Shown: positions 1 to 64,000 of the stretch, one piece after another
How the letters are laid out: each line of letters begins with the position of its first letter
Numbering within the stretch: position 1 is the stretch's first letter
Assembly (NCBI GenBank): GCA_040743155.1
Contig: JBFLJU010000001.1
Span: 496,001-560,000, forward strand
Reading direction: 5' to 3'
Origin: Cycloclasticus sp.
GTDB lineage: Bacteria > Pseudomonadota > Gammaproteobacteria > Methylococcales > Cycloclasticaceae
Length of the DNA stretch: 64,000 nt
Notes under the pieces: generated by a model
The model's database searches: none
Told to the model about the DNA's origin: nothing
What the model saw: the letters and a program-made list of their open reading frames with translations, nothing else
Translations under genes and position numbers: made by a program

Positions 1-1
1 T

Positions 2-865
2 GGAAATGGCCCGATTGTGGGTCCAGGGCTTTGGACAAATGTAACTGGAAACTGGTCAGACTACAAACTACCTGGTACAGCTGGAATAGACGGGGAAATT
101 GAAATTGAGAACCTCGGTACTTATGCGCTAGATACTGTTTACGGCTGGCATGCTGTGTGGTTTGTAATGGGTATTATCTGGTTGCTTTGGTGGATTAGAC
201 GACCAACTTTGTTACCACGCTACCGTGCTATTCAAGAAGATGTTGATAAAAACCTTCTCATCACTAGTGCAGATAAACGCATGGGTGTTTTAATGTTGAG
301 CGTTACACTGGCACTGGTTATTGGCGGCGCAATGAATGCTAATGCGAAATATAACGACATCGTTCCTTTGCAGACAGGAAATGTACCTGTTTTCCCATTG
401 CCAGCGCAGAATTCGCAATTGGTAGTAAAGGGTCTAAGCAGCAAATACAACGTACCTAAACGTGCAATGTCGTTAGAGGTGAGTGTTACCAATAATGGCA
501 ATAAACCAGTAAAAATTGGTGAGTTTGCAACAGCAGGAATACGCTTTGTGGTAGATCAATCGACATTATCTGATACGGCTGGTCAGGCTCTAAAGGCTAG
601 CTACAGCAATGTTACTGAGGATTACGTTGAAGAATACGTTCGAGAAGCACTTGAGATAAAAGGTGGTGATACAAGCGCAATACTTCCGGGTGAATCACGT
701 ACGTTAACCCTAGTTGCTGCTGATGCAGTTTGGGAGATTCAAGGCTTAAGTAAGATTGTTGAATCACCTGTTCGTCGTGTTGGTGGGCTTATTTACTTCT
801 TTGATGCCGATGGAAATCGCTACAGAGAGTATGTAGATATGGCAACCGATGTTGCCTACCGCTAG
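2..865 (+). CDS. pmoB: Copper membrane monooxygenase subunit B (PmoB/AmoB family), C-terminal part
   Basis: The reading frame is open from base 2, so this is the last ~287 residues of a gene that starts outside the window. Visible in order are a GPGLW stretch, a transmembrane helix near residues 47-65 (VYGWHAVWFVMGIIWLLWW), a second helix near 94-111, then a periplasmic cupredoxin-like domain with the family pattern PLQxG...ITNxGN-type segment...GEF.TA..RF and LAPGE-like ILPGESRTL. This order matches the C-terminal half of particulate methane/ammonia monooxygenase subunit B. The N-terminal copper-site histidines lie upstream of the window. Sequence divergence from methanotroph PmoB suggests a short-chain alkane (ethane/propane/butane) or related enzyme, but substrate cannot be read from this piece. 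The normal order is C-A-B, so C and A should lie just upstream. Confidence 0.9.
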   Translation, partial: GNGPIVGPGLWTNVTGNWSDYKLPGTAGIDGEIEIENLGTYALDTVYGWHAVWFVMGIIWLLWWIRRPTLLPRYRAIQEDVDKNLLITSADKRMGVLMLSVTLALVIGGAMNANAKYNDIVPLQTGNVPVFPLPAQNSQLVVKGLSSKYNVPKRAMSLEVSVTNNGNKPVKIGEFATAGIRFVVDQSTLSDTAGQALKASYSNVTEDYVEEYVREALEIKGGDTSAILPGESRTLTLVAADAVWEIQGLSKIVESPVRRVGGLIYFFDADGNRYREYVDMATDVAYR

Positions 866-875
866 GAGGTAACAA

Positions 876-1478
876 GTGGAGTATCGCAAAAGTAACAAGC
901 GGGCTCGCAGCTACGCAACCAGGGTCATTATGACCCTGGTTGCGTTTTTAGCGATTACAAGCCATACATCGGTATACGCTCAGAAGGCTGGCTCACAGGA
1001 AGAATTAGTTGGCTGTATTTTTAGTCTAGAAGGAAAGCGTATTCTTTTTGCCGCCTACCAGCCGCATATCGACAATAAAAGATTGTGTAGAAAATTGCCA
1101 GGTGCGACAGGTGCGACCTATTTTTCTTTAGATTTGGTCGATAAGCCATTACGGGAACGAGCGCTTAAGATAAGGGTTACGACAATTAAGCAAGGCGACA
1201 CAGATCTTCAATCTGCTAGCCCTATTGTGGACTTTGAAGTTGCCTCTTCACCAAGTGGGGTGGTGGATTTTGAACATGACTTCAATGGAGCCAAAGGTCA
1301 TTATCGTCTTGAGGTCATCAATGAGATGGATAATACGCAAGGTGGCTTCAATTTTGAGGTGGGTGCAGAGGAGTTCAAATGGAAAGGGAAATTTGGACAA
1401 AGAGTGGCTTTCGGCATGTTTGGAGGTTTCGCATTAGTCGGACTAGGCTATTTGGCATTCAGGAAGAAAAAAGCATAA
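876..1478 (+). CDS. PmoD/AmoD-like periplasmic copper-associated membrane protein, copy 1
   Basis: The 200-residue protein starts at a GTG with an excellent AGGAGG six bases upstream, ten bases after the monooxygenase B stop, so it is in the same operon. It has an N-terminal signal peptide (cleavage near AYA-like VYA, residue 35), a soluble domain with Cys47 and Cys71 (C-X23-C) around an AAYQP segment, and a C-terminal helix (about 178-194) followed by a basic FRKKKA tail. This architecture and place fit PmoD/AmoD/AmoE proteins of methane and ammonia oxidisers, some of which bind copper in a CuA-like site. I see no methionine between the two cysteines, so whether the full copper ligand set is kept is open. 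A strong palindrome lies inside its signal-peptide codons (see 913-949). Confidence 0.7.
   Translation: MEYRKSNKRARSYATRVIMTLVAFLAITSHTSVYAQKAGSQEELVGCIFSLEGKRILFAAYQPHIDNKRLCRKLPGATGATYFSLDLVDKPLRERALKIRVTTIKQGDTDLQSASPIVDFEVASSPSGVVDFEHDFNGAKGHYRLEVINEMDNTQGGFNFEVGAEEFKWKGKFGQRVAFGMFGGFALVGLGYLAFRKKKA
913..949 (+). terminator. Perfect palindrome with T-tract inside the signal-peptide codons (possible attenuator)
   Basis: Bases 913-928 and 930-945 are exact reverse complements (16 bp, one central base), and the palindrome runs straight into TTTTT at 945-949. This is the form of an intrinsic terminator placed 48 bases after the monooxygenase B stop but within codons 13-25 of the following gene. 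Translation of that gene would melt the hairpin; lack of translation would let it end transcription. The function is inferred. Confidence 0.5.
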
Positions 1479-1735
1479 AGTTTGCAACAAAAAAACTGTT
1501 TCACTTGTACTTAGCTCAACAAGTCAGTAGCTGGAAATAGAAACTATGAATGCTATAAATATAGGGCTGCTAGAGTTTTTATGTTAGTTAACTTCCTGTG
1601 ATTATGACGGAAGGCTATTTCAGTGGTTAGTAGTATAAGTGGTGGTAAATTTATAAAGTTATAACGAAACCTCAGAATAACTACAGCGCTTGACAATACA
1701 GCGTCGCCTAAAAGTGACTACTGTTGGTAAAAATT

Positions 1736-1824
1736 GGCTCAAAGTTTCCATTTACTAACGTAAACTGCGTTTTTCCGCCACTTTTTGTCGTGCCTTCATT
1801 CGCGTACGTTATGCAGAGGTCTCA
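1736..1824 (-). mobile_element. Solo end of an IS5-family-like insertion sequence
   Basis: Read on the minus strand from 1824 this begins GAGACCTCTGCATAACGT, which resembles termini of IS5-family elements, and continues with a purine-rich leader (AAAAAGTGGCGGAAAAAC). Positions 1805-1824 recur exactly, in inverse orientation, at 2782-2801. No transposase remains. The inner limit is uncertain and could reach about 1680. The rest of 1479-1735 holds no open frame or repeat that I can name. Confidence 0.5.
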
Positions 1825-1842
1825 CAATGATAAGGATTACAA

Positions 1843-2442
1843 ATGTTTACAATAGCTAGAGTAATTATAGTGTGTGTGTTGTTGTCTCTGTCCAGTCAGA
1901 TATGGGCGCACGGTGGTGTGGTGAGCAGGGGAAACGAGTGTAGATTACTCGTAGGTCCTTATACTATAAACTTTTCAGGTTACCAGCCACAAAACAATAG
2001 GTCTGAGCAGTTTTGTGATGATTTGCCAGTAGTCGGTGACTCTATTATCGTTCTAGATTTTGTCGATAAAAAACTACGCAAGATGACGGTAAACTTTAGA
2101 GTGATTAAAGCAGATGCTGCTCCATTAGGCACGGAGGAAGATGGGAAAGTTAATGAAGCTGAATTAGCGCAAACACCATTTTTTGAAATACCGGCCAAGC
2201 ATTATCCAAGGGGGATGATGACTATTGAGCAGAGTTTCAAAGAAAAAGGCCACTTTATTGGCTATGTTATCGTTGAAGGTGAAAATGATAAATTTATTTC
2301 TCGATTCCCATTCTCTGTTGGTTATCCTAAAGCTAGTATTCTAGACGTAGTTCAAATTCCTATTGCTGTTTTTTTAGTGATTGCTATTATGGTTTGGTTT
2401 GTTCGTAGAAAACGGGTTGTATTAAATGTAAAAGAAGCCTGA
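1843..2442 (+). CDS. PmoD/AmoD-like periplasmic copper-associated membrane protein, copy 2
   Basis: The 199-residue protein has an AAGGA ribosome site six bases before its ATG. It is a diverged paralogue of the protein at 876: signal peptide to about residue 22, Cys33 and Cys58 (C-X24-C) around a GYQP segment, LDFVDKKLRK against LDLVDKPLRE in copy 1, a late beta-rich part ending FPFSVG, then a C-terminal helix (about 170-188) and a basic tail. The mature N-terminus begins AHGG, and an N-terminal His after cleavage is a copper-binding possibility in this type of protein. It is separated from the operon by 364 bases and bracketed by inverted IS-like ends, so it is probably transcribed on its own. 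It may be an AmoE/AmoD-type partner; exact function unknown. Confidence 0.65.
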   Translation: MFTIARVIIVCVLLSLSSQIWAHGGVVSRGNECRLLVGPYTINFSGYQPQNNRSEQFCDDLPVVGDSIIVLDFVDKKLRKMTVNFRVIKADAAPLGTEEDGKVNEAELAQTPFFEIPAKHYPRGMMTIEQSFKEKGHFIGYVIVEGENDKFISRFPFSVGYPKASILDVVQIPIAVFLVIAIMVWFVRRKRVVLNVKEA

Positions 2443-2496
2443 CTTTGACTGAAGTTATAAAGGTATTCTGAGAAATACCTGTCACCGAATTGTTTT

Positions 2497-2533
2497 AAGC
2501 GTAATAACACCTAGTGCTATTACGCTTTTTTTA
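2497..2533 (+). terminator. Intrinsic terminator after the second PmoD-like gene
   Basis: AGCGTAATAACAC (2498-2510) pairs with GTGCTATTACGCT (2514-2526) with one mismatch and is followed by a T-run to 2532. It lies 55 bases after the stop codon. Confidence 0.8.
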
Positions 2534-2782
2534 TGTCCCTTACTGTCAAGCTCATCCGAAACTGGAAAGTTGAATTTGCGAGCTGATTTAACGAAACTTT
2601 TGCTCTTGGGTGAAAATAGGACGTGTTTGGAGGTGGAAATTTATTTTTATACGGATGTCTAATTGTTAAGAGTGTTCTTCACAATGTGTAATGCACCAGT
2701 CTTTATTCTGATTTTTTTACCACAGCATGCAGAAAGTAATAATGTTGCTAATGTAACTAGTAGCAGCACTCTTAATAATATT

Positions 2783-2850
2783 GAGACCTCTGCATAACGT
2801 AGCGGGCGCAGGCAAGAAGTTAATAGGGCTCATTTAGAATTAAAATAAAT
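2783..2850 (+). mobile_element. Second solo IS5-like end, inverse to the one at 1805-1824
   Basis: It starts GAGACCTCTGCATAACGTA, exactly the reverse complement of 1805-1823, then diverges (GCGGGCGCAGGCAAGAAG...). The two repeats face outward, so the bodies of the elements would have lain outside the 1825-2782 segment. No transposase frame is present in either flank within the window. The right limit is a guess. Confidence 0.5.
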
Positions 2851-2918
2851 CGAACGAACGTTTTAAGTCATCGATAATTAAGCATAAATATTATGCATCA
2901 AGCTGACTAGCAACCGAG

Positions 2919-2951
2919 CGATCAGGAGTTCGAATCTCTTCAGACGCGTCA
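2919..2951 (+). repeat. tRNA 3'-end-like fragment (T-arm, acceptor strand, TCA)
   Basis: AGGAG-TTCGAAT-CTCTT (2924-2940) forms a five-pair stem with a seven-base loop typical of a tRNA T-arm, followed by CAGACGC, a G and TCA. No D-arm, anticodon arm or 5' acceptor strand is found upstream, so this is only the 3' end of a tRNA-like gene. Such fragments are common as attachment-site copies of integrated elements. The rest of 2534-3050 shows only AT-rich non-coding sequence and the IS end. Confidence 0.45.
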
Positions 2952-2952
2952 T

Positions 2953-2984
2953 ACAAAAAAATCTCCTTCTGGAGGTTTTTTTGT
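2953..2984 (+). terminator. Intrinsic terminator directly after the tRNA-like fragment
   Basis: ACAAAAAAATCTCC pairs with GGAGGTTTTTTTGT around a TTCT loop. The A/T-rich outer stem makes it potentially bidirectional. Confidence 0.8.
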
Positions 2985-3059
2985 GCCTACCTAGTTTGTA
3001 AAACCTACTTTAAAGTTACCGTTTTTTGATGTAATTCATTGCAAAAATACGCTAACATT

Positions 3060-3151
3060 TTGATATTCAAAACAATTTATATAAAATAATCGCTCTAATT
3101 TGCAACACCACATATGGTTGTTGAAGAAATAAATGACACATCATCTTGTGT
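3060..3151 (+). promoter_or_regulatory. nrdJ promoter with two NrdR-type boxes
   Basis: A -35-like TTGATA (3060-3065) and a -10-like TAAAAT (3082-3087) are 16 bases apart. Downstream lie two palindromes like the NrdR box (consensus about acaCwATATaTwGtgt): 3105-3120 (ACACCACATATGGTTG, about 11 of 16) and 3136-3151 (ACACATCATCTTGTGT, about 13 of 16). Their starts are 31 bases apart, three helical turns, as is usual for paired NrdR boxes. Repression of the nrdJab operon by the ATP/dATP-sensing repressor NrdR is inferred. Confidence 0.65.
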
Positions 3152-3237
3152 TTTCAGGCTATATCTTTTAATCTAAGCGTATTAGGATGCTGGGGGATTA
3201 CTCCACCGATATAAACAATAGGATACACAGGGGAAAT

Positions 3238-5391
3238 ATGAATACAGTCAACTTAAAAATCATCAAAAATACTCAGTCGGATATTGAATTCCAATCAGCA
3301 TCACTGGACATATGGGATAAAAAATACTGCTTGAAAAAACAGGATGGGTCACCGGTTGATGCAAATATCGAAGAAACTTATCAACGTGTTGCAGCAGCGA
3401 TTGCTGATGTGGAAGAAACAGCTGATAAAAAGGAATACTGGCACGATCAATTTGTATGGGCTTTAAAGCATGGTGCGATTCCAGCTGGTCGTATTATTTC
3501 TAATGCAGGTGCTAGTGCCTACAAACCTGCCACTTCAACCATTAACTGTACCGTGTCGGGATCAATTTCCGACTCTATGGACGATATTCTTAGTAAAACA
3601 CACGAGGCGGGTTTAACCCTTAAAGCTGGCTGTGGCATTGGGTATGAGTTTTCAACATTACGCCCTAAAGGCGCGTATGTGTCGGGCGCTGGTGCGAATA
3701 CATCGGGTCCTTTGTCGTTTATGGATATCTTTGACAAGATGTGTTTTACCGTGTCATCGGCTGGTGGTCGCCGTGGTGCTCAAATGGCTACTTTTGATGT
3801 TGCCCATCCTGATGTGCGTGATTTCGTTCGCGTAAAACGCGAAGACGGTCGTTTGCGTCAATTCAACTTATCGCTGCTTATTACCGATGATTTTGTTCAG
3901 GCAGTAAAAGACGATGACGATTGGCCGTTAGTGTTTCCGTTATCAGAAAAAGAAATGGCATCGGGCGATATTGATTTGAACGACACGGATAAAGTGTTAT
4001 GGCGCGAATGGCCGATAACAGAAGGTTATCAAGTGAATGACGTGGGCTTGGTCGCTTGCAGAATATACAACAGAATTAAAGCGCAGCGCTTATGGGAAAC
4101 CATTATGGCGTCCACTTATGATTATGCAGAACCTGGCTTTATCCTGATAGATAAGGTGAATGAAATGAACAATAACTGGTTCTGCGAAAATATTCGTGCA
4201 ACCAATCCATGTGGCGAGCAACCACTTCCAGCTTATGGTTCTTGTCTACTGGGCTCAATCAATTTAACTAAGTTCGTGTTAAATCCATTTACCTCAAAGG
4301 CCTCCTTTGATTGGGATAAATTTCGTCAAACTGTCGGTATTTTCACCCGTATGCTTGATAACGTAGTAGAAATTAATGGCTTGCCATTAGAAGGGCAAAG
4401 AGAGGCTATTGAGCACAAGCGTCGTCATGGCATGGGCTTTTTAGGCTTAGGCTCAACACTGACCATGATGGGTATTCCCTACGGTGAAGAAGAGTCTGTT
4501 AACTTCACGGGTGAAGTCAGTAAGCAATTAGCGGTAAGCGGCTGGGAAGCAGGCTTAGAGCTCGCCAAAGAAAAGGGCGCAGCACCGATCATGGATGAAG
4601 ACTTTAAAGTCACAGGTGATATGCTTCGTAAACGCCCTGAAATGTTGGACGATGGTTATGAAATTGGCGACACCGTAAAAGGCCGAATTTTACACGCACG
4701 ATACAGCCGCTATATGCAGCAAATAGCCAGCGTTGCACCAGAGTTAGTTGAAAAATTAGCAGAAACGGGCGCTCGATTTACCCATCACACTTCTATTGCA
4801 CCAACCGGCACTATCTCATTATCGCTGGCGAACAATGCCAGTAATGGTATTGAGCCTAGCTTTGCTCATCACTATGCGCGTAATGTTATTCGTGAAGGAC
4901 GCAATGCAAAAGAAAAAGTAGATGTATTCTCATTCGAGTTATTGGCTTATCGCTCACTCATTAACGAAAAAGCGATGCCCTATTCTGAGGTGGCAGAGGA
5001 AAAACTGCCTGACTACTTTGTAACAGCAGAAACCATCACGCCAAAACAGCACGTGGATATTCAAGCGGCCGCACAAAAATGGATTGATTCATCTATTTCA
5101 AAAACGGCGAATGTACCAACAGACTTCCCATTTGAAGAGTTTAAAGACATCTATCTTTACGCACACGAAAAGGGCTTAAAAGGCTGTACCACCTTCCGTT
5201 TTAACCCGGATGTATTCCAAGGCGTATTGGTTAAAGAATCAGACCTAGAAAATACCACATACCGTTTCAACCTCAAAGACGGCACAACGCTAGAAGTCAA
5301 AGGAAATGAAATGATCGAATATGAAGGTGAAACGCACACCGCAGCCAATTTATACGATGCCTTAAAAGAAGGTTATTACGGTAAATTTTAA
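3238..5391 (+). CDS. nrdJa: Adenosylcobalamin-dependent (class II) ribonucleotide reductase, catalytic subunit NrdJa
   Basis: I choose the ATG at 3238 (717 residues), which has AGGGG five bases upstream, over an in-frame ATG at 3187 without such a site. Family marks are STINC (Cys104), GCGIGYEFSTLRP, NPCGEQPLP with Cys325 and Glu327 of the active site, and SLANNASNGIEPSF. The enzyme makes deoxyribonucleotides from ribonucleotides with a B12-generated radical, independent of oxygen. It lacks the C-terminal cysteine tail, which is found in the next gene; this split NrdJa/NrdJb form is known from Pseudomonas. Regulation by NrdR is suggested by the upstream boxes. No ATP-cone domain is evident at the N-terminus. 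Confidence 0.93.
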   Translation: MNTVNLKIIKNTQSDIEFQSASLDIWDKKYCLKKQDGSPVDANIEETYQRVAAAIADVEETADKKEYWHDQFVWALKHGAIPAGRIISNAGASAYKPATSTINCTVSGSISDSMDDILSKTHEAGLTLKAGCGIGYEFSTLRPKGAYVSGAGANTSGPLSFMDIFDKMCFTVSSAGGRRGAQMATFDVAHPDVRDFVRVKREDGRLRQFNLSLLITDDFVQAVKDDDDWPLVFPLSEKEMASGDIDLNDTDKVLWREWPITEGYQVNDVGLVACRIYNRIKAQRLWETIMASTYDYAEPGFILIDKVNEMNNNWFCENIRATNPCGEQPLPAYGSCLLGSINLTKFVLNPFTSKASFDWDKFRQTVGIFTRMLDNVVEINGLPLEGQREAIEHKRRHGMGFLGLGSTLTMMGIPYGEEESVNFTGEVSKQLAVSGWEAGLELAKEKGAAPIMDEDFKVTGDMLRKRPEMLDDGYEIGDTVKGRILHARYSRYMQQIASVAPELVEKLAETGARFTHHTSIAPTGTISLSLANNASNGIEPSFAHHYARNVIREGRNAKEKVDVFSFELLAYRSLINEKAMPYSEVAEEKLPDYFVTAETITPKQHVDIQAAAQKWIDSSISKTANVPTDFPFEEFKDIYLYAHEKGLKGCTTFRFNPDVFQGVLVKESDLENTTYRFNLKDGTTLEVKGNEMIEYEGETHTAANLYDALKEGYYGKF

Positions 5392-5421
5392 GACAGCGGT
5401 TAGTGAACAGGAGATAGGAAA

Positions 5422-6132
5422 ATGACACACAAGATTACACAAGACATTACTGGTTACGAAGTTGTAAAAAAGGAAGAAGAACAAGCTGTGCAACAAGCAG
5501 CGGCACCGGCGGAAGAAAAAAGTAATATTATCCAAATGCACGAAAGCCTAAAACGGCCTGAAATGCTTCTGGGCTCAACCTACAAAATCAAAACACCGTT
5601 ATCGGAACACTCTTTATACATAACGATTAATGATTTAGTGCTAAACCAAGGCACAGATCATGAGCACCGCCGCCCATTTGAAGTGTTTATTAACTCCAAA
5701 AATATGGATCACTTCCAATGGATTGTCGCGCTAACCAGAATTATGTCAGCCGTGTTCCGAAAAGGGGGCGACATAACATTCCTAGTGGAAGAGCTCCGCT
5801 CAGTGTTTGACCCGAGTGGTGGTTACTTCAAAAAAGGCGGTAAGTTCATGCCCTCATTAGTAGCAGAAATTGGTGATGTTGTAGAATCGCATTTGAAATT
5901 GATCGGCATGATCAAAACTGAAGAAATTAGCGAACATCAGCAAAAAATTATGGACGAAAAGCGCGCCCAGTTTGAAGCTGAAAAACAAGTTAAATCAGCA
6001 GCGCCAGTAGCAGAAGAGGCGAGTGCCTTTCCAGAAGGTTCACAGTTATGCAATAAATGTAACACCAAGGCGATGATTAAAATGGACGGTTGCATGACTT
6101 GCTTGAATTGTGGCGATAGTAAGTGTGGCTAA
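5422..6132 (+). CDS. nrdJb: Class II ribonucleotide reductase C-terminal subunit NrdJb
   Basis: This 236-residue protein lies 30 bases after nrdJa with an AGGAGAT ribosome site. Residues about 45-165 form the TSCPD-type domain seen at the end of long NrdJ/NrdZ proteins (SLKRPEMLLGSTYKIKTPLSEHSLYITIND, then VFRKGGD, GGYFKKGGKFMPSLVAEIGDVVE). A charged linker follows, and the C-terminus carries a cysteine cluster (CNKC, CMTCLNC, CGDSKCG) that would re-reduce the active-site disulfide of NrdJa. It is needed with NrdJa for activity in organisms where the enzyme is split. Confidence 0.88.
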   Translation: MTHKITQDITGYEVVKKEEEQAVQQAAAPAEEKSNIIQMHESLKRPEMLLGSTYKIKTPLSEHSLYITINDLVLNQGTDHEHRRPFEVFINSKNMDHFQWIVALTRIMSAVFRKGGDITFLVEELRSVFDPSGGYFKKGGKFMPSLVAEIGDVVESHLKLIGMIKTEEISEHQQKIMDEKRAQFEAEKQVKSAAPVAEEASAFPEGSQLCNKCNTKAMIKMDGCMTCLNCGDSKCG

Positions 6133-6260
6133 AAATTAGTGGTTGAGTAAAAAAGAGATATTTTGTTACCCGTCGTTTATAGCGTCATTCTTCAATGGCA
6201 AGAGAAAAATAGGGTGCTGGGAAATGATGAAGCTTCTTTATTAGAAGAAGGGTAAAGGAT

Positions 6261-6311
6261 TGTAATCCCCCCAATAATCCATCTCGGTTATTAATGGGGG
6301 GATTACACTTT
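6261..6311 (+). terminator. Terminator of the nrdJab operon
   Basis: TGTAATCCCCCCAATAA and TTATTAATGGGGGGATTACA form a long stem (6261-6307) with a CTCGG-containing loop, followed by a T-rich stretch. It lies in the 306-base gap after nrdJb; nothing else is evident in that gap. Confidence 0.7.
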
Positions 6312-6438
6312 GTCTTTTCATTTTAAATTCTCAATTGCGGTTCATATTAATGGAAAACTTCACTGAAGCTATTCTATTTTTATGGGTTAGTATTTCTCTA
6401 AAAATATCAGGGCAGGCAATTAGATATTCATAGACTTA

Positions 6439-6927
6439 ATGCTCTTACCTTGCTTAAAGGCGGTTAATTATTTACACTTAAAAGCGATGGATTATTTTCG
6501 CCCAATAAATAGACAAACACTGCTACTGTGGGGCTTATTGCTCTGTTTGGCATTATTGGGTGCGCAGGAAGTTAAACTGCACGTCCATCATCTAAATCAT
6601 GAGTCCAATGGGCTCTACGCTGGTCAGCATGCCCACGTTATTGATGCCTATGCCGCCAATAAGGTTGGCTATCATCGAACTTCTTTTGTTCATGACTCAT
6701 CTCACGATCACCATGATGGTGCGGTGTCCGAGGTTGATATCAGCTCTGATGGCTTGTTGAAAAACATCAATAACAATATTCATAGCATCGCGCTATTCGC
6801 TCTATTTTTTACTTTAATAACATTTGTTTCCTCACAACTGCTCGTTCAGCGGTGCCGTGAGAGCAAACTGATCCTTCATCAGCCCTACACTATTTCTCCA
6901 CCTTTACGGGCACCTCCACAGCACTAA
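6439..6927 (+). CDS. His-rich small membrane protein upstream of the Czc system
   Basis: This 162-residue protein has one helix near residues 27-45 (TLLLWGLLLCLALLGAQ), a histidine-rich periplasmic stretch (KLHVHHLNHE, GQHAHV, HDSSHDHHDG), a second helix near 116-134, and a Pro-rich tail ending PPLRAPPQH. A second possible ATG at 6487 would give 146 residues and start just before the first helix; neither has a clear ribosome site. Such proteins often sit in front of heavy-metal RND operons; the His clusters suggest metal binding, for example buffering or delivery to the efflux system. No named family is recognised with confidence. Confidence 0.6.
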   Translation: MLLPCLKAVNYLHLKAMDYFRPINRQTLLLWGLLLCLALLGAQEVKLHVHHLNHESNGLYAGQHAHVIDAYAANKVGYHRTSFVHDSSHDHHDGAVSEVDISSDGLLKNINNNIHSIALFALFFTLITFVSSQLLVQRCRESKLILHQPYTISPPLRAPPQH

Positions 6928-7183
6928 CATTCTTCTGGGCGTTTTTATTTAACTTCGCGTTAAGCTTTTTGCGTGGAGTTTATAGGCTTAATTTTTGTGG
7001 CAGTACGCCATCAAATGCTTTGCCTCAGAAGAAGTTCCCCATCAATTTTTTCGATTTAGTTCTTTTCGGGATGTGAATGTTGAGCGATACATCACAGTCG
7101 ATTAGGTGAAGCCGAAAGCCATTAATTGTTTTTTAAATATGGTTATGTTTGCTCAATGGGTAAGCGTACACAAGGAGTTTGTA

Positions 7184-8503
7184 ATGCAGGTATTATTTCT
7201 TATGTCTAAACAAATAGCGGTGCAATTTGTTCTACTTTGTTTGGCATTTCTAAGCGTCATTGCTTTTACGGGCACGGCAGTTGCTTCGGAGTTGTCAGCT
7301 AACAAGCAGACAATCAGTTTGCATGAAGCGGTTATTAAAACCATTGAACACAACCCAAACTTACAGGCGTTTGATTATCAGTTGAAGGCTCAGCAAGGTC
7401 GAGTGCAACAAGCGGGTCTGGCCCCAAGCCCCCGGCTCAGCTTTCAACTGGAAGATGTTTTAGGCTCGGGCAATAGCAAGGGTTTAGATAGTGCAGAAGC
7501 GACCCTTGGAATTAGCTGGGTGCTTGAACGTGGCGTTCGACAGCGCTATGTTGATGCCGCACAGGCAGGGTCGTCTCTACTTGAAGCAGAAGCTGATATG
7601 AGGCGTCTTAACGCAGCCGCTGAAACAGCGCGTCGTTATATAGTCAGTTTGGCCTATCAAGCACGAGAAGCCAATGCGCTTGCTACTATTTTACTTGCAC
7701 AAGAGACGGTTAAATCGGTTTCTAAACGGGTAAAAGCAGGTAAGACGCCCAAGGCTGAACTGTCTCGAGCGCAAGCAGAATTGGCACGAAGAAAACTTCA
7801 ACGCGAAGACATTGATCACGAGCTGCTCACCGCAAATCGTCGATTGGCCGCTCAGTGGGGTGAGACGGTGCCGATGTTTACGCGGGTTGAAGGCGATATT
7901 ACGCGGCTCCCCGAAGTGGCTTCATTTGCATCGCTTAGCTCCCAATTATCTCAAAACCCAGAATTTTCGCTGCTATTGTCAAATCAGCTGTTAAAAAAAG
8001 CCGAATTAAAGCTCACTTTGGCGCAAAGCAAGCCAAGTTGGCTTCTTAATGCGGGGGTTCGTCATGCTAGTAATAGCGATGATCAAGCCTTTGTTGCTGG
8101 CATAAGCATTCCTTTTGGTGAACGTACGCGCAATGGTGGACGTATTGCCGAAGCACGCGCAGATTTGGCTAGAGCAAACAGTGAAGAGCGGTCGGCACGT
8201 ATTCGCATAGAAACAGCACTCTTCGTAATACATGAAAAGTTGCAACACAGCTTGCATGTTATTGAGACCGTTCGCGGTGACATTATTCCGCCTCTTAAGC
8301 AGGCAGTTATTGATACTCGACGAGTATACGCGCTTGGGCGCTACAGTTATTTGGAGCTGCGCAGTGTTCAAGAAGAATTGCTGGCCGCGCAAAATAGCTT
8401 GCTTGAAGCGAGCGTTAGCGCTCAACACTACATTATTGAAATTGAACGATTAACCGGTGTGCGTATGGCGCAACCGACGACTGCATTAGGAGATACACAA
8501 TGA
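7184..8503 (+). CDS. czcC: Outer-membrane channel of heavy-metal efflux (CzcC, TolC/OEP family)
   Basis: I choose ATG 7184 (439 residues), with AAGGAG six bases upstream; a GTG at 7106 in frame lacks this. A signal peptide ends near AVA-S (about residue 34). Two outer-membrane efflux domains follow, rich in Ala/Gln/Leu coiled coil (ARREANAL..., KAELSRAQAELARRKLQ). The protein forms the trimeric channel that lets the RND pump expel metal across the outer membrane. Its stop overlaps the start of czcB (ATGA), so the two are translationally coupled. Confidence 0.88.
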   Translation: MQVLFLMSKQIAVQFVLLCLAFLSVIAFTGTAVASELSANKQTISLHEAVIKTIEHNPNLQAFDYQLKAQQGRVQQAGLAPSPRLSFQLEDVLGSGNSKGLDSAEATLGISWVLERGVRQRYVDAAQAGSSLLEAEADMRRLNAAAETARRYIVSLAYQAREANALATILLAQETVKSVSKRVKAGKTPKAELSRAQAELARRKLQREDIDHELLTANRRLAAQWGETVPMFTRVEGDITRLPEVASFASLSSQLSQNPEFSLLLSNQLLKKAELKLTLAQSKPSWLLNAGVRHASNSDDQAFVAGISIPFGERTRNGGRIAEARADLARANSEERSARIRIETALFVIHEKLQHSLHVIETVRGDIIPPLKQAVIDTRRVYALGRYSYLELRSVQEELLAAQNSLLEASVSAQHYIIEIERLTGVRMAQPTTALGDTQ

Positions 8504-9801
8504 ATAACGTAATAACCCCAGCGGCTATACTGCATAAGACCGTCCGTGCCCAAAACAGCTCTCATCAAATATTATTACCGTTACTATTGGCCTTGTTTCT
8601 GAGCGCTTGTGGTGATAACCCATCAGACCAAGGCATCTCGTCGGGTGATGAATACGGTGAAGTGGCTGAAGTAGAACCTGAAAAAGGCCCACATCGCGGA
8701 CGGCTTTTAAAAGAGGGTGACTTTACCCTTGAATTGGCTATCTTCGAGACAGGTGTACCGCCAGAATTCCGTGCTTGGGCAACAAAAAATGGTCAAGTCA
8801 TTAGCCCTAATGAGCTGGATCTTAATATCAAGTTAAGCCGTTTAGATGGCACGGTTGATGATATTAACTTTGCTCAACAAGGGGATGCTTTACGTGGCGA
8901 TACGGTTATTTACGAGCCACATTCATTTCTCGTCAGCATTACCGCCACGCATAAAGGCATAACCCATAGCTGGCAATACGATAACTTTGAAGGCCGCACT
9001 AAAATTGAAACTGCAGTGGCCGATGCATTGGAGATTGGAACAGACATTGCTGGTTCTGTCGTCATGCAGGAAGCCCTTGGAGTTTATGGTCAAATTGCAG
9101 CCAATAATGAGCAGTTACGTCATATCACCGCTCGTTTTGATGGCGCGGTTAAATCTGTTTTGGTGTCAAAGGGTGAGCGGGTACGCAAAGGTCAAACACT
9201 GGCCACGATTGAAAGTAACGAAAGCTTGCAGCGCTTTAGTATCGTTTCACCGATTGCTGGGGTCATTACTCAGCGTGATGTTAATACGGGTGAGCAAACC
9301 AATGGCCGTCAGTTATTCAGTGTGCTGGATAATCGCACCGTGTGGGCAGAATTATCTATTTTCCCTGGCGATTTGGCGAAAGTGAAAATGGGTGCCGCTG
9401 TCACTATTATTGATAGCGCCAGTGGTTTTATGGCTGAGGGAACAGTATCCCAAATTAACTTGCAGGCAGAGTCAGATCAATCCGTTGGTGTTCGTGTGGT
9501 GTTGGATAACACGGCTGGGCAGCTTCTTCCTGGGCGACATATCAGCGCTAACGTAACCATTGGTGAACACACTGCGGCTTTAGCAGTAAAACGAACCGGG
9601 CTACAAGCTTTTCGTGACTTTACCGTGGTCTACACAAAAATAGGTGAACAGTACGAAGTTCGTATGCTTGAGCTAGGTTTGCAAGCGGGAGAATGGGCTG
9701 AGGTGCTGGGTGGACTGAAACCAGGTGCTCGTTATGTGAGTGAAAATAGTTATGTTATTAAAGCGGATATTGAAAAATCTGGCGCATCTCACGATCACTA
9801 A
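8500..9801 (+). CDS. czcB: Periplasmic adaptor of heavy-metal efflux RND system (CzcB family), lipoprotein
   Basis: A 433-residue membrane-fusion protein. The N-terminus has a hydrophobic stretch and a lipobox (LSAC near residue 37), so it is probably anchored by a lipid. Residues about 60-165 are the CzcB-type N-terminal domain (GPHRGRLL, FETGVPPEFRAWA, LRGDTVIYEPHSF, HSWQYDNFEGRT). A barrel-sandwich hybrid follows (VLVSKGERVRKGQTLATIES... PIAGVITQRDVNTGEQ) and then beta-barrel and proximal domains. The C-terminus ends SHDH. It links CzcA to CzcC and is in one operon with both. Confidence 0.9.
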   Translation: MNNVITPAAILHKTVRAQNSSHQILLPLLLALFLSACGDNPSDQGISSGDEYGEVAEVEPEKGPHRGRLLKEGDFTLELAIFETGVPPEFRAWATKNGQVISPNELDLNIKLSRLDGTVDDINFAQQGDALRGDTVIYEPHSFLVSITATHKGITHSWQYDNFEGRTKIETAVADALEIGTDIAGSVVMQEALGVYGQIAANNEQLRHITARFDGAVKSVLVSKGERVRKGQTLATIESNESLQRFSIVSPIAGVITQRDVNTGEQTNGRQLFSVLDNRTVWAELSIFPGDLAKVKMGAAVTIIDSASGFMAEGTVSQINLQAESDQSVGVRVVLDNTAGQLLPGRHISANVTIGEHTAALAVKRTGLQAFRDFTVVYTKIGEQYEVRMLELGLQAGEWAEVLGGLKPGARYVSENSYVIKADIEKSGASHDH

Positions 9802-9813
9802 AGGCGAATCATT

Positions 9814-12800
9814 ATGTTAGAAAGTATTATAAAGTTTTCCCTCGAGCGTCGTGGTTTGGTGATGGCGCTTGTCCTGATGTTAATGGGCGTGGGCGCATGG
9901 AAATTCACCCAGCTACCAATTGATGCGGTGCCGGATATTACCAATGTTCAAGTGGTCGTTAACACGGCTGCACCGGGTTACACGCCGCTGGAAGCAGAAC
10001 AACGGGTAAGTTTTCCTGTAGAGACGGCAATGACCGGATTGCCGAAATTATCCTATACCCGTTCTGTTTCACGTTACGGGCTATCGCAAGTGACGGTGGT
10101 GTTTGAAGAGGGTACAGATATCTATTTCGCTCGACAATTAGTTAGCGAACGGCTGGGTACAGCCAAAGGTGATTTGCCTCTGTCGTTAGAACCTACCTTG
10201 GGTCCTATTGCCACAGGGCTGGGTGAAATTTTCATGTTTACCGTTGATGCTGAACCTGGGGCAACCAACAGTGACGGCAGTCTTCTTACACCGATGGATT
10301 TACGTTCAGCACATGATTGGATTATTCGTCCGCAGTTAATGCGTGTATCAGGTGTGGCAGAAATTAACCCGATTGGCGGCTTTAAAAAAGAGGTCCTCGT
10401 GGCTCCTGAACCGGCAAAATTATTGGCTTTTGATGTCAGTTACCACGAAGTTTTAAAGGCCATTCAAGATAATAACGATAACCGAGGTGTTGGCTTCATT
10501 GAGCACAATGGCGCACAATGGTTAATGCGAGTTCCTGGGCAGGCTAATAACTTGGATGATCTTAGAAAGATTGTTATTACACAGCAGGAAGGCATTCCTG
10601 TTCGGGTTAGCGATGTGGCGACGGTTAGCTTAGGAAAAGAGTTGCGTACAGGCGCAGCCACTCAAAATGGCCGTGAGGTGGTGATGAGTACCGTGATGAT
10701 GTTAATTGGAGAAAACAGCCGCACAGTTGCTAATGATATAGCGATTAAATTGGAGGAGGTTAAAAGTAGCCTACCTGACGGGATTACAGTGACAGCGGTA
10801 TACAATCGCACCACTTTGGTGGATAAAACACTAGAAACTGTTCAAAAAAATCTGCTCGAAGGTGCGTTGCTAGTTATCGTTGTTCTTTTCTTATTTTTGG
10901 GAAATGTTCGCGCAGCAATTTTGACTGCGGCGGTTATACCCATTGCTATGTTAATGACCATTACCGGCATGGTGCAAACAAAAACCAGTGCTAACCTGAT
11001 GAGTTTAGGTGCATTGGACTTTGGTTTAATTATTGATGGTGCGGTGATTATTGTTGAAAACTGCATGCGCAGATTAAGCACTAGCGGCAATACAAATGAT
11101 AGCCTGCCACTTAAGGAACGTTTGGCCATTGTTTTTGATGCAACTCAAGAGGTGATGCGCCCGGCGTTGTTTGGCGTGTTCATTATTACCGCGGTGTACC
11201 TGCCTATTTTTGCTCTGGAAGGTGTGGAGGGGAAGATGTTTCACCCAATGGCAATCACCGTTATCATTGCCTTACTGAGTGCAATGATATTGTCCATCAC
11301 GTTTGTTCCTGCTGGGGTGGCATTGCTGTTTAAGAAACCGATTAAAGAGAAAAAAAACGTTGTTATTGAAGCGGCGCAGTCAGTCTATAAGCCGATTTTG
11401 TCATTTTCCCTGACATTTAAAAAGGGAGTTGTTGCATCGGCTGTTGCCTTGGTTATCTTCTCAGGCTTGCTGATTCCAAAGCTTGGGTCTGAGTTTGTTC
11501 CCAATCTTGACGAAGGTGATATTGCCATGCATGCGCTGCGGATACCCGGCACGTCTTTGACAGAAGCGATACGCTTGCAAAAAGTATTAGAGCCACAAGT
11601 TAAAAAACTTCCTGAAGTGGACATGGTGTTTTCTAAATTGGGTACCGCAGAAGTTGCCACCGATCCGATGCCGCCAAGCGTAGCCGATACGTTTATTATT
11701 TTAAAACCACGTGATGAATGGCCTGATCCGAGTAAACCGAAGATGGAGGTTGTTGCTGATCTTGAAATGCTGGTTGCTGATATTCCTGGCAACCGCTATG
11801 AGTTTTTGCAGCCCATTCAAATGCGTTTTAATGAGCTGATTTCTGGCGTACGTGCAGAAGTGGCAGTGAAAATATTTGGCGATGATTTTGATCAGCTCAT
11901 CGCATTGGGAAAAGCCGTGGGCAAGGTGATTGAAAGCATCCCCGGCGCAGCGGATGTGGCTGTTGAGCAAACCACCGGCTTGCCTGTGATGACCATTAAA
12001 CCGAAACGCGAAGCGATGGCACGTTATGGATTAAGTATTACGCACTTGCAAGATACCTTGTCAATTGCGCTGGGTGGAGTCGTGGCCAACCAACTGTACG
12101 AAGGTGATCGACGTTCAGATATTGTCATTCGACTGCCTGAGCGATTACGCACCGATATAGATGCCTTGTCGTCGTTGCCTATCATGCTGTCAGATGGCCA
12201 TTATTTGCCCTTGAGCGAAGTTGCTGATTTGAATTTGGTGATCGGTTATAACCAAGTCTATCGGGAAAATGGCAAGCGTCGGGTGGTGATTGCCACCAAC
12301 GTTCGCGGGCGAGATTTAGGCTCCTTTGTACAGGCCGTTCAACAAGCCGTGAAAGAACAAGTGGATATGCCGTCCGGTTACTGGGTTGAATATGGCGGTA
12401 CGTACCAAAAGCTGGAATCTGCCACGCAACGTTTAGCAATCGTTGTTCCCGTTACACTGCTATTGGTGATTGGCTTGCTGATAATGGCGCTGGGCTCTAT
12501 TAAAGACGCTGCGATTATTTTTTCTGGTGTACCGCTGGCGTTAACAGGTGGCATTATCGCGCTGTTATTGAGAGATATTCCGTTCTCAATCTCAGCCGCC
12601 GTTGGTTTTATCGCGTTAAGTGGCATTGCCGTGCTCAATGGTTTGGTAATGGTTTCATTTATTCGAGATTTGCGTACTCATGGGCAAGCACTCAATGAGG
12701 CTATTATTGACGGCGCACTGACGCGTTTACGACCTGTTTTGATGACCGCATTAGTTGCCGCTTTAGGCTTTATTCCCATGGCACTTAACAGCGGCATAGG

Positions 12801-12939
12801 CTCTGAAGTACAGCGCCCACTTGCTACTGTGGTTATTGGTGGGATTATTTCGTCAACCTTGTTGACCTTAATCGTGCTACCAGCATTGTATCGCTGGGTG
12901 CATGATCGAGAGCCAACAAAGGGAGGTAGGTCTTTCTAA
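9814..12939 (+). CDS. czcA: Heavy-metal efflux RND pump (CzcA family)
   Basis: A 1041-residue inner-membrane RND transporter of usual length for the HME family. It shows the N-terminal helix, the porter domain beginning QLPIDAVPDITNVQVVVNT, and the helix-IV signature LDFGLIIDGAVIIVEN (Asp402) that in this family marks divalent-cation pumps of the Co/Zn/Cd type rather than Cu/Ag CusA. The second half repeats the fold (GSEFVPNLDEGDIA; FIPMALNSGIGSEVQRPLATVVIGG). It exchanges protons for metal ions and works with czcB and czcC just upstream. Metal specificity is inferred from the signature. Confidence 0.92.
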   Translation: MLESIIKFSLERRGLVMALVLMLMGVGAWKFTQLPIDAVPDITNVQVVVNTAAPGYTPLEAEQRVSFPVETAMTGLPKLSYTRSVSRYGLSQVTVVFEEGTDIYFARQLVSERLGTAKGDLPLSLEPTLGPIATGLGEIFMFTVDAEPGATNSDGSLLTPMDLRSAHDWIIRPQLMRVSGVAEINPIGGFKKEVLVAPEPAKLLAFDVSYHEVLKAIQDNNDNRGVGFIEHNGAQWLMRVPGQANNLDDLRKIVITQQEGIPVRVSDVATVSLGKELRTGAATQNGREVVMSTVMMLIGENSRTVANDIAIKLEEVKSSLPDGITVTAVYNRTTLVDKTLETVQKNLLEGALLVIVVLFLFLGNVRAAILTAAVIPIAMLMTITGMVQTKTSANLMSLGALDFGLIIDGAVIIVENCMRRLSTSGNTNDSLPLKERLAIVFDATQEVMRPALFGVFIITAVYLPIFALEGVEGKMFHPMAITVIIALLSAMILSITFVPAGVALLFKKPIKEKKNVVIEAAQSVYKPILSFSLTFKKGVVASAVALVIFSGLLIPKLGSEFVPNLDEGDIAMHALRIPGTSLTEAIRLQKVLEPQVKKLPEVDMVFSKLGTAEVATDPMPPSVADTFIILKPRDEWPDPSKPKMEVVADLEMLVADIPGNRYEFLQPIQMRFNELISGVRAEVAVKIFGDDFDQLIALGKAVGKVIESIPGAADVAVEQTTGLPVMTIKPKREAMARYGLSITHLQDTLSIALGGVVANQLYEGDRRSDIVIRLPERLRTDIDALSSLPIMLSDGHYLPLSEVADLNLVIGYNQVYRENGKRRVVIATNVRGRDLGSFVQAVQQAVKEQVDMPSGYWVEYGGTYQKLESATQRLAIVVPVTLLLVIGLLIMALGSIKDAAIIFSGVPLALTGGIIALLLRDIPFSISAAVGFIALSGIAVLNGLVMVSFIRDLRTHGQALNEAIIDGALTRLRPVLMTALVAALGFIPMALNSGIGSEVQRPLATVVIGGIISSTLLTLIVLPALYRWVHDREPTKGGRSF

Positions 12940-13016
12940 TTCTAAAAAAGAAGGCTTAAATTAGCTCTCAGGAGAAGTTGGTCTTTTTTATAGATTTGAC
13001 TTACTTGAGAGATTTC

Positions 13017-13051
13017 AGGTTGGCTAAAGAAAGTTTAGCCAACCTTTTTTG
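13017..13051 (+). terminator. Terminator of the czcCBA operon
   Basis: AGGTTGGCTAAA (13017-13028) pairs perfectly with TTTAGCCAACCT (13034-13045) around GAAAG, followed by a run of six T. Confidence 0.9.
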
Positions 13052-13181
13052 TCAGAACCAGCACTCGTAAGAACGTAAGCACTTGGAAAGAGTGTTAGGC
13101 AATCAAATTATAGATGTGGCTGTGTTTGTAGTTCAGGTGATATTTAAAATGAATATGTAAGCCACATGTTGTTTTGGAGGA

Positions 13182-13581
13182 AGTCGCAATTTATGGTTAA
13201 ACTCACATTTGTGAAGGTGATAAATTTGGAAGAGGCTATTTGAGTATTTTAAGTACGAGTGAAAACGCTTAATGGTTACGGAAGGTATAAATCTATGAAT
13301 AAATTCACATTTTATGTTTTTATTTAGTCGCAAACAAACAGTTAATTGGACTTGTGAATTCAGTAAGTACAAGGGTTCTTAGTCGCAACGTATTGTTAAA
13401 ATCACAAAAACCTTGGTGCTCCAAGCTTCCTTTTTGGTGAAAGTCGCAGCTTATGCCGTAAATCACGAGGAAAGTCGCAGCTTATGCTTAAACCCACAGT
13501 TTGGTTTAGTCATAAGTTGCGACTAACAAAGCCTGTAGATTAAGGCTTTAGGTGGCGTATTTAACCCATAAGCTGCGACTA
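13182..13581. repeat. Cluster of ~25-base palindromic repeats (REP-like)
   Basis: Copies of a unit near GTCGCAGCTTATG, about two bases, then TTAAACCCACA lie at about 13183, 13381, 13443 and 13473 (direct) and 13511 and 13566 (inverse); 13326 has only GTCGCAAACA. The copies at 13471-13497 and 13499-13525 face each other and form a stem with arms of about 24 bases. The 823-base gap (12940-13762) holds this cluster and the two terminators and no convincing gene. Confidence 0.65.
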
Positions 13582-13658
13582 AGCTTAGTTGAAGCGTCTT
13601 ACACAGTGAGATAACGGGCATATTATCCGACAATCCACTGTTTTTATCTAAAAAAATC

Positions 13659-13690
13659 AAAAGGGCTATCCATTATTGGGTAGCCCTTTT
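13659..13690. terminator. Bidirectional hairpin terminator
   Basis: AAAAGGGCTATCC pairs with GGGTAGCCCTTTT around ATTATT (one G-T pair). A-rich and T-rich flanks allow it to serve either strand; it lies downstream of the minus-strand frame at 13763. Confidence 0.75.
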
Positions 13691-13762
13691 GTTTATTCGA
13701 GATACTGATATTTGTTCGTTCGGCTGAGTCTTGATATTATTCGATGGTTGAATCGAGTTGTT

Positions 13763-13978
13763 TTAGAATTCCTCGATAATCAATTTCTGGATGATACCCT
13801 TACTGTCTTCACTAATCACCTGGTGGCCTTCGCGGGTGTCGAGCGTAGACATCGCAACAATAGACGTAAATTTGCCAATTTTATCTAGAGCGTTCTTATA
13901 GCGGATAGCGGAGGTTTTAGAGTTACAGGCTAGCTGTCCTTTTAGGTGTCTGGTCTTTCTACGGCGATATTTATACAT
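13763..13978 (-). CDS. Short hypothetical protein, possibly a gene remnant
   Basis: A 71-residue basic frame (MYKYRRRKTRHLKGQL...) with no clear ribosome site. Just upstream on the same strand a different frame reads ...TGVELNELTTLIAEAFNV and stops four bases inside this frame, and a GGAGAG-ATG pair lies further up near 14014. This looks like one coding sequence broken by a frameshift. I do not recognise the family. A terminator lies downstream. Confidence 0.3.
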   Translation of the reverse strand: MYKYRRRKTRHLKGQLACNSKTSAIRYKNALDKIGKFTSIVAMSTLDTREGHQVISEDSKGIIQKLIIEEF

Positions 13979-14252
13979 TGAATGCTTCTGCGATCAATGT
14001 CGTCAGCTCATTTAGCTCAACACCGGTTGAGTGTCATTATTCTCTCCACAACAATTAATAGAGCTTTTAAAATGCCAGAATGTAGCCACTTGCAACCATT
14101 TTGCGTATTGCTGATGTCGACAGTTTTAGGATAAACCTACGCTGGTAATGAATAATGGGTTAAAGCGACACTGTAGAGGAAGAAATATTTATGGATTACC
14201 TGTGTTCATAATTAAGCCGATTTATTAGTTAATAAGCAAAAGGGTATAGTAT

Positions 14253-14996
14253 TTATGTAATTTTCTGTGAACGGCGTTCAAGCCAGAGTACGCGTAAGGT
14301 CATCGCGGCTAGTAATATCGCCAGAGCATACCAAGATATTGCATAAATCAGGTGGGTGTTTCGGAAATCAATTATCGTTAAGCCACCAACAGGTAGACCA
14401 CCTGGGTTCTTTGTGTCATCAGCATCTACAAAATAGGGTGCGACATTCTTTAGCTCGCGTGTCTGCGCAATTGCAAAGATATCTCGTGAATACCAGTGTT
14501 CGGCTGAGGGCTCATTTTTACGTAGCGTTATTCCGTCTGGCTCATTTATCCGGAGTAGGCCAGTGACAGTAATATTTCCATTGATTTGTCCTGATTCACG
14601 CGTTGCTGTGTCTGCTGCTTCAATGGGTACATAGCCGCGATTGATGAGTACTATTTCACTGTCGGGTGTTAAAAGTGGAGTGATGACCCAATAGCCATTC
14701 CCGTGTTCAGTTAATGCCCAAACCAAGGCCTCTTTGTCATGCAAAAAGCGTCCTTGGATGGTGATATGGCGGTATTCATCTGCTTTTCTTGTGATGCTTG
14801 GCCAGTCGTTGATCTTTGGAGCGATGGTTGCTGCAGCGGAAACACGACTTTCAATGCGTTCAATTAAAGCGAGTTTCCAATCTAAGCGACGAAGCTGCCA
14901 ATTACCGAGCAATATTAGGCCTATTATGGATAAGCTGACAGTACCTAAAATGAGTAACTTTGGTAAGTTAAAAGCTTGTTTTGATTGCTCGCTCAA
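14253..14996 (-). CDS. SURF1 family cytochrome oxidase assembly protein
   Basis: A 247-residue membrane protein with one helix near the N-terminus (about 13-33, then GNWQLRRLDWKLALIERIESRV) and one near the C-terminus (about 215-235). The WQxxRxxWK and VLINRGYVP motifs are typical of SURF1, which helps insert haem into terminal oxidases. It lies 35 bases after cyoD in the same direction and seems to be the last gene of the operon. SURF1 is best known with haem a3 enzymes; here it accompanies a bo3-type quinol oxidase. Confidence 0.88.
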   Translation of the reverse strand: MSEQSKQAFNLPKLLILGTVSLSIIGLILLGNWQLRRLDWKLALIERIESRVSAAATIAPKINDWPSITRKADEYRHITIQGRFLHDKEALVWALTEHGNGYWVITPLLTPDSEIVLINRGYVPIEAADTATRESGQINGNITVTGLLRINEPDGITLRKNEPSAEHWYSRDIFAIAQTRELKNVAPYFVDADDTKNPGGLPVGGLTIIDFRNTHLIYAISWYALAILLAAMTLRVLWLERRSQKIT

Positions 14997-15031
14997 ATTT
15001 GAGCCGCTTATTAGTTAAGTTAACCGAGCCG

Positions 15032-15403
15032 CTAGGATAATGTGCTAACAGCGTCTTTCATCATCGGCATCATATTAAGATCAAGCTGATACATAATCCA
15101 TACTGATCCAGCTATGACGATGGCTACAAGCATAACGGTGAATGCCAAGGATATGACGACCCAGCCACTTTCTGACTTTGTGTTCAAATGCAGGAAGTAA
15201 ATCATGTGTACCAGCATTTGTAAGATGCCAAACACGATGATGAGGAAAATGGTGAGTCCGCGGCTTTCAATAACGTCACCAAGCACTAGCCAAAAAGGGA
15301 TTACCGTCAGTACAACAGATAAGCCAAAGCCCATCATGTACTCTTTCATACTAGCGTGTGGCGCACCTTCAACGTGCTGGTCAATATCTTGGTGAGTGCT
15401 CAT
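15032..15403 (-). CDS. cyoD: Cytochrome bo3 ubiquinol oxidase subunit IV
   Basis: A 123-residue protein starting [10 protein letters not shown]; its ATG (15403-15401) overlaps the stop of cyoC by one base. A longer frame adds 15 residues that would lie within cyoC and is less likely. Three transmembrane helices are visible (about 24-44, 50-71 and 84-106; motif HMIYFLHLNTKSESGW). Subunit IV aids assembly of the oxidase. Confidence 0.9.
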   Translation of the reverse strand: MSTHQDIDQHVEGAPHASMKEYMMGFGLSVVLTVIPFWLVLGDVIESRGLTIFLIIVFGILQMLVHMIYFLHLNTKSESGWVVISLAFTVMLVAIVIAGSVWIMYQLDLNMMPMMKDAVSTLS

Positions 15404-16023
15404 TACACGACTCCAGTTAAATAAACGATTGAGAAAACACCAATCCAAATGAGATCAAGAAAGTGCCAGAACATACTTAGGCAAAATAAACGTCGTTTAT
15501 TAGCGACGGTTAAACCGTATTTTTTTGCCTGAACTACTAATACAACCATCCACACCAGACCAAAAAGTACGTGCAAACCGTGGGTGCCAACTAGTGCGAA
15601 AAATGAAGACCAAGACGCACTTGATTGAGGTGAAGCGCCAACATGAATTAAATGAGCGAACTCGTATAATTCGATACCAATGAAGGCTGCGCCTAAAGCC
15701 CCAGTAACCCCAAGCCATAATAAGGTTCCTTTGAGCTTGTTTTGCTGCATTTGTAATACAGCGAAACCGTATGTTATTGAAGAAAATAATAAACAGAACG
15801 TTGAAATAAGAATCAGCGGAATATCAAAAACTTCTTTAGGAAGTGGAGAGCCTGCATAGTTTGGCGCAAGCGCCGCGCGGGTGGCGAATAAAATGGCAAA
15901 TATCAGACAATCGCTCATCAAATAAATCCAGAACCCAAGCAAGGTTCCAGGCGAGTGATGCGGCTCTTCTTCCATATGAAACATAGGAGCGGTGCCTACT
16001 TGATCGCTAGTAGGTGTGCTCAT
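15403..16023 (-). CDS. cyoC: Cytochrome bo3 ubiquinol oxidase subunit III
   Basis: A 206-residue protein with five transmembrane helices, with [23 protein letters not shown] near the N-terminus, and [14 protein letters not shown] and [20 protein letters not shown] towards the end. These match haem-copper oxidase subunit III. It overlaps cyoB by four bases (ATGA) and cyoD by one. Confidence 0.93.
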
Positions 16024-18053
16024 GACAAACCTCCTTTTGCTAGCTGCTCGGTCCGCTCAGCTTCGGTGGCTTCAACTTCTTCTACAGGAATGTAGTAATC
16101 ACGGTCGTAATTAAAGGTATGAATGATAGAAGCAACAATGACGGAGGCAAAAGAGGCGATGACAAGCCACCAAATATGCCAAATTAAGGCAAATGCCATG
16201 AGTGTACATAGCATGGCGATAACAATTCCAGCACCCGTGTTTTTAGGCATATGGATTGCTTTAAAGCCATCTACAGGGCGTTCATAACCATGTTTTTTCA
16301 TATCCCACCAAGTGTCGAAATTATGTACACGCGGGGTGAATGCGAAATTATATTGTGGTGGTGGAGATGAGGTAGACCACTCCAATGTGCGTCCATCGCC
16401 ATTCCACGTATCACCGTTATCGTCTCGTAGCTCATCGCGTTTCTGATAACTAACGTAAAGTTGGATAAAGAAGGCGATGATTCCGATAGTAATGAAAATC
16501 GCGCCCACAGAAGCCGTATTGAAATAAGCACTGAGGGTCGTGTCTGGGAATTCACTTAGACGTCTAGTAACGCCCATCAATCCTAGAATATACAACGGCA
16601 TAAAGGCTAAATAAAAGCCGATGACCCAGCCCCAAAAAGAAACATTGCCCCAAAAACGGTCCAGACGGTAGCCGAAGGCTTTTGGGAACCAGAAGTTAAT
16701 GCCCGCGAAGACGCCAAAGACAACACCACCAATAATAACGTTATGGAAATGCGCGATTAAAAACAAGCTGTTATGTAGCACGAAATCTGCTGGTGGCACA
16801 GCCAGTAACACACCGGTCATGCCGCCAATAACGAAGGTGATGATAAAGGCAATTGTCCACATCATCGGTAATTCGTATGTGATCCGTCCTTTATACATCG
16901 TAAACAACCAGTTGAATATCTTCGCGCCGGTTGGGATCGATATGATCATTGTCGTTATACCGAAAAATGCGTTGACACTAGCCCCGGAACCCATCGTGAA
17001 GAAATGGTGCAACCAAACGACGTAAGACAAAATCATGATAACCACGATGGCGTAAACCATTGAATCATAGCCAAAAATTTGTTTACGACAGTGCGTGGCA
17101 ACAACTTCAGAAAAGATGCCGAATATAGGGAGAATCAAAATGTAAACTTCTGGGTGACCCCAAATCCAAATCAGGTTGATATACAACATGGCGTTTCCGC
17201 CAAGGTCGTTGGTAAAAAAGTGAGTGCCTAAATAACGGTCCATGGTTAATAAAGCGAGTACAGCCGTCAATACAGGGAATGATGCAATGATGAGTACATT
17301 GGTAGATAAAGCAGTCCAAGTAAATACAGGTAGCTTCATGTAAGTCATGCCGGGTGCGCGCATTTTTACAATGGTTACTAACAAGTTGATGCCGGACAGT
17401 GTTGTACCTACGCCTGCAATCTGCAAGGCCCAGATGTAATAGTCAACGCCAACGCTAGGGCTAAACTGAATGCCCGATAATGGTGGGTAGGCGAGCCAGC
17501 CAGTTTGCCCGAATTCACCAATAAACAAGGAAACGTTAACTAAAATAGCGCCACCGATGGTCATCCACAGGCTGAAATTATTAAGAAAAGGGAAAGCAAC
17601 ATCGCGAGCACCAATTTGTAGCGGTGTGACGTAGTTCATAAACCCGGTAATAAATGGCATGGCGACAAAAAAGATCATGATCATGCCATGTGCGGTAAAT
17701 ATCTGATCGTAATGGTGCGCATCGAGAAAACCCTCTCCGCCACTAGAAGTCATGGATTGGTGAGCTCGCATCAGGAGTGCATCAGCAAAGCCACGTATTA
17801 GCATGACGATGCCAAGAATCATGTACATGATGCCAATTTTCTTGTGATCAATGCTAGTAATCCACTCGCTCCACAAATAGCCCCAAGCTTTTTTGTAGGT
17901 AATAAAGCCCACTAATGCACTGGCCCCAATGACGACTGCAATAAAGGTCGCTAGGAGAATAGGCTCATAATAAGGGATAACGTCCCAAGACAGTTTACCG
18001 AATACTGGAGACCAGCGGTCATCGGCGTAAATAGCTTCGTAATCTTTTGACAT
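16020..18053 (-). CDS. cyoB: Cytochrome bo3 ubiquinol oxidase subunit I
   Basis: A 677-residue polytopic catalytic subunit. Key segments are [15 protein letters not shown] (low-spin haem histidine), [22 protein letters not shown] (the WGHPEVY motif with the CuB histidine and the tyrosine), [10 protein letters not shown] (two CuB histidines) and [12 protein letters not shown] (haem histidines). It reduces oxygen to water with electrons from ubiquinol and pumps protons. Length and the extra N- and C-terminal helices fit the quinol-oxidase type. It lies six bases after cyoA. Confidence 0.96.
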
Positions 18054-18059
18054 GCGTGT

Positions 18060-19022
18060 TTAATTTTCCTCGTGCTTCACTGCGTGTTTCGCTCGGTGCT
18101 TATCCTGATGCATCATTTCGTCCATACAGGTTGTTTTAGGGGCAACACAACGGTTTAAAATATCGTGATATAGGTTTTCTTCAACATCAGCATAGTAGGT
18201 AATGCGATGTCCTACGGTCTTCTTTTCCAATTCTAGGAAGGTGTCACTGGCAAGTTCCTCATTCTCTGATGAACGTACTTTTTCGACCCATTCTTCAAAG
18301 CCTTTTGTGTTTAGGCCATGAAACTTGAAATGCATTTTTGAGAACCCGTGACCACTATAGTTAGCTGAAAACCCATCAAAGACACCTTCTTCATTAATCA
18401 CCGCGTGCATTTGAGTTTCCATACCGGACATGGCGTAAATTTGCCCAGCAAGTGCTGGTATGTAAAAAGAGTTCATGACCGACCCAGAGGTGATTTTAAA
18501 TTGGATAGGGCGGTCAACCGGCGCGGAAATTTCATTAACGGTTGCGATGCCGTATTCGGGATAGAAAAACAACCACTTCCAATCTAGGGCGACGACCTCA
18601 ATGATGAGGGTTTTCGTATTTTCAGGAATGGGCTTGTCTTCGCTAATTCTAGATATAGGTAGGTAAGGGTCTAAGCGGTGGGTGGCCACAAATGTAAGGC
18701 CACTTAAAATAAGGACGATAATTAATGGTACTGTCCAAATGATGGTCTCAAGGGTCGCGGAGTGATGCCATTCAGGTTCGTATGTTGCATCATTATTAGA
18801 TGCGCGATACTTCCAAGCAAACCAGATGGTAAGAAAAATCACTGGAACAATCACAATCAACATTAGTAAGGTCGAAATGTTGATAAGAAATGCTTCTTGC
18901 TTTGCAATGTCGCCAAAAGGGTTCATAACGACCCAGTCACAACCTGATAGCGCGAGCGTAGCGATGAACAATAGACACCTTGCGACAAATTTATTCTTTA
19001 TCGAAAACAGCTTTATTTCCAT
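18060..19022 (-). CDS. cyoA: Cytochrome bo3 ubiquinol oxidase subunit II
   Basis: A 320-residue lipoprotein with the lipobox LSGC near residue 28, two helices (about 45-65 and 90-110) and a periplasmic cupredoxin domain. The CuA ligands of cytochrome c oxidases are absent, as expected for a quinol oxidase (ITSGSVMNSFYIPALAGQIYAMSGMETQMHAV). A His-rich tail (HQDKHRAKHAVKH) is unusual and could bind metal. First gene of the cyoABCD-SURF1 operon. Confidence 0.94.
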   Translation of the reverse strand: MEIKLFSIKNKFVARCLLFIATLALSGCDWVVMNPFGDIAKQEAFLINISTLLMLIVIVPVIFLTIWFAWKYRASNNDATYEPEWHHSATLETIIWTVPLIIVLILSGLTFVATHRLDPYLPISRISEDKPIPENTKTLIIEVVALDWKWLFFYPEYGIATVNEISAPVDRPIQFKITSGSVMNSFYIPALAGQIYAMSGMETQMHAVINEEGVFDGFSANYSGHGFSKMHFKFHGLNTKGFEEWVEKVRSSENEELASDTFLELEKKTVGHRITYYADVEENLYHDILNRCVAPKTTCMDEMMHQDKHRAKHAVKHEEN

Positions 19023-19323
19023 ATTAAATTTGCTCGAGGGCCCAATGTTTTAATTATTTAAGTAGCCCAAATCTTTCGATTATCGATCAATGATAGGTGG
19101 GGTGAGGTTCGAAAATATTATATTACATATTATTCTATTGCACATAATCAAATTCTCTCACAATGCCATATATATTGAGTTGCGTTATTAGTGGGATAGA
19201 TAATTATTGCGATGGCTACAGCTAATGTCAGTTATTTTCGTAAATCAGTTAATGCTTGGTGCACGAATAGCGAATCTAGAATATCATTGAACATAATCTA
19301 AGATTGAAGCTAGAGTGTTTTAA
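19023..19323. promoter_or_regulatory. Divergent intergenic region between cyoA and an MFS gene
   Basis: The 301-base AT-rich gap must hold promoters for both directions. A TATAAT-like -10 for cyoA reads on the minus strand at 19122-19117, but no good -35 is seen at the right distance. I found no convincing FNR/ArcA-type palindrome. Confidence 0.35.
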
Positions 19324-20622
19324 ATGAATACAAGTACGCATATTGAAAACGATGATTTGTCTCCAGCTTATTCGGAGGTGTTGAGACCGCAGGAAATAGT
19401 CTCGACAGTTATCATGACGCGGGTGTCAGAATATTTTGGCTTTTTTGTTTTTGCTATTGCCAGCGCGTTAGTTTTTCCGCAGGTGTTTTTCCCGAATTAT
19501 GATTTGGAGACAGGGACACTAATTTCATTTTCTATATTCTCTCTGGCTTTTCTCGCGCGACCTTTTTCACGATTAGTGTTCGGTCCACTTGAGATGAAAA
19601 TGGGTCGTGGGGTGAGAATTACGGTAGCTATGTTTTTGCTAGGTGCTTCGACCATCATCATTGGTTTTATACCCGGTTACGAAGAGATTGGTATGATTGC
19701 GCCAATAGTGCTTTGCGTTGCGCGTATCGGACAGGGTATCGGTTCCGGCGGGGCGGCAGATGGTTTGCCGATGATTATGTTGATGAATGGGGTTAAAAAG
19801 AAGAGAGGGCGCTACGCAATGGTTCCTCAATTAGGCGGGCCCATTGGATTTGCTATTGCAGCGTCTATTTATTACGTATTAATTGAGTACCTGACACCGG
19901 CGGAATTTATTGATTGGGGCTGGCGTTTCCCATTTATTGTTGTGTTGTCTTTGCAAGTGGTTGCACTGTTTACTCGCTTACGTTTGGTTGAAACAGAGGG
20001 ATACAGAAACGCAGTTAAGCGCCACCTTTTGCGTGCAACGCCTGCGTTAGATGTTCTAAAAAACCACTGGCGAGAAGTTATCTTAGCTACTTATTTACCA
20101 ATGGCTTCTTACACGTTATTACACCTTATTACCATTTTCCCACTGGGGTATTTAAAGCTGTTTTCTGAGCTATCAGTGCCAGACTTATTAATCATACAAG
20201 TGGCTGGCTGTGTGGTGGCTGTATTGACGTGTGTCATGTCGGGTATTTTGACGGACCGCTTTGGACGCAGGCCATTTTTAATCGTAATTGCGCTAATGAT
20301 TGGTGTCCTCAGCTTCTTTATGGAAAACTTTTTGACTAACACGTGGTTGTTTATGATGGTTGGCTTTAGCCTGTTTGGCCTGTGTTTTGGTCAGTCGAGT
20401 AGTACGTTGCCTCACCGGTTTGAAAAAGAATATCGTTTCACTGCCGTGTCCTTGAGTACAGATTTGAGTTGGATATTCGGGGCGGCATTTGCACCCATCA
20501 TAGCCATTAGTTTAACCATTTGGTTGGGACTAGAATTTGCCGGCTATTATTTATTAACCGGGGTGCTTGCCACGCTGTTTGCGCTTTATCTCGCAAAGGC
20601 GGAACCTTTTGAAGATGATTGA
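19324..20622 (+). CDS. MFS transporter (metabolite:H+ symporter type)
   Basis: A 432-residue protein with about 12 transmembrane helices. Features include RPFSRLVFGPLEMKMGRG between helices 2 and 3 (MFS signature region), RIGQGIGSGGAADG in helix 4 and DRFGRRPFLI in the second half. The pattern resembles the ShiA/ProP-like metabolite:H+ symporters. It is divergent from the cyo operon; similar MFS genes are often seen beside cyo operons. Substrate unknown. Confidence 0.8.
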   Translation: MNTSTHIENDDLSPAYSEVLRPQEIVSTVIMTRVSEYFGFFVFAIASALVFPQVFFPNYDLETGTLISFSIFSLAFLARPFSRLVFGPLEMKMGRGVRITVAMFLLGASTIIIGFIPGYEEIGMIAPIVLCVARIGQGIGSGGAADGLPMIMLMNGVKKKRGRYAMVPQLGGPIGFAIAASIYYVLIEYLTPAEFIDWGWRFPFIVVLSLQVVALFTRLRLVETEGYRNAVKRHLLRATPALDVLKNHWREVILATYLPMASYTLLHLITIFPLGYLKLFSELSVPDLLIIQVAGCVVAVLTCVMSGILTDRFGRRPFLIVIALMIGVLSFFMENFLTNTWLFMMVGFSLFGLCFGQSSSTLPHRFEKEYRFTAVSLSTDLSWIFGAAFAPIIAISLTIWLGLEFAGYYLLTGVLATLFALYLAKAEPFEDD

Positions 20623-20786
20623 ATAATTAAGTATAGTCAAAATCATTTGGTCACTAGGCTTTCGAAGGTTTAAATTCTTTTTCGTTTACATTGGGTTACC
20701 ATTAACCTTCTATGTACCTTAGTGATTTGAAGTTTATAGGTAATAGAGAAAGCCTGGAAGTAGGCGGGTAGTGTTGAGAATAAGAA

Positions 20787-20891
20787 ACTCGCACTTTATG
20801 CTTATACATTAGTCGTAACTTAAGGCCCCATCAGATTTATGGGCTTAGTAAATATTAGGTATGCTAGTCGCAGTTTATGTTTTAACCGACA
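20787..20891. repeat. Further copies of the 25-base palindromic repeat
   Basis: Copies like those at 13182-13581 occur at about 20788 (CTCGCACTTTATGCTTA) and 20867 (GTCGCAGTTTATGTTTTAAC), with a partial AGTCGTAACTTAAGG at about 20811. They fill much of the 324-base gap between the MFS gene and the DUF3010 gene. Confidence 0.5.
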
Positions 20892-20946
20892 TGAATTGCT
20901 TCTTTAGTTTTTATAAAAATTGATACAGATTGAGCAAAGAATATAA

Positions 20947-21372
20947 ATGAAAATTTGTGGTGTAGAATTGTCCGGTAATGACGCGGTTATTTGTTTACTT
21001 CATTTAGAGCATCAGCAATTTAATTTACCCGATTGCAGAGTACGTAAGTTGAGCTTGCCGAAAGCTCACACACGGGACGACTTACAGCAGTTTCAAAAGG
21101 CCTTTTCAAAACTGATGAGTGACTATGGTGTTGAAAAGGTTGCCATTAAAGAGCGCGCGCTAAAGGGAAAATTTGCCGGTGGTGCCATCGGTTTTAAGTT
21201 AGAGGCCGCTATTCAACTTATTGTAGGTATTGATGTGATGGTCTTGTCGCAAAAGGATATTAAATTAGCACTGTCGGAAAATCGCTTACCCATTAGCTTT
21301 GCCGAAACAGGATTAAAAGTCTTTCAAGAAACAGCATTTAACATGGCTTATGTTGCGCACGTTATAGAGTAA
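20947..21372 (+). CDS. DUF3010 family protein
   Basis: A 141-residue protein beginning MKICGVELSGNDAVICLL, with KERALKGKFAGGAIGFKLEAAIQL and a C-terminal ETAFNMAYVAHVIE. These are marks of DUF3010, a small gammaproteobacterial family with an RNase H-like/RuvX-like nuclease fold by appearance (acidic residue in the first strand). Function unknown. It stands alone, preceded by the palindromic repeats and followed by a longer repeat. Confidence 0.75.
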   Translation: MKICGVELSGNDAVICLLHLEHQQFNLPDCRVRKLSLPKAHTRDDLQQFQKAFSKLMSDYGVEKVAIKERALKGKFAGGAIGFKLEAAIQLIVGIDVMVLSQKDIKLALSENRLPISFAETGLKVFQETAFNMAYVAHVIE

Positions 21373-21389
21373 TTTACTTAGCTGGCTGA

Positions 21390-21592
21390 CCCTTAGAAAT
21401 TTTAGGGCGAGTCCCGCAGCGGGTATAAAAATCAACTGTCCTGAGGGAGCCGTAGGTGAGGGTTTTGGGTGGCACTTTTCTGGTTACTTTTTATGTTGCT
21501 ATAGACAGAAGAGTAACTCGCCTTTCAGGGCGAAACCTGATGAAATAATCAAGGGCACCCAGCTTGATATTTAACGAGAGTAATAGAATCAA
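21390..21592 (+). repeat. ~195-base dispersed repeat, copy 1
   Basis: It runs from ACCCTTAGAAATTTTAGGGCG to about AACGAGAGTAATAGAA and matches 23091-23286 in the same orientation at roughly 85 percent by eye. Shared blocks are CTGAGGGAGCCGTAGGTGAG, TGGCACTTTTCTGGTTACT, TCAGGGCGAAACCTGATGAA and AGCTTGATATTTAACGAGAG. Inside is a hairpin (GGTTACT...AGTAACTCG). No open frame is seen. Confidence 0.8.
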
Positions 21593-21635
21593 AGAGGCCA
21601 GACTCGGTTGATTTTCTAAAAGCTTACAAACTGAC

Positions 21636-21668
21636 AGGCTCTAAGGGTGTTTCCTTAGAGCCTTTTCT
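21636..21668 (+). terminator. Intrinsic terminator-like hairpin
   Basis: AGGCTCTAAGG (21636-21646) pairs perfectly with CCTTAGAGCCT (21653-21663) around GTGTTT, followed by TTT. It lies between repeat copy 1 and the membrane protein gene. Confidence 0.7.
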
Positions 21669-21761
21669 ACTTTTAAATCTAACAAATGTTCAAATTCTCA
21701 CCTAAATGGTTTATCGTCACCGCTTCACAAAGATAAATAAGATAATAGAAGGAGAGTATTC

Positions 21762-22871
21762 GTGTCTGATCAAGCAACAACGCAGCCTATTTCGTCGGTA
21801 CTTATCACAGGATTTATCGGGATAATCATCGTCTTAGCCATTGCTGCATTATGTATTTTGCCATTTGAGGAACACTTTTTTATAGGCTGGGTTGGTATCG
21901 CCTTTATGTGTGCTACACCAACACAAATGATTTTAGGTCTACTGTGGCATAACAAACTACCAACAGCAGTGGGGAGCCTATCGCAACCTTACAAAGGTTT
22001 GGCCTTTACAGCTATTACGATAGCTGCTGGTGTATTTTTTACGGTCATCTTGTCTAGCCTTGTTGGGCAAGGGTTTGGTGATACACCGATGTTTATTCAA
22101 TACATAATATTAACGGTTGTGGTTACTTTGTGGCTCGTCCCACTATGGCAATGTTGGCCTTTTAGATTATTAAGTCAAAACCCGCTAGTTTTCGGCTTAC
22201 TTACTTTATTAGCTACTTATGCGGTTGCTTATATTGTCTGGTTAATATTTTTTGATTACACGGCTTTAGCGCATATACCCACCCCCAATGGTGAAATAGT
22301 TCACCCAATGTATCATCCAGAAATAGATCCTAAAGGGCTATTCAATTCATGGGTAGCGATGACGTTCGCAGTGACAACAGCGGGAGTCATTGTGGTTCAT
22401 TCATTGTTCGACTTTTTGCCTATAAAAAAACTGTCAGCAGGTAAACCACAACCAATTTTCGGTTTAGTGGGAACGGTATATGTACTTGTATTAGCATTTT
22501 TAATTCGTTGGTTTTTTACCAGCATTATTGAAATGGAAGAGGTTAGCTATATGATTCAAGTGCCTGTTTGCATGATTTTCGGCAGCTTTTTAGTCAATAA
22601 CATGATGCAGTTCGGTTTATTCCCTAACTTAAAACAGCCGATTAGAGGCTTTGCCTTAATGGCTTGCGCTATTATTGCGGCGCTCATCATGTATCAACTG
22701 TATAAATTTGCCTCTACATGGTTTGTTGGTCATGAGTTAATATCTGGGCCGGCAGCAGGGTGGGCATTAGAGCTATGGGTTGCAACGGCCATATTAGGTG
22801 TGACCTTTCCAATTATATTCGTCGTATCAGGCTATTTTGACTTTTGGCTGTTAAAAAAACCGACTAAATAA
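21762..22871 (+). CDS. Multi-spanning membrane protein of unknown function
   Basis: A 369-residue protein from a GTG start preceded by a strong AAGGAGAG. About ten hydrophobic helices are visible from residue 14 on, with a periplasmic or cytoplasmic loop around 165-185 (IPTPNGEIVHPMYHPEIDPKGLFNS) holding two histidines and acidic residues. I do not recognise the family. It is a single gene enclosed by two direct copies of a ~195-base repeat, which could allow excision or duplication by recombination. Confidence 0.75.
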   Translation: MSDQATTQPISSVLITGFIGIIIVLAIAALCILPFEEHFFIGWVGIAFMCATPTQMILGLLWHNKLPTAVGSLSQPYKGLAFTAITIAAGVFFTVILSSLVGQGFGDTPMFIQYIILTVVVTLWLVPLWQCWPFRLLSQNPLVFGLLTLLATYAVAYIVWLIFFDYTALAHIPTPNGEIVHPMYHPEIDPKGLFNSWVAMTFAVTTAGVIVVHSLFDFLPIKKLSAGKPQPIFGLVGTVYVLVLAFLIRWFFTSIIEMEEVSYMIQVPVCMIFGSFLVNNMMQFGLFPNLKQPIRGFALMACAIIAALIMYQLYKFASTWFVGHELISGPAAGWALELWVATAILGVTFPIIFVVSGYFDFWLLKKPTK

Positions 22872-23090
22872 TATCCATAATTATAGGCACCCTAATCGCA
22901 ATATTCTAAATGGTTTCGGGCCTGCGCTAAGCTGAAACAGAGGTGACTACTGATCCGAAACGTTTCAGAATTTTAAACGCGATAAAGGGGTTGAAAAAGC
23001 GAATTGCTTTGCCGATGTTGACCTTTTTTTCCTATAAGCCTCACCGAAGAAAAGTTGGTTTTTATAAGGCCTTCCGTTGTGGTTGATTGA

Positions 23091-23286
23091 ACCCTTGCTT
23101 TTTAGGGCAAGTTTCACAGCGCTTATAAAAATTAACTGTTCTGAGGGAGCCGTAGGTGAGTATTTTGGGTGGCACTTTTCTGGTTACTCTTTTTTGCTAA
23201 AGACAAAAGAGTTGCTCGCCCTTCAGGGCGAAACCTGATGAAATAACTAGGGCAGCCAGCTTGATATTTAACGAGAGCAATAATAA
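23091..23286 (+). repeat. ~195-base dispersed repeat, copy 2
   Basis: This is the direct repeat of 21390-21592. The preceding 220 bases (22872-23090) carry no gene; the only notable structure is a short palindrome CGAAACGTTTC near 22955. Confidence 0.8.
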
Positions 23287-23311
23287 GGCAAACCGGCTAG
23301 CCCTGACTTCC

Positions 23312-24295
23312 CTAGTACAGAGCAATGATTCTTAGCGGTGTTCCTGTCGCCCCTTTAAATTTAGTCGGTAACATTATGGTCGTGGTTGTGTAGCGTTTTT
23401 GTGCAGCTAGTTCATCCGTTTTTACGTTCTCGACGATATATATTCCTTGCTTAACTAATAAGTGTTGGTGTACGGGAAATATTACTTGCGGGTCTTCTCC
23501 TGGCATCACTTCCAGTGCCATGTTGTCTGCTCCGATAGCGACGACACTTTTTGCGGCTAGCCACTTTGACGCGGCCAGTCCAATGCCGGGGCCTGTATGA
23601 GCGTAATGCTGTGGCTTGGCGATGAAATTTTTACCCCAGCCGGTGTGAATAAAGACGATGGCTCCCTTGGGTATGCTAGTACCTTGTTTTTTTAGTGCGC
23701 CTTGTAAGTCTGCAGGGCTGATGGCATAACCGGCTTCAAGATTCTCTACACCCTTGTACGCGGCCACGTCAATGAGGATGCCGGTGGCGATAAAAGGCGG
23801 TGATTTATCGATGCCATTATGATTTAGGCCAATATCGGAGGCGGCTTGCTCTCGGTCGAAACCGTTGTATTGTTCTGCTGCAATAGTGACATGACCTAGC
23901 GCGTCAATATGAGTGCTGACGTGAGTGGTCATTTCAATGCGTTCCAAATAAAACCCTACCTTGTTGGTTGCCCCCATTTTCTCGCGTAAAAACTTTTCCA
24001 CATTTTTTGAGGTGCGCGCCAGCGTCATTACGTAGGGCGTTTGAATCGGGTCAATATAGGGCGCACCCATGGCTACGTCGTGGGAGAGCTCGATAATTTT
24101 GCCGCTTTCAACGGCTGTTAGGGCAGCTTTAATGCTGTTGGCGGTCATCAAATTGCCGGCACCGAGCACGTCGTCTTTGCCCCAAACCCAATTATTCTGC
24201 CCAAGGTCCACGTCTGCAATAACGACTTGGCTCGATATGAGAAGGCTTGCCGCCAATGCGGAAGATACTAAACAGGACTTGATTTTAGTGTTCAT
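23312..24295 (-). CDS. Periplasmic cyclase-family hydrolase (kynurenine formamidase-like fold)
   Basis: A 327-residue protein with a signal peptide ending near VIA-D (residue 28). It has the metal-binding motif of the cyclase family, THVSTHIDALGHV (HxxTHxDxxxH form), preceded by IELSHDVAMGAPY, and followed by GAIVFIHTGWG and IGADNMALE. Family members are Mn/Zn-dependent amidohydrolases or lactone/isatin-type hydrolases. Export to the periplasm makes a role in tryptophan catabolism unlikely; substrate unknown. It lies downstream of the TPR gene on the same strand, with a gap of 109 bases. Confidence 0.8.
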   Translation of the reverse strand: MNTKIKSCLVSSALAASLLISSQVVIADVDLGQNNWVWGKDDVLGAGNLMTANSIKAALTAVESGKIIELSHDVAMGAPYIDPIQTPYVMTLARTSKNVEKFLREKMGATNKVGFYLERIEMTTHVSTHIDALGHVTIAAEQYNGFDREQAASDIGLNHNGIDKSPPFIATGILIDVAAYKGVENLEAGYAISPADLQGALKKQGTSIPKGAIVFIHTGWGKNFIAKPQHYAHTGPGIGLAASKWLAAKSVVAIGADNMALEVMPGEDPQVIFPVHQHLLVKQGIYIVENVKTDELAAQKRYTTTTIMLPTKFKGATGTPLRIIALY

Positions 24296-24404
24296 ATTAT
24301 TGGGCTCCAGAGGTGCTGTTTATGCGCTGGTTATAAGCCAGCGCGGTGACATATTAAGGACGCTATTAACCGAGCAGAATCCTATAGGTGGTTTTTATGA
24401 AATA

Positions 24405-26066
24405 CTATAAGTGCGAACGTTTCAGCTTGGTATCTGCATTACGCCAATAGGACTTAAGCTGACGCTTCAGTATGTTAGCCTCTTCTGTACGACCTTGAGC
24501 TTGTATCGCTTGGTAAAGCCCAAGGGTTGACCAACCACTTTGCTGGTTCCATTCAAGGTCTTTTCTGTACACGGCTTCTGCTTCCTCGGCGCGGTTTGCT
24601 GCCAGTAACGCTGCACCCAAATACAGGCGCATGGATTGTGGCCAATCGGGCGGCTCGATATAGCTATTGTTGCCTTCTAACTGCACGGCTGCTGTAAAGG
24701 CTGTTATCGCGCCCTTGAGGTCGCCTTGTGCTTCGCGAATTTCTCCGAGTAAACCATTAGCCGCTAAGTTGAGCAGGTGTGATGCGGGTGTTGGGTCGAC
24801 ACCGGTGTCATTCACGCCATCAGCGTTAATTTGTTGACGAATGTTTTCCAGCTCCGCTTCTGCTTGAACAAGTTGCCCATTGGCGACCAAAGCACTACCC
24901 TTGACATAGCTCCACATGCCCTTTAGGTAGGGCGTTTCGTTGTGCGGTTCTTTGGTGTTCAAAATAACGTCCCACTTACCAAATATTTTTTCAACTATCC
25001 AGTTTTGAGCAATGCGTTTTTGACCACGGTTAATCATTGCGGGGTCTGCGCTTGAATTGCTAGCACCTTTTTTGGCTGCACGGGAAGCCGCTGCATAATT
25101 GCCCTGTAAGGTATTGGCAAAGCGGACAAAGTCGAGCGCGTGGGGGGCGTGAATTTTATGTGACAGTGGATACGTGCCGATTAGTGGAAAATTGGTGTCT
25201 CCCCAGATTTTTGCAAACTGTTTGTCAACAATTTGGGAGCGTTCATTGCTTCGTGCCGCCTTTTCATACTCACCTACGCGCAGATAGATATGCCCTGGCA
25301 TGTGTACCATGTGCCCGGCAATAGGTGCTATGGATTCGAGTTTTTGCGCGGAGGGCAGTGCGAGTTCGGGCTGTGTCGACGCTTCCATCAAGTGAATATA
25401 CAAGTGGTTAGCGCCGGGGTGACCAGGTTCGGCAGTCATCGCTGCTTCAAAGGCGGCTTGGGCTTCTGCGGTGCCGGATTTTGCTGTGCCGTCCGGTTTC
25501 CAGTAGTCCCAGCGCGTGGTGTTCATGTAAGACTCGCCAAATATGGTGGCGATATCGGCGTCAGCGGGGTATTTCTTGTGTAGCTGGCGCATGGCATCTA
25601 GAAAGGCGAAGTCACGCTTAACTCGGTCGGGATTTGAATGTTTGTCATAAAGAACAAATAACGCGTTAATCAGCTCTCGTTCTTTCGGTGTTCCGTTATC
25701 GGCTAGTTCCCGCGCCTTGAGAATAGCGGCAAGGCCTGTCCCCTTGGGGTCATCTGGCATTTGTCTGTAACGACTATTCGGGTTGGGTCCGATGGCGTGT
25801 GCAAGGCCAAAATGTGGCATGGGGCTCTTGGGGTCAAGGCGAGCGGCTTCCTGATAAGAGGCGATGGCTTCTGGAAAAAAGAAACTCCAAGCCAAACGTA
25901 AACCCTGGTCAAAAAACGTCTGAGCTTGTTTTGAGTCGGTAGAAATAGTGCGGCTATAGGTGCCGCTACCCGGTACTAACACAGCCAGTGCGGCTTCCTC
26001 TGCCGCGACGACAGTTACGGGGGTCAGTATTGTGGTTATCATCAGTGATAGTAGAAATCTACGCAT
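24405..26066 (-). CDS. Exported TPR protein
   Basis: A 553-residue protein with a signal peptide (MRRFLLSLMITTILTPVTVVA). The N-terminal part has a sel1/TPR-like unit (FFDQGLRLAWSFFFPEAIASYQEAARLDPKSPMPHFGLAHAIG), the centre has histidine-bearing segments (HPGANHLYIHLMEAS, AGHMVHMPGHIYLRVGEYEKA), and the C-terminus has more TPR units. This layout is shared by a widespread family of exported proteins of unknown function. The histidines in the centre may bind metal. Probably cotranscribed with the cyclase-family gene downstream. Confidence 0.75.
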   Translation of the reverse strand: MRRFLLSLMITTILTPVTVVAAEEAALAVLVPGSGTYSRTISTDSKQAQTFFDQGLRLAWSFFFPEAIASYQEAARLDPKSPMPHFGLAHAIGPNPNSRYRQMPDDPKGTGLAAILKARELADNGTPKERELINALFVLYDKHSNPDRVKRDFAFLDAMRQLHKKYPADADIATIFGESYMNTTRWDYWKPDGTAKSGTAEAQAAFEAAMTAEPGHPGANHLYIHLMEASTQPELALPSAQKLESIAPIAGHMVHMPGHIYLRVGEYEKAARSNERSQIVDKQFAKIWGDTNFPLIGTYPLSHKIHAPHALDFVRFANTLQGNYAAASRAAKKGASNSSADPAMINRGQKRIAQNWIVEKIFGKWDVILNTKEPHNETPYLKGMWSYVKGSALVANGQLVQAEAELENIRQQINADGVNDTGVDPTPASHLLNLAANGLLGEIREAQGDLKGAITAFTAAVQLEGNNSYIEPPDWPQSMRLYLGAALLAANRAEEAEAVYRKDLEWNQQSGWSTLGLYQAIQAQGRTEEANILKRQLKSYWRNADTKLKRSHL

Positions 26067-26398
26067 ATGGCTCTCCGATAGTCATAAGTTGTACTGCTAA
26101 AATGGTGGGGTAGAACGCTCACTTATTAAAGCGCGATGAACTCGCATCCGGTGCAGTCAACTCAATACACTTTAATTAGTAACGCCAAAGATAGTATCAC
26201 TAAAATAAATATAATAATATTCCCTAAATAACGATCCGGATTAGAAACACGAGCACCTACATGGTTGTTAAATTCAATGCGAACTTGGAGATAAGTTCGC
26301 TTGATTTAGGTGATGCACGCACAGATTATTTAACGCCAGTAATCTCCCTCCAGCACAGGTTAATTGTTTATTATCTGTAAAGACTATTCACAGGAAAT
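26067..26398. other. Intergenic region between divergent genes
   Basis: These 332 bases hold no open frame of interest. A small hairpin, GCGAACTT/AAGTTCGC (26279-26300, loop GGAGAT), is the only clear structure. Promoters for the TPR gene and the thioredoxin-like gene must lie here; none is obvious. Confidence 0.5.
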
Positions 26399-26737
26399 AT
26401 GATGCAAGCCAACCCTACGGAATTTAATCCACATTATGCTGAAGATGCTCTAACTCATGAACAGGTTCGTGACATAGTCGGGGGTGCTCTTCTAGAGTTT
26501 GGCGCGCCGTGGTGTGGGCATTGTCAGGCTGCACAGGCCGCCGTGGAAGAAGCCCTGATAGGGCATAACAGCCTACCGCACTTAAAAGTATATGATGGAA
26601 AAGGCAAAAGGTTGGGGCGCGCATTTCAAGTAAAGCTTTGGCCAACACTCATTAAAATACATAACGGTGAGGAAGTAGCTCGCTTGGTTCGGCCTTTGCT
26701 TGCTGAAGAAATAAGGCAGTTAATAGAACAAAAATAA
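26399..26737 (+). CDS. Thioredoxin-like protein
   Basis: A 112-residue cytoplasmic protein with the active site APWCGHCQ near residues 37-44 and the cis-proline segment KLWPTLIKI near 79-87. No signal peptide. Length and fold match thioredoxin; the CGHC dipeptide is that of a more oxidising variant than CGPC. It is a single gene convergent with trhP. Confidence 0.85.
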   Translation: MMQANPTEFNPHYAEDALTHEQVRDIVGGALLEFGAPWCGHCQAAQAAVEEALIGHNSLPHLKVYDGKGKRLGRAFQVKLWPTLIKIHNGEEVARLVRPLLAEEIRQLIEQK

Positions 26738-26780
26738 GGGCTAAAAACGGCCTATTTTTCATTTAAACGACATCGTTACG

Positions 26781-28112
26781 TTAGCGGTCAATACGAGCGC
26801 TTTGTTCATCTAAATGCCGGCACAAAAGGTAAGAACCTGCATTTTTAACGGGTATATCTAGCGGTAACCATACTTGATAGCCACTCCCTGCCGCACATTC
26901 TATCGGCTGGCCTTTCTTATCCGTCATGCTGTTTAGTTGAAAAGAAATATTGCCATTGGGAGTCACTAATTCTAAATTATCACCGATTGAAAACTTGTTT
27001 TTTACATTTATCAACACAGAATTCTTTTCAGTGTCCGTTTCTATCACTTCGCCAACAAATAACTGCCGTTGACTACGTGAACTACTGTCGCGGTAGCGTT
27101 GCATTTCTTGTGGTGCGTGTATTTCAAAGAAACCATCGGTATAGCCTCGGTGCGCTAAGTTTTCTAGTTCATACATCAAGCTGGGGTCAAACTTTTTGCC
27201 GCTGACGGCATCATCAATAGCACGGCGATAAATTTGTGCAGTACGAGCCGTGTAGTAAAAAGACTTGGTACGTCCTTCAATTTTTAAACAATCAATTCCC
27301 ATGTCTACCAAACGATGAACATGCTCAACCGCACGTAAATCTCGTGAATTCATAATGTAGGTGCCGTGTTCATCTTCTTCAATGGGCATAAACTCGCCAG
27401 GTCGACCTTGTTCTTCCAGTAAATATTGTTGCGAAGCCAACTCAATATCACCTGGCTTCCATACGCCGGTATTTTCAATACTACTGTCCGTATCATTATT
27501 GCTGACTTTGTAATTCCAACGACAAGAATTGGTACAAGTTCCTTGGTTGGGGTCGCGGTGGTTAAAATAGCCAGAGAGCAGGCAACGGCCTGAATAGGCA
27601 ATGCATAAAGCACCGTGAATAAAGACTTCAAGTTCGATATCAGGGCAATCGTCACGAATGGTCGCAATCTCATCGAGTGATAATTCACGAGAAAGAATGA
27701 TGCGCTCAATACCTACAGATTGCCAAAACTTAACCGACGGCGAGTTGAGCGTATTGGCTTGTACCGATAAATGAATAGGCACGTCGGGCCAGCGCTCTTT
27801 GATCATCATAATCAGCCCAGGATCCGCCATAATCAGCGCATCTGGTTTCATATCAATAATAGGCTCCATGTCCTTCATAAAGGTTTTGATTTTTGCGGTA
27901 TGCGGCAGAATATTGGTGGCAACAAAAAACTTTTTTCCCAGTTCATGGGCTCGATTAATGCCGGCTTCTAGGTTCGGTAGTCGAAAGTCATTATTACGTA
28001 CGCGCAAACTGTATCGAGGTAGTCCCGCATAAACAGCGTCAGCGCCATAAGCGAAGGCAAAATCCATATTCTTAATTAATCCGGCTGGCGAGAGTAATTC
28101 GGGTTTTTTCAT
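26781..28112 (-). CDS. trhP: tRNA uridine-34 5-hydroxylation protein TrhP (U32 peptidase family, YegQ)
   Basis: A 443-residue protein of the U32 family, starting MKKPELLSPAGLIKNMDFAFAYGADAVYAGL. It carries the typical cysteine set (EVFIHGALCIAYSGRCLLSGY, RDPNQGTCTNSCRWNY) thought to hold an Fe-S cluster, and MNSRDLRAVEHVHRLVDMGIDCLKIEGR. In E. coli this protein makes 5-hydroxyuridine at position 34 of tRNA using prephenate, in parallel with oxygen-dependent TrhO, which is also present in this window at 52948. Confidence 0.9.
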   Translation of the reverse strand: MKKPELLSPAGLIKNMDFAFAYGADAVYAGLPRYSLRVRNNDFRLPNLEAGINRAHELGKKFFVATNILPHTAKIKTFMKDMEPIIDMKPDALIMADPGLIMMIKERWPDVPIHLSVQANTLNSPSVKFWQSVGIERIILSRELSLDEIATIRDDCPDIELEVFIHGALCIAYSGRCLLSGYFNHRDPNQGTCTNSCRWNYKVSNNDTDSSIENTGVWKPGDIELASQQYLLEEQGRPGEFMPIEEDEHGTYIMNSRDLRAVEHVHRLVDMGIDCLKIEGRTKSFYYTARTAQIYRRAIDDAVSGKKFDPSLMYELENLAHRGYTDGFFEIHAPQEMQRYRDSSSRSQRQLFVGEVIETDTEKNSVLINVKNKFSIGDNLELVTPNGNISFQLNSMTDKKGQPIECAAGSGYQVWLPLDIPVKNAGSYLLCRHLDEQSARIDR

Positions 28113-28269
28113 GGTGCTGTATCGAGAGTGAGAAAGCGCGCATTATAAAAGCAAACAATCTAGGGGTTAAGGCAGTACATAACATCGTTTTAACTTCCCT
28201 CACTGTTTCATGATATAGCTCAATAAACAGATCAAGTTTGAGGCTTAGAATAATTTTTTTACGACTTGG

Positions 28270-29487
28270 ATGATGCTGATGGATTTTGATATTGCGATTA
28301 TTGGTGCTGGCCCTGCTGGTTTAAGTTTCGCTTGTTCGTTAAAGGATAGCGGTTTGAAATTGCTGGTGCTTGAAAAGCAAAGTAAAGCGGATTTAGCCAC
28401 ACCCAACAATGATGGGCGAGATATTGCCTTAACCCATTTCTCACGTGACGTGATGATGAAACAAGGCAGTTGGCAGCGTATTAAAGACGCCAACATTTCA
28501 CCACTAAAGCACGCTGAAGTAATTGATGGCGACTCGCCCTATGTTTTACGGTTCGAAGCCCCCAAAAAAGATACCTCATTGGGCTTTCTAATTTCTAACC
28601 ACATTATTCGCCAAGCCATTTTTGAAGAGTTTAATACGCTTGATAATGTCACCTTGATGGATGAAACCGAAGTAAGTTGTGTCAGCACGAATGATCAAGC
28701 TGGAACGGTTCAATTAAAGGGTGGCACATCTTTTCAGGTATCTCTTATTGTGGCTGCGGACACGCGGTTTTCATTAAGCAGGCAGCAAATGGGGATTTCA
28801 ACCGATTCACATGACTTTGGCCGCACTGCCATTGTCTGCCAAATGGAGCATGCATTGAGCCATAACAATACTGCATTTGAGTGCTTCCATTATGGGCAAA
28901 CTTTGGCTGCCTTACCGATGCCAAAGAATACCTCATCTATTGTTATCACCTTGCCATCAACGAAAGCGAAAACTGTCTTGGGCATGAGCAATGAAACCTT
29001 TAATGCTGATATGGAAAAGCGCTTAAACTCGCAGCTAGGTAAAATGACTCAGTTAGATAAAAGATATTCTTATCCCTTGGTCGGCGTACATGCTAATAAA
29101 TTTGTTAGCCAACGTTTTGCATTAATTGGGGATGCAGCCGTGGGTATGCACCCCGTTACCGCGCATGGTTTTAATTTGGGTTTAAGTGGTCAAGAAATAT
29201 TGGCTACGGAGCTTATTCAAGCGAAGAAAAAAGGCCGTGATTTTTATTCTGATGATGTTTTAAAAGCCTATCAGCGTAAGCACATGCTCATTACGCGCCC
29301 CTTGTATCACGGTACAAATATGGTGGTGGACTTGTTCACTAATGATAGTTTTCCGGCAACCATTTTAAGAAAGGCTGTTTTACGATTAAGCAACAATATC
29401 CCGCCAGTAAAGTGGGCTATTCAACATAAGCTGATGGCAAAAAAACAAATGGAATCACTGCTGCCACCCTTTCCATCGTTATTTTAG
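28270..29487 (+). CDS. ubiM: FAD-dependent ubiquinone-biosynthesis hydroxylase (UbiM-like)
   Basis: A 405-residue flavoprotein with the GxGxxG fold at the start (DIAIIGAGPAGLSFACSL), DGRDIALTHFSRDVM, and the second FAD motif FALIGDAAVGMHPVTAHGFNLGLSG. All mark the UbiH/UbiF/COQ6 group. The DFGRTAIVCQMEHALSH and TRPLYHGTN segments fit my memory of UbiM. It hydroxylates the ubiquinone ring, by inference at C5 among others. ATG 28279 is an alternative start three codons in. Confidence 0.75.
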   Translation: MMLMDFDIAIIGAGPAGLSFACSLKDSGLKLLVLEKQSKADLATPNNDGRDIALTHFSRDVMMKQGSWQRIKDANISPLKHAEVIDGDSPYVLRFEAPKKDTSLGFLISNHIIRQAIFEEFNTLDNVTLMDETEVSCVSTNDQAGTVQLKGGTSFQVSLIVAADTRFSLSRQQMGISTDSHDFGRTAIVCQMEHALSHNNTAFECFHYGQTLAALPMPKNTSSIVITLPSTKAKTVLGMSNETFNADMEKRLNSQLGKMTQLDKRYSYPLVGVHANKFVSQRFALIGDAAVGMHPVTAHGFNLGLSGQEILATELIQAKKKGRDFYSDDVLKAYQRKHMLITRPLYHGTNMVVDLFTNDSFPATILRKAVLRLSNNIPPVKWAIQHKLMAKKQMESLLPPFPSLF

Positions 29488-29681
29488 CGAGAGTAAAGTT
29501 AAGTAGCATAAAGGGTTTAGGCGGCTCATTTTTTATAACTAGCCCCTTGTGCATCTAATAAAAAGTTCTGTTTTTGTTGGTAATGAATTTTGCACGAATT
29601 TTTTGATCAAATAACTGAACCAATGAGGTGGTATGCTGAGGCATCACCTTTAATATTTATTAGTTTTTCGGACGTATAAAT

Positions 29682-30698
29682 ATGAAACTTATTGATGTTG
29701 ATACGCTAACGCAAATTATTTCCCGAACGGGGTTGGAGCGTTTTAATTTGCAATTGCTTCAGCTGTTGGAGCAAGACTTTTCTCATTGGGAAGCATTCCA
29801 AAAATCGCCTCGGCACGTGACCAGTTACCCGCATGGGGTGATTGAGTTAATGCCTTGCGCGAATGATGAGTTTTATAGTTTCAAATATGTGAACGGGCAC
29901 CCCGCTAATACTCGCGAGGGCAAGCTTTGCGTGGTTGCAATGGGTCTGTTGGCCGAGGTTCAACATGGTTATCCGTTAATGTTGTGTGAAATGACCTTAT
30001 TAACCGCACTGAGAACGGCGGCGACTGCTGCGTTGGGGGCAAAGTATTTGGCGCGAAAAAATAGTCGGCATTTGGCGCTTATTGGTACCGGTGCGCAGGC
30101 TGAGTTTCAGGCATATGCGATGCTGGCGCAGCGCCCTATTCAACAGATTAGTTATTTCGATATTGACCCGCGCGCGATGGATAAGTTTGAGAAAAATATG
30201 GCAGCGTCTGCTGTGGAGCTTGTACGGTGTGAAAGCGTGGCTGAGGCGGTATCTTCTGCCGATATTATTGTCACCGCGACGGCAGCTAAACAACAGGTGG
30301 AATTGTTTGGCATTGAGCAGCTGAAGCAGGGCGTGCATATTCATGCCATGGGCGGTGATTGTTTGGGGAAAACAGAGTTTTCATTGGACGTTCTGCAACA
30401 ATGCAAAGTGGTGGTTGAGTATGTTCCGCAAAGTAAAGTCGAAGGGGAAATACAACAGGGCAACGAGTCGTTGATTCATGCTGAACTTTGGGAAGTTATC
30501 ACGGGGAAAAAATCAGGCAGGTTAAACGATCACGAGATGACCTTTTTTGACGCGGTCGGGTTTGCGCTCGAAGATTTTTCTATCTTAAAGTTGGTTTACC
30601 AATTAGCCAGAGAGATGAACGTGGGCAAAGACATTGATTTGATTCCTCAATTGGATGACGCAAAAGATTTATTTAGTTTGTTGAAAACAGAGCGCTAA
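29682..30698 (+). CDS. Ornithine cyclodeaminase family protein
   Basis: A 338-residue protein with a Rossmann segment (HLALIGTGAQAEFQAYAML, about residues 127-145) and LMLCEMTLLTALRTAATAALGAKYLA, as in ornithine cyclodeaminase/mu-crystallin. GDCLGKTEFSLDVL holds the catalytic-aspartate region. It would turn ornithine into proline and ammonia using NAD. The neighbouring arginase, convergent with four bases between the stops, supplies ornithine, which supports this specificity. Confidence 0.88.
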   Translation: MKLIDVDTLTQIISRTGLERFNLQLLQLLEQDFSHWEAFQKSPRHVTSYPHGVIELMPCANDEFYSFKYVNGHPANTREGKLCVVAMGLLAEVQHGYPLMLCEMTLLTALRTAATAALGAKYLARKNSRHLALIGTGAQAEFQAYAMLAQRPIQQISYFDIDPRAMDKFEKNMAASAVELVRCESVAEAVSSADIIVTATAAKQQVELFGIEQLKQGVHIHAMGGDCLGKTEFSLDVLQQCKVVVEYVPQSKVEGEIQQGNESLIHAELWEVITGKKSGRLNDHEMTFFDAVGFALEDFSILKLVYQLAREMNVGKDIDLIPQLDDAKDLFSLLKTER

Positions 30699-30701
30699 AG
30701 G

Positions 30702-31637
30702 CTAGTTATCAAACAGGGCCGTGATCAACCGAAGAATCAGTTTTTCGGTTTTCTGCTCGATATCATTGCTCGGATTAAACTCACTGATTTCAAGGCCAAC
30801 TAATTTGTTTTTATAAGTAAAATTATTAAACATAGAAATAAGCATAGCTCCCGCAATTCCATCTTTCTCGGGTGTTTCAACAGCGGGTGCATCTTCAGGG
30901 GTAATAGCATCTAGGTCTAGGCTGATGCCAAGCACATCACATCGTGTTAACAAGTCTTCAGCAAGGTTGTTGAGTTGTTGGGATGGCGCTATGTTGTGCA
31001 ACAGCTGTTGCATGCTATAGATGCTCGCATTTGCCTTGTTTAGTAATACGAGTTCCTCTGGTTCATAACTACGTGCGCCTAAAAGTGATAGGTTCTCACC
31101 CAGTAAATAAGGGTGTTCGGTGTGTTGATTTAGCGGTAGTTGCGGATACGTTGCCTGTAAGTTTTTATCAGCCTTGTTCAGCAGAACCGATAGCGGCATA
31201 CCGTGCAAATTCCCCGATGGCGATGTATCCAGCGTATGCGAATCAAGATGCGCATCTATCCAGATAAGCCCCAGAGTTTTTGTTGGCATTGCCTGTATTA
31301 CGCCAGACCACGTACCGATAGCACTTGAGTGATCACCAGCGACAACGAGGAATGGTCGATCTGCGGTGTTATTACTGACGTTTTGCAACGTATGCTGATA
31401 CGTTAAAGAAGCCACTTGATGATTTATTTCATGAAGACAACTAAGCGAGTTTGCAGGGCAATCAACGGCGGTTATGATTTTTCTCCAGCATAACTCAAGG
31501 TTTTTATGGCTTAAATAATCTTGAAATGGTGAGCAGCGAATAACGTAAGGCGCGTTGTCGCAGGCTTCTTGCGACCCTCCAAAACAGGCAGCAACACCAA
31601 TGGTATTAATGAGCGTAATGGCTTGATTTGAGTCCAT
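30702..31637 (-). CDS. rocF: Arginase
   Basis: A 311-residue ureohydrolase with the Mn-binding motifs GDHSSAIG, IDAHLDSHT followed by SGNLHGMPLS, and SLDLDAITPEDAPAV. These suit arginase (arginine to ornithine and urea) better than agmatinase. Together with the facing ornithine cyclodeaminase it forms an arginine-to-proline route. Confidence 0.88.
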   Translation of the reverse strand: MDSNQAITLINTIGVAACFGGSQEACDNAPYVIRCSPFQDYLSHKNLELCWRKIITAVDCPANSLSCLHEINHQVASLTYQHTLQNVSNNTADRPFLVVAGDHSSAIGTWSGVIQAMPTKTLGLIWIDAHLDSHTLDTSPSGNLHGMPLSVLLNKADKNLQATYPQLPLNQHTEHPYLLGENLSLLGARSYEPEELVLLNKANASIYSMQQLLHNIAPSQQLNNLAEDLLTRCDVLGISLDLDAITPEDAPAVETPEKDGIAGAMLISMFNNFTYKNKLVGLEISEFNPSNDIEQKTEKLILRLITALFDN

Positions 31638-31846
31638 GTCTCGGCCTTTTTCAAATCCTGTTTAAATGGTAACTTTCCTTCTCCATCTGCTACCAGTTTA
31701 GTTGGTCTATAGGTCAATTTACAATATATCTCGTCAATAAAAATTTAAGTACAGATGCAAAAATGAGCGTGTCTTATATAAAACGTTATACACTTAAGAC
31801 TTGAGTTTTAGCCAACACAAAACACGAAGATAAATGGTGGTTTTAT

Positions 31847-34585
31847 ATGGCATTTAAATACTTTAGAAAGTTTCAGGATCAACCAACGCAGGCTGAGAGC
31901 CCAGCAAACTGGCATGCTGAAAGCATCGCACAGGTCGTAGAGTCACTCGACACGACAACAGAAGGTCTGTCTTTACAAGAAGTGAATGACAGGCTAGCTC
32001 GGTATGGCCAAAATAGCCTGCCTGAGGCTAAAACACGCGGTCCTGTATGGCGGTTTCTCTACCAATTTCATAATGTACTGATTTATGTATTGATTGTTGC
32101 AGGCATTGTTACGGCTATGCTGGGGCATTGGGTGGATGCCGGTGTCATCCTAGCGGTGGTTATTCTCAATGCGCTTATTGGCTTCGTACAGGAAGGGAAG
32201 GCCGAGGATGCTCTACGGGCGATAAAACAAATGCTTTCCCCAAATGCCATGGTGTTACGAGATGACCGGCAAAAGATGATTCGTGCTGAAGAGTTAGTGC
32301 CCGGTGATATCGTTTTGCTACAACCCGGTGATAAGGTGCCGGCAGATCTTCGGTTGCTGCATGTTAAGGGGCTGCAAATTCAAGAATCGGTGTTGACGGG
32401 TGAGTCGATGGCGGTAGAAAAGGTGACCGATCCGGTTGCGCATGGTGCGGTGATTGGCGACCGTCGTTGCATGGCTTTTTCTGGCACGCTAGTAACGCAT
32501 GGCCAAGGCAGAGGGGTGGTGGTTGAGACGGGCGCACGCACTGAGATTGGCTTGATCAGCACGTTGGTGTCAGAAGTGGAGTCAGTGACAACGCCGCTGT
32601 TTCGTCAAATGGCACAGTTTAGTCGTTGGCTTACATTAGCCATTCTTGCTATTGCCATTGTTACTTTTGTTTTTGGCACGTTGGTGCGTGATTATGCGGT
32701 AGCAGAAATGTTTCTTGCTGCGGTCAGCTTGGCGGTGGCGGCAATTCCTGAGGGGTTACCGGCGATTATGACGATTACGTTGGCGATTGGTGTGCAGCGC
32801 ATGGCACGGCGTAATGCCATTATTCGACGGCTTCCTGCGGTTGAGACATTGGGGGCAGTGACGGTTATTTGCTCAGATAAAACAGGCACGCTGACTAAGA
32901 ATGAAATGACGGTTCGTGTGATAGCGACCACGAATAGCGTTTTTGAGTTGGCTGGCACTGGCTACGATCCCCATGGCGCAATTTCACTGTCGAATCGAGA
33001 TGTACTACCAGAGGAAAGACCACTCCTGCGGGAAACGATTAGGGCTGCGGTGCTCTGCAATGAGACGTCTCTAGAACAAGGAAAGGATGAGTGGCTTGTC
33101 CACGGCGACCCGATGGAGGGGGCGTTACTCGTAGCGGGTTTGAAAGCGGGGTTGGATATTGAGGAAGAGGCTAAACAATACCCACGCACCGATCTGATTC
33201 CTTTTGAGTCAGAGCATCGTTTTATGGCGACGCTTAATCATAGTCACAGTGGTGAGGCATTTATATTTTTGAAAGGCGCGCCCGAACGCGTGCTGGAGAT
33301 GTGTGTGCAACAAAGAACGCTTGTTGGGGAAGAACCAATAGATAGGGCGTACTGGCTAAACCGTATCGAAGAGATGGCGCAGCACGGTCAGCGCATTTTA
33401 GCGATAGCCTTTAAGCCAGTAGACAACGAACAAATGACGTTAACGTTTAGCGATGTAGATGACGGGTTGATCATGCTGGGCATGTTTGGCTTGATAGATC
33501 CGCCTCGCGATGGCGTTGTTGAGGCAGTAAAAGCCTGTGATAGAGCCGGTATTCGAGTGAAAATGATCACAGGTGACCACGGTGCTACCGCCCTTGCTAT
33601 CGCTCGCAAACTCAATCTCGTTAATACGGCTGAGGCGCTGACGGGGCAGGCGCTTGAATCAATGAATGAAGGTGAACTGCGGCAGCAGGTGCAAAATATC
33701 GATGTGTATGCGCGTGTTAATCCGGAGCATAAGTTGCGCTTAGTCAAACTGATGCAGGAGCAAGGCTCAATCGTTGCGATGACGGGCGACGGGGTTAACG
33801 ATGCGCCTGCTTTGAAACGTGCTGACGTAGGCACTGCGATGGGCCATAACGGCACTGAGGCGGCCAAGGAAGCCGCAGAAATGGTGCTGGCTGATGATGA
33901 CTTTACATCCATCATGCATGCAGTAGAGGAAGGCCGTACTGTCTACGATAACTTGAAGAAGGCTATTTTGTTTATTTTGCCGACCAACGGGGGTGAGGCA
34001 CTGATTATTTTAGCCGCTATCTTATTTGGCTTTCATCAACTGCCGTTAACGCCGGTGCAGATACTTTGGGTGAACATGGCGACCGCTGTTACGTTGGCGT
34101 TGTCGCTGGCATTTGAACCGCCCGAAGACAATGTTATGCGGCGTCCACCACGCAATGCTCACGAGCCGATGCTGACATCGCACTTAATTTGGCGTGTTGC
34201 GTTTGTCTCGATTATTTTAATGTTAGGAACTTTCGGACTTTTTATTTGGGAGATGGAAAGGGGCGTTAGTATTGAATATGCGCGCACAGTCGCCGTTAAC
34301 ACCTTGGTTATGTTCGAGATTTTTTACCTGTTTAATTCTCGTTATATCACAGCACCTGTACTTAGTTGGGCAGGGTTTACCGGTAACCGTTATGTGTTGA
34401 TAGCGATAGTTATTCTGGTTATTTTTCAAGTGGGATTCACCTACCTTTCGCCGATGCAATCATTGTTTGGCACGGCGGCAATTGACCTCAACACCTGGTT
34501 GCGGATCGTCATTGTTGCCTCCTCCGTCTTGTTTCTCGTTGAGTTTGAAAAATATGTTGTACGGCTTAGGGCAAAAACGGGCTAA
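31847..34585 (+). CDS. Cation-transporting P-type ATPase (P2 type)
   Basis: A 912-residue pump with an N-terminal cation ATPase domain, TGES ([12 protein letters not shown]), PEGLPA in helix 4, the phosphorylation site [12 protein letters not shown] (Asp344), [11 protein letters not shown] in the nucleotide domain and [21 protein letters not shown]. No heavy-metal-binding N-terminal domain or CPC motif is present. The PEGLPA motif and C-terminal helices fit the Ca2+/Na+/K+-type group. The ion cannot be named with certainty. Single gene, divergent from arginase. Confidence 0.88.
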
Positions 34586-34829
34586 GGTTTGCCATTAGCA
34601 ATGGCGTGGGCCGGTATAGAAAACGACCACTGAGTTGCTAGTTTCAGCAATCTTTAGGCGCAGCCGACACGGCTTAATTCAAGCTAGCCTGATATGAACA
34701 ACAGTGCGAATGCTGATATTATTGACAAGTATCGGTTCTTTTGGGCAGTAGCGTATTGCTAGAGTTTATGTGCTGCATTGTTTCTTTTAACCAGAATGAA
34801 TCGCTAGGTTAACTAAAAAGCAAATAGAG

Positions 34830-35753
34830 ATGCATTTACATACGTTAGAAAATTTACAGCACAATCACGATTTTTCTATTAAAAATAGTCAGGGTGAACG
34901 GCGTACACAATACGTTTTAATCCTTACAGCCATTACGATGGTGGTAGAGATAATAGCGGGCAGTGTTTTTGGCTCAATGGCATTGCTAGCAGATGGTTGG
35001 CATATGGGGACGCACGTCGCTGCATTTTTAATCACCATATACGCTTATCGTTATGCGCGTAAGCACAAGCATAGTAGGGCGTATTCTTTTGGCACGGGCA
35101 AGGTAGGTGTTTTAGGTGGCTTTGCCAGTGCTGTCGCTTTGGCGGTTGTAGCCTTACTGATGCTAGTTGAATCTTTGCACCGACTTATTGAGCCACAAAT
35201 GATTCAGTTTGATGCGGCCATTGGCGTGGCGGTTCTTGGTTTGCTCATCAATGTTATCAGTGCGCTTCTATTGAAGGACGAACATACACACGAACACGAT
35301 CACGGCCATGATCACAATTTAAAAGCAGCCTATATGCACGTATTAGCGGATGCATTAACGTCGTTGCTGGCTATTGTGGCGCTGCTGTCAGGAAAGTATT
35401 TTGGTTGGTCTTGGCTTGACCCTGTGATGGGCGTCGTCGGCGCGATCATTATCACGCGTTGGTCTTATGGCTTGGTAAAACAAACAAGTCCAATTTTGCT
35501 AGATGGTAGTATTGACGAGCAATACAAATTAGCGATTAAAGAAAGTATTGAGCGAGACTCGGATAATCGCATTGCCGATATTCACATCTGGAGAATTAGC
35601 GCGAGCCATTATGCCGCAATCATTTCATTGGTGACGGACAGTCCGAAACCAACGGAATATTACAAGGCACTATTGGCGGACTTTGATCGACTATCTCACG
35701 TCACTATTGAGGTTCATGAGTGCAAAGATGACCCTTGTGAAGTACACGATTGA
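34830..35753 (+). CDS. dmeF: Cation diffusion facilitator DmeF (Co/Ni/Cd efflux)
   Basis: A 307-residue CDF protein with six transmembrane helices, the metal-site motifs SMALLADGWHMGTH (HxxxD-like, helix 2) and YMHVLADALTSLLAI (helix 5), and a His-rich loop HTHEHDHGHDHN between helices 4 and 5. The opening MHLHTLENLQHNHDF is typical of DmeF. It exports divalent metal ions by proton exchange. No DmeR-type regulator is adjacent. Confidence 0.88.
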   Translation: MHLHTLENLQHNHDFSIKNSQGERRTQYVLILTAITMVVEIIAGSVFGSMALLADGWHMGTHVAAFLITIYAYRYARKHKHSRAYSFGTGKVGVLGGFASAVALAVVALLMLVESLHRLIEPQMIQFDAAIGVAVLGLLINVISALLLKDEHTHEHDHGHDHNLKAAYMHVLADALTSLLAIVALLSGKYFGWSWLDPVMGVVGAIIITRWSYGLVKQTSPILLDGSIDEQYKLAIKESIERDSDNRIADIHIWRISASHYAAIISLVTDSPKPTEYYKALLADFDRLSHVTIEVHECKDDPCEVHD

Positions 35754-35904
35754 CAATCCCCATCATGAACGTGTGACGAGTAAAATATAGAGAATTTTGA
35801 ATTTTAGTGTCGACCTTGGAAAACTTGCTTCTCGTGGGTGGACGAATATGTCGGTATTAAGGGTTTTAGGAGCGATAAGCTAATCTCTAATCTTGTTTGT
35901 AGTA

Positions 35905-35915
35905 CCCCCCCCCCC
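35905..35915 (+). repeat. C11 homopolymer upstream of the EamA-type transporter
   Basis: Eleven cytosines followed by G and six T lie 13-23 bases before the apparent Shine-Dalgarno GGAG. Such tracts slip easily and can change promoter or leader spacing. It is not part of any frame with a start codon. Confidence 0.85.
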
Positions 35916-35926
35916 GTTTTTTAATT

Positions 35927-36826
35927 TTGGAGATAACGATTAACGCTTTTTTATCTATTCCTGTGGGTATTCGCTATATGATTTTGAGTGCCTTGGCATT
36001 CAGCATTATGGCGTTATTCGTAAAGCTGGCGGGGGATCGCGGAATACCCGTTTTAGAAATTGTAGCGGCGCGCTCGGTGGTTTCTCTGTTTATCAGCTAT
36101 GTAGGCCTTAGAAGCGCTGGTGTTGATCTGCTAGGTAAGCGTAAAGGCTTGTTAATAGCGCGCGGGTTATTTGGCTTTGCCGCTTTAATTTGTGTGTTCT
36201 ATGCGATTACCCACATGCCGTTGGCAGAAGCGATGGTTTTGCAATATTTACACCCTATGTTCACCGCTGTGCTGGCCTTTTTCTTTTTAAAAGAACGGCT
36301 AAGCCTAGGCACGCTGATTTGTATTTTATTAAGTTTCGTTGGTGTGCTGATAATTGTACAGCCAAGTTTTTTGTTTGCCTCGCCGGTGGTCAGTTTTAGT
36401 GGCTTCACTGTTATGGTTGCTATTGCTGGTGCGTTGGGTAGCGCGGTGGCATATACAATAGTGCGTGCGCTGAGTAAAACAGAACACCCCTTGGTCATCA
36501 TTTTATATTTTCCACTTTTGTCTTTGCCTGCGAGCATAGTTTTATTGTGGGGAAATTTTGTGATGCCGGAGGGGATTACGTGGTTCTATTTATTAGCGAT
36601 AGGCGTTGCAACGCAAATAGGTCAAGTTGGGCTGACTAAAAGCATGCAAACTGAAGCCGCCGCTCGGGCAACCAGTTTTGGTTATTTACAGGTTGTTTTT
36701 GCCATAATGCTAGGTATTATTTTCTATCAAGAATACCCGAGTGTTGAGACCTTAGTGGGTGCGGGCTTGATTATTGTCGGTGTGTCGCTCAATGTAATGT
36801 GGAAGAAAAAAATAAAGGAGAGATAA
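35927..36826 (+). CDS. EamA/DMT family permease
   Basis: About 295-299 residues with ten transmembrane helices in two EamA repeats (IRYMILSALAFSIMALFVKLAG... MPLAEAMVLQYLHPMFTAVLAFFFLKERL...; second repeat GALGSAVAYTIVRALSKTEHP...). The start is uncertain. A TTG at 35927 is the first possible start; GGAG at 35929-35932 is ideally placed for an ATT codon at 35939, which would give the family-like start (M)NAFLSIPVG; the first ATG is at 35978, inside the first helix. The ATT may be a mutated ATG. Its stop is directly followed by ppiC. Substrate unknown. Confidence 0.8.
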   Translation: MEITINAFLSIPVGIRYMILSALAFSIMALFVKLAGDRGIPVLEIVAARSVVSLFISYVGLRSAGVDLLGKRKGLLIARGLFGFAALICVFYAITHMPLAEAMVLQYLHPMFTAVLAFFFLKERLSLGTLICILLSFVGVLIIVQPSFLFASPVVSFSGFTVMVAIAGALGSAVAYTIVRALSKTEHPLVIILYFPLLSLPASIVLLWGNFVMPEGITWFYLLAIGVATQIGQVGLTKSMQTEAAARATSFGYLQVVFAIMLGIIFYQEYPSVETLVGAGLIIVGVSLNVMWKKKIKER

Positions 36827-37105
36827 ATGGCAAAAGCCTGTGCGCGGCATATTTTGGTTAAAACCAAAGAAGAGGCCGAAAAACTTAAAAAACAATTATT
36901 GAATGGTGCGGACTTTGCGAGTTTGGCGAAAAAACATTCTCAATGCAATTCGGCAAAAAAAGGTGGAGACCTTGGTGAGTTTGGTCCTGGAAAAATGCTA
37001 AAAGCATTTGATAACGTGGTGTTTAAAAAGGCATTATTAACGGTGCATGGCCCGGTTAAAACTAAGTTTGGATACCATTTAATTGAAACGATTTATCGAA
37101 GCTAA
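36827..37105 (+). CDS. ppiC: Parvulin-type peptidyl-prolyl isomerase (PpiC)
   Basis: A 92-residue single-domain parvulin with AKACARHILVKTKEEAEKL, FASLAKKHSQCNSAKKGGDLGEFGPGKMLKAFDNVVF and TKFGYHLIE. No signal peptide; cytoplasmic as in E. coli PpiC. Its ATG follows the transporter stop directly, and its stop overlaps the start of the next gene by one base. Confidence 0.93.
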   Translation: MAKACARHILVKTKEEAEKLKKQLLNGADFASLAKKHSQCNSAKKGGDLGEFGPGKMLKAFDNVVFKKALLTVHGPVKTKFGYHLIETIYRS

Positions 37106-37347
37106 TGAAAATATTATTTACAAAACCGTCGTCTTTGTCTGAAGAAAAAAACAACGCCTTCATGGCTCAATTGAGTGATGTGCTGGCATACAAAGGCGTT
37201 GAGGATATGGGAACGCACTTATTGTTAGAGTTAGATAACGAGAGCATTGAATTTAATTCTATTAAGCAACTGTTTGCCCTGTTTGAGCAATGGGGTATTG
37301 ATCAAAGCCCTCTTGAGTCTTTGCTTCAGCTTGTTGATATGAAATAA
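37105..37347 (+). CDS. Small hypothetical protein coupled to ppiC
   Basis: An 80-residue soluble acidic protein (MKILFTKPSSLSEEKNNAFMAQLSDVLAYKGVEDMGTH...). It starts in TAATG overlapping the ppiC stop, so translation is probably coupled. No known motif is recognised. Confidence 0.6.
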   Translation: MKILFTKPSSLSEEKNNAFMAQLSDVLAYKGVEDMGTHLLLELDNESIEFNSIKQLFALFEQWGIDQSPLESLLQLVDMK

Positions 37348-37443
37348 ACTTAAATTTTGCGGAGCTTATTGTTACGGTACATCCATTGAAATGCTTTTAT
37401 GGCATGCTAATAGTATGTGTAAAAGGCTACCGGAACATAAGAG

Positions 37444-38378
37444 ATGTTTTTTATGTCACCTGAAAAATTTAAGTTAAATTATTTACACCCTAAATATTGG
37501 TTAACTTGGCTAGCTGTTGGTGTTACCTGGCTGTTAGCAATGATGCCTCGTTCGTGGCAACGCGGCGTAGCACACTGGGTTGCGAATAAGCTTGGCAGTA
37601 CAGATAACCGACGCATCAGCACTATTCGACGCAATATTGATTTGTGTTTTGCTGAGGAATCAGACGAGTATCGACAGCGGCTAGTTCAAGATAACCGAAG
37701 GTCATCGGGGCTTATGTTGTTTGATTTGTTGAATATGGTTTGGCGGCAGTCGGATGATATGACCTCAACGGCAAGAGTGATAGGCGCAGAACATCTTGAA
37801 CGTGCTGTGGCAGCGGACAAGCCCCTTCTATTGGTGACCGGGCACTTTACGCCGCTTTTTCAAGTCAGCAGTAAACTGGCATCGATAATACCTTATAGTG
37901 CGGTTTACCGGCGTTTGAATAACCCCGTTATGGAAGCAAACTTGTATCAAAGAGGAGTGGAGAAATACCCCATCAGCCTTTTTCATCGTAAGGATATTCG
38001 CCGTATGTTGGAAAAACTGGCTGATAACGGGACGGTTTTTATTTCACCGGACCAAGATTTTGGTGTTAGCAGAGGTGCCTTCGTTTCTTTTTTTGGTATT
38101 CCTACGGCGACGATTACGAGTATTCCGCAATATGCGCGGCAAACCAATGCTCAAGTGATGCTGTTTAGTGCTTACCGTGAAGGAAATAACGGTTCAGTGA
38201 TTGAATTTGAGCCAGTACTTGAGAACTACCCTACGGAAGATGATGTGGCCGATACGCAACGTTGGAGCGATTGGCTAGAAGAAAAAATACGCTTATGCAT
38301 CCAGCAGATTACTTCTGGATGCATAAGCGCTTTAAAACACGCCCTGAAGGAAAGCCTGATTTTTATAAAAAACATTAG
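37444..38378 (+). pseudogene. LpxL/HtrB-like acyltransferase with a 3' frameshift
   Basis: The frame from 37444 reads a LABLAT-family lipid A/lysophospholipid acyltransferase (N-terminal helix, RRNIDLCFAE, YRRLNNPVMEANLYQRG, FHRKDIRRMLEKLADNGTVFISPDQDFG) up to DWLEEKIRL near 38295. It then runs into an unrelated tail that would overlap abgT and stop at 38433. Another frame from 38298 reads HPADYFWMHKRFKTRPEGKPDFYKKH and stops at 38378, which is the conserved end of the family. The break lies in the left arm of a perfect inverted repeat (38290-38329). The HX4E catalytic motif is also altered (HFTPLF). The gene may be dead or recently broken. Confidence 0.75.
38290..38329. repeat. 15-bp perfect inverted repeat at the frameshift site
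   Basis: CGCTTATGCATCCAG (38290-38304) and CTGGATGCATAAGCG (38315-38329) are exact reverse complements with a ten-base loop. Confidence 0.95.
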
Positions 38379-38408
38379 GCTGAACTTGAGGAGCACTGAG
38401 GATTCAAT

Positions 38409-39935
38409 ATGGAACAATCTAAACGCCCGTTGACACAACGCTGCTTACTGAGAATTGAGGCATGGGGTAATGCTTTGCCGCACCCTACGATGCTCTTCAT
38501 TTACTTATGCGTGCTGGTTATGGCCTTATCGTGGTTAGGCCACAGTTTGGGGCTATCTGCGCTACACCCAGTGAATGGCGAACGGATTCAGGTAGTGAGT
38601 CTTTTGAATATTGCAGGGCTACATCTAATACTCGGCAAAATGGTTTCAAATTTCATGAGCTTTGCACCTGTAGGGCCGGTTCTGGTGGCCATGCTTGGGC
38701 TAGGTATTGCGGAGCGATCTGGGTTAATTCAGACGGCGTTACGCTTGTTGGTGATGCGCGCACCGGCTAAATTTTTAACGTTTATTGTTGTACTGGCGGG
38801 GGTCTTGTCCAGCATAGCTGTTGATTCAGGCTATGTGGTGATGATACCGATGGCGGGGTTGATTTTTCTTGCGGCGGGTCGACACCCCTTGGCAGGAATA
38901 GCCGCTTGTTTTGCCGGTGTGTCAGGTGGCTTTAGTGCGAATTTGTTAGTCGGCCCATTCGACGCGATTCTTGGAGGAATTAGCACCGAGGCCGCGCATT
39001 TAATTGACCCGAATTATGATGTGTCGGCGACAGCCAACTATTATTTTATTGCCGTATCAACCTTGCTGATTGCCAGCTTAGGCACTTGGGTTACTGAGCG
39101 TTATATTGGCCCGATGTTGGGTGAGTATCGCGGGGAAGCAAAGAGTGAACTAAGTGACACGCTGTCCGATGAGGAACGACAAGGGCTACGCGCAGCATCC
39201 GCTGCAGGGTTGCTAATTGTGGCGTTTGTTTTATGGGGATTAATACCCGAGCAGGGTTTTTTAAGACATCCCGAAACGGGCGGCATTATTAAGTCACCCT
39301 TTATGTCGGGTTTGATTGCGCTAATTGCGATAAGTGCAGCCGTGATGGGTACCATTTATGGCAGAGTGTCGGGCAGTTTTAAAGGCCACGTCGATGTGGT
39401 TAATAGTATGGAAAAAACGATGGCGGTGATGGCGACCTATATCGTGCTGATGTTTTTCGCCGCTCAGTTTGTTAATTATTTTAGCTGGACAAACTTGGGG
39501 CTAATTCTTGCCATCAGCGGTGCTGATGTATTGAAAAGTAGCGGCTTAGGAACGGTTCCCTTGATGCTAGGCTTTATTTTCTTTTGTACGTTTGCAAATT
39601 TGTTTATTGGTAGTGCTTCGGCTAAATGGGCCATTATGGCGCCGATCTTTATACCGATGTTTATGTTGCTGGGATTGGCACCAGAAGTTGTGCAGGCTGC
39701 CTACCGAGTGGGTGATAGTTCTACCAACATTATCACGCCCTTAATGCCGTATTTTGCGTTGGTTTTCGCTTTTATGAAACGTTATGACAACAGCGTAGGG
39801 GTTGGTACAATCATGACTTTAATGCTGCCATACTCAATCGCTTTTTTATTCGGTTGGGGCTTGTTGTTGAGCGCGTGGTTAATGCTGGGTGTTCCGTTGG
39901 GGCCAGATGGCTCCTTATTTATAACGCTGCCATAA
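38409..39935 (+). CDS. AbgT family transporter
   Basis: A 508-residue polytopic protein starting 30 bases after the corrected end of the acyltransferase, with GGAG/GAGG ahead of the ATG. Marks of the AbgT family are NALPHPTMLFIYLCVLVMALS, GLGIAERSGLI, AGVSGGFSANLLVGPFDAILGGIS and YRVGDSSTNIITPLMPYFAL. Members move p-aminobenzoyl-glutamate or export sulfonamides (MtrF-like) using the proton gradient. Which of the two applies here is unknown. Confidence 0.88.
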   Translation: MEQSKRPLTQRCLLRIEAWGNALPHPTMLFIYLCVLVMALSWLGHSLGLSALHPVNGERIQVVSLLNIAGLHLILGKMVSNFMSFAPVGPVLVAMLGLGIAERSGLIQTALRLLVMRAPAKFLTFIVVLAGVLSSIAVDSGYVVMIPMAGLIFLAAGRHPLAGIAACFAGVSGGFSANLLVGPFDAILGGISTEAAHLIDPNYDVSATANYYFIAVSTLLIASLGTWVTERYIGPMLGEYRGEAKSELSDTLSDEERQGLRAASAAGLLIVAFVLWGLIPEQGFLRHPETGGIIKSPFMSGLIALIAISAAVMGTIYGRVSGSFKGHVDVVNSMEKTMAVMATYIVLMFFAAQFVNYFSWTNLGLILAISGADVLKSSGLGTVPLMLGFIFFCTFANLFIGSASAKWAIMAPIFIPMFMLLGLAPEVVQAAYRVGDSSTNIITPLMPYFALVFAFMKRYDNSVGVGTIMTLMLPYSIAFLFGWGLLLSAWLMLGVPLGPDGSLFITLP

Positions 39936-40022
39936 GCAACACTTTTCGGAGACATACCTTATCGGGTGTTAAGGTAAACTTGTCCAGCAGAAACTAAACG
40001 ACTTTAAAAATTAAAGGGAAAT

Positions 40023-40481
40023 ATGAATATCTTAGGTCAAAATTTTATGTATGGGTCTGTCATGCTTATTGCGGGTGTCGGCATTCCAATTATGGGGGCA
40101 TTAAGTGGTGGCTTAGGAGCACGCATGCAAAGCCCTGCATTAGCAGCGGTCGTGTTATTTGTGGTTGGGTTTGTCCTTGCCATTATATATTTGTCTGTTG
40201 TTGAAGGGCTGCCAGACTCTCTGCCTCAAGCGTCGATACCCTTTCAGTATTATTTGGGTGGTGTTTTTATTATTTTTTACACACTGAGTATTACCTATAT
40301 TGGACCGAAGTTTGGCATTGGTAATGCGGTTTGCTTTGTTTTACTCGGTCAGCTTATTTCAATGTCGGTTATCGACCACTTTGGCTTGTTAGGTTCTCTT
40401 CAATACTCTATTACGCTGCAACGACTCGCTGGATTATTGCTTATGGCTGCTGGGGTGTTTTTAGTCGTCAAGCGATTTTAA
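40023..40481 (+). CDS. YdcZ-like (DUF606) DMT membrane protein
   Basis: A 152-residue protein with five helices; the segments LIAGVGIPIMGALSGGLGARMQSPALAAVVLFVVGF and YLGGVFIIFYTLSITYIGPKFGIGNAVCFVLLGQLISMSVIDHFG match the DUF606/YdcZ group of the drug/metabolite superfamily. Function unknown. Confidence 0.75.
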   Translation: MNILGQNFMYGSVMLIAGVGIPIMGALSGGLGARMQSPALAAVVLFVVGFVLAIIYLSVVEGLPDSLPQASIPFQYYLGGVFIIFYTLSITYIGPKFGIGNAVCFVLLGQLISMSVIDHFGLLGSLQYSITLQRLAGLLLMAAGVFLVVKRF

Positions 40482-40703
40482 TTAAGCGGGATTGCCTTGT
40501 TAAAAAGGTTTGAAAACAGGAACGCTTAACAATGTGTTCAGTTATATGGCAGCGTGGTCACCGGCTTAGGAAAGACTGAGGAGAGATGACTTTCTCAAGG
40601 CTCTGTGCCGGTGTTAGTTCGTTGTGTTTTTAGTGAAGCGACAGGCTGCGTTAGATCGCTGTTACTGTTTGAATTTTATTAAATATAGGGAAGAGGGTGC
40701 ATT

Positions 40704-41486
40704 ATGGCTGAGGGTTTAGAGTTTAACGATGAGGTTAACCATGCATTAAAGATGGCGTATCAAACGCCGGATATTATTGCAGCTAGAGCGCACGTTGTTA
40801 ACGCGCTTAAATTAGAAAAAGGTCAGCAGGTGTTGGATATTGGTTCTGGCCCAGGTTTGTTAGTACGAGATATAGCGCAAACGGTTGATCAATCTGGCGG
40901 CGTGGTCGGTGTTGATATGGCCGACAATATGATTGAGTCCGCAACAATTCTTTGTGCGGATTTCCCAGTAGTATCGTTTAAGCAAGGCGATGCGATGTCC
41001 CTACCTTTTGCCGATAACAGTTTTGATGCGGTGGTATCAACACAGGTGTATGAATATGTGCCGAATTTAGATGCGGCGTTAGCAGAATTTCACCGAGTGT
41101 TACGCCCAGGTGGCCGTGGCGTTATTGTCGATACAGATTGGGCTTTTCCGTATTGGAATGCAGTAGACACGGCTCAGCGTGACGTAATGATTGATGCATG
41201 GAAAAGCCATTGTGCGCAAGAGTCTGTTCCCATGCGCTTATCGGCGGCAATTAAGTCAGCCGGTCTTCAGTTGCAAGGTGTGCAAGCGCTTCCTATTATG
41301 AATACGGCGTATGACGAAAATAATTTCAGCTATTGGTTATCTAAAATTATTGGGTCGTTTGCAGTGGGCAATAATGGGGTGGAGCAACAGCTAGCCGATA
41401 ATTGGTTAGCTGGGCTTGAAGCACTTGAAGATAAAGCTGAGTACTTCTTTTGTATAAATAGGTACTTATTTGAAATAACGAAATAA
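40704..41486 (+). CDS. Class I SAM-dependent methyltransferase (UbiE/ArsM-like)
   Basis: A 260-residue protein with the SAM-binding motif VLDIGSGPGLLVRDIA (about residues 45-60), VVGVDMADNMIESA, and post-I motifs DAVVSTQVYEYVPNLDAALAEFHRVLRPGG. Ends with an unassigned domain. Substrate unknown. Upstream (40559-40613) lies a possible RNA stem. Confidence 0.8.
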   Translation: MAEGLEFNDEVNHALKMAYQTPDIIAARAHVVNALKLEKGQQVLDIGSGPGLLVRDIAQTVDQSGGVVGVDMADNMIESATILCADFPVVSFKQGDAMSLPFADNSFDAVVSTQVYEYVPNLDAALAEFHRVLRPGGRGVIVDTDWAFPYWNAVDTAQRDVMIDAWKSHCAQESVPMRLSAAIKSAGLQLQGVQALPIMNTAYDENNFSYWLSKIIGSFAVGNNGVEQQLADNWLAGLEALEDKAEYFFCINRYLFEITK

Positions 41487-41538
41487 TGATGTTGGGGGCT
41501 CTCCCTAATTGTTTGAATAATGTTTAAAGAGGTTGTTT

Positions 41539-41979
41539 ATGAGCAAACAAGATTTTACCCACGTTTTTCCATTATCGGTTCGCTGGGGCGATGCCGACGT
41601 ATACGGGCATATTAACAACGTCGAATTTATGCGATACGTTGAATCAGGCCGCGTTGCCTACTGCGTAGATGTTATGGACTTGCATTTGAAAGCAGGAATG
41701 GAATCAGGCTGGGTGTTGGCGGATATGCATTGTGCTTATCTACAGCAAGTTCATTACCCAGCGTTACTCGAAATCCGGACACGTATTAGCAAGGTAGGGA
41801 ATAAAAGTGCAACTATCGTGGCGGATATTTACGCTGAAGGTGAGCGCGAGCCTGTGTTAACCAGCAAAGGCGTGATGGTTTGGTTTGATATGTTGCAACA
41901 ACAAAGTGCACCAATCCCAGAGCAAATAAAAGCGCAGATCGCGGCTTTTGAAACGTCAGTAGAAGGTTTAACGGCATAG
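41539..41979 (+). CDS. Acyl-CoA thioesterase (hot-dog fold, 4-hydroxybenzoyl-CoA thioesterase type)
   Basis: A 146-residue protein; ATG 41539 has AGAGG six bases upstream. VRWGDADVYGHINNVEFMRYVESGRVAYC is the catalytic-aspartate motif of the family. Its stop overlaps the start of the next gene by one base. Confidence 0.88.
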   Translation: MSKQDFTHVFPLSVRWGDADVYGHINNVEFMRYVESGRVAYCVDVMDLHLKAGMESGWVLADMHCAYLQQVHYPALLEIRTRISKVGNKSATIVADIYAEGEREPVLTSKGVMVWFDMLQQQSAPIPEQIKAQIAAFETSVEGLTA

Positions 41980-42659
41980 TGGTTAAGAAAAAAACATTAC
42001 TCTCGTGGAGTAGCGGTAAAGACAGTGCGTGGACCTTGTACCAACTGCAGCAAGACGATGACATTGAACTGGTCGGTCTAGTAACCACGGTTAACGAAAC
42101 GCACCAACGCGTGGCCATGCATGCGGTGCGTGTGGCGCTATTAAAACAGCAGGCGAAAGCGGCCAATTTACCCTTGTATATCATCGACATTCCGCACCCT
42201 TGCAGTAATGAGTTATACAACCAAGCGATGAATGCTTTTTTCAAATCCATCGAAGGCAAAGGCATTACGCATATGGCGTTCGGTGATTTGTATTTGGAAG
42301 ATATTCGCCAGTATCGGGTGGACAACCTTAAGCCCACCGGCTTAGAACCATTGTTTCCGTTATGGTTAAAACCAACCAAGCAACTGGCGCACGATATGTT
42401 GGCAGGCGGATTAAGAACACGAATCACCTGCGTTGACCCAAAACAATTACCGGCAAGCTTTTGCGGTAGAGAATTCAATCAACAGTTCTTAGATGACCTG
42501 CCAGAGGGGGTAGACCCCTGTGGTGAGAACGGCGAGTTTCACAGCTTTGCCTATGCGGGGCCGATGTTTAAACAAGCCATAAAAATTGTTGCAGGAGAGG
42601 TGGTTGAGCGAGATGGGTTTGTATTTGCCGATTTGCTTCCAGAAGAGTCAAGCTCGTGA
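41979..42659 (+). CDS. PP-loop ATPase related to diphthine--ammonia ligase
   Basis: A 226-residue protein from a GTG start, with the PP-loop motif LLSWSSGKDSAWTLYQLQ, MAFGDLYLEDIRQYR and DPCGENGEFHSFAYAGPMF. These match the ATP-binding domain of the Dph6/MJ0570-like family; bacteria lack diphthamide, so the real substrate is unknown. It overlaps genes on both sides (one base with the thioesterase, four with selO). Confidence 0.82.
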   Translation: MVKKKTLLSWSSGKDSAWTLYQLQQDDDIELVGLVTTVNETHQRVAMHAVRVALLKQQAKAANLPLYIIDIPHPCSNELYNQAMNAFFKSIEGKGITHMAFGDLYLEDIRQYRVDNLKPTGLEPLFPLWLKPTKQLAHDMLAGGLRTRITCVDPKQLPASFCGREFNQQFLDDLPEGVDPCGENGEFHSFAYAGPMFKQAIKIVAGEVVERDGFVFADLLPEESSS

Positions 42660-44233
42660 AAAAACTAACATTCGATAATCAATTTGTTCAGCAATTACCC
42701 GCGGACAGTATTACAGAAAACTATCCGCGCCAAGTATTAGGCGCGTGCTATTCGTGGGTGACGCCAAAACATATGCCGCAACCGGCAATGGTTGCCTATT
42801 CAACCGAAGCGGCAGCATTACTCGACCTAACAGAACAAGACTGCCAAGCAGACGAGTTCACCAAGGTGTTTTCGGGTAATGAGCAATTGGAAGGGATGCA
42901 GCCTTATGCCACCTGTTATGGCGGCCACCAGTTTGGCAACTGGGCAGGGCAGTTAGGTGATGGCCGCGCCATAAACCTCGGTGAAATAACCAATAAACAA
43001 GGCGAACGTTGGGCGTTACAGCTTAAAGGCGCAGGGCCAACGCCGTATTCAAGAACAGCCGATGGCTTGGCGGTGCTGCGCTCATCGATACGGGAGTTTT
43101 TGTGCAGTGAGGCGATGTATCACTTAGGCGTGCCAACAACGCGTGCGCTAAGCCTTGTTACCAGCGGTGAGCAAGTGGTGCGTGATGTAATGTATGACGG
43201 CCACCCCGCGGCAGAATTAGGGGCGGTGGTGTGCAGGCTTGCGCCATCGTTTACCCGCTTTGGGCATTTTCAATACTACGCGCAACAAAACGTAGAGTTG
43301 TTAAAACAATTTGTCGACTACACCATTAAAACCGACTTTCCACACTTGCCCGAACCAAACAAAGAAACCTACATAAAATGGTTTGAAGACATTTGCACAT
43401 CAACCTGCGACATGGTCGTGGAGTGGATGCGCGTGGGCTTTGTACACGGCGTGATGAATACCGATAATATGTCGATACTCGGTTTAACCATCGACTATGG
43501 CCCCTATGGTTGGTTGGAGCCCTACGACTCCAATTGGACACCAAACACCACCGATGCCACGCATCATCGCTATGCGTTTGGTCAACAAGCACAAATAGCG
43601 CATTGGAATTTATACCAATTAGCGAATGCGATTCACCCGTTAATTGATGAAGTGGAGCCATTAGAAAAAGCACTCAATGGCTACGCTGATCGTTATGGCC
43701 AGCAATGGTTATTAATGATGACTAAAAAGCTAGGTTTCTCGCAAGTTAAAAAGGAACAAGACAGCGAGCTTATTAAACAGTTATTAGCGTTTTTTGAGCT
43801 ACACGAAACGGATATGACCCTTTTCTTTAGGCGTTTAGCCAACATAGGCGGCAATGATAAAGCGCTTGATAGTGACCTAGCCATAAAACAATTAGCTCCC
43901 GCATTTTATCCAGACGAAATGCCAAATGACGCAACAAAAACACTAACAGCTTGGCTTGCAAGCTATTGGCAACGACGCCAAAAAGACCCCGTTACCGCGC
44001 AGCAACGTGAAGAGTTAATGAACAAAGTTAACCCAAAATACGTACTGCGTAATTACTTAGCGCAACAGGCGATAGAAAAATCCGAGCAAGGCGACCACAG
44101 CATGGTCAATGAATTGTTAGAGGTGTTAAGGCACCCTTATGATGAACAGCCCGATAAAGAACACCTAAACCAAAAAAGGCCGGAGTGGGCCAAGGTGAAG
44201 GTGGGGTGTTCTATGTTGTCTTGTAGTTCGTAA
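42656..44233 (+). CDS. selO: Protein adenylyltransferase SelO (YdiU)
   Basis: A 525-residue pseudokinase-fold AMPylase from a GTG start. Motifs are YGGHQFGNWAGQLGDGRAINLGE, WALQLKGAGPTPYSRTADGLAVLRSSIREFLCSEAM, and HGVMNTDNMSILGLTIDYGPYGWLEPYD. The C-terminus CSMLSCSS holds the cysteine that corresponds to selenocysteine in eukaryotic forms. It transfers AMP to protein hydroxyl groups and takes part in redox regulation. It borders the cassette array. Confidence 0.93.
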   Translation: MKKLTFDNQFVQQLPADSITENYPRQVLGACYSWVTPKHMPQPAMVAYSTEAAALLDLTEQDCQADEFTKVFSGNEQLEGMQPYATCYGGHQFGNWAGQLGDGRAINLGEITNKQGERWALQLKGAGPTPYSRTADGLAVLRSSIREFLCSEAMYHLGVPTTRALSLVTSGEQVVRDVMYDGHPAAELGAVVCRLAPSFTRFGHFQYYAQQNVELLKQFVDYTIKTDFPHLPEPNKETYIKWFEDICTSTCDMVVEWMRVGFVHGVMNTDNMSILGLTIDYGPYGWLEPYDSNWTPNTTDATHHRYAFGQQAQIAHWNLYQLANAIHPLIDEVEPLEKALNGYADRYGQQWLLMMTKKLGFSQVKKEQDSELIKQLLAFFELHETDMTLFFRRLANIGGNDKALDSDLAIKQLAPAFYPDEMPNDATKTLTAWLASYWQRRQKDPVTAQQREELMNKVNPKYVLRNYLAQQAIEKSEQGDHSMVNELLEVLRHPYDEQPDKEHLNQKRPEWAKVKVGCSMLSCSS

Positions 44234-44259
44234 CGATTAGGTAAAGCGCGCGGGTCTTT

Positions 44260-44328
44260 TTAGGCGTTCTCTATGAGTGTAATGGCTGCCTCTTGGCTCG
44301 TGACATTAAATACTTTGGGTATGTGCAT
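44260..44328 (-). pseudogene. First 22 codons of a PaiB-like (FMN-binding) gene, truncated
   Basis: On the minus strand an AAGGA-ATG starts MHIPKVFNVTSQEAAITLIENA and then stops. This resembles the N-terminus of FMN-binding negative regulators of the PaiB family (MYIPxxF-type opening). It begins 16 bases beyond the attC-like site at 44344-44428, as a cassette gene should, and appears cut off at the junction with the selO flank. Confidence 0.4.
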
Positions 44329-44343
44329 ACTTCCTTCTTGAGT

Positions 44344-44428
44344 TATAACGTTTTAAATAAGGGGTGCGTTTTTATTTCCGCGTCTCAGCCAGCGTTTTTT
44401 TGCTAGTGAACGTGAGTTTTTTGTTATG
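44344..44428 (-). repeat. attC-like site 1 (distal)
   Basis: Bounded by CATAAC (44428-44423 on minus) and GTTAT (44349-44345), with a central imperfect stem (GAGACGCGG / ...CGCACCCC). The outer TTTTTTGTTAT and ATAACGTTTTAAATAAGG blocks are shared with the other sites of the array. Confidence 0.6.
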
Positions 44429-44558
44429 TTTTTCTTTGGAAATATTCAAGGTTAGGCCGCTTAGTAAGGCGGCAATACTTTTCCGCACAAGTGATTTTTA
44501 TAATTGATTTCCTTCCTGTTACGTCAAAATATCATTATTTTTCAAGGTGTTATTATTC

Positions 44559-44574
44559 CGGCATAAGTTTTGCT
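44559..44574 (+). promoter_or_regulatory. Candidate sigma-54 promoter
   Basis: CGGCATAAGTTTTGCT has GG at 44560-44561 and GC at 44572-44573, with ten bases between as required for -24/-12 promoters, and matches most of TGGCACG-N4-TTGCW. It lies 35 bases before the start of the plus-strand gene at 44610. Confidence 0.45.
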
Positions 44575-44609
44575 TTAGCAATGGAATATTGTAAACATGG
44601 AGGTTAGTT

Positions 44610-45347
44610 ATGATTAGCAATTTAACACAAGCACAAAACTATACGCAGCCAACAACGACACAACAGCTGGTAAATTCCACTAGCGCCCCGGCGGAAGGTA
44701 ATGGCGCAAGCAAGGAAAATAGTTTTGGGACTACTCTTACCTTAACGGAAAAGGGCAAAGCTGCCGCTGAATCAAAAGCACCCGAAAAGGCAGCTCCGTC
44801 AGCAATCGCAGAAATGGTGACAGCTAAGGGAAATATAAACATTGATCTTGATAGTTACTTTTCAAATAGCCCACCCACGGCAGGTTTCTTTAATATAAAC
44901 GATCTGCCTCCTTTACTTATGCCTTCGGAACAAAATATTAACGCGCTAACAGAGCATGTTTCTGAACGCTTTAAACAATTATTGAAAGACTACAATATTC
45001 CATCGGCTCCTGAAAAAATCACCTTTGACAATGAAGGTAAAATGCAAATTCCTATTGATTACCCTTACGCTAACGAATTAAACGATGCTTTAGAAGAAAA
45101 CACGGGGATTGACCGAGAGTTACGTACTTTAAACGCTCTAAGTAGTCACGCTGCTGCGATACAAGAGCGTATGCCATTTATCGAAGAAATGGGGAAAGCT
45201 TCTTCAAAAGTAGAAACAGATAGAATAATTGCAAAATATAGTCACTTATTACATGACAATCAAAGCTATAAAAGTATGGCGTTAATATTTTCCGATCAAG
45301 GCGATGTCAGTGTTACGGCTGATGGTAAGCCGATTAAATTTACCTAG
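44610..45347 (+). CDS. Hypothetical protein on the opposite strand within the cassette array
   Basis: A 245-residue soluble protein with GGAGG ahead of its ATG. The first ~70 residues are a low-complexity Gln/Thr/Ser/Ala/Lys tract; the rest is mostly helical and acidic (INALTEHVSERFKQLLKDYNIPSAPEKITFDNEGKMQIPIDYPYANELNDALEENTG). It has no signal peptide and no family I recognise. It is the only plus-strand gene in the array and has its own promoter candidate, so it need not be a normal cassette gene. Confidence 0.65.
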   Translation: MISNLTQAQNYTQPTTTQQLVNSTSAPAEGNGASKENSFGTTLTLTEKGKAAAESKAPEKAAPSAIAEMVTAKGNINIDLDSYFSNSPPTAGFFNINDLPPLLMPSEQNINALTEHVSERFKQLLKDYNIPSAPEKITFDNEGKMQIPIDYPYANELNDALEENTGIDRELRTLNALSSHAAAIQERMPFIEEMGKASSKVETDRIIAKYSHLLHDNQSYKSMALIFSDQGDVSVTADGKPIKFT

Positions 45348-45365
45348 ACGCTATTTTCGTGTTTT

Positions 45366-46469
45366 TTATAGAACGATAATCCCATGTTTTGGCAATAAAT
45401 TCTTAAGCGTATAATCACGATGATATATAGCTGCTTGATGAAATTGATATACTTCTTTTTCTTTCATTTCATGAGAGCTATCTAAGTCTTTAAAATTTTC
45501 TTTTTGCTGCTCCCAGTCGTCTTTTGAAAAATGCAAAGCTTCGTTATTTTCTTTATCAAATAATTCGTTATTGTTAATCGACTTTATCCATGCATTCGAC
45601 CTCCCTTCTTTATCAGCTTCAAGACGTAGAATGCTATCTACTTTACTTCGAATAGATTCAAATGGCCTTGGGTTATGAGAAATACCTGCTTTTTCAGCAT
45701 ATTCGCTGAATGCAGCATGTAGTTTTTCACATGCCACCATAAAAGTAGCCGGGTTATCCCTCCATCCAGAATCCCTTTTATTTTTCTCAAAGTTGAACCG
45801 CCATTTTAAAAATGGGCGATCTGGATATGTGCCAACCCCGCCATGACCTAATGCTCCTGTAACGGCATTTGCACCAATACTAGCAATATTACGGTAATTC
45901 CTAATAATAAAACTAGGCGTATATTTCGTTAAGAATGATGACATCTTACCCATAATGTAGGCTTTAACTTCTGGATTTTTTACTACTAGATCAAAAGATT
46001 CACCATCCACTTCATTATTTCTTGAGCTAACACCTGAAAATTCATAATGTGCAAACGTGTCTGCATACACATGAGCCATTACGCCCATCAGCGTTAGTCC
46101 ATATTCTTGTTTAACAGAAACAGCATGTCTAATATGATTTTTAACCATTTCTTGTGCCAGTTCACTATCTTTAACACAGGCAAGCTTTTCAGAAAGCGTA
46201 TCGCCTTCATTTCCAGGAAAAAAATGAAAAGGAACCCATACATGCCGCTGTTCTGTATGATCCGCCACTGCATTTTTTATAACATCTTTATTTGTGTGAG
46301 CTGAGGCTGTCGTTTCAAACATACCTCCATCTTCATGAACCTCACTATCATTGGCTATTGAGTCATCAACATACTGAGCCGCATATGCTACAACTTTAGC
46401 ATCTTTTACTCTTAATCCAGCAGCCCTTGCCATGGCATATGTGCCGTAATAATGCATATCTTCTTGCAT
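45366..46469 (-). CDS. DUF6765-like protein
   Basis: A 367-residue protein with the opening DMHYYGTYAMARAAGLRVKDAKVVAYAAQYVDDSIAND and histidine-bearing helices (GVMAHVYADTFAHYEFSGVSS), which fit the DUF6765 family of unknown function. The His/Asp pattern resembles S1/P1-type or phospholipase C-like zinc proteins, as a remote guess. It has no signal peptide. GGGAG ahead of the ATG. Its cassette would end at the attC-like site 44344-44428. Confidence 0.6.
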   Translation of the reverse strand: MQEDMHYYGTYAMARAAGLRVKDAKVVAYAAQYVDDSIANDSEVHEDGGMFETTASAHTNKDVIKNAVADHTEQRHVWVPFHFFPGNEGDTLSEKLACVKDSELAQEMVKNHIRHAVSVKQEYGLTLMGVMAHVYADTFAHYEFSGVSSRNNEVDGESFDLVVKNPEVKAYIMGKMSSFLTKYTPSFIIRNYRNIASIGANAVTGALGHGGVGTYPDRPFLKWRFNFEKNKRDSGWRDNPATFMVACEKLHAAFSEYAEKAGISHNPRPFESIRSKVDSILRLEADKEGRSNAWIKSINNNELFDKENNEALHFSKDDWEQQKENFKDLDSSHEMKEKEVYQFHQAAIYHRDYTLKNLLPKHGIIVL

Positions 46470-46555
46470 GATAAAACTCCCTTTATTAATATATATTTGT
46501 ATATAAACTTAATTTTACTTCGGGTGTAATCCACAAAAACTACTAAACGTTTTTA

Positions 46556-46594
46556 GCCTAACGTTTTACGGTCAGCTGCAAGCGCTTGTTATAT
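46556..46594 (-). repeat. attC-like site 2 (short)
   Basis: TATAACAAGCGCTTG...AAACGTTAGGC on the minus strand. The outer boxes are right, but the whole is only ~39 bases, shorter than usual attC sites, so it may be deleted inside. Confidence 0.4.
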
Positions 46595-46599
46595 TTCAC

Positions 46600-48135
46600 T
46601 TATACAGAAACTTGCGATTGCAAAATATCTAGCCAATTAGACCCTTCAATGCACCTTTCAGAAGGCTTTACAGGAATCACATTAACCTTATCTCTATTTT
46701 CTGCGCTTATGCGAAGCTTTTGCACTAGCCTACTTTTTTGAATTTCGGCAGTTCCATCCGTGCTGAGACAAATCCAAAATAAACTTTTATTATTGTCTTC
46801 GATCAACTGCCTAAACAATCCATTTATATGGCTATCATCAATATTAAAACCATACCCTATAACAATTATTGCATCACAAGTAAGGTACTGATCGAATAAC
46901 CCCACATACCTTCTAGACATATCTACAGAAGTTAACGGCTTCAGCCCACTTTGAGTCAAGATAAACGGCACATGAATTTGATCAGTAGGAACTTCATCTT
47001 CGGTTTGACAAGAAATTACGGAGTTTTTATATGGATTATAGTAATCACAAACTCCACCATTTAAATGATGCACTGCAGGAATATCAAAATCTAGATCTCT
47101 AGATATATTTTCAACCAAGCTATTATAATTTGCAGTGCCTATAGCTCCTATCTCAATGCTAAGTTCGTCACAACGTTGAAGGTCATGATAATAGCCGCTA
47201 TTGGGAAGGTCGCCAGCTTCTTCTAATTGTTTGATAATATATTCCCTTGTGGCTCTTAAGAAAACCACCATCTTTGAGAACTTAGCCCATTCAGTCTTTG
47301 GTGAAAATAAATACCTAAAGTGACTATCAATTAGCGACTGATAATCGAGAACGGTAGTAAAAATATTCTCGAGAAGTTGCTGTGATATGGCAGATAGAAG
47401 GTCATTTATTGTGCCATTCTCAATGTCATACTCTCGCTTTTGCTCTAACAGTAATTCTAAAGCAGTTAAGCCAGCACGACTAAATTCAAGTTTAAACATC
47501 CCACTCACATCGTCGAATATAGGAATGTTATCTGGCGCAGCTTCGAATAATTCCTGATTCAGTCGCTGGACTAGGTCTTGACCATGCGCTCCTACCAATA
47601 ATTGTAAGAATGCCCCTGCATATCTTTGAAGATCCGCTGTGTTTTCTTTAGAGCTAATGACACTCAAAATTGCGGAGTAAAACTCACTACCAAATAACCT
47701 TACTTCATTAGCCAATATAGGGTTCATACGTACAGCTGTTGAGTATAATAGCTCTCCGTATTGAGTATCCATTTCAGCCCCAAACTTTTCCACCAAGTTT
47801 TGCTTGTTAAGTCCTAGCTGCGCAAGGGCATATTCTGCTTCTTCGTCAAAGTTATTTAGCCTACGAATAATTTCTGATTTTCTGTACTCAATTGATGATT
47901 CAATTAAATTGGTGAATTCATTTTTACCAAATGCATGGATACGTTGTGTCGCATATTTTTCTGGTAACCAGCCAGTCGCGTAATTTGTTAGGGAGTTTAT
48001 TTGCCCTAATTGCTGTCGAAGTGATTGTTTATGCACGGTCACATCTTGGCGAAAAAGATCAATTGCGAACTTACCACCGGTAGGCAATCCATAACCGACT
48101 TCGGCACCTGCACCAAAGAAAAATCCTAATTTCAT
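46600..48135 (-). CDS. SIR2-like domain protein (candidate defence NADase)
   Basis: A 511-residue cytoplasmic protein. The N-terminus FFFGAGAEVGYGLPTGGKFAI is the NAD-binding GAGxS/GIPxG region of SIR2-like domains. Later IGTANYNSLVENI (TNYD-type), VHHLNGGV (hLHG-type) and DAIIVIGYGFNIDDSHINGLFRQLI (IGYSxxDxxI) follow in proper order. A long helical insert (about 30-310) separates the first motif from the rest. SIR2-like proteins of this type are NAD-degrading effectors in several anti-phage systems. It is a single-gene cassette, without HerA, Argonaute or TIR partners. Defence is an inference from family and context. Confidence 0.7.
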   Translation of the reverse strand: MKLGFFFGAGAEVGYGLPTGGKFAIDLFRQDVTVHKQSLRQQLGQINSLTNYATGWLPEKYATQRIHAFGKNEFTNLIESSIEYRKSEIIRRLNNFDEEAEYALAQLGLNKQNLVEKFGAEMDTQYGELLYSTAVRMNPILANEVRLFGSEFYSAILSVISSKENTADLQRYAGAFLQLLVGAHGQDLVQRLNQELFEAAPDNIPIFDDVSGMFKLEFSRAGLTALELLLEQKREYDIENGTINDLLSAISQQLLENIFTTVLDYQSLIDSHFRYLFSPKTEWAKFSKMVVFLRATREYIIKQLEEAGDLPNSGYYHDLQRCDELSIEIGAIGTANYNSLVENISRDLDFDIPAVHHLNGGVCDYYNPYKNSVISCQTEDEVPTDQIHVPFILTQSGLKPLTSVDMSRRYVGLFDQYLTCDAIIVIGYGFNIDDSHINGLFRQLIEDNNKSLFWICLSTDGTAEIQKSRLVQKLRISAENRDKVNVIPVKPSERCIEGSNWLDILQSQVSV

Positions 48136-48179
48136 AAATTATCATCCATATTTTTATCGATGCAGACCTAGTCTTGAAA

Positions 48180-48241
48180 TATAACGTTTTAAGTAAGACG
48201 CGCGCATCTTTTAGCGCGTCGTACTTGACTTTTTTGTTAAG
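48180..48241 (-). repeat. attC-like site 3
   Basis: Minus strand CTTAACAAAAAAGTCAAG...GACGCGC TAAAAGAT GCGCGCGTC...CTTAAAACGTTAT. The central stem GACGCGC/GCGCGTC is strong. The stop codon of the gene at 48237 lies in the first box. Confidence 0.75.
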
Positions 48242-48635
48242 TATTAAAGTATGCAGCAATTGAGAAACTTAAGGCTACTATTGATAAATATAAAGGAATA
48301 GTAAAACGTAAATAAGACTGTTCATGTTCTGCAAGCACTGCTGAAAGTAATGGAAAATGAACTGCATGGCGCTCCGAGCCTATTTGTTTTACAAATAAAT
48401 TCACAAGTGTCCCATCTTCCTGCTTATAACCGTGCTTCTTATCTAAGTGATAATAAAGGCGACCAAAAATAATGTCTGGGTCTAAACCTAGTTTTTTAGA
48501 AATTAGCACACAATCAATTGGTACATAAATCTTTGTTTGTCGGGGTGGTTTTTTCTCGTCAAAAGCACAAAAGTCAGAGTAGTAGATTTTATAAATTTCT
48601 TTAAGAATAATTCTATCAGTCACATTTTTGCTCAT
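48237..48635 (-). CDS. Cassette-encoded protein with a winged-helix-like domain and C-terminal membrane helix
   Basis: A 132-residue protein. Residues 1-95 (IYVPIDCVLISKKLGLDPDIIFGRLYYHLDKKHGYKQEDGTLVNLFVKQIG) look like a small winged-helix domain found in many bacterial hypotheticals; residues about 108-130 form a membrane helix (FTIPLYLSIVALSFSIAAYF). No function known. AAGGA is near the ATG. Confidence 0.65.
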   Translation of the reverse strand: MSKNVTDRIILKEIYKIYYSDFCAFDEKKPPRQTKIYVPIDCVLISKKLGLDPDIIFGRLYYHLDKKHGYKQEDGTLVNLFVKQIGSERHAVHFPLLSAVLAEHEQSYLRFTIPLYLSIVALSFSIAAYFNT

Positions 48636-48650
48636 ATCCTTCCTTGATAC

Positions 48651-48740
48651 TTAACGCCTAGCTCACCCGCCCACGCAGTATGGGTCGGGTGCAGCTACTT
48701 GTATGGATAATTCATTCATCAATTAATATTTTTTGTTAGG
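48651..48740 (-). repeat. attC-like site 4
   Basis: Minus strand CCTAACAAAAAATATTAATTG ... AGCTGCACCCG...CGGGTGAGCT AGGCGTTAA. The stem around CACCCG/CGGGTG and the CTAAC and GTTAA boxes are clear, about 90 bases in all. Confidence 0.7.
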
Positions 48741-49446
48741 TATTTTCAAGTTCAAGTTGTATGGACTCTAACGACTCTGAACTTATTGATGTTACACATG
48801 AAAAAGCTCTTGTTTGTAAAACATTTAGTTTCTCTTGAAGTTGCTGACATTTTTTTATATTAGTCGAAGAATATTTTCTGCGCTTCAATGTTTTTAAATT
48901 TAGATTGATTATAAATATTGATGACATCACACCTGACATAGCCGCACTTATAGATACTCCAGAATCACCTCTTACGGCGTGCCATCCTTGCTCAAATATT
49001 GTAATACCATGCTGCATTAGTGCGAGTGATATTTCAGCGACCTCAAATGTATAGTTAGTAGCAACTTGTAGCATATCCAGTGATTCTCTAGCATATTTTC
49101 CTTTTTCTTTTGAATCTGATGACTTATCTCGAAGAACTCTAAGCTTTACTACTTTCTCGAAGTCTTTCGCATCTTTTTCAAAGAGCTCCTTTAACCGTGG
49201 TTCTATTTCCGTTTTTATTTTCTTTGAAATAAACTCAAATGCTTTGTGATCTTTTGAGCATTCACTTTTTCTTAAGCTAATATCACAGACAGTTACTACC
49301 ATTTTTGCTGACAATAAACTTAATAGTGCTGCGGCACTACCTGAACCAGGTGATGCTTTGCCCGCACCAAAGCCATCAAATAGCTCGTTGGTTGGAAGTT
49401 TTAGCAAGTCACTTCCGTTTAAGCCTGAGAGATCTTCTTGTTTCAA
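48736..49446 (-). CDS. Cyclodeaminase/cyclohydrolase (FTCD_C-like) family protein
   Basis: A 236-residue, mainly helical protein with FGAGKASPGSGSAAALLSLLSAKMVVTV near residues 26-52, the Gly/Pro/Ser/Ala-rich loop of formiminotransferase-cyclodeaminase C-terminal domains (PAPGGGS-type), and ATNYTFEVAEISLALMQHG and HAVRGDSGVSISAAMSGVMSSIFIINLN, the dimer-forming helices with the Gly-Asp pair. Family members act on formimino-tetrahydrofolate or related ring amidines. A lone copy in an integron cassette suggests another job. Confidence 0.6.
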   Translation of the reverse strand: MKQEDLSGLNGSDLLKLPTNELFDGFGAGKASPGSGSAAALLSLLSAKMVVTVCDISLRKSECSKDHKAFEFISKKIKTEIEPRLKELFEKDAKDFEKVVKLRVLRDKSSDSKEKGKYARESLDMLQVATNYTFEVAEISLALMQHGITIFEQGWHAVRGDSGVSISAAMSGVMSSIFIINLNLKTLKRRKYSSTNIKKCQQLQEKLNVLQTRAFSCVTSISSESLESIQLELENT

Positions 49447-49470
49447 AGTAATTTCCTTATTTTCATTACC

Positions 49471-49530
49471 GAACGTTTTATATAAGACGCGCGCGTTTCT
49501 TTGCGCGTCGTTTTGATATTTTTGTTATAC
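49471..49530 (-). repeat. attC-like site 5
   Basis: Minus strand GTATAACAAAAATATCAAAACGACGCGCAAAG...GCGCGCGTCTTATATAAAACGTTC. The stem GACGCGC/GCGCGTC is shared with site 3. The first box contains the stop codon of the gene at 49525. Confidence 0.75.
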
Positions 49531-50214
49531 ACATTTAACTACCAGCATCTCAGTTGCCCCTTTTTGAAATTCATACTCAACTGGAACAAGTGAAACATTA
49601 AAACCTGATTTCTTTAGAACAGACATTACTGGCTCTAGGTGAGGTGAGACTTGGTTATTGCCAATTGATAGTAATGGGTAAACTCGAACTTCACTAGCTA
49701 CGCGACATAGCTCTCTCATTGATAGGATATGTTGATCTTGATTGACATGCTCACTGTATAAAAATAAATAATGCGAGCATAGTGCTAACTCAAACTCTGA
49801 ATTTTGAAATGGCAATGTTGGTAGCGAGGCATTTATATACCGCCCTGATTTTTTACCTTGCTCATAGTCATTTAGGAAAGCTTGCATTGCATCCATTCTA
49901 ATTTGCCCCATAGCTTCAACATCAGCTATGTTTTTCCAAACATAGTCCCCCTTATTTTTAGCCACTTGCTCCATTACTTGAGGGTATACCTCATCAATTC
50001 TTGAGCGTATTTCTCCGGTGTTAAATTGGTAGATTGGATCAATGGATACTATATTACTGCCAACTTTGGATAACTCAGCGTTGAAGCAGGCTGGGCCATC
50101 GCCACAACCAAGTATGTTTTTTTTGAGATCATCCTCTGATAACGAAAACATTTCCTTATATTCGTTTAATGACCTTCCCCAAGGGACTACTTTTGATAAT
50201 TCCATAATGTCCAA
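49525..50214 (-). CDS. Methyltransferase-like protein in a cassette
   Basis: A 229-residue protein with KKNILGCGDGPACFNAELSKVGSNIVSIDPIYQF (a SAM-binding motif I variant ending in an acidic residue) and LPTLPFQNSEFELALCSHYLFLYSEH (post-motif region), then REL.RVASEVRVYPLL. These match class I SAM-dependent methyltransferases. Substrate unknown; some phage-defence and modification genes are of this type, but nothing here proves it. Confidence 0.65.
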   Translation of the reverse strand: MDIMELSKVVPWGRSLNEYKEMFSLSEDDLKKNILGCGDGPACFNAELSKVGSNIVSIDPIYQFNTGEIRSRIDEVYPQVMEQVAKNKGDYVWKNIADVEAMGQIRMDAMQAFLNDYEQGKKSGRYINASLPTLPFQNSEFELALCSHYLFLYSEHVNQDQHILSMRELCRVASEVRVYPLLSIGNNQVSPHLEPVMSVLKKSGFNVSLVPVEYEFQKGATEMLVVKCV

Positions 50215-50220
50215 TTTTGT

Positions 50221-50301
50221 GTATAACGTTTACATAAGGGGCGCGCGGCTTTTTGCGCGTCCCAGTGAGCGCAGCGAACGAACTTGATGTTTTTGTTAGG
50301 C
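50221..50301 (-). repeat. attC-like site 6
   Basis: Minus strand GCCTAACAAAAACATCAAG...GGGACGCGC AAAAAG CCGCGCGCCCC TTATGTAAACGTTATAC. GCCTAAC is a perfect RYYYAAC box, the other end is GTTATAC (one mismatch to GTTRRRY). A long hairpin can form. Confidence 0.8.
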
Positions 50302-50313
50302 ATGGACTTGGTT

Positions 50314-50598
50314 TTATTCATTTTCAGTGCCACGATGGTCAACTGTAGGAATGCCTTTGAGCAACTCGACTAATTCAGAGCGATTAACAATTATCTCGCA
50401 TAGTTTTTTGGGCTTGTCGTTACTACCGTTGGTCATTACATCCAAACGCATATAATCGGTACCGCCGCCTGTTAAGTCGGTTGCTATTGGAAATTGAATC
50501 CATCGCTCAGAAATTTCACATCTGAGTACTTTATTCTCACGGTCTTCCTTCTTTTTTCTTTTAGAGCGGAAGCCACCATAAATAACGTTATTCGTCAT
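50314..50598 (-). CDS. Small hypothetical cassette protein
   Basis: A 94-residue basic protein (MTNNVIYGGFRSKRKKKEDRENKVLRCEISERWIQFPIATDLTGGG...) with no known motif. AAGGAAAA precedes the ATG. It is the first cassette gene, next to the array head at 50616. Confidence 0.55.
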   Translation of the reverse strand: MTNNVIYGGFRSKRKKKEDRENKVLRCEISERWIQFPIATDLTGGGTDYMRLDVMTNGSNDKPKKLCEIIVNRSELVELLKGIPTVDHRGTENE

Positions 50599-50615
50599 TT
50601 TTTTCCTTTGTGTAT

Positions 50616-50689
50616 GCCTAACTTGTTATTAACAGGAATCATAATTCCCTTTAATGTCCTTATATAGTGGGCACATAATTCCTGTTAAT
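50616..50689 (-). repeat. Array head: cassette junction and 12-bp palindrome
   Basis: GTTAGGC (minus, 50622-50616) is the typical recombination box that begins the first cassette. Behind it ATTAACAGGAAT (50628-50639) and ATTCCTGTTAAT (50678-50689) are exact reverse complements with a further CATAATTCCC/GGGCACATAATT similarity inside. This could be an attI-like site or a last attC-like structure. The rest of the 354-base gap to 50952 shows no gene and no integrase. Confidence 0.45.
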
Positions 50690-50952
50690 ACGCGAATAAA
50701 GCATAAAGCGGGAATTTAGCGGCGCAATATAGTCTTAAAATAACATAGTTGGCGCTAACCATTTATTGGTTTTTACTGCTTTTGGTTAAGGGTGGTTTTG
50801 ATTGACTGAATAGCTAGGCTTTTTTTGTCTAAAGACAGTTTTTTTGCAAAAACCTGAAGTGTTCCGAGTGAATTCTACTTGTTTAAATAGCAAGCTGAGG
50901 CAATGCGCTCACTAGTTTGAAATGCTCGATGTTTTATCCGATAAAGGGGGGC

Positions 50953-51840
50953 TTATACAACGTTAATTAAAGCCTCTTCTAATTCTTTATACTTAAACTG
51001 ATAACCCGAATTTAAGGCTTTTGTAGGCAGTATTTTCTTACCAGCCAATAATAATTCTTCGCCCATTTGGCCCATTAATAGTTTTATTACAAACGCTGGC
51101 ATGGGGAAAATACTGGGTCGCTTTAGTACTTTTCCTAAGGTCGTTGTAAAGAATTGATTAGTAACGGGGTTAGGCGATGTGCCGTTAATCCCGCCGTTTA
51201 AATTATCGTGCTGTATGCAGTGCAAAATAATACCCACTAGATCATCGATATGAATCCAAGGCATCCAATGTTTGCCTTGACCCATTCTTCCGCCCAAACC
51301 GAGTTTAAAGGGTGGCAACATTTTACTTAATGCGCCGCCACCTTTGCCCAGCACAATGCCGGTGCGTAGCAAACAGGTACGTATTCCAAGGGCTTGTGCT
51401 TGTAGCGCGGTGGATTCCCATTGTTGGCATAATTGGCTAGAAAAGCTCTCGTCTCCTTGCGCCGACTCATCAACATAATCATCCGTTTCGCCGATGCCGT
51501 AATAACCAATGGCAGAACCGCTGATAAACACCTTAGGTTTGTGCAGGGTGGTTTTAAAATAGTGAATAAGGTTTTGGGTGATATCTAGCCGACTGTTAAT
51601 GATGCGTTGTTTTTGTTTGTCACTCCAACGCTTATCGGCTATGGGTTCACCGGCCAAGTTAATAACAATATCAAAAGTAGCGTCGCTTGCTAATTGCTCA
51701 AGTTCACTAATGCCTTTTAGCGGTGCTTTTACCGCGTCTGGCTGTCGGCTCAATACGGTTATGTCGTGCTGATCTTCCAGTAGGCGAGAACAAAGAACTG
51801 AACCGATAAAGCCCGTGCCACCTGTTATTAATAGTTGCAT
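50953..51840 (-). CDS. yfcH: TIGR01777-type NAD-dependent epimerase (YfcH-like)
   Basis: I choose ATG 51840 (MQLLITGGTGFIGSVL), giving 295 residues; a longer frame would overlap the DUF2789 gene. The Rossmann motif GGTGFIG, VINLAGEPIADKRWSDKQKQRIINSR and SAIGYYG are typical of the family. WMPWIHIDDLVGII and a C-terminal LLLAGKKILPTKALNSGYQFKY follow. Function in the cell unknown. Confidence 0.88.
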   Translation of the reverse strand: MQLLITGGTGFIGSVLCSRLLEDQHDITVLSRQPDAVKAPLKGISELEQLASDATFDIVINLAGEPIADKRWSDKQKQRIINSRLDITQNLIHYFKTTLHKPKVFISGSAIGYYGIGETDDYVDESAQGDESFSSQLCQQWESTALQAQALGIRTCLLRTGIVLGKGGGALSKMLPPFKLGLGGRMGQGKHWMPWIHIDDLVGIILHCIQHDNLNGGINGTSPNPVTNQFFTTTLGKVLKRPSIFPMPAFVIKLLMGQMGEELLLAGKKILPTKALNSGYQFKYKELEEALINVV

Positions 51841-51877
51841 AGGTTTATCCGTGATGTTGGTAGCTGCTTTTGGGCTG

Positions 51878-52108
51878 TCAGCGTAACATTGCATCCAGTT
51901 GGTCGGCTATTTCAGCCCAATCGGCATCGTCATCTTTTACTTGCTTTAAAAAAGAGGCTTGGGCGGCGTTCCAACATTCGGCGTTGGATAGTTCTGTACC
52001 ATCTGGCAACGGCTTGTTGCTGCGGATGAAGTCGTTAATTTTTTCGCTTGAACTGTCTAAGCCTAATTGGTCAAATAACGAAGTGAGAGAATGAATAGGT
52101 GTTTCCAT
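51878..52108 (-). CDS. DUF2789 family protein
   Basis: A 76-residue acidic protein, METPIHSLTSLFDQLGLDSSSEKINDFIRSNKPLPDGTELSNAECWNAAQASFLKQ, ending DADWAEIADQLDAMLR, which fits DUF2789 along its length. GGAGG lies ahead of the ATG on the minus strand. It is upstream of the YfcH-like gene (37-base gap), probably one operon. Confidence 0.85.
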   Translation of the reverse strand: METPIHSLTSLFDQLGLDSSSEKINDFIRSNKPLPDGTELSNAECWNAAQASFLKQVKDDDADWAEIADQLDAMLR

Positions 52109-52187
52109 TACGGCCTCCGGTTATTTACGTTTGGTGTTGAATCTAATATACACCCTAAAAGGAAAGTATGCGTTGGGCGGGAGCAAA

Positions 52188-52235
52188 GTTTCTGGTAATA
52201 CGACAAAAGTGTCTCAGCCTTCAGGGCGAATGCGA
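52188..52235 (+). repeat. Degenerate partial copy of the ~195-base dispersed repeat
   Basis: TTTCTGGTAATACGACAAAAGTGTCTC...CTTCAGGGCGAATGCGA resembles the central hairpin part of the repeats at 21390 and 23091. Confidence 0.45.
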
Positions 52236-52327
52236 CGATAGGGATACAATCAGCATGCATCTTTTTGCTAAACTAAGCGTCGTTTTTAACGCCGCCTTCC
52301 ATTGTTTGTAACATTAAATCCCCTTTT

Positions 52328-52855
52328 ATGGCCATTAGCTCAACCATTAATAAAGTATCGCTCAATATCTCTAATATGGACTCTCATTATTATGCGAGCC
52401 ATGACTTAACCATAGCGCAGCATCCGTCAGAAAATGATTTCCGATTTATGATCCGGCTGATTGCATTTATGGCCAATGCGCACGAGCGGCTTAGTTTTAC
52501 CAAGGGTCTATCAACGGACGATGAGCCAGAATTGTGGCAGAAGTCACTAACCGGTGAAATTGAGCTGTGGATTGACTTAGGCCAGCCGGATGAGAAACGT
52601 ATACGCAAAGCGTGTGGGCGAGCAAAACAAGTCATTATTTATACCTACCACGAAGGCAAAGCCTCGGTTTGGTGGCAGCAGCAACGTGAGAAGCTGGCGC
52701 GTTTCGATAACCTTACAGTAGTGCATATTGTAGTGGATGGGGTAGAGGCGATGGTTAAGCGAACAATGGCTTTGCAATGCAGTATTCAAGACGGCGAAAT
52801 GTACTTGAGCGATGATGATTTAAATCAAGATATTCGTTTAGACGTGTACCGATAG
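52328..52855 (+). CDS. yaeQ: YaeQ family protein
   Basis: A 175-residue protein with SHYYASHDLTIAQHPSENDFRFMIRLIAFMANAHERLSFTKGLSTDDEPELW and IELWIDLGQPDEKRIRKACGRAKQVIIYTY. These segments define YaeQ, a PD-(D/E)XK-like fold; its role is unclear. Usual length. Confidence 0.92.
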   Translation: MAISSTINKVSLNISNMDSHYYASHDLTIAQHPSENDFRFMIRLIAFMANAHERLSFTKGLSTDDEPELWQKSLTGEIELWIDLGQPDEKRIRKACGRAKQVIIYTYHEGKASVWWQQQREKLARFDNLTVVHIVVDGVEAMVKRTMALQCSIQDGEMYLSDDDLNQDIRLDVYR

Positions 52856-52947
52856 TGACTCGTGTGTTTTAAACGTAAACTCAATTTGCTAAAATAGCGC
52901 TTCTAGGCACTGGATTTACGTTCCAGCCAGCTAACCAAAGGAAACCT

Positions 52948-53946
52948 ATGAAAGATCAAGACTACGTTGTTTGTGCGCTCTACCACTTTGTCCGTTTGGA
53001 CGATCACACCTCTTTAAAGCAGCCCTTACTCAAGCTAATGAACCATCACGGTATTCGTGGCACATTATTATTAGCAGCAGAAGGAATTAACGGCACGGTA
53101 GCGGCTAAACGCAACGCCATTGATCATCTATTGCAGTGGTTAAGAAATAAAGACGAATTTAAGGGTTTGGTGCATAAAGAATCGTATGTCGATGCACAGC
53201 CATTTAACCGTACCAAGGTTAAGTTGAAGAAAGAAATTGTGACCATGGGTGTAGAAGATATCGACCCGAATGATATTGTTGGCACGTATGTAAAACCCAA
53301 AGATTGGAATGCACTGATTACCGACCCCGATGTGTTATTGGTGGATACGCGTAATGATTACGAAGTGGCGATTGGTACATTTAAAGATGCGTTGAACCCT
53401 GAAACAGAAACCTTTCGTGAGTTCCCCGCCTATGTTGAAAAGAACCTCGACAGCACAAAGCACAAAAAAGTGGCGATGTTTTGCACTGGCGGCATTCGCT
53501 GCGAGAAATCCACGGCGTATTTAAAACAACAAGGCTTTGACGAGGTGTACCATCTAGAAGGTGGTATTTTGAAATACCTAGAAGAAGTGCCGCAAACAGA
53601 CACGCAATGGGAAGGGGAGTGTTTTGTATTTGATAACCGTGTGTCGGTCGATCATAACTTGGAAAAAGGGCAATATGATCAATGCTATGGTTGCCGCATG
53701 CCGATTACAGAAGAAGATAAACTACACGCGCATTATCAACAAGGGATTAGCTGTCATCATTGTTTTGATAAAACAGACGAAGAGCAAAAAGCGCGATATA
53801 TTGAACGTCAACACCAAATCGAGTTGGCTAAACAACGTGGCGAAGAACATATTGGTGGCGAAATGAGTGACTTGATTGATCAACATCGTCAAGAAAAGAA
53901 AAGAAGAGAAAGAAGCAAGAAGCTCGAGCGGAGGAGCATTAAATGA
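52948..53946 (+). CDS. trhO: tRNA uridine-34 hydroxylase TrhO (rhodanese family, YceA)
   Basis: A 332-residue protein. N-terminal acylphosphatase-like domain ([26 protein letters not shown]), rhodanese domain with catalytic Cys in [21 protein letters not shown] (near residue 178-188), and a C-terminal cysteine cluster ([18 protein letters not shown]). It makes 5-hydroxyuridine at tRNA position 34 using oxygen. Its stop overlaps the cytochrome gene by four bases. Confidence 0.93.
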
Positions 53947-54260
53947 AAATATTATCGATAGCACTGATTTTGTTATCAACAACCTGTTTTGCCAATGACT
54001 ATCAGCCAACGGCTGGCGCGAGTGGCGCACAAATGTTTAGTGAAGCTTGTGCCGCCTGTCATGGTGATGATGGTACCGGCAAGTTTGGTTTGTTTTTTGA
54101 TTTAAGCACGTCAACATTGCTTGACGCTCAGATGAAAGAAACGATCCAGCAAGGTGGTTTGATGATGCCTGCCTTTGCCAATATTAAAGGCAAAGAGTTA
54201 GATGTATTGGTTACTTATATTCGGTCTTTAGGTCGAGTTATTGCTGCTAAACAAAAATAG
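53943..54260 (+). CDS. Small periplasmic c-type cytochrome
   Basis: A 105-residue protein with a signal peptide ([17 protein letters not shown]) and one haem site CAACHG (residues about 36-40); MMPAF near 73 supplies the likely methionine ligand. Class I monohaem cytochrome. It starts within the trhO stop (ATGA). Electron-transfer partner unknown. Confidence 0.88.
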
Positions 54261-54272
54261 GGTTATTGGCAG

Positions 54273-54998
54273 ATGCTAATAGATCCTAATAAAGACCCTA
54301 TCGGTTCAGCGTTACTCGATTTTTATCAAACATCCGACGACACGGCTATTCAGGTCAATATGGATATCGCCGAAGCGGACGTACTTGCACCGAGTTATTT
54401 TTTCAGAACGTATGATGAATGCCCAGCGTTAGAGCAAATGGCCTTGCAACGTGCCACGGGGGCGGTATTGGATGTGGGCGCTGGTGCGGGTTCGCACGGT
54501 TTGTTTTTGCAAGAAAAAGGGCTTAATGTCACGGCCATTGATGTATCACCTAAGTCGGTAGAGGTGATGAAAAAGCGTGGCTTACAACAAGTAGAGCTGG
54601 TTGATTTCTATGACTTGTCAGCAGGGCCGTTTGATACATTATTGTTTCTAATGAATGGCATCGGCTTGGTCCAGACCTTAGATGGTTTTGACGAATTTTT
54701 TGATCACGCGCGAACACTGCTAGCCCCAAAGGGACAAATCTTGTTGGACAGTTCTGATTTGATTTACATGTTTGAAGAAGATGATGGTTCGTATCTGATT
54801 GATCTTAATGATAAATACCACGGTGAAGTGGAATTTGATTTGTCATATAAAGAGATACAAGGCGATCCCTTTAGTTGGCTGTATGTATCAGAAGAATTAT
54901 TGATTGATGCGGCAGCAGATAATGGCTTTGACTGTGAAATACTTCAAAAAGGCCCACACTACGATTACCTCGCAAAATTAACGATACGGGATAATTAA
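54273..54998 (+). CDS. Class I SAM-dependent methyltransferase
   Basis: A 241-residue protein with GAVLDVGAGAGSHGLFLQEKG (motif I), VTAIDVSPKSVEVMKKRG and FDTLLFLMNGIGLVQTLDGFDEFFDHARTLLAPKGQILLDSSD. The substrate is unknown. It starts 12 bases after the cytochrome gene. Confidence 0.8.
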   Translation: MLIDPNKDPIGSALLDFYQTSDDTAIQVNMDIAEADVLAPSYFFRTYDECPALEQMALQRATGAVLDVGAGAGSHGLFLQEKGLNVTAIDVSPKSVEVMKKRGLQQVELVDFYDLSAGPFDTLLFLMNGIGLVQTLDGFDEFFDHARTLLAPKGQILLDSSDLIYMFEEDDGSYLIDLNDKYHGEVEFDLSYKEIQGDPFSWLYVSEELLIDAAADNGFDCEILQKGPHYDYLAKLTIRDN

Positions 54999-55013
54999 TA
55001 AATGGAGTTTAAA

Positions 55014-55196
55014 ATGGATACGCAAGACAACATTAAAGTGAGCATTATTGATATAAAAATGCCGTTTTTATCAATGGTTATTTTTTTAGTGAAATTATCA
55101 ATTGCGGCGATTCCGGCCTTCATTATTATGTCGATTGTCGGCAGTTTTCTTTTTGCTGTTTTTGGAACGGCGATGCACTCAGGCATGCGCTTTTAA
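55014..55196 (+). CDS. Small membrane protein
   Basis: A 60-residue protein from ATG 55014, with GGAG six bases upstream; an ATG at 55002 is an alternative. One or two helices cover residues 17-52 (FLSMVIFLVKLSIAAIPAFIIMSIVGSFLFAVFG). Function unknown; the minus-strand frame over the same bases has no support. Confidence 0.55.
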   Translation: MDTQDNIKVSIIDIKMPFLSMVIFLVKLSIAAIPAFIIMSIVGSFLFAVFGTAMHSGMRF

Positions 55197-55214
55197 CAGC
55201 CGTATTATTAAATC

Positions 55215-55862
55215 TTAGAACTTAATATGTAAACTCACAAAAGGCCCTTCTGCGTGTGAATTAGCTTCATTTACAAAAATATTCATATGGCTAACGTTAA
55301 GGATAATATTGGGTGTAACGGGCCACTTTATGCCTGCGGTAAGAATAGTGAGTGTTAATTGGCGTTGCTTGAAATCATAAAATGGCTCAACTTCAGCGTA
55401 GGGAATGAGGTGAGTGCCAGCAATAGTGGTTGGGCGAGATAGATTGAGAGTAGGGCGGTAACGAAAGCCACTCGATAATTGACCCATTCTATATTCAACA
55501 CGAGAACGGTGCATTAAACGCCAGTCGTTAAACTTGAAGGTATAACTGAGTGATCCCCTTAAACGATGATCCTCAGTGTAGTTGCCATCATCTTGTTTTG
55601 GAAAATAACCAAAATACCCGGCCTGCCAGACAACCCCCGAGTCCATTTTTTTAGCCACACCCAAGTAAGCAATTTCACCGGCAAATTCTTCGTGAATGTC
55701 TCCAGCAGCAGCAAGCAATGTATGGCCGCTAGTGAGTGTTTTTGAAGCAGAAATTGTGAGAAATTCTAGGTTTTCTGCTTTTGCATAATGACTGACACAA
55801 ACAAACGGAATAATCAGCAGGGTGAATCTTAGAAAAGATTGGAGCTTTAAAGGAAGAGGCAT
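55215..55862 (-). CDS. DUF2490-like outer-membrane beta-barrel protein
   Basis: A 215-residue protein with a signal peptide ending near AKA-E (residue 29). Alternating hydrophobic strands (SLSYTFKFNDWRLMHRSRVEYRMGQLSSGFRYRPTLNLS... LIPYAEVEPFYDFKQRQLTLTILTAGIKWPVTPNIILNVSHMNIF) and a terminal LHIKF fit an outer-membrane barrel of the DUF2490 type. Function unknown. Confidence 0.75.
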   Translation of the reverse strand: MPLPLKLQSFLRFTLLIIPFVCVSHYAKAENLEFLTISASKTLTSGHTLLAAAGDIHEEFAGEIAYLGVAKKMDSGVVWQAGYFGYFPKQDDGNYTEDHRLRGSLSYTFKFNDWRLMHRSRVEYRMGQLSSGFRYRPTLNLSRPTTIAGTHLIPYAEVEPFYDFKQRQLTLTILTAGIKWPVTPNIILNVSHMNIFVNEANSHAEGPFVSLHIKF

Positions 55863-56082
55863 TTTTTTAATTGTGTGGTGTGTAGCTAACGCTTGTTGGT
55901 ATATTTTAGTTTAAATGCTGCGCTGCCGCAACTCGTGATGTCTATACCTATATGAGGAAATGGCTTGTTTTGTGATGAGAAATGAGTTTTTTAGCTGTTG
56001 CGAATCAGTTGCCAAAAACCGTGGAACAAATATTGGCCGGTGGTAAAGTACTGTTTTGAGGCTAATAAGGTAAAGGGTTTTG

Positions 56083-57537
56083 ATGTACGAAGAGCACGCA
56101 GAATGTAACAACCTGTCGAGTTTGTTGGCTCAGTTGAGTGAGTCACTAGAGCAATACCAACGTTTTGAACACCCTGATGCAATGGCGAATGTGGAACGTT
56201 GGAAATCGGCATTGAGTGGGCCTGTTCCAAGCCAAGGCATTGGAGCAGAACAGGTAATTGCTGAATTGGGTTTGCACGTTATACCGAATGGCTCCCAAAT
56301 TGCTAAGCCAGGTTGTACGTCTTACATTACAACAGCGGCTACGGATATGGGTTCTATTGCAACTTTGGCTGGCATAGTAGCGTCACCACAACGTATAGGG
56401 ATGACGGCCTTTAATCACTTAGAAGGCTTGGCACTTCAATGGCTAGCACAGATGTTTGGGCTAAGTGATGGTATGCAAGGTGTCTTCAGTAGTGGCGGTT
56501 CAACGGCGAATTTAATTGGCCTAGGCGCAGCAAGGCAATCGGCCTTTGAACGTATAGGCATGGATCCGGCCAGTGATGGATTGCAGCGCGCTTGTAGAGT
56601 CTATGCAACTGAGCAAAGTCACCATACGATACACCGTGCGGTGAGTGTGTTGGGCATGGGGCGCAATGCGATGGTGCATATTGGGATGGATAATATGACG
56701 CGGCTTTGCCCCGATGCATTAAGAAAACAATTACTCGAAGACAAAAAACTAAATGCAGTGCCGGTTGCTATTGTTGCGAATGCAGGCAGTACCAATACGG
56801 GCTCGGTTGATCCGCTACAAGAAATTGGCGAAATAGCGCGTGAGCACAATATTTGGTTTCACGTGGATGGTGCCTATGGTTTACCGGGTACCTTGGACCC
56901 ACAAGTACATAATTTATATAAAGGCCTAGCATTAGCGGATTCAGTGACGGTAGATGCCCATAAATGGTTAGGTGCGCCGGTCGGCATCGGTGCAACGTTT
57001 GTACGTGATTACGATGCGCTTCAGCATACCTTTACGCAGGGCGAAGCGCACTATATCGCAACGACAACGGTCGAAGCTCAGCACGTAGAAAACTCGATGG
57101 ACGCCATTGGTATTCCTTATCATGACTTAGGTGTTGAACTGTCCGCGCCAACGCGTGGAGCCATTGTCTGGGCGCTTATCCGCGAGATAGGCGTTGACGG
57201 TCTTAAGAACCGTATATGCCGACATAACGAGATGGCACGACGTGTAGCAGAGCAAGCAAAAAAACACCCTAATTTAGAGTTGGCGTTGGAACCTACGTTG
57301 TCGATTTGTTGTTTTAGATATGTGAATGAGCAAGCGACAGACCTAAATGCGCTGAATAAAATGATTCATCGGCAGCTAATGAAAAATGGCGTGAATATCC
57401 CCAGTACCACGATGGTCGGTGATAAGCTTGTTATTCGTCCTTGTTTCTTGGGCGCTAGAACAGATTGGCATCACGCTGATGATTTGGTCAACGAAGTGGT
57501 TGAGATGGGTGATAAATTAATATTAGAGGTCAGCTAA
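56083..57537 (+). CDS. Group II PLP-dependent decarboxylase
   Basis: A 484-residue protein; ATG 56083 has AAAGGG five bases upstream. It shows TSYITTAATDMG, GVFSSGGSTANLIGLGAAR, VAIVANAGSTNTGSVDPLQEIGEIA, WFHVDGAYGLPG and the PLP lysine in VDAHKWLGAPVGIGATFVRD. This is the fold of aromatic-amino-acid/glutamate/diaminobutyrate decarboxylases. The exact amino acid cannot be told. The gene precedes cysK by ~40 bases. Confidence 0.87.
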   Translation: MYEEHAECNNLSSLLAQLSESLEQYQRFEHPDAMANVERWKSALSGPVPSQGIGAEQVIAELGLHVIPNGSQIAKPGCTSYITTAATDMGSIATLAGIVASPQRIGMTAFNHLEGLALQWLAQMFGLSDGMQGVFSSGGSTANLIGLGAARQSAFERIGMDPASDGLQRACRVYATEQSHHTIHRAVSVLGMGRNAMVHIGMDNMTRLCPDALRKQLLEDKKLNAVPVAIVANAGSTNTGSVDPLQEIGEIAREHNIWFHVDGAYGLPGTLDPQVHNLYKGLALADSVTVDAHKWLGAPVGIGATFVRDYDALQHTFTQGEAHYIATTTVEAQHVENSMDAIGIPYHDLGVELSAPTRGAIVWALIREIGVDGLKNRICRHNEMARRVAEQAKKHPNLELALEPTLSICCFRYVNEQATDLNALNKMIHRQLMKNGVNIPSTTMVGDKLVIRPCFLGARTDWHHADDLVNEVVEMGDKLILEVS

Positions 57538-57577
57538 ATAAACTGAGTAAGTCTGTATAAATAATAAAGGGAGACGG

Positions 57578-58609
57578 ATGATGGCTAAACGCTATGAGAA
57601 TATTTTAGAAACGATCGGTAATACACCGGTTGTACGAATCAATACATTAGGCCCTAAGGGCGTTAATATTTTTGCCAAAATCGAAGCTTTCAACCCGATG
57701 GGGTCGGTAAAAGACAGGCTCGCGTTAGGGGTTATAGAAGATGCCGAACGCCGTGGTGAATTAAAGCCAGGGCAAACGATTGTAGAGGCAACTAGCGGCA
57801 ATACTGGTATTGGTTTAGCAATGGTTTGCGCGCAAAAAGGCTACCCACTAGTCATTACAATGGCAGAAAGTTTCAGTGTGGAACGACGCAGACTAATGCG
57901 GTTTTTAGGTGCAAAAGTAGTGCTCACACCCGCGGCTGAGAAAGGTACTGGCATGGTCAAAAAGGCCGTAGAGTTAGCTAAAGAACACGGTTGGTGGCAG
58001 TCTAAACAATTTGAAAATCCGGCAAATGCGGAAATTCATATGCAGACGACGGCGGTGGAAATTTTGGATGATTTCGCTGATACCACTCTAGATTATTGGG
58101 TGACGGGGTACGGCACAGGCGGGACATTAAATGGTGTTTCCAAGGTATTAAAAGAAAAAAGTCCAAATACCAAAATCATTGTGTGTGAACCGATCAATGC
58201 TCAATTATTGGGCAGTGGTATTCCGCAAGTAGAAAATGAAAGTCATCCTAATTTCACACCCCATCCGATGCAAGGCTGGACGCCAGACTTTATTCCAAAA
58301 TTGACTAAAGAAGTGGTTGATGCCGGTGGGCGTATTGATGAGTTGTTGCCTATTGATGGAAACGTGGCGATCAAGTGCGCTAAGGATTTAGCCGTTAAAG
58401 AAGGAATCTTTGTTGGTATTTCAGCTGGTGGAACACTCGCGGGCGCGTTGAAAGTGGCTGAAACGGCTCCACAAGGTGCGAATATCCTCTGCATGCTACC
58501 TGATACGGGCGAACGCTACCTGTCAACGCCGTTATTTGATGGCATATCAACCGATATGAGCGAAGAAGAACTCAGCATTTCACAGTCGACAGCTGGGTTT
58601 CAATTTTAG
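57578..58609 (+). CDS. cysK: Cysteine synthase A
   Basis: A 343-residue PLP enzyme with IGNTPVVRIN, the PLP lysine in AFNPMGSVKDRLALG, ATSGNTGIGLAMVCA and GTGGTLNGVSK. It makes cysteine from O-acetylserine and sulfide. ATG 57581 directly follows the first ATG and is an equal choice. It seems to lead a set with glutaredoxin and a YiiX-like protein. Confidence 0.93.
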   Translation: MMAKRYENILETIGNTPVVRINTLGPKGVNIFAKIEAFNPMGSVKDRLALGVIEDAERRGELKPGQTIVEATSGNTGIGLAMVCAQKGYPLVITMAESFSVERRRLMRFLGAKVVLTPAAEKGTGMVKKAVELAKEHGWWQSKQFENPANAEIHMQTTAVEILDDFADTTLDYWVTGYGTGGTLNGVSKVLKEKSPNTKIIVCEPINAQLLGSGIPQVENESHPNFTPHPMQGWTPDFIPKLTKEVVDAGGRIDELLPIDGNVAIKCAKDLAVKEGIFVGISAGGTLAGALKVAETAPQGANILCMLPDTGERYLSTPLFDGISTDMSEEELSISQSTAGFQF

Positions 58610-58626
58610 CGATACGGTGAGCTCTA

Positions 58627-59046
58627 ATGGAGGCTAAAAGCGAGGGGAAAAAGCCCGCCGCTGCTGAAGAACTAGCGGCCTGTATTAACGATGCAAAAAC
58701 ACCCATTGTGATGTTTTCGCTCGAGTGGTGCGAATTTTGTTGGGCGGTGGCTAAGCTCTTTGTCGAATACGAAATACCTTACCGTATCATCAACTTAGAC
58801 GCCGCTGAATATGTCGACAATGACCGTGGTAGAAACATTCGTTTAGCACTTAACAAAGAGACCACATGGAACACGTTGCCGCAAATTTTTATTGGTGGTG
58901 ATTTTGTCGGCGGCTGTATGGATATCTTTACTGAGTGTAAAAACGGTAAATTACAGGAGCGTTTGCAGCGCTTAGGTATTCCTTATAATCAGGCTATAAC
59001 AACCGAGCCAACGAGTTTCCTACCGGCTTGGTTGCACCCACGTTAA
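58627..59046 (+). CDS. Glutaredoxin
   Basis: A 139-residue protein with the active site SLEWCEFCWAVAKLF (CEFC, residues about 38-41) and TLPQIFIGGDFVGGCMDIF. This is a glutaredoxin with an N-terminal extension of about 20 residues and a C-terminal extension. It lies 17 bases after cysK. Confidence 0.88.
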   Translation: MEAKSEGKKPAAAEELAACINDAKTPIVMFSLEWCEFCWAVAKLFVEYEIPYRIINLDAAEYVDNDRGRNIRLALNKETTWNTLPQIFIGGDFVGGCMDIFTECKNGKLQERLQRLGIPYNQAITTEPTSFLPAWLHPR

Positions 59047-59060
59047 GGGGTTACGGCAAG

Positions 59061-59663
59061 GTGCGGGTTTCAATTGACACAAATGAACTCGGTACAGGGG
59101 ACATTATTTTATTCTCAGGAATTGATGCGTACAGCAAATTGGTTAAAGTGGGTACGCGAAGTAAATGGTCTCACGTTGGGCTTATTGTCGACCCGCCAGA
59201 GTATGATTTTCTAACTATCTGGGAGTCCAGTATTCGGCAAGATACCTTAGATATAGAAACGGGACTTCACTCAGAGGGTGTGCGACTCGTTTCATTTCAT
59301 GACAGGGTAAGGGCCTTTGAAGGTGAGATATCAATCCGAAGGCTACAGGGTGACATTTTAAATGAAGAACGATTACGCTGTTTGGTGAACCTGAGAGAGG
59401 AATTAAGAGGCAGGGCATATGAACGCAATAAGTTTGAGCTATTAAAAGCCTCTAGCGATGGTGCGTTTCGTAATAAAGCTGAAGACCTTACATCATTGTT
59501 TTGTAGTGAATTGGTGGCCGAGGCGTATCAACGGCTTGGTTTGTTAACAGAAGAGAAGCCTTCTAATGACTATGCGCCGGTGGATTTTTCACACGCAAGG
59601 ATGAGGTTTTTACGAGGAAACTTTTATCTCTCGGAAGAAATTAAGTTTAGCATTGACGTTTAG
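59061..59663 (+). CDS. YiiX-like (permuted NlpC/P60) protein
   Basis: About 200 residues from a GTG at 59061 (AAGGGG upstream); an earlier GTG at 59028 would overlap the glutaredoxin gene. GDIILFSG, RSKWSHVGLIV (catalytic His) and TSLFCSELVAEAYQRLG (catalytic Cys) mark the permuted papain-like family of YiiX. No signal peptide, so a cytoplasmic role is likely. Substrate unknown. Confidence 0.75.
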   Translation: MRVSIDTNELGTGDIILFSGIDAYSKLVKVGTRSKWSHVGLIVDPPEYDFLTIWESSIRQDTLDIETGLHSEGVRLVSFHDRVRAFEGEISIRRLQGDILNEERLRCLVNLREELRGRAYERNKFELLKASSDGAFRNKAEDLTSLFCSELVAEAYQRLGLLTEEKPSNDYAPVDFSHARMRFLRGNFYLSEEIKFSIDV

Positions 59664-59698
59664 CTTGTCACTAAAGGGCTAAATAAAGGAGGTTAAAA

Positions 59699-60214
59699 AT
59701 GTATGGATTAACACTATCAGATTGGGCAGATCTTGCCGAAATAATTAGTGCTACGAGTATTGTAGGTGGTTTGGTTTTTGGCCTGTACCAAATAAAAAAC
59801 ATGCAAGAACAGCAACGCGACACGATTGCGATCAACCTTTCGCAGGCCTTTTATGATCAAGACTTTTCAGATGCCATTGCCTTATTACGAGAAGTGCCTG
59901 ATGGCGCTTCATTGGCTGAGATTAGTAAATTAGGTGCGGAATATTCACATGCAGCTGTTACCGTCTGTACATCTCTTGAGACGATGGGCTTACTCGTTTA
60001 TAAGCGAATTGCACCGCAGGAATTTGTGTTGGATTTAGCGGGCGGTATTGTAATGACAATGAATCGGAAGTTAGCCCACTGGTTACTTGATATGCGGGTT
60101 GAACTTGAACAACCCACTTTTGCCGAGTGGTTTCAATGGTTTGGTGAGCTGGCAGAACGAGAAAAAACAAAAGGCACGCCAGCGTATATTGCGCACCGTG
60201 ATTGGCGAGCATAG
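59699..60214 (+). CDS. Hypothetical protein with N-terminal membrane helix (DUF4760-like)
   Basis: A 171-residue protein, MYGLTLSDWADLAEIISATSIVGGLVFGLYQIKNMQEQQRDTIAINLSQAFYDQDF, with one helix near 15-33 and a helical cytoplasmic domain. It resembles DUF4760 proteins of unknown function. AGGAGG is close to the start. Confidence 0.65.
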   Translation: MYGLTLSDWADLAEIISATSIVGGLVFGLYQIKNMQEQQRDTIAINLSQAFYDQDFSDAIALLREVPDGASLAEISKLGAEYSHAAVTVCTSLETMGLLVYKRIAPQEFVLDLAGGIVMTMNRKLAHWLLDMRVELEQPTFAEWFQWFGELAEREKTKGTPAYIAHRDWRA

Positions 60215-60229
60215 CTTGTTTTATCTAAG

Positions 60230-60766
60230 TTAAAAGCCAGAACCAGGCAGCGTTAGAAAGGCTAACTCTTCCTCGGTCGATTGTCGGTCTAGTATTTTAT
60301 TTCTGTGGGGGTAACGGCCAAATTGATCGATAATTTTCTTATGTTTAAGCTCAAAATCATAATTCGTTTGAATGCCATTTTTTTTGTATAGCGCGAGAGC
60401 AACGTCGTGAATTTTTCTCGATTCACTGTGCATATAAGGAAGGTAAAGAACACCACGCTGGAGCTGGCTTAGTTCTTTATCGGCTCCACTAGAAACAGCC
60501 TCTTGAGCCAATGTTAGTGCCAATGAATCATTGGCGAAAGCAAGCGCTGAATCCCTAAACATATTCCGAGAGAACTGATCTAGAATGATGATTTCAGCCA
60601 ATCGGCCCTGTGCCGATTCTCGCCACGGGTAAAGTTCACAACGGCTTGCTTGCTGGTGAATCGCCGAGTACTTTTTAGTGATTAGCCGATCAAATGCATC
60701 ATCCTTTTGCCACCATAATTTCTGTTCAATTTGGTTAAACCAAAAGTCTAAAATTTCTTGCTGCAT
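60230..60766 (-). CDS. DUF924 family protein
   Basis: A 178-residue all-helical protein with EILDFWF, KKDDAFD-like WWQKDDAFDRLITKKY, GRLAEIIILDQFSRNMFRDSALAFANDSLAL and YLPYMHSESRKIHDVALALYKK, FGRYPHRNKIL. All match DUF924. Function unknown. Confidence 0.9.
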   Translation of the reverse strand: MQQEILDFWFNQIEQKLWWQKDDAFDRLITKKYSAIHQQASRCELYPWRESAQGRLAEIIILDQFSRNMFRDSALAFANDSLALTLAQEAVSSGADKELSQLQRGVLYLPYMHSESRKIHDVALALYKKNGIQTNYDFELKHKKIIDQFGRYPHRNKILDRQSTEEELAFLTLPGSGF

Positions 60767-60775
60767 GTTGAATAG

Positions 60776-61978
60776 CTAAATGCTTTCCTTCACCGTACTT
60801 GTCATTGTTTTTGTCTTTACCCAAACCAAACTAAAAGAGATAAAGATCAGCGCCGGAATAATACCAAGGTTTACCAACTCCCAACCAAATTGAAATTGGA
60901 TGAGTCCAGCAGAAAGTGAGGAAAATGCGGCGCTAGAAAAGACGATAAAATCATTCAACCCTTGAACCTTTGCTCTCTCTTCTGGGCGGTAGGTTTCTGT
61001 CAGTAAGGTGGTGCCACCAACGAACAAAAAGTTCCAGTAAATGCCCAATAATACTAGCCCAAACCAATAATGAGTCAAATCATGCCCCGACACATTGACT
61101 GCGATAAATATAAAGCCAGTGAGGACACCCATTGCAAGCACACGGTAGACACCAAAGTAGCGGATTAGGTAACCTGTAAAAAAGGAGGGTACAAACATGC
61201 CAAGTAAATGCCACTGAATAACAAAAGCGGTGTTCTTGAAGCTGTGCTCGTGCCCCATCATAGCCAATGGTGTTGCCGTCATCACTAGGGACATAACGCC
61301 ATAACCGAACATGGCGCAAATAACGGCAACGATAAATTTCGGTTGTTTTGCGATAACGGATAAGGGGCGAGGTGCGCGGCTTGGCGCTTCCTTAATATCT
61401 TCGTTTTGAGTCGGCTTTAAAGAAAGTCCGCTCAAGGTGAGCAACATTAAGAGATAAATGCCAATGGCAGCAGCAAAACTCCCTGCAAACTGAGCGTCTG
61501 TAATCCAGTCTTTGGACAAGCTGGCGAGGTTTGGGCCGACGAAGGCCGCAATGATGCCGCCAAGCATCACAAAAGAAATGGCGCGACTTTTATATTCAAC
61601 GGCAACACTGTCGGCGGCGGCAAAACGAAAGTAGTTCCCCACGCTATTAAAAACGCCAACGAGTCCAGTGCCTAAAACAAACAGCCAAAAACTTTGAATA
61701 ATAATAGCGTAACTTGCGACTGCGCAAGCAGTCATACCAATTAGCGTTGCAAGCATGAAACCCTTTTTCCGTCCCAATTTCTCAAGTATCAATGAAGAGG
61801 GGATGCTGCACGCCATGATCGCAATAAACATAACGGCTAGTGGTAATGTTGCAAGCGACTTATCATCAGCTAACGAATAACCAACCAGTGCCGCACAGGT
61901 AACGATCAAAGAGACTGAGCTGACCATTAAGCCTTGGGCAATGGCGAATAAAGGGGTGTTTCTTAAAAATGATGTCAT
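60776..61978 (-). CDS. MFS transporter
   Basis: A 400-residue protein with 12 helices. The first half has LEKLGRKKGFMLATLIG (motif A), and the two halves are joined by a short loop with KEAPSRAPRPLSV. The second half has GHEHSFKNTAFVIQWHLLGMFVPSFFTGYLI. Substrate unknown; similar proteins occur next to the GDCCVFCSYG zinc-ribbon proteins, as here. Confidence 0.82.
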   Translation of the reverse strand: MTSFLRNTPLFAIAQGLMVSSVSLIVTCAALVGYSLADDKSLATLPLAVMFIAIMACSIPSSLILEKLGRKKGFMLATLIGMTACAVASYAIIIQSFWLFVLGTGLVGVFNSVGNYFRFAAADSVAVEYKSRAISFVMLGGIIAAFVGPNLASLSKDWITDAQFAGSFAAAIGIYLLMLLTLSGLSLKPTQNEDIKEAPSRAPRPLSVIAKQPKFIVAVICAMFGYGVMSLVMTATPLAMMGHEHSFKNTAFVIQWHLLGMFVPSFFTGYLIRYFGVYRVLAMGVLTGFIFIAVNVSGHDLTHYWFGLVLLGIYWNFLFVGGTTLLTETYRPEERAKVQGLNDFIVFSSAAFSSLSAGLIQFQFGWELVNLGIIPALIFISFSLVWVKTKTMTSTVKESI

Positions 61979-62005
61979 GTATTTAGTGAGTGGTTTATTG
62001 GTGCT

Positions 62006-62221
62006 TTAGTCAGCTGAACAAGTACCTTGTTGGATCGGTGGGCAAGGCACAGACCCATAAGAGCAAAAAACGCAGCAGTCGCCTTCAGATGGTTTGAGTA
62101 ATGCGCCACAGCCTTTGCAATCATAAAACCACAGGCAGGCTTCTGTTGACATGACTTCCGTTTCTTTATGCCCACAGTGGGGGCAAGTAAGAACAGATTC
62201 TAATATGATCTCTGTCTTCAT
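62006..62221 (-). CDS. Small Cys-rich zinc-ribbon protein (GDCCVFCSYG type)
   Basis: A 71-residue protein from MKTEIILESVLTCPHCGHKETEVMSTEACLWFYDCKGCG, with CPHC and CKGC pairs that would hold zinc and the conserved EGDCCVFCSYGSVPCPPIQ end. Common in marine bacteria, often beside transporters; function unknown. A longer frame from 62260 lacks a ribosome site advantage. Confidence 0.8.
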   Translation of the reverse strand: MKTEIILESVLTCPHCGHKETEVMSTEACLWFYDCKGCGALLKPSEGDCCVFCSYGSVPCPPIQQGTCSAD

Positions 62222-62500
62222 ATAAACATTATAGGCGTCTATCAATTTATCACCAACCATAAAAAATAGCGGTTGGAAGAAGGCTTTCTTAGCTATGCCA
62301 ATGGTAGTGAGGGATGGGTTGTGCGGTTCGATGGCTCTTAAATTTTCTATTTAGATCAAGTAGTTGTGACCTACCGCTAAGAATTGAAGCATAAATCAAC
62401 GGTGCTGCTGAATTCCCCGAGTATTAATTTATACTTTCGATACTAATTTGAACGTATTTGCATGATTTAAAAAGCGTTTAAGAATAATGAAAGGAGTATC

Positions 62501-63814
62501 ATGATGATCGCTTGGCTTCTAAAACTTTTCGGTAAAAAAGCACCCTCGAAAGGGGAAGTGAAATTCTTAGCTGAGTCAGAGCTAACCTATGTTCGATCGG
62601 AAAATCTACAGCCGGGTATGTACGTTGCTGAACTAGATCGACCTTGGCTTGGGTCACCGTTTAAATTGCAAGGCTTTAATATAACGACAGAGCGTGAACT
62701 TAAAGCGCTTCGAAATTTTTGCTACTACGTTTATATCGATCGTGCTCGGGAAAGCAAACTAAGCCTGTCGGCAAAGAGCAGAGCCGTTAATAACTCGTTA
62801 GTCTTTGGCAAAACGCCAAAAAAAACAGGGTCATTTGAAAAAGAAATCAATAATGCAACCAGTAGCTACCGTGCGACGGGGCAGTTGGTTTCTGACTTCA
62901 TGCAAAAAGTGAAGGAAGGCGGCAGTATTGATACAGCAATAGCGAAAGAAGCCGTCGCCTCATCAGTTAATAGCATTTTGCAATCTCCAGATGCTCACTT
63001 ATGGCTCACCCAATTAAAAAACAAAGACGAATACACGGCGCAACACAGCTTAAACGTTAGCATGTTATCCATTGTATTAGGTAGGCACATAGGGCTTGCT
63101 GAGCAAGACCTCAAGAACCTTGGACTATGTGGGATGATGCACGACATGGGTAAAATGCTGATACCTTCAGCCATTTTGAATAAACCGTCCGAGCTCTCAT
63201 TTGAAGAATCGGAGATCATGAAAACACACACGACCTTGGGCGCTGAATTATTAAAATCTAGTAGCAACATGTTTCACGGCGCAATAGAAACAGCATTAAC
63301 ACACCATGAGCGGGTCAAAGGGCAGGGCTACCCCCAAGGACTCAAAGATTCGGGGGTTTCGTTTTACTCAAATATCGTTTCAATTGTAGATACTTATGAT
63401 GCGCTGACCAGTGATCGGGTTTATAAAAAAGGCTTAACCCACCTCGAAGCTACGCAGGTTCTTTATCAGCAAGCCGGTGAGCAATTTGATCGGCCATTGG
63501 TGAGTAAATTTATTGAGAGTTTAGGTGTTTTTCCGCCGGGCTGTTATGTTCAATTAAGCGACAATCGAATTGCTTTGGTGCTCGAGGCAAATGAAGAGTC
63601 AAAACTACGCCCGAAGGTGATGACCATTATGGATCGCTATATGAACCCGGTTAAAGAAGTGGTAGTTAACCTGGATAAAGTACTGACGGATTCAACAGGA
63701 AACCCGCTGCGTATTCAAAGTATCATTGCGCCAGAAACATTTAATATTGATCGAGAAAAGCACTTCCAAGAAGGCGTTATCAGCAAAGGCTTTGAAATGG
63801 CGGTTGCTTGCTAA
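62501..63814 (+). CDS. HD-GYP domain c-di-GMP phosphodiesterase
   Basis: A 437-residue protein with an N-terminal DUF3391-like domain (about residues 20-115) and a C-terminal HD-GYP domain: EYTAQHSLNVSMLSIVLGRHIG, GLCGMMHDMGKMLIP (HD pair), ALTHHERVKGQGYPQGL (HH-E and GYP-like), IVSIVDTYDALTSDRVYKKGL. Such enzymes degrade cyclic di-GMP. AAGGAG is ahead of the start. Confidence 0.9.
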   Translation: MMIAWLLKLFGKKAPSKGEVKFLAESELTYVRSENLQPGMYVAELDRPWLGSPFKLQGFNITTERELKALRNFCYYVYIDRARESKLSLSAKSRAVNNSLVFGKTPKKTGSFEKEINNATSSYRATGQLVSDFMQKVKEGGSIDTAIAKEAVASSVNSILQSPDAHLWLTQLKNKDEYTAQHSLNVSMLSIVLGRHIGLAEQDLKNLGLCGMMHDMGKMLIPSAILNKPSELSFEESEIMKTHTTLGAELLKSSSNMFHGAIETALTHHERVKGQGYPQGLKDSGVSFYSNIVSIVDTYDALTSDRVYKKGLTHLEATQVLYQQAGEQFDRPLVSKFIESLGVFPPGCYVQLSDNRIALVLEANEESKLRPKVMTIMDRYMNPVKEVVVNLDKVLTDSTGNPLRIQSIIAPETFNIDREKHFQEGVISKGFEMAVAC

Positions 63815-63903
63815 AGATAGTCGAGTATTAAATGCATTTGTTAAATGCAGGCAAGGCTCCGTGTGTTTAAAGGCGCTGAGTCAGCTCCAAATTATTTAGA
63901 ACC

Positions 63904-64000
63904 TTAGCGGTTGGCGCAGCGGCCATAAAGGCGAACAGAAGCGGTGTGTTTTAGCTCGGTGTTGATTCGCTTGTATGGCAAGTAATACCAAACGTTGTTA
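63904..64000 (-). CDS. Possible C-terminal end of a minus-strand gene running off the window
   Basis: On the minus strand a frame is open from the right edge to a TAA at 63906-63904 and reads NNVWYYLPYKRINTELKHTASVRLYGRCANR. It could be a coding end, but 32 codons are too few to be certain and no family is recognised. Confidence 0.3.
   Translation of the reverse strand, partial: NNVWYYLPYKRINTELKHTASVRLYGRCANR

Follow-up and report, generated by a model that had tools for sequence, protein, structure and literature searches.

The closest described counterparts of the proteins analysed here are the PmoD proteins, including that of Methylocystis sp. Rockwell (PDB 6cpd): A CuA centre is reported to arise in PmoD only with the motif Cx7MxHxnC, one PmoD with the Cys pair alone, a type that makes up 29% of the PmoDs in that study (trimmed set of 860 sequences), was found to bind copper nonetheless, and in 6cpd a disulfide connects the two Cys (PMC6189053). 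A PmoD in which Ala replaces Met is described to yield higher acetone oxidation on expression in a methanotroph, and the pmo operon of Methylomonas sp. DH-1 is described as lacking pmoD (PMC8764830). From Cycloclasticus, hydrocarbon monooxygenase subunits have been detected in proteomes with n-pentane (PMC12510462); the term 'pmoD' is absent from the main text of that paper, and no paper in the literature collection searched mentions both Cycloclasticus and PmoD.

The window, i.e., the whole analysed stretch of 64,000 nucleotides, stems from a marine oil-degrading bacterium of this genus, whose genome contains three operons for copper monooxygenases (CuMMO; pmoCAB, here op1, op2, and op3), as expected of a genome encoding PmoD/AmoD-family proteins, and six PmoD-family genes. 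It starts inside pmoB of op2, a complete pmoC-A-B-D1-D2 operon at genome positions 493697-498442, while pmoC, pmoA, an integrase remnant, and tRNA-Arg lie to its left. Within the window, op2 comprises:

2..865, + strand: 3' part of pmoB, the CuMMO B subunit of op2 (PF04744, 6cxh); the gene begins left of the window
876..1478, + strand: D1, member of the PmoD family lacking both the Met/His ligand motif and an HG-type mature start; GTG start
1843..2442, + strand: D2, PmoD/AmoD-type protein that keeps an HGG start and the Cys pair, with T-I-N replacing the Met/His motif

The frame at 2-865 (+) encodes the C-terminal 287 aa of PmoB and matches PF04744 (E 3.1e-67) as well as the PmoB of 6cxh in the PDB (E 1e-53), in agreement with the initial annotation, which had recognized a PmoB-type C-terminus of a CuMMO; the full open frame extends over genome positions 495423-496865, its start codon being provisional. 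For the copper ligands we assumed the positions of pMMO (D,H,H and N,H,H in PmoC, H,H,H in PmoB). These residues are present in 81/81 operons examined, and all nine are intact in op2, which together with the PmoB family match and the pmoC and pmoA genes in the operon identifies op2 as a CuMMO whose enzyme is probably functional. Its PmoB forms a two-member lineage with 65-69% mutual identity and at most about 42% identity to the other PmoB proteins seen. In quick trees of PmoB (87 of the 96 B hits) and of CAB (75 of the 96, after removal of 6 identical entries and of 15 whose stretch had no A or no C gene; run without a mixture model), the stem of this lineage measures 1.42 and 0.98 changes per column, respectively, and op2 is placed outside the methanotroph pMMO and AOB AMO clades. 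A B subunit among the PmoB proteins of methanotrophs next to a standard PmoD, the finding that would have contradicted the initial annotation, is not what we observe. The hydrocarbon-type enzyme proposed earlier is therefore plausible, given this placement and the genus Cycloclasticus, with the substrate class remaining putative: The enzyme is perhaps of the short-chain-alkane type, a weak assignment because op2 and op3 are joined in the quick CAB tree with a support of 87. Of the 311 genomes of the order, the same 2 contain PmoB of op2 and D1, the second being that of a Bathymodiolus heckerae symbiont (G005), in which the operon lies away from tRNA-Arg.

In the Cycloclasticus genome, op2 sits on a 6.2-kb island at tRNA-Arg(ACG). 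The intact tRNA gene (genome 492638-492714) is accompanied by an integrase remnant of 109 aa, and the opposite border is defined by two features of the window:

2912..2951, + strand: displaced 3' end of tRNA-Arg(ACG), right border of the op2 island, 37/40 identical to the tRNA 3' end
3187..5391, + strand: flanking gene outside the island, a putative ribonucleotide reductase judged from its own sequence, which anchors the empty site

The tRNA fragment had been overlooked in the initial annotation; the next-best 40-mer of the window has 17 mismatches. Empty sites, with an intact tRNA 5' of the reductase, are found in 14/16 relatives, and in the symbiont the same remnant of the integrase adjoins this tRNA as well. 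Regenerated tRNA, displaced fragment, integrase piece, and empty sites are the hallmarks of a tRNA genomic island, and op2 would thus have entered the Cycloclasticus lineage horizontally, on a small element integrated at tRNA-Arg(ACG). As the integrase is reduced to a 109-aa piece, the island is probably fixed. One could instead regard op2 as a regular CuMMO operon of Cycloclasticus, lost by the majority of the genus, with the tRNA fragment being a coincidence: Patchy presence fits loss too, the operon of the symbiont is at another location, and the GC content of the island is normal and offers no shift as a sign of transfer. We consider this very unlikely in view of the border match, the integrase remnant next to the intact tRNA, the empty sites in the relatives, and the same remnant in the only other op2 holder.

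The two frames following pmoB share the layout initially described for them: an N-terminal hydrophobic helix, a Cys pair around YQP (C-X23-C in D1, C47/C71; C-X24-C in D2, C33/C58), LDxVDKxLR, F-x-F-x-VG, a C-terminal helix, and a basic tail, the hydrophobic character of both terminal helices being evident from the sequences and the models. D2 is a PmoD-family cupredoxin by sequence (6cpd, E 1.3e-15), and its model (pLDDT 86.1) matches 6cpd with a Foldseek E of 1.9e-11. The assignment of D1 to the same family is based on its predicted fold: At the sequence level 6cpd reaches only E 0.1 in the PDB, ranking second below an unrelated chain at 0.059, and Pfam and NCBIfam yield only a sub-threshold LPXTG-anchor-like match on the C-terminal helix. 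The AF2 model (pLDDT 81.5), by comparison, superimposes on 6cpd with a Foldseek E of 5.1e-8 and a VIA Z of 16.1 (rmsd 2.0 over 117), so both models adopt the cupredoxin fold of 6cpd that characterizes the PmoD/AmoD family. The folds ranked below, mostly immunoglobulin-like domains flagged as common by the tool, attain Z values up to 9.4; with 6cpd far above them, an unrelated family for D1 was dropped. The GTG start of D1 at 876 is backed by an AGGAGGT ending five bases upstream and by an ATG at the equivalent codon of the orthologue in the symbiont (56-57% identity); no further orthologue of comparable score occurs among the 311 genomes of the order.

The composition of the metal site was compared across an alignment of 79 PmoD rows, which were drawn from 80 retained PmoB loci, from Cycloclasticus genomes, and from a D1-like search, with identical rows merged; proteins encoded on the same strand within -150 to +1100 bases from pmoB were counted as in-operon. 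Both Cys columns are occupied by Cys in 79/79 rows. The positions Cys +8 to +10 read R-I-L in D1 and T-I-N in D2, so that the Cx7MxHxnC motif of CuA-forming PmoD and of AmoE is absent from both. Met+8, Met+9, and His+10 are all missing in only 4 of the 51 in-operon PmoDs, namely the D1 and D2 proteins of this genome and their counterparts from the symbiont; loss of Met alone is common among the op3-type D proteins of the genus, and His at Cys+10, which neither protein has, is present in 63/78 relatives. An HG-type start (HG or HR within the 22 residues preceding the first Cys) is found in 49/51 in-operon relatives and is missing in D1. The changed site suspected earlier from the lack of Met was hence correctly seen, yet its extent was understated, as His+10 is gone in both proteins and the HG-type start in D1.

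Lacking residues that make up the Cys-Met-His CuA centre described for PmoD, D1 and D2 would be periplasmic, membrane-anchored cupredoxins that serve the op2 enzyme, most likely by copper loading, assembly, or stabilization of the monooxygenase, possibly as a heterodimer. They would do so through the conserved Cys of both proteins, aided in D2 by the N-terminal His, with the caveat that the Cys might be purely structural because the pair forms a disulfide in 6cpd. It is doubtful whether D1 binds copper, as its only obvious candidate ligand apart from the Cys is His64, which directly follows YQP and is conserved in both D1 proteins. Since the CuA centre of PmoD is assembled between two monomers (PMC6189053), this residue could, together with the Cys of each partner, form part of a dinuclear copper centre with other ligands in a D1-D2 heterodimer; such a centre appears improbable, as Met49 and His51 of 6cpd are each reported to be required (PMC6189053) and both positions are gone in D1 and D2.

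To the initial annotation the pair was a duplicated accessory copper protein, a reading that the best trees do not bear out. In a PmoD tree of 43 rows picked by us from the 79, D2, which is 69% identical to D3 of op1, falls within the op1-D clade of Cycloclasticus (support 100/100), and D1 is placed elsewhere, nearer to a lipoprotein-like group of methanotroph PmoDs (97/93). In-place tandem duplication is not supported by the trees; AU tests do not reject it, with p 0.175 for D1 joined to the D2/D3 clade and 0.262 for D1 with D2 and its orthologue alone. The gene order B-E-D of beta-AOB (PMC7584546) and the position of D1 and AmoE in one half of the tree (87/87) could also be taken to mean that D1, located between B and an AmoD-type gene, is an AmoE orthologue and op2 a degenerate amoCABED-type layout. 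We regard this as doubtful: D1 lies nearer to the lipoprotein-like group, D2 groups with the op1-D proteins of Cycloclasticus and away from AmoD, and long branches meet here, the AU tests (p 0.175 for D1 with AmoE as one clade, 0.288 with op3-D) excluding 0/4 placements.

In this genome D1 and D2 are separated by an insertion, and D2 is flanked by an IS-like inverted repeat:

1663..1826, no strand: IS-like scar, an insertion missing from the orthologous D1-D2 gap; ends approximate, from alignment with the gap of G005
1805-1836: first arm of the IS-like inverted repeat
2770..2801, + strand: second arm of this repeat, on the other side of D2

The arms are 84% complementary over 32 nt. The 19-mer end of the repeat occurs, with up to 2 mismatches, only at these two places of the genome, and a shorter 17-mer at one additional place with 2 mismatches; many copies of the end motif are found in the Cycloclasticus genomes G003 and G004. 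The flanking stretches 1480-1840 and 2445-3000 have no match in the plasmid collection. Because the symbiont keeps the D1-D2 tandem without the insert, an origin of D2 as transposon cargo of this repeat was ruled out. The insertion, the lost ligands, and the high divergence of D1 would agree with D1 and D2 being relics that decay after transfer while the PmoDs of op1 and op3 do the job. This is unlikely: The frames are open in two species, the Cys pair and the fold are retained, the tandem exists in both genomes, and the dN/dS values against the orthologues (0.38 for D1, 0.26 for D2) reveal purifying selection, which is why neither protein looks like a decayed copy. The value of 0.035 for D3 derives from a saturated dS and did not serve as a reference.

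The beginning of D1 harbours a further element:

913..945, + strand: terminator-like perfect hairpin followed by T's, within the putative signal-peptide codons of D1

Its folding energy is -33.3 kcal/mol (z -9.2, reached by 0/200 shuffles), and the D1 orthologue has a hairpin of -23.9 (z -6.8) with one compensatory pair; a comparable hairpin is missing at 36 of the 49 in-operon B-D junctions tested. We propose that this hairpin attenuates expression, so that D1 and D2 would be made in smaller amounts than CAB. Our preferred reading thus combines an island-acquired, perhaps alkane-type CuMMO with CuA-less D1 and D2 proteins that most likely act in copper loading or assembly and whose output the hairpin would lower; we assign it a probability of roughly 0.5. 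Possible, and more tentative, is the wider notion that op2 represents a CuMMO module naturally devoid of CuA, with its own ligand-less PmoD pair working as a heterodimer, and that assembly or scaffolding is the common older job of PmoD.

Like the PmoD of Methylocystis sp. Rockwell (6cpd), D1 and D2 combine a putative signal peptide, a Cys pair, a predicted cupredoxin domain, and a putative C-terminal membrane helix with a location adjacent to pmoCAB; unlike this CuA-forming protein, they carry R-I-L and T-I-N in place of its motif, and D1 has no HG-type start (PMC6189053). They resemble Cys-pair-only PmoDs in the absent Met/His motif, and one tested example of these binds copper without CuA; such proteins are described as typically located near copC or genes of unknown relevance, whereas op2 has two of them inside a CuMMO operon (PMC6189053). 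With the AmoE-AmoD pair of beta-AOB they share the tandem arrangement of PmoD-family genes after B, but AmoE keeps M-x-H and AmoD M-H (PMC7584546), D2 is placed among the op1-D proteins of Cycloclasticus, and the identity of D1 as AmoE is not firm. An operon with two PmoDs and no CuA ligands separates the role of a CuA redox centre from that of copper loading or scaffolding, and helpers that kept the family shape while losing the presumed parts of the copper centre offer a way to test what PmoD helpers do for methane, ammonia, and alkane monooxygenases. As in the particulate hydrocarbon monooxygenases described for the same genus, several CuMMO copies are present per genome (PMC12510462). New are the location of op2 on a 6.2-kb tRNA-Arg island and the terminator-like hairpin inside the putative D1 signal-peptide codons: In the titles and abstract openings of the papers listed by our searches we found no CuMMO operon on such an island, though the genome paper on the B. 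heckerae symbiont might describe op2. The island matches tRNA-borne islands of the Islander type in its two ends, one with a regenerated tRNA and one with a displaced fragment, and in its tyrosine integrase (PMC4383910), and differs from them in a cargo of one CuMMO operon and an integrase reduced to a fragment. A whole CuMMO packed, accessory proteins included, into a 6-kb unit next to a tRNA gene represents a concrete case of the whole-operon lateral transfer that had earlier been inferred from trees (PMC6215863).

The genome that carries the window comprises 2.56 Mb on a single contig, of which the window covers bases 496001-560000, and among its genus mates are genomes with Cycloclasticus in the record title, for example that of the Bathymodiolus heckerae symbiont (G005; LWTL01000101). 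It contains three CuMMO operons (op1 to op3) and six PmoD-family genes (D1 to D6):

Features of the CuMMO operons and of the op2 region
Genome 338829-342750: op1, with C, A, B and D3, then multicopper-oxidase-family genes
Genome 492638-492714: intact tRNA-Arg(ACG)
Adjoining this tRNA: tyrosine recombinase remnant, 109 aa (PF00589, E 3.7e-13)
Genome 493697-498442: op2, at the window's edge, with C, A, B, D1 (window 876-1478, plus strand) and D2 (window 1843-2442, plus strand)
Window 913-945: perfect hairpin, then T's, overlapping the D1 signal-peptide codons
Window 1805-1836 and 2770-2801: arms of the IS-like end GAGACCTCTGCATAACG, flanking D2
Window 2912-2951: displaced tRNA 3'-end piece, 40 bases, 37/40 identical to the tRNA 3' end
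Genome 578333-578995 (L017 4334-4996), outside the window: D4, the sixth PmoD gene, Cx9H type
Genome 1251842-1248322, minus strand: op3, with C, A, B and D5; D6 just upstream

D4 lies immediately 5' of genes for cytochrome c oxidase subunits II and I (Pfam), an order that, judged by sequence, recurs in G007, G010 and G012; this PmoD relative might aid the building of the oxidase's CuA site. In two genus mates, G017 and G008 (L049 7565-10537, L056 1-1210), an op1-type D is followed by a gene resembling the multicopper oxidase of op1. Since pmoCAB is absent beside these genes within the stretch read, op1-type D plus oxidase may form an independent working unit. Downstream of op2, window 6439-9801 encodes what by sequence resemble a short His-rich protein and then efflux components of the outer-membrane-factor and periplasmic-adaptor types.

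The op2 enzyme represents a lineage of its own: Its PmoB is 65-69% identical to the G005 orthologue, depending on the method, and in a tree of 87 rows the stem that sets the two apart has a length of 1.42 changes per column. In the C+A+B tree (75 rows) this stem measures 0.98, and the nearest neighbours are op3 and one proteobacterial row (support 87). The best 80 PmoB loci kept from the contigs of 354 relatives contained one close relative, G005 (65%; next 42%). Likewise, among 311 genomes of the order, 238 of which have PmoB matches at 1e-30, op2-type PmoB occurs only in our genome and G005 (66%; next 39%). A high-scoring D1 is confined to the same two; 22 of the 311 pass 1e-7, the best other value being 1.2e-10. 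The residues that we take, from pMMO work, to be copper ligands (PmoC D,H,H and N,H,H; PmoB H,H,H) are conserved without exception in 81/81 operons, and for this reason the op2 enzyme looks intact.

The surroundings of op2 are laid out as follows: The tRNA-Arg is followed by the recombinase remnant, op2, the 40-base tRNA piece, whose best competing place in the window has 17 mismatches, and a gene whose sequence we read as that of a ribonucleotide reductase. Of the 16 relatives with this reductase-like gene, 14 have a whole tRNA-Arg on its 5' side; the remaining two have a contig end nearby, one still retaining the tRNA 3' end. The tRNA-to-reductase gap, measurable in 13 of the 14, spans 244-1040 bases, and in G001 and G014 (L198, L208) homology to the right flank of the window starts at the first base 3' of the tRNA, that is, these are clean empty sites. 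Four relatives, G005 among them, have longer gaps of 532-1040 bases, so that the site may also accept other DNA. Taken together, the tRNA, the remnant, the displaced 3' end and the empty sites show that op2 is island-borne in this genome. GC content gave no sign of foreign origin for the island. G005 has the same remnant at the same tRNA (69% over 109 aa), and no other fetched locus contains it. The holders of op2 and of the remnant are consequently the same two genomes; in G005 the operon is located elsewhere, on a different contig with no tRNA within the 12 kb read.

D2 matches the PmoD crystal structure from Methylocystis sp. Rockwell (6cpd) by sequence (E 1.3e-15), and D1 does so weakly (E 0.1, rank 2). 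The AlphaFold2 model of D1, built with 18 relatives (pLDDT 81.5), retrieves 6cpd first in both Foldseek (E 5.1e-8) and VIA-align (Z 16.1 with rmsd 2.0 across 117 residues, against Z 9.4 for the row below), as does that of D2 in Foldseek (pLDDT 86.1; E 1.9e-11). These matches identify both proteins as PmoD-family cupredoxins, D2 already by sequence and D1 by predicted structure. The initial annotation had described them as a duplicated pair. D2, however, is nested in the op1-D clade of the genus (support 100/100; 69% identical to D3), and D1 forms one long branch with its orthologue (56%), beside methanotroph lipoprotein-like PmoDs (97/93) and AmoE (87/87). Because the best trees keep them apart, we prefer the wording "two PmoDs", although AU tests reject none of four placements of D1, namely with AmoE (0.175), op3-D (0.288), D2/D3 (0.175) or D2 (0.262). 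Between the two op2-holding species, dN/dS is 0.38 for D1, 0.26 for D2 and 0.23 for PmoB.

In this genome D1 and D2 have come to be separated by an IS-like insertion of about 160 bases. With up to 2 mismatches, the IS-like end whose arms flank D2 is found at 26 places in G003 and 15 in G004, the reversed control pattern at 0. The D1 hairpin (15 pairs; -33.3 kcal/mol, z -9.2) has a counterpart in G005 (12 pairs; -23.9, z -6.8), with 28/33 identity over its span versus 51/87 in the remainder of the first 120 bases. One stem pair is changed on both sides (C-G versus T-A), altering two amino acids. The 49 B-D junctions, in which some genomes are represented by two locus ids, divide into 13 that have a hairpin with T run and 36 that lack one. 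Among the 13 are all op2 rows and, with the hairpin placed between B and D, five of the genus's seven op1 loci; by this strict test, none of the AOB loci belongs to them. A terminator-like hairpin also occupies the D gene start in op3 of G009 (L051 around 6700). The D1 hairpin could act as a partial terminator, which would lower D1-D2 relative to CAB.

In Methylocystis PmoD, according to PMC6189053, CuA requires Cys41, Met49 and His51 (Cx7MxHxnC), and Cys65 is no ligand. We aligned 78 PmoD-family proteins, drawn from the PmoB loci, the genus and the D1-like search, with 6cpd. His at Cys+10 occurs in 63/78; for the 51 sharing an operon with pmoB, the count is 39. The 12 in-operon proteins without it comprise seven op1 D proteins from the genus and one betaproteobacterial protein, all with N instead and Met retained, plus D1, D2 and their two orthologues; these last four are the only ones of the 51 to lack Met+8, Met+9 and His+10 altogether. 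Moreover, HG or HR shortly N-terminal of the first Cys is found in 49/51, the exceptions being the two D1 proteins. Neither Met is present in 10/51, and the Met positions vary freely among op3-type D proteins of the genus; Met loss by itself is therefore common, which counts against a simple story. His loss is less frequent, and in the genus it preceded D2, which stems from the op1-D clade, where the His was already gone. At several methanotroph pmoB loci (L091 7311-7868, L093 8341-8973 and similar), the opposite strand encodes a lipoprotein-like PmoD relative whose ligand positions read A-V-H.

The putative role of D1 and D2 is most likely copper loading or stabilization of the island-borne CuMMO without a CuA centre. 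Ligand loss need not equal loss of function: A PmoD with Ala replacing Met reportedly raised acetone oxidation upon expression in a methanotroph (PMC8764830). PMC6189053 puts Cys-pair-only proteins at 29% of PmoDs, with copC or genes of unknown relevance as usual neighbours, and describes one assayed member that bound copper and did not form CuA. D1 and D2 fall within the PmoD family and outside its CuA subgroup.
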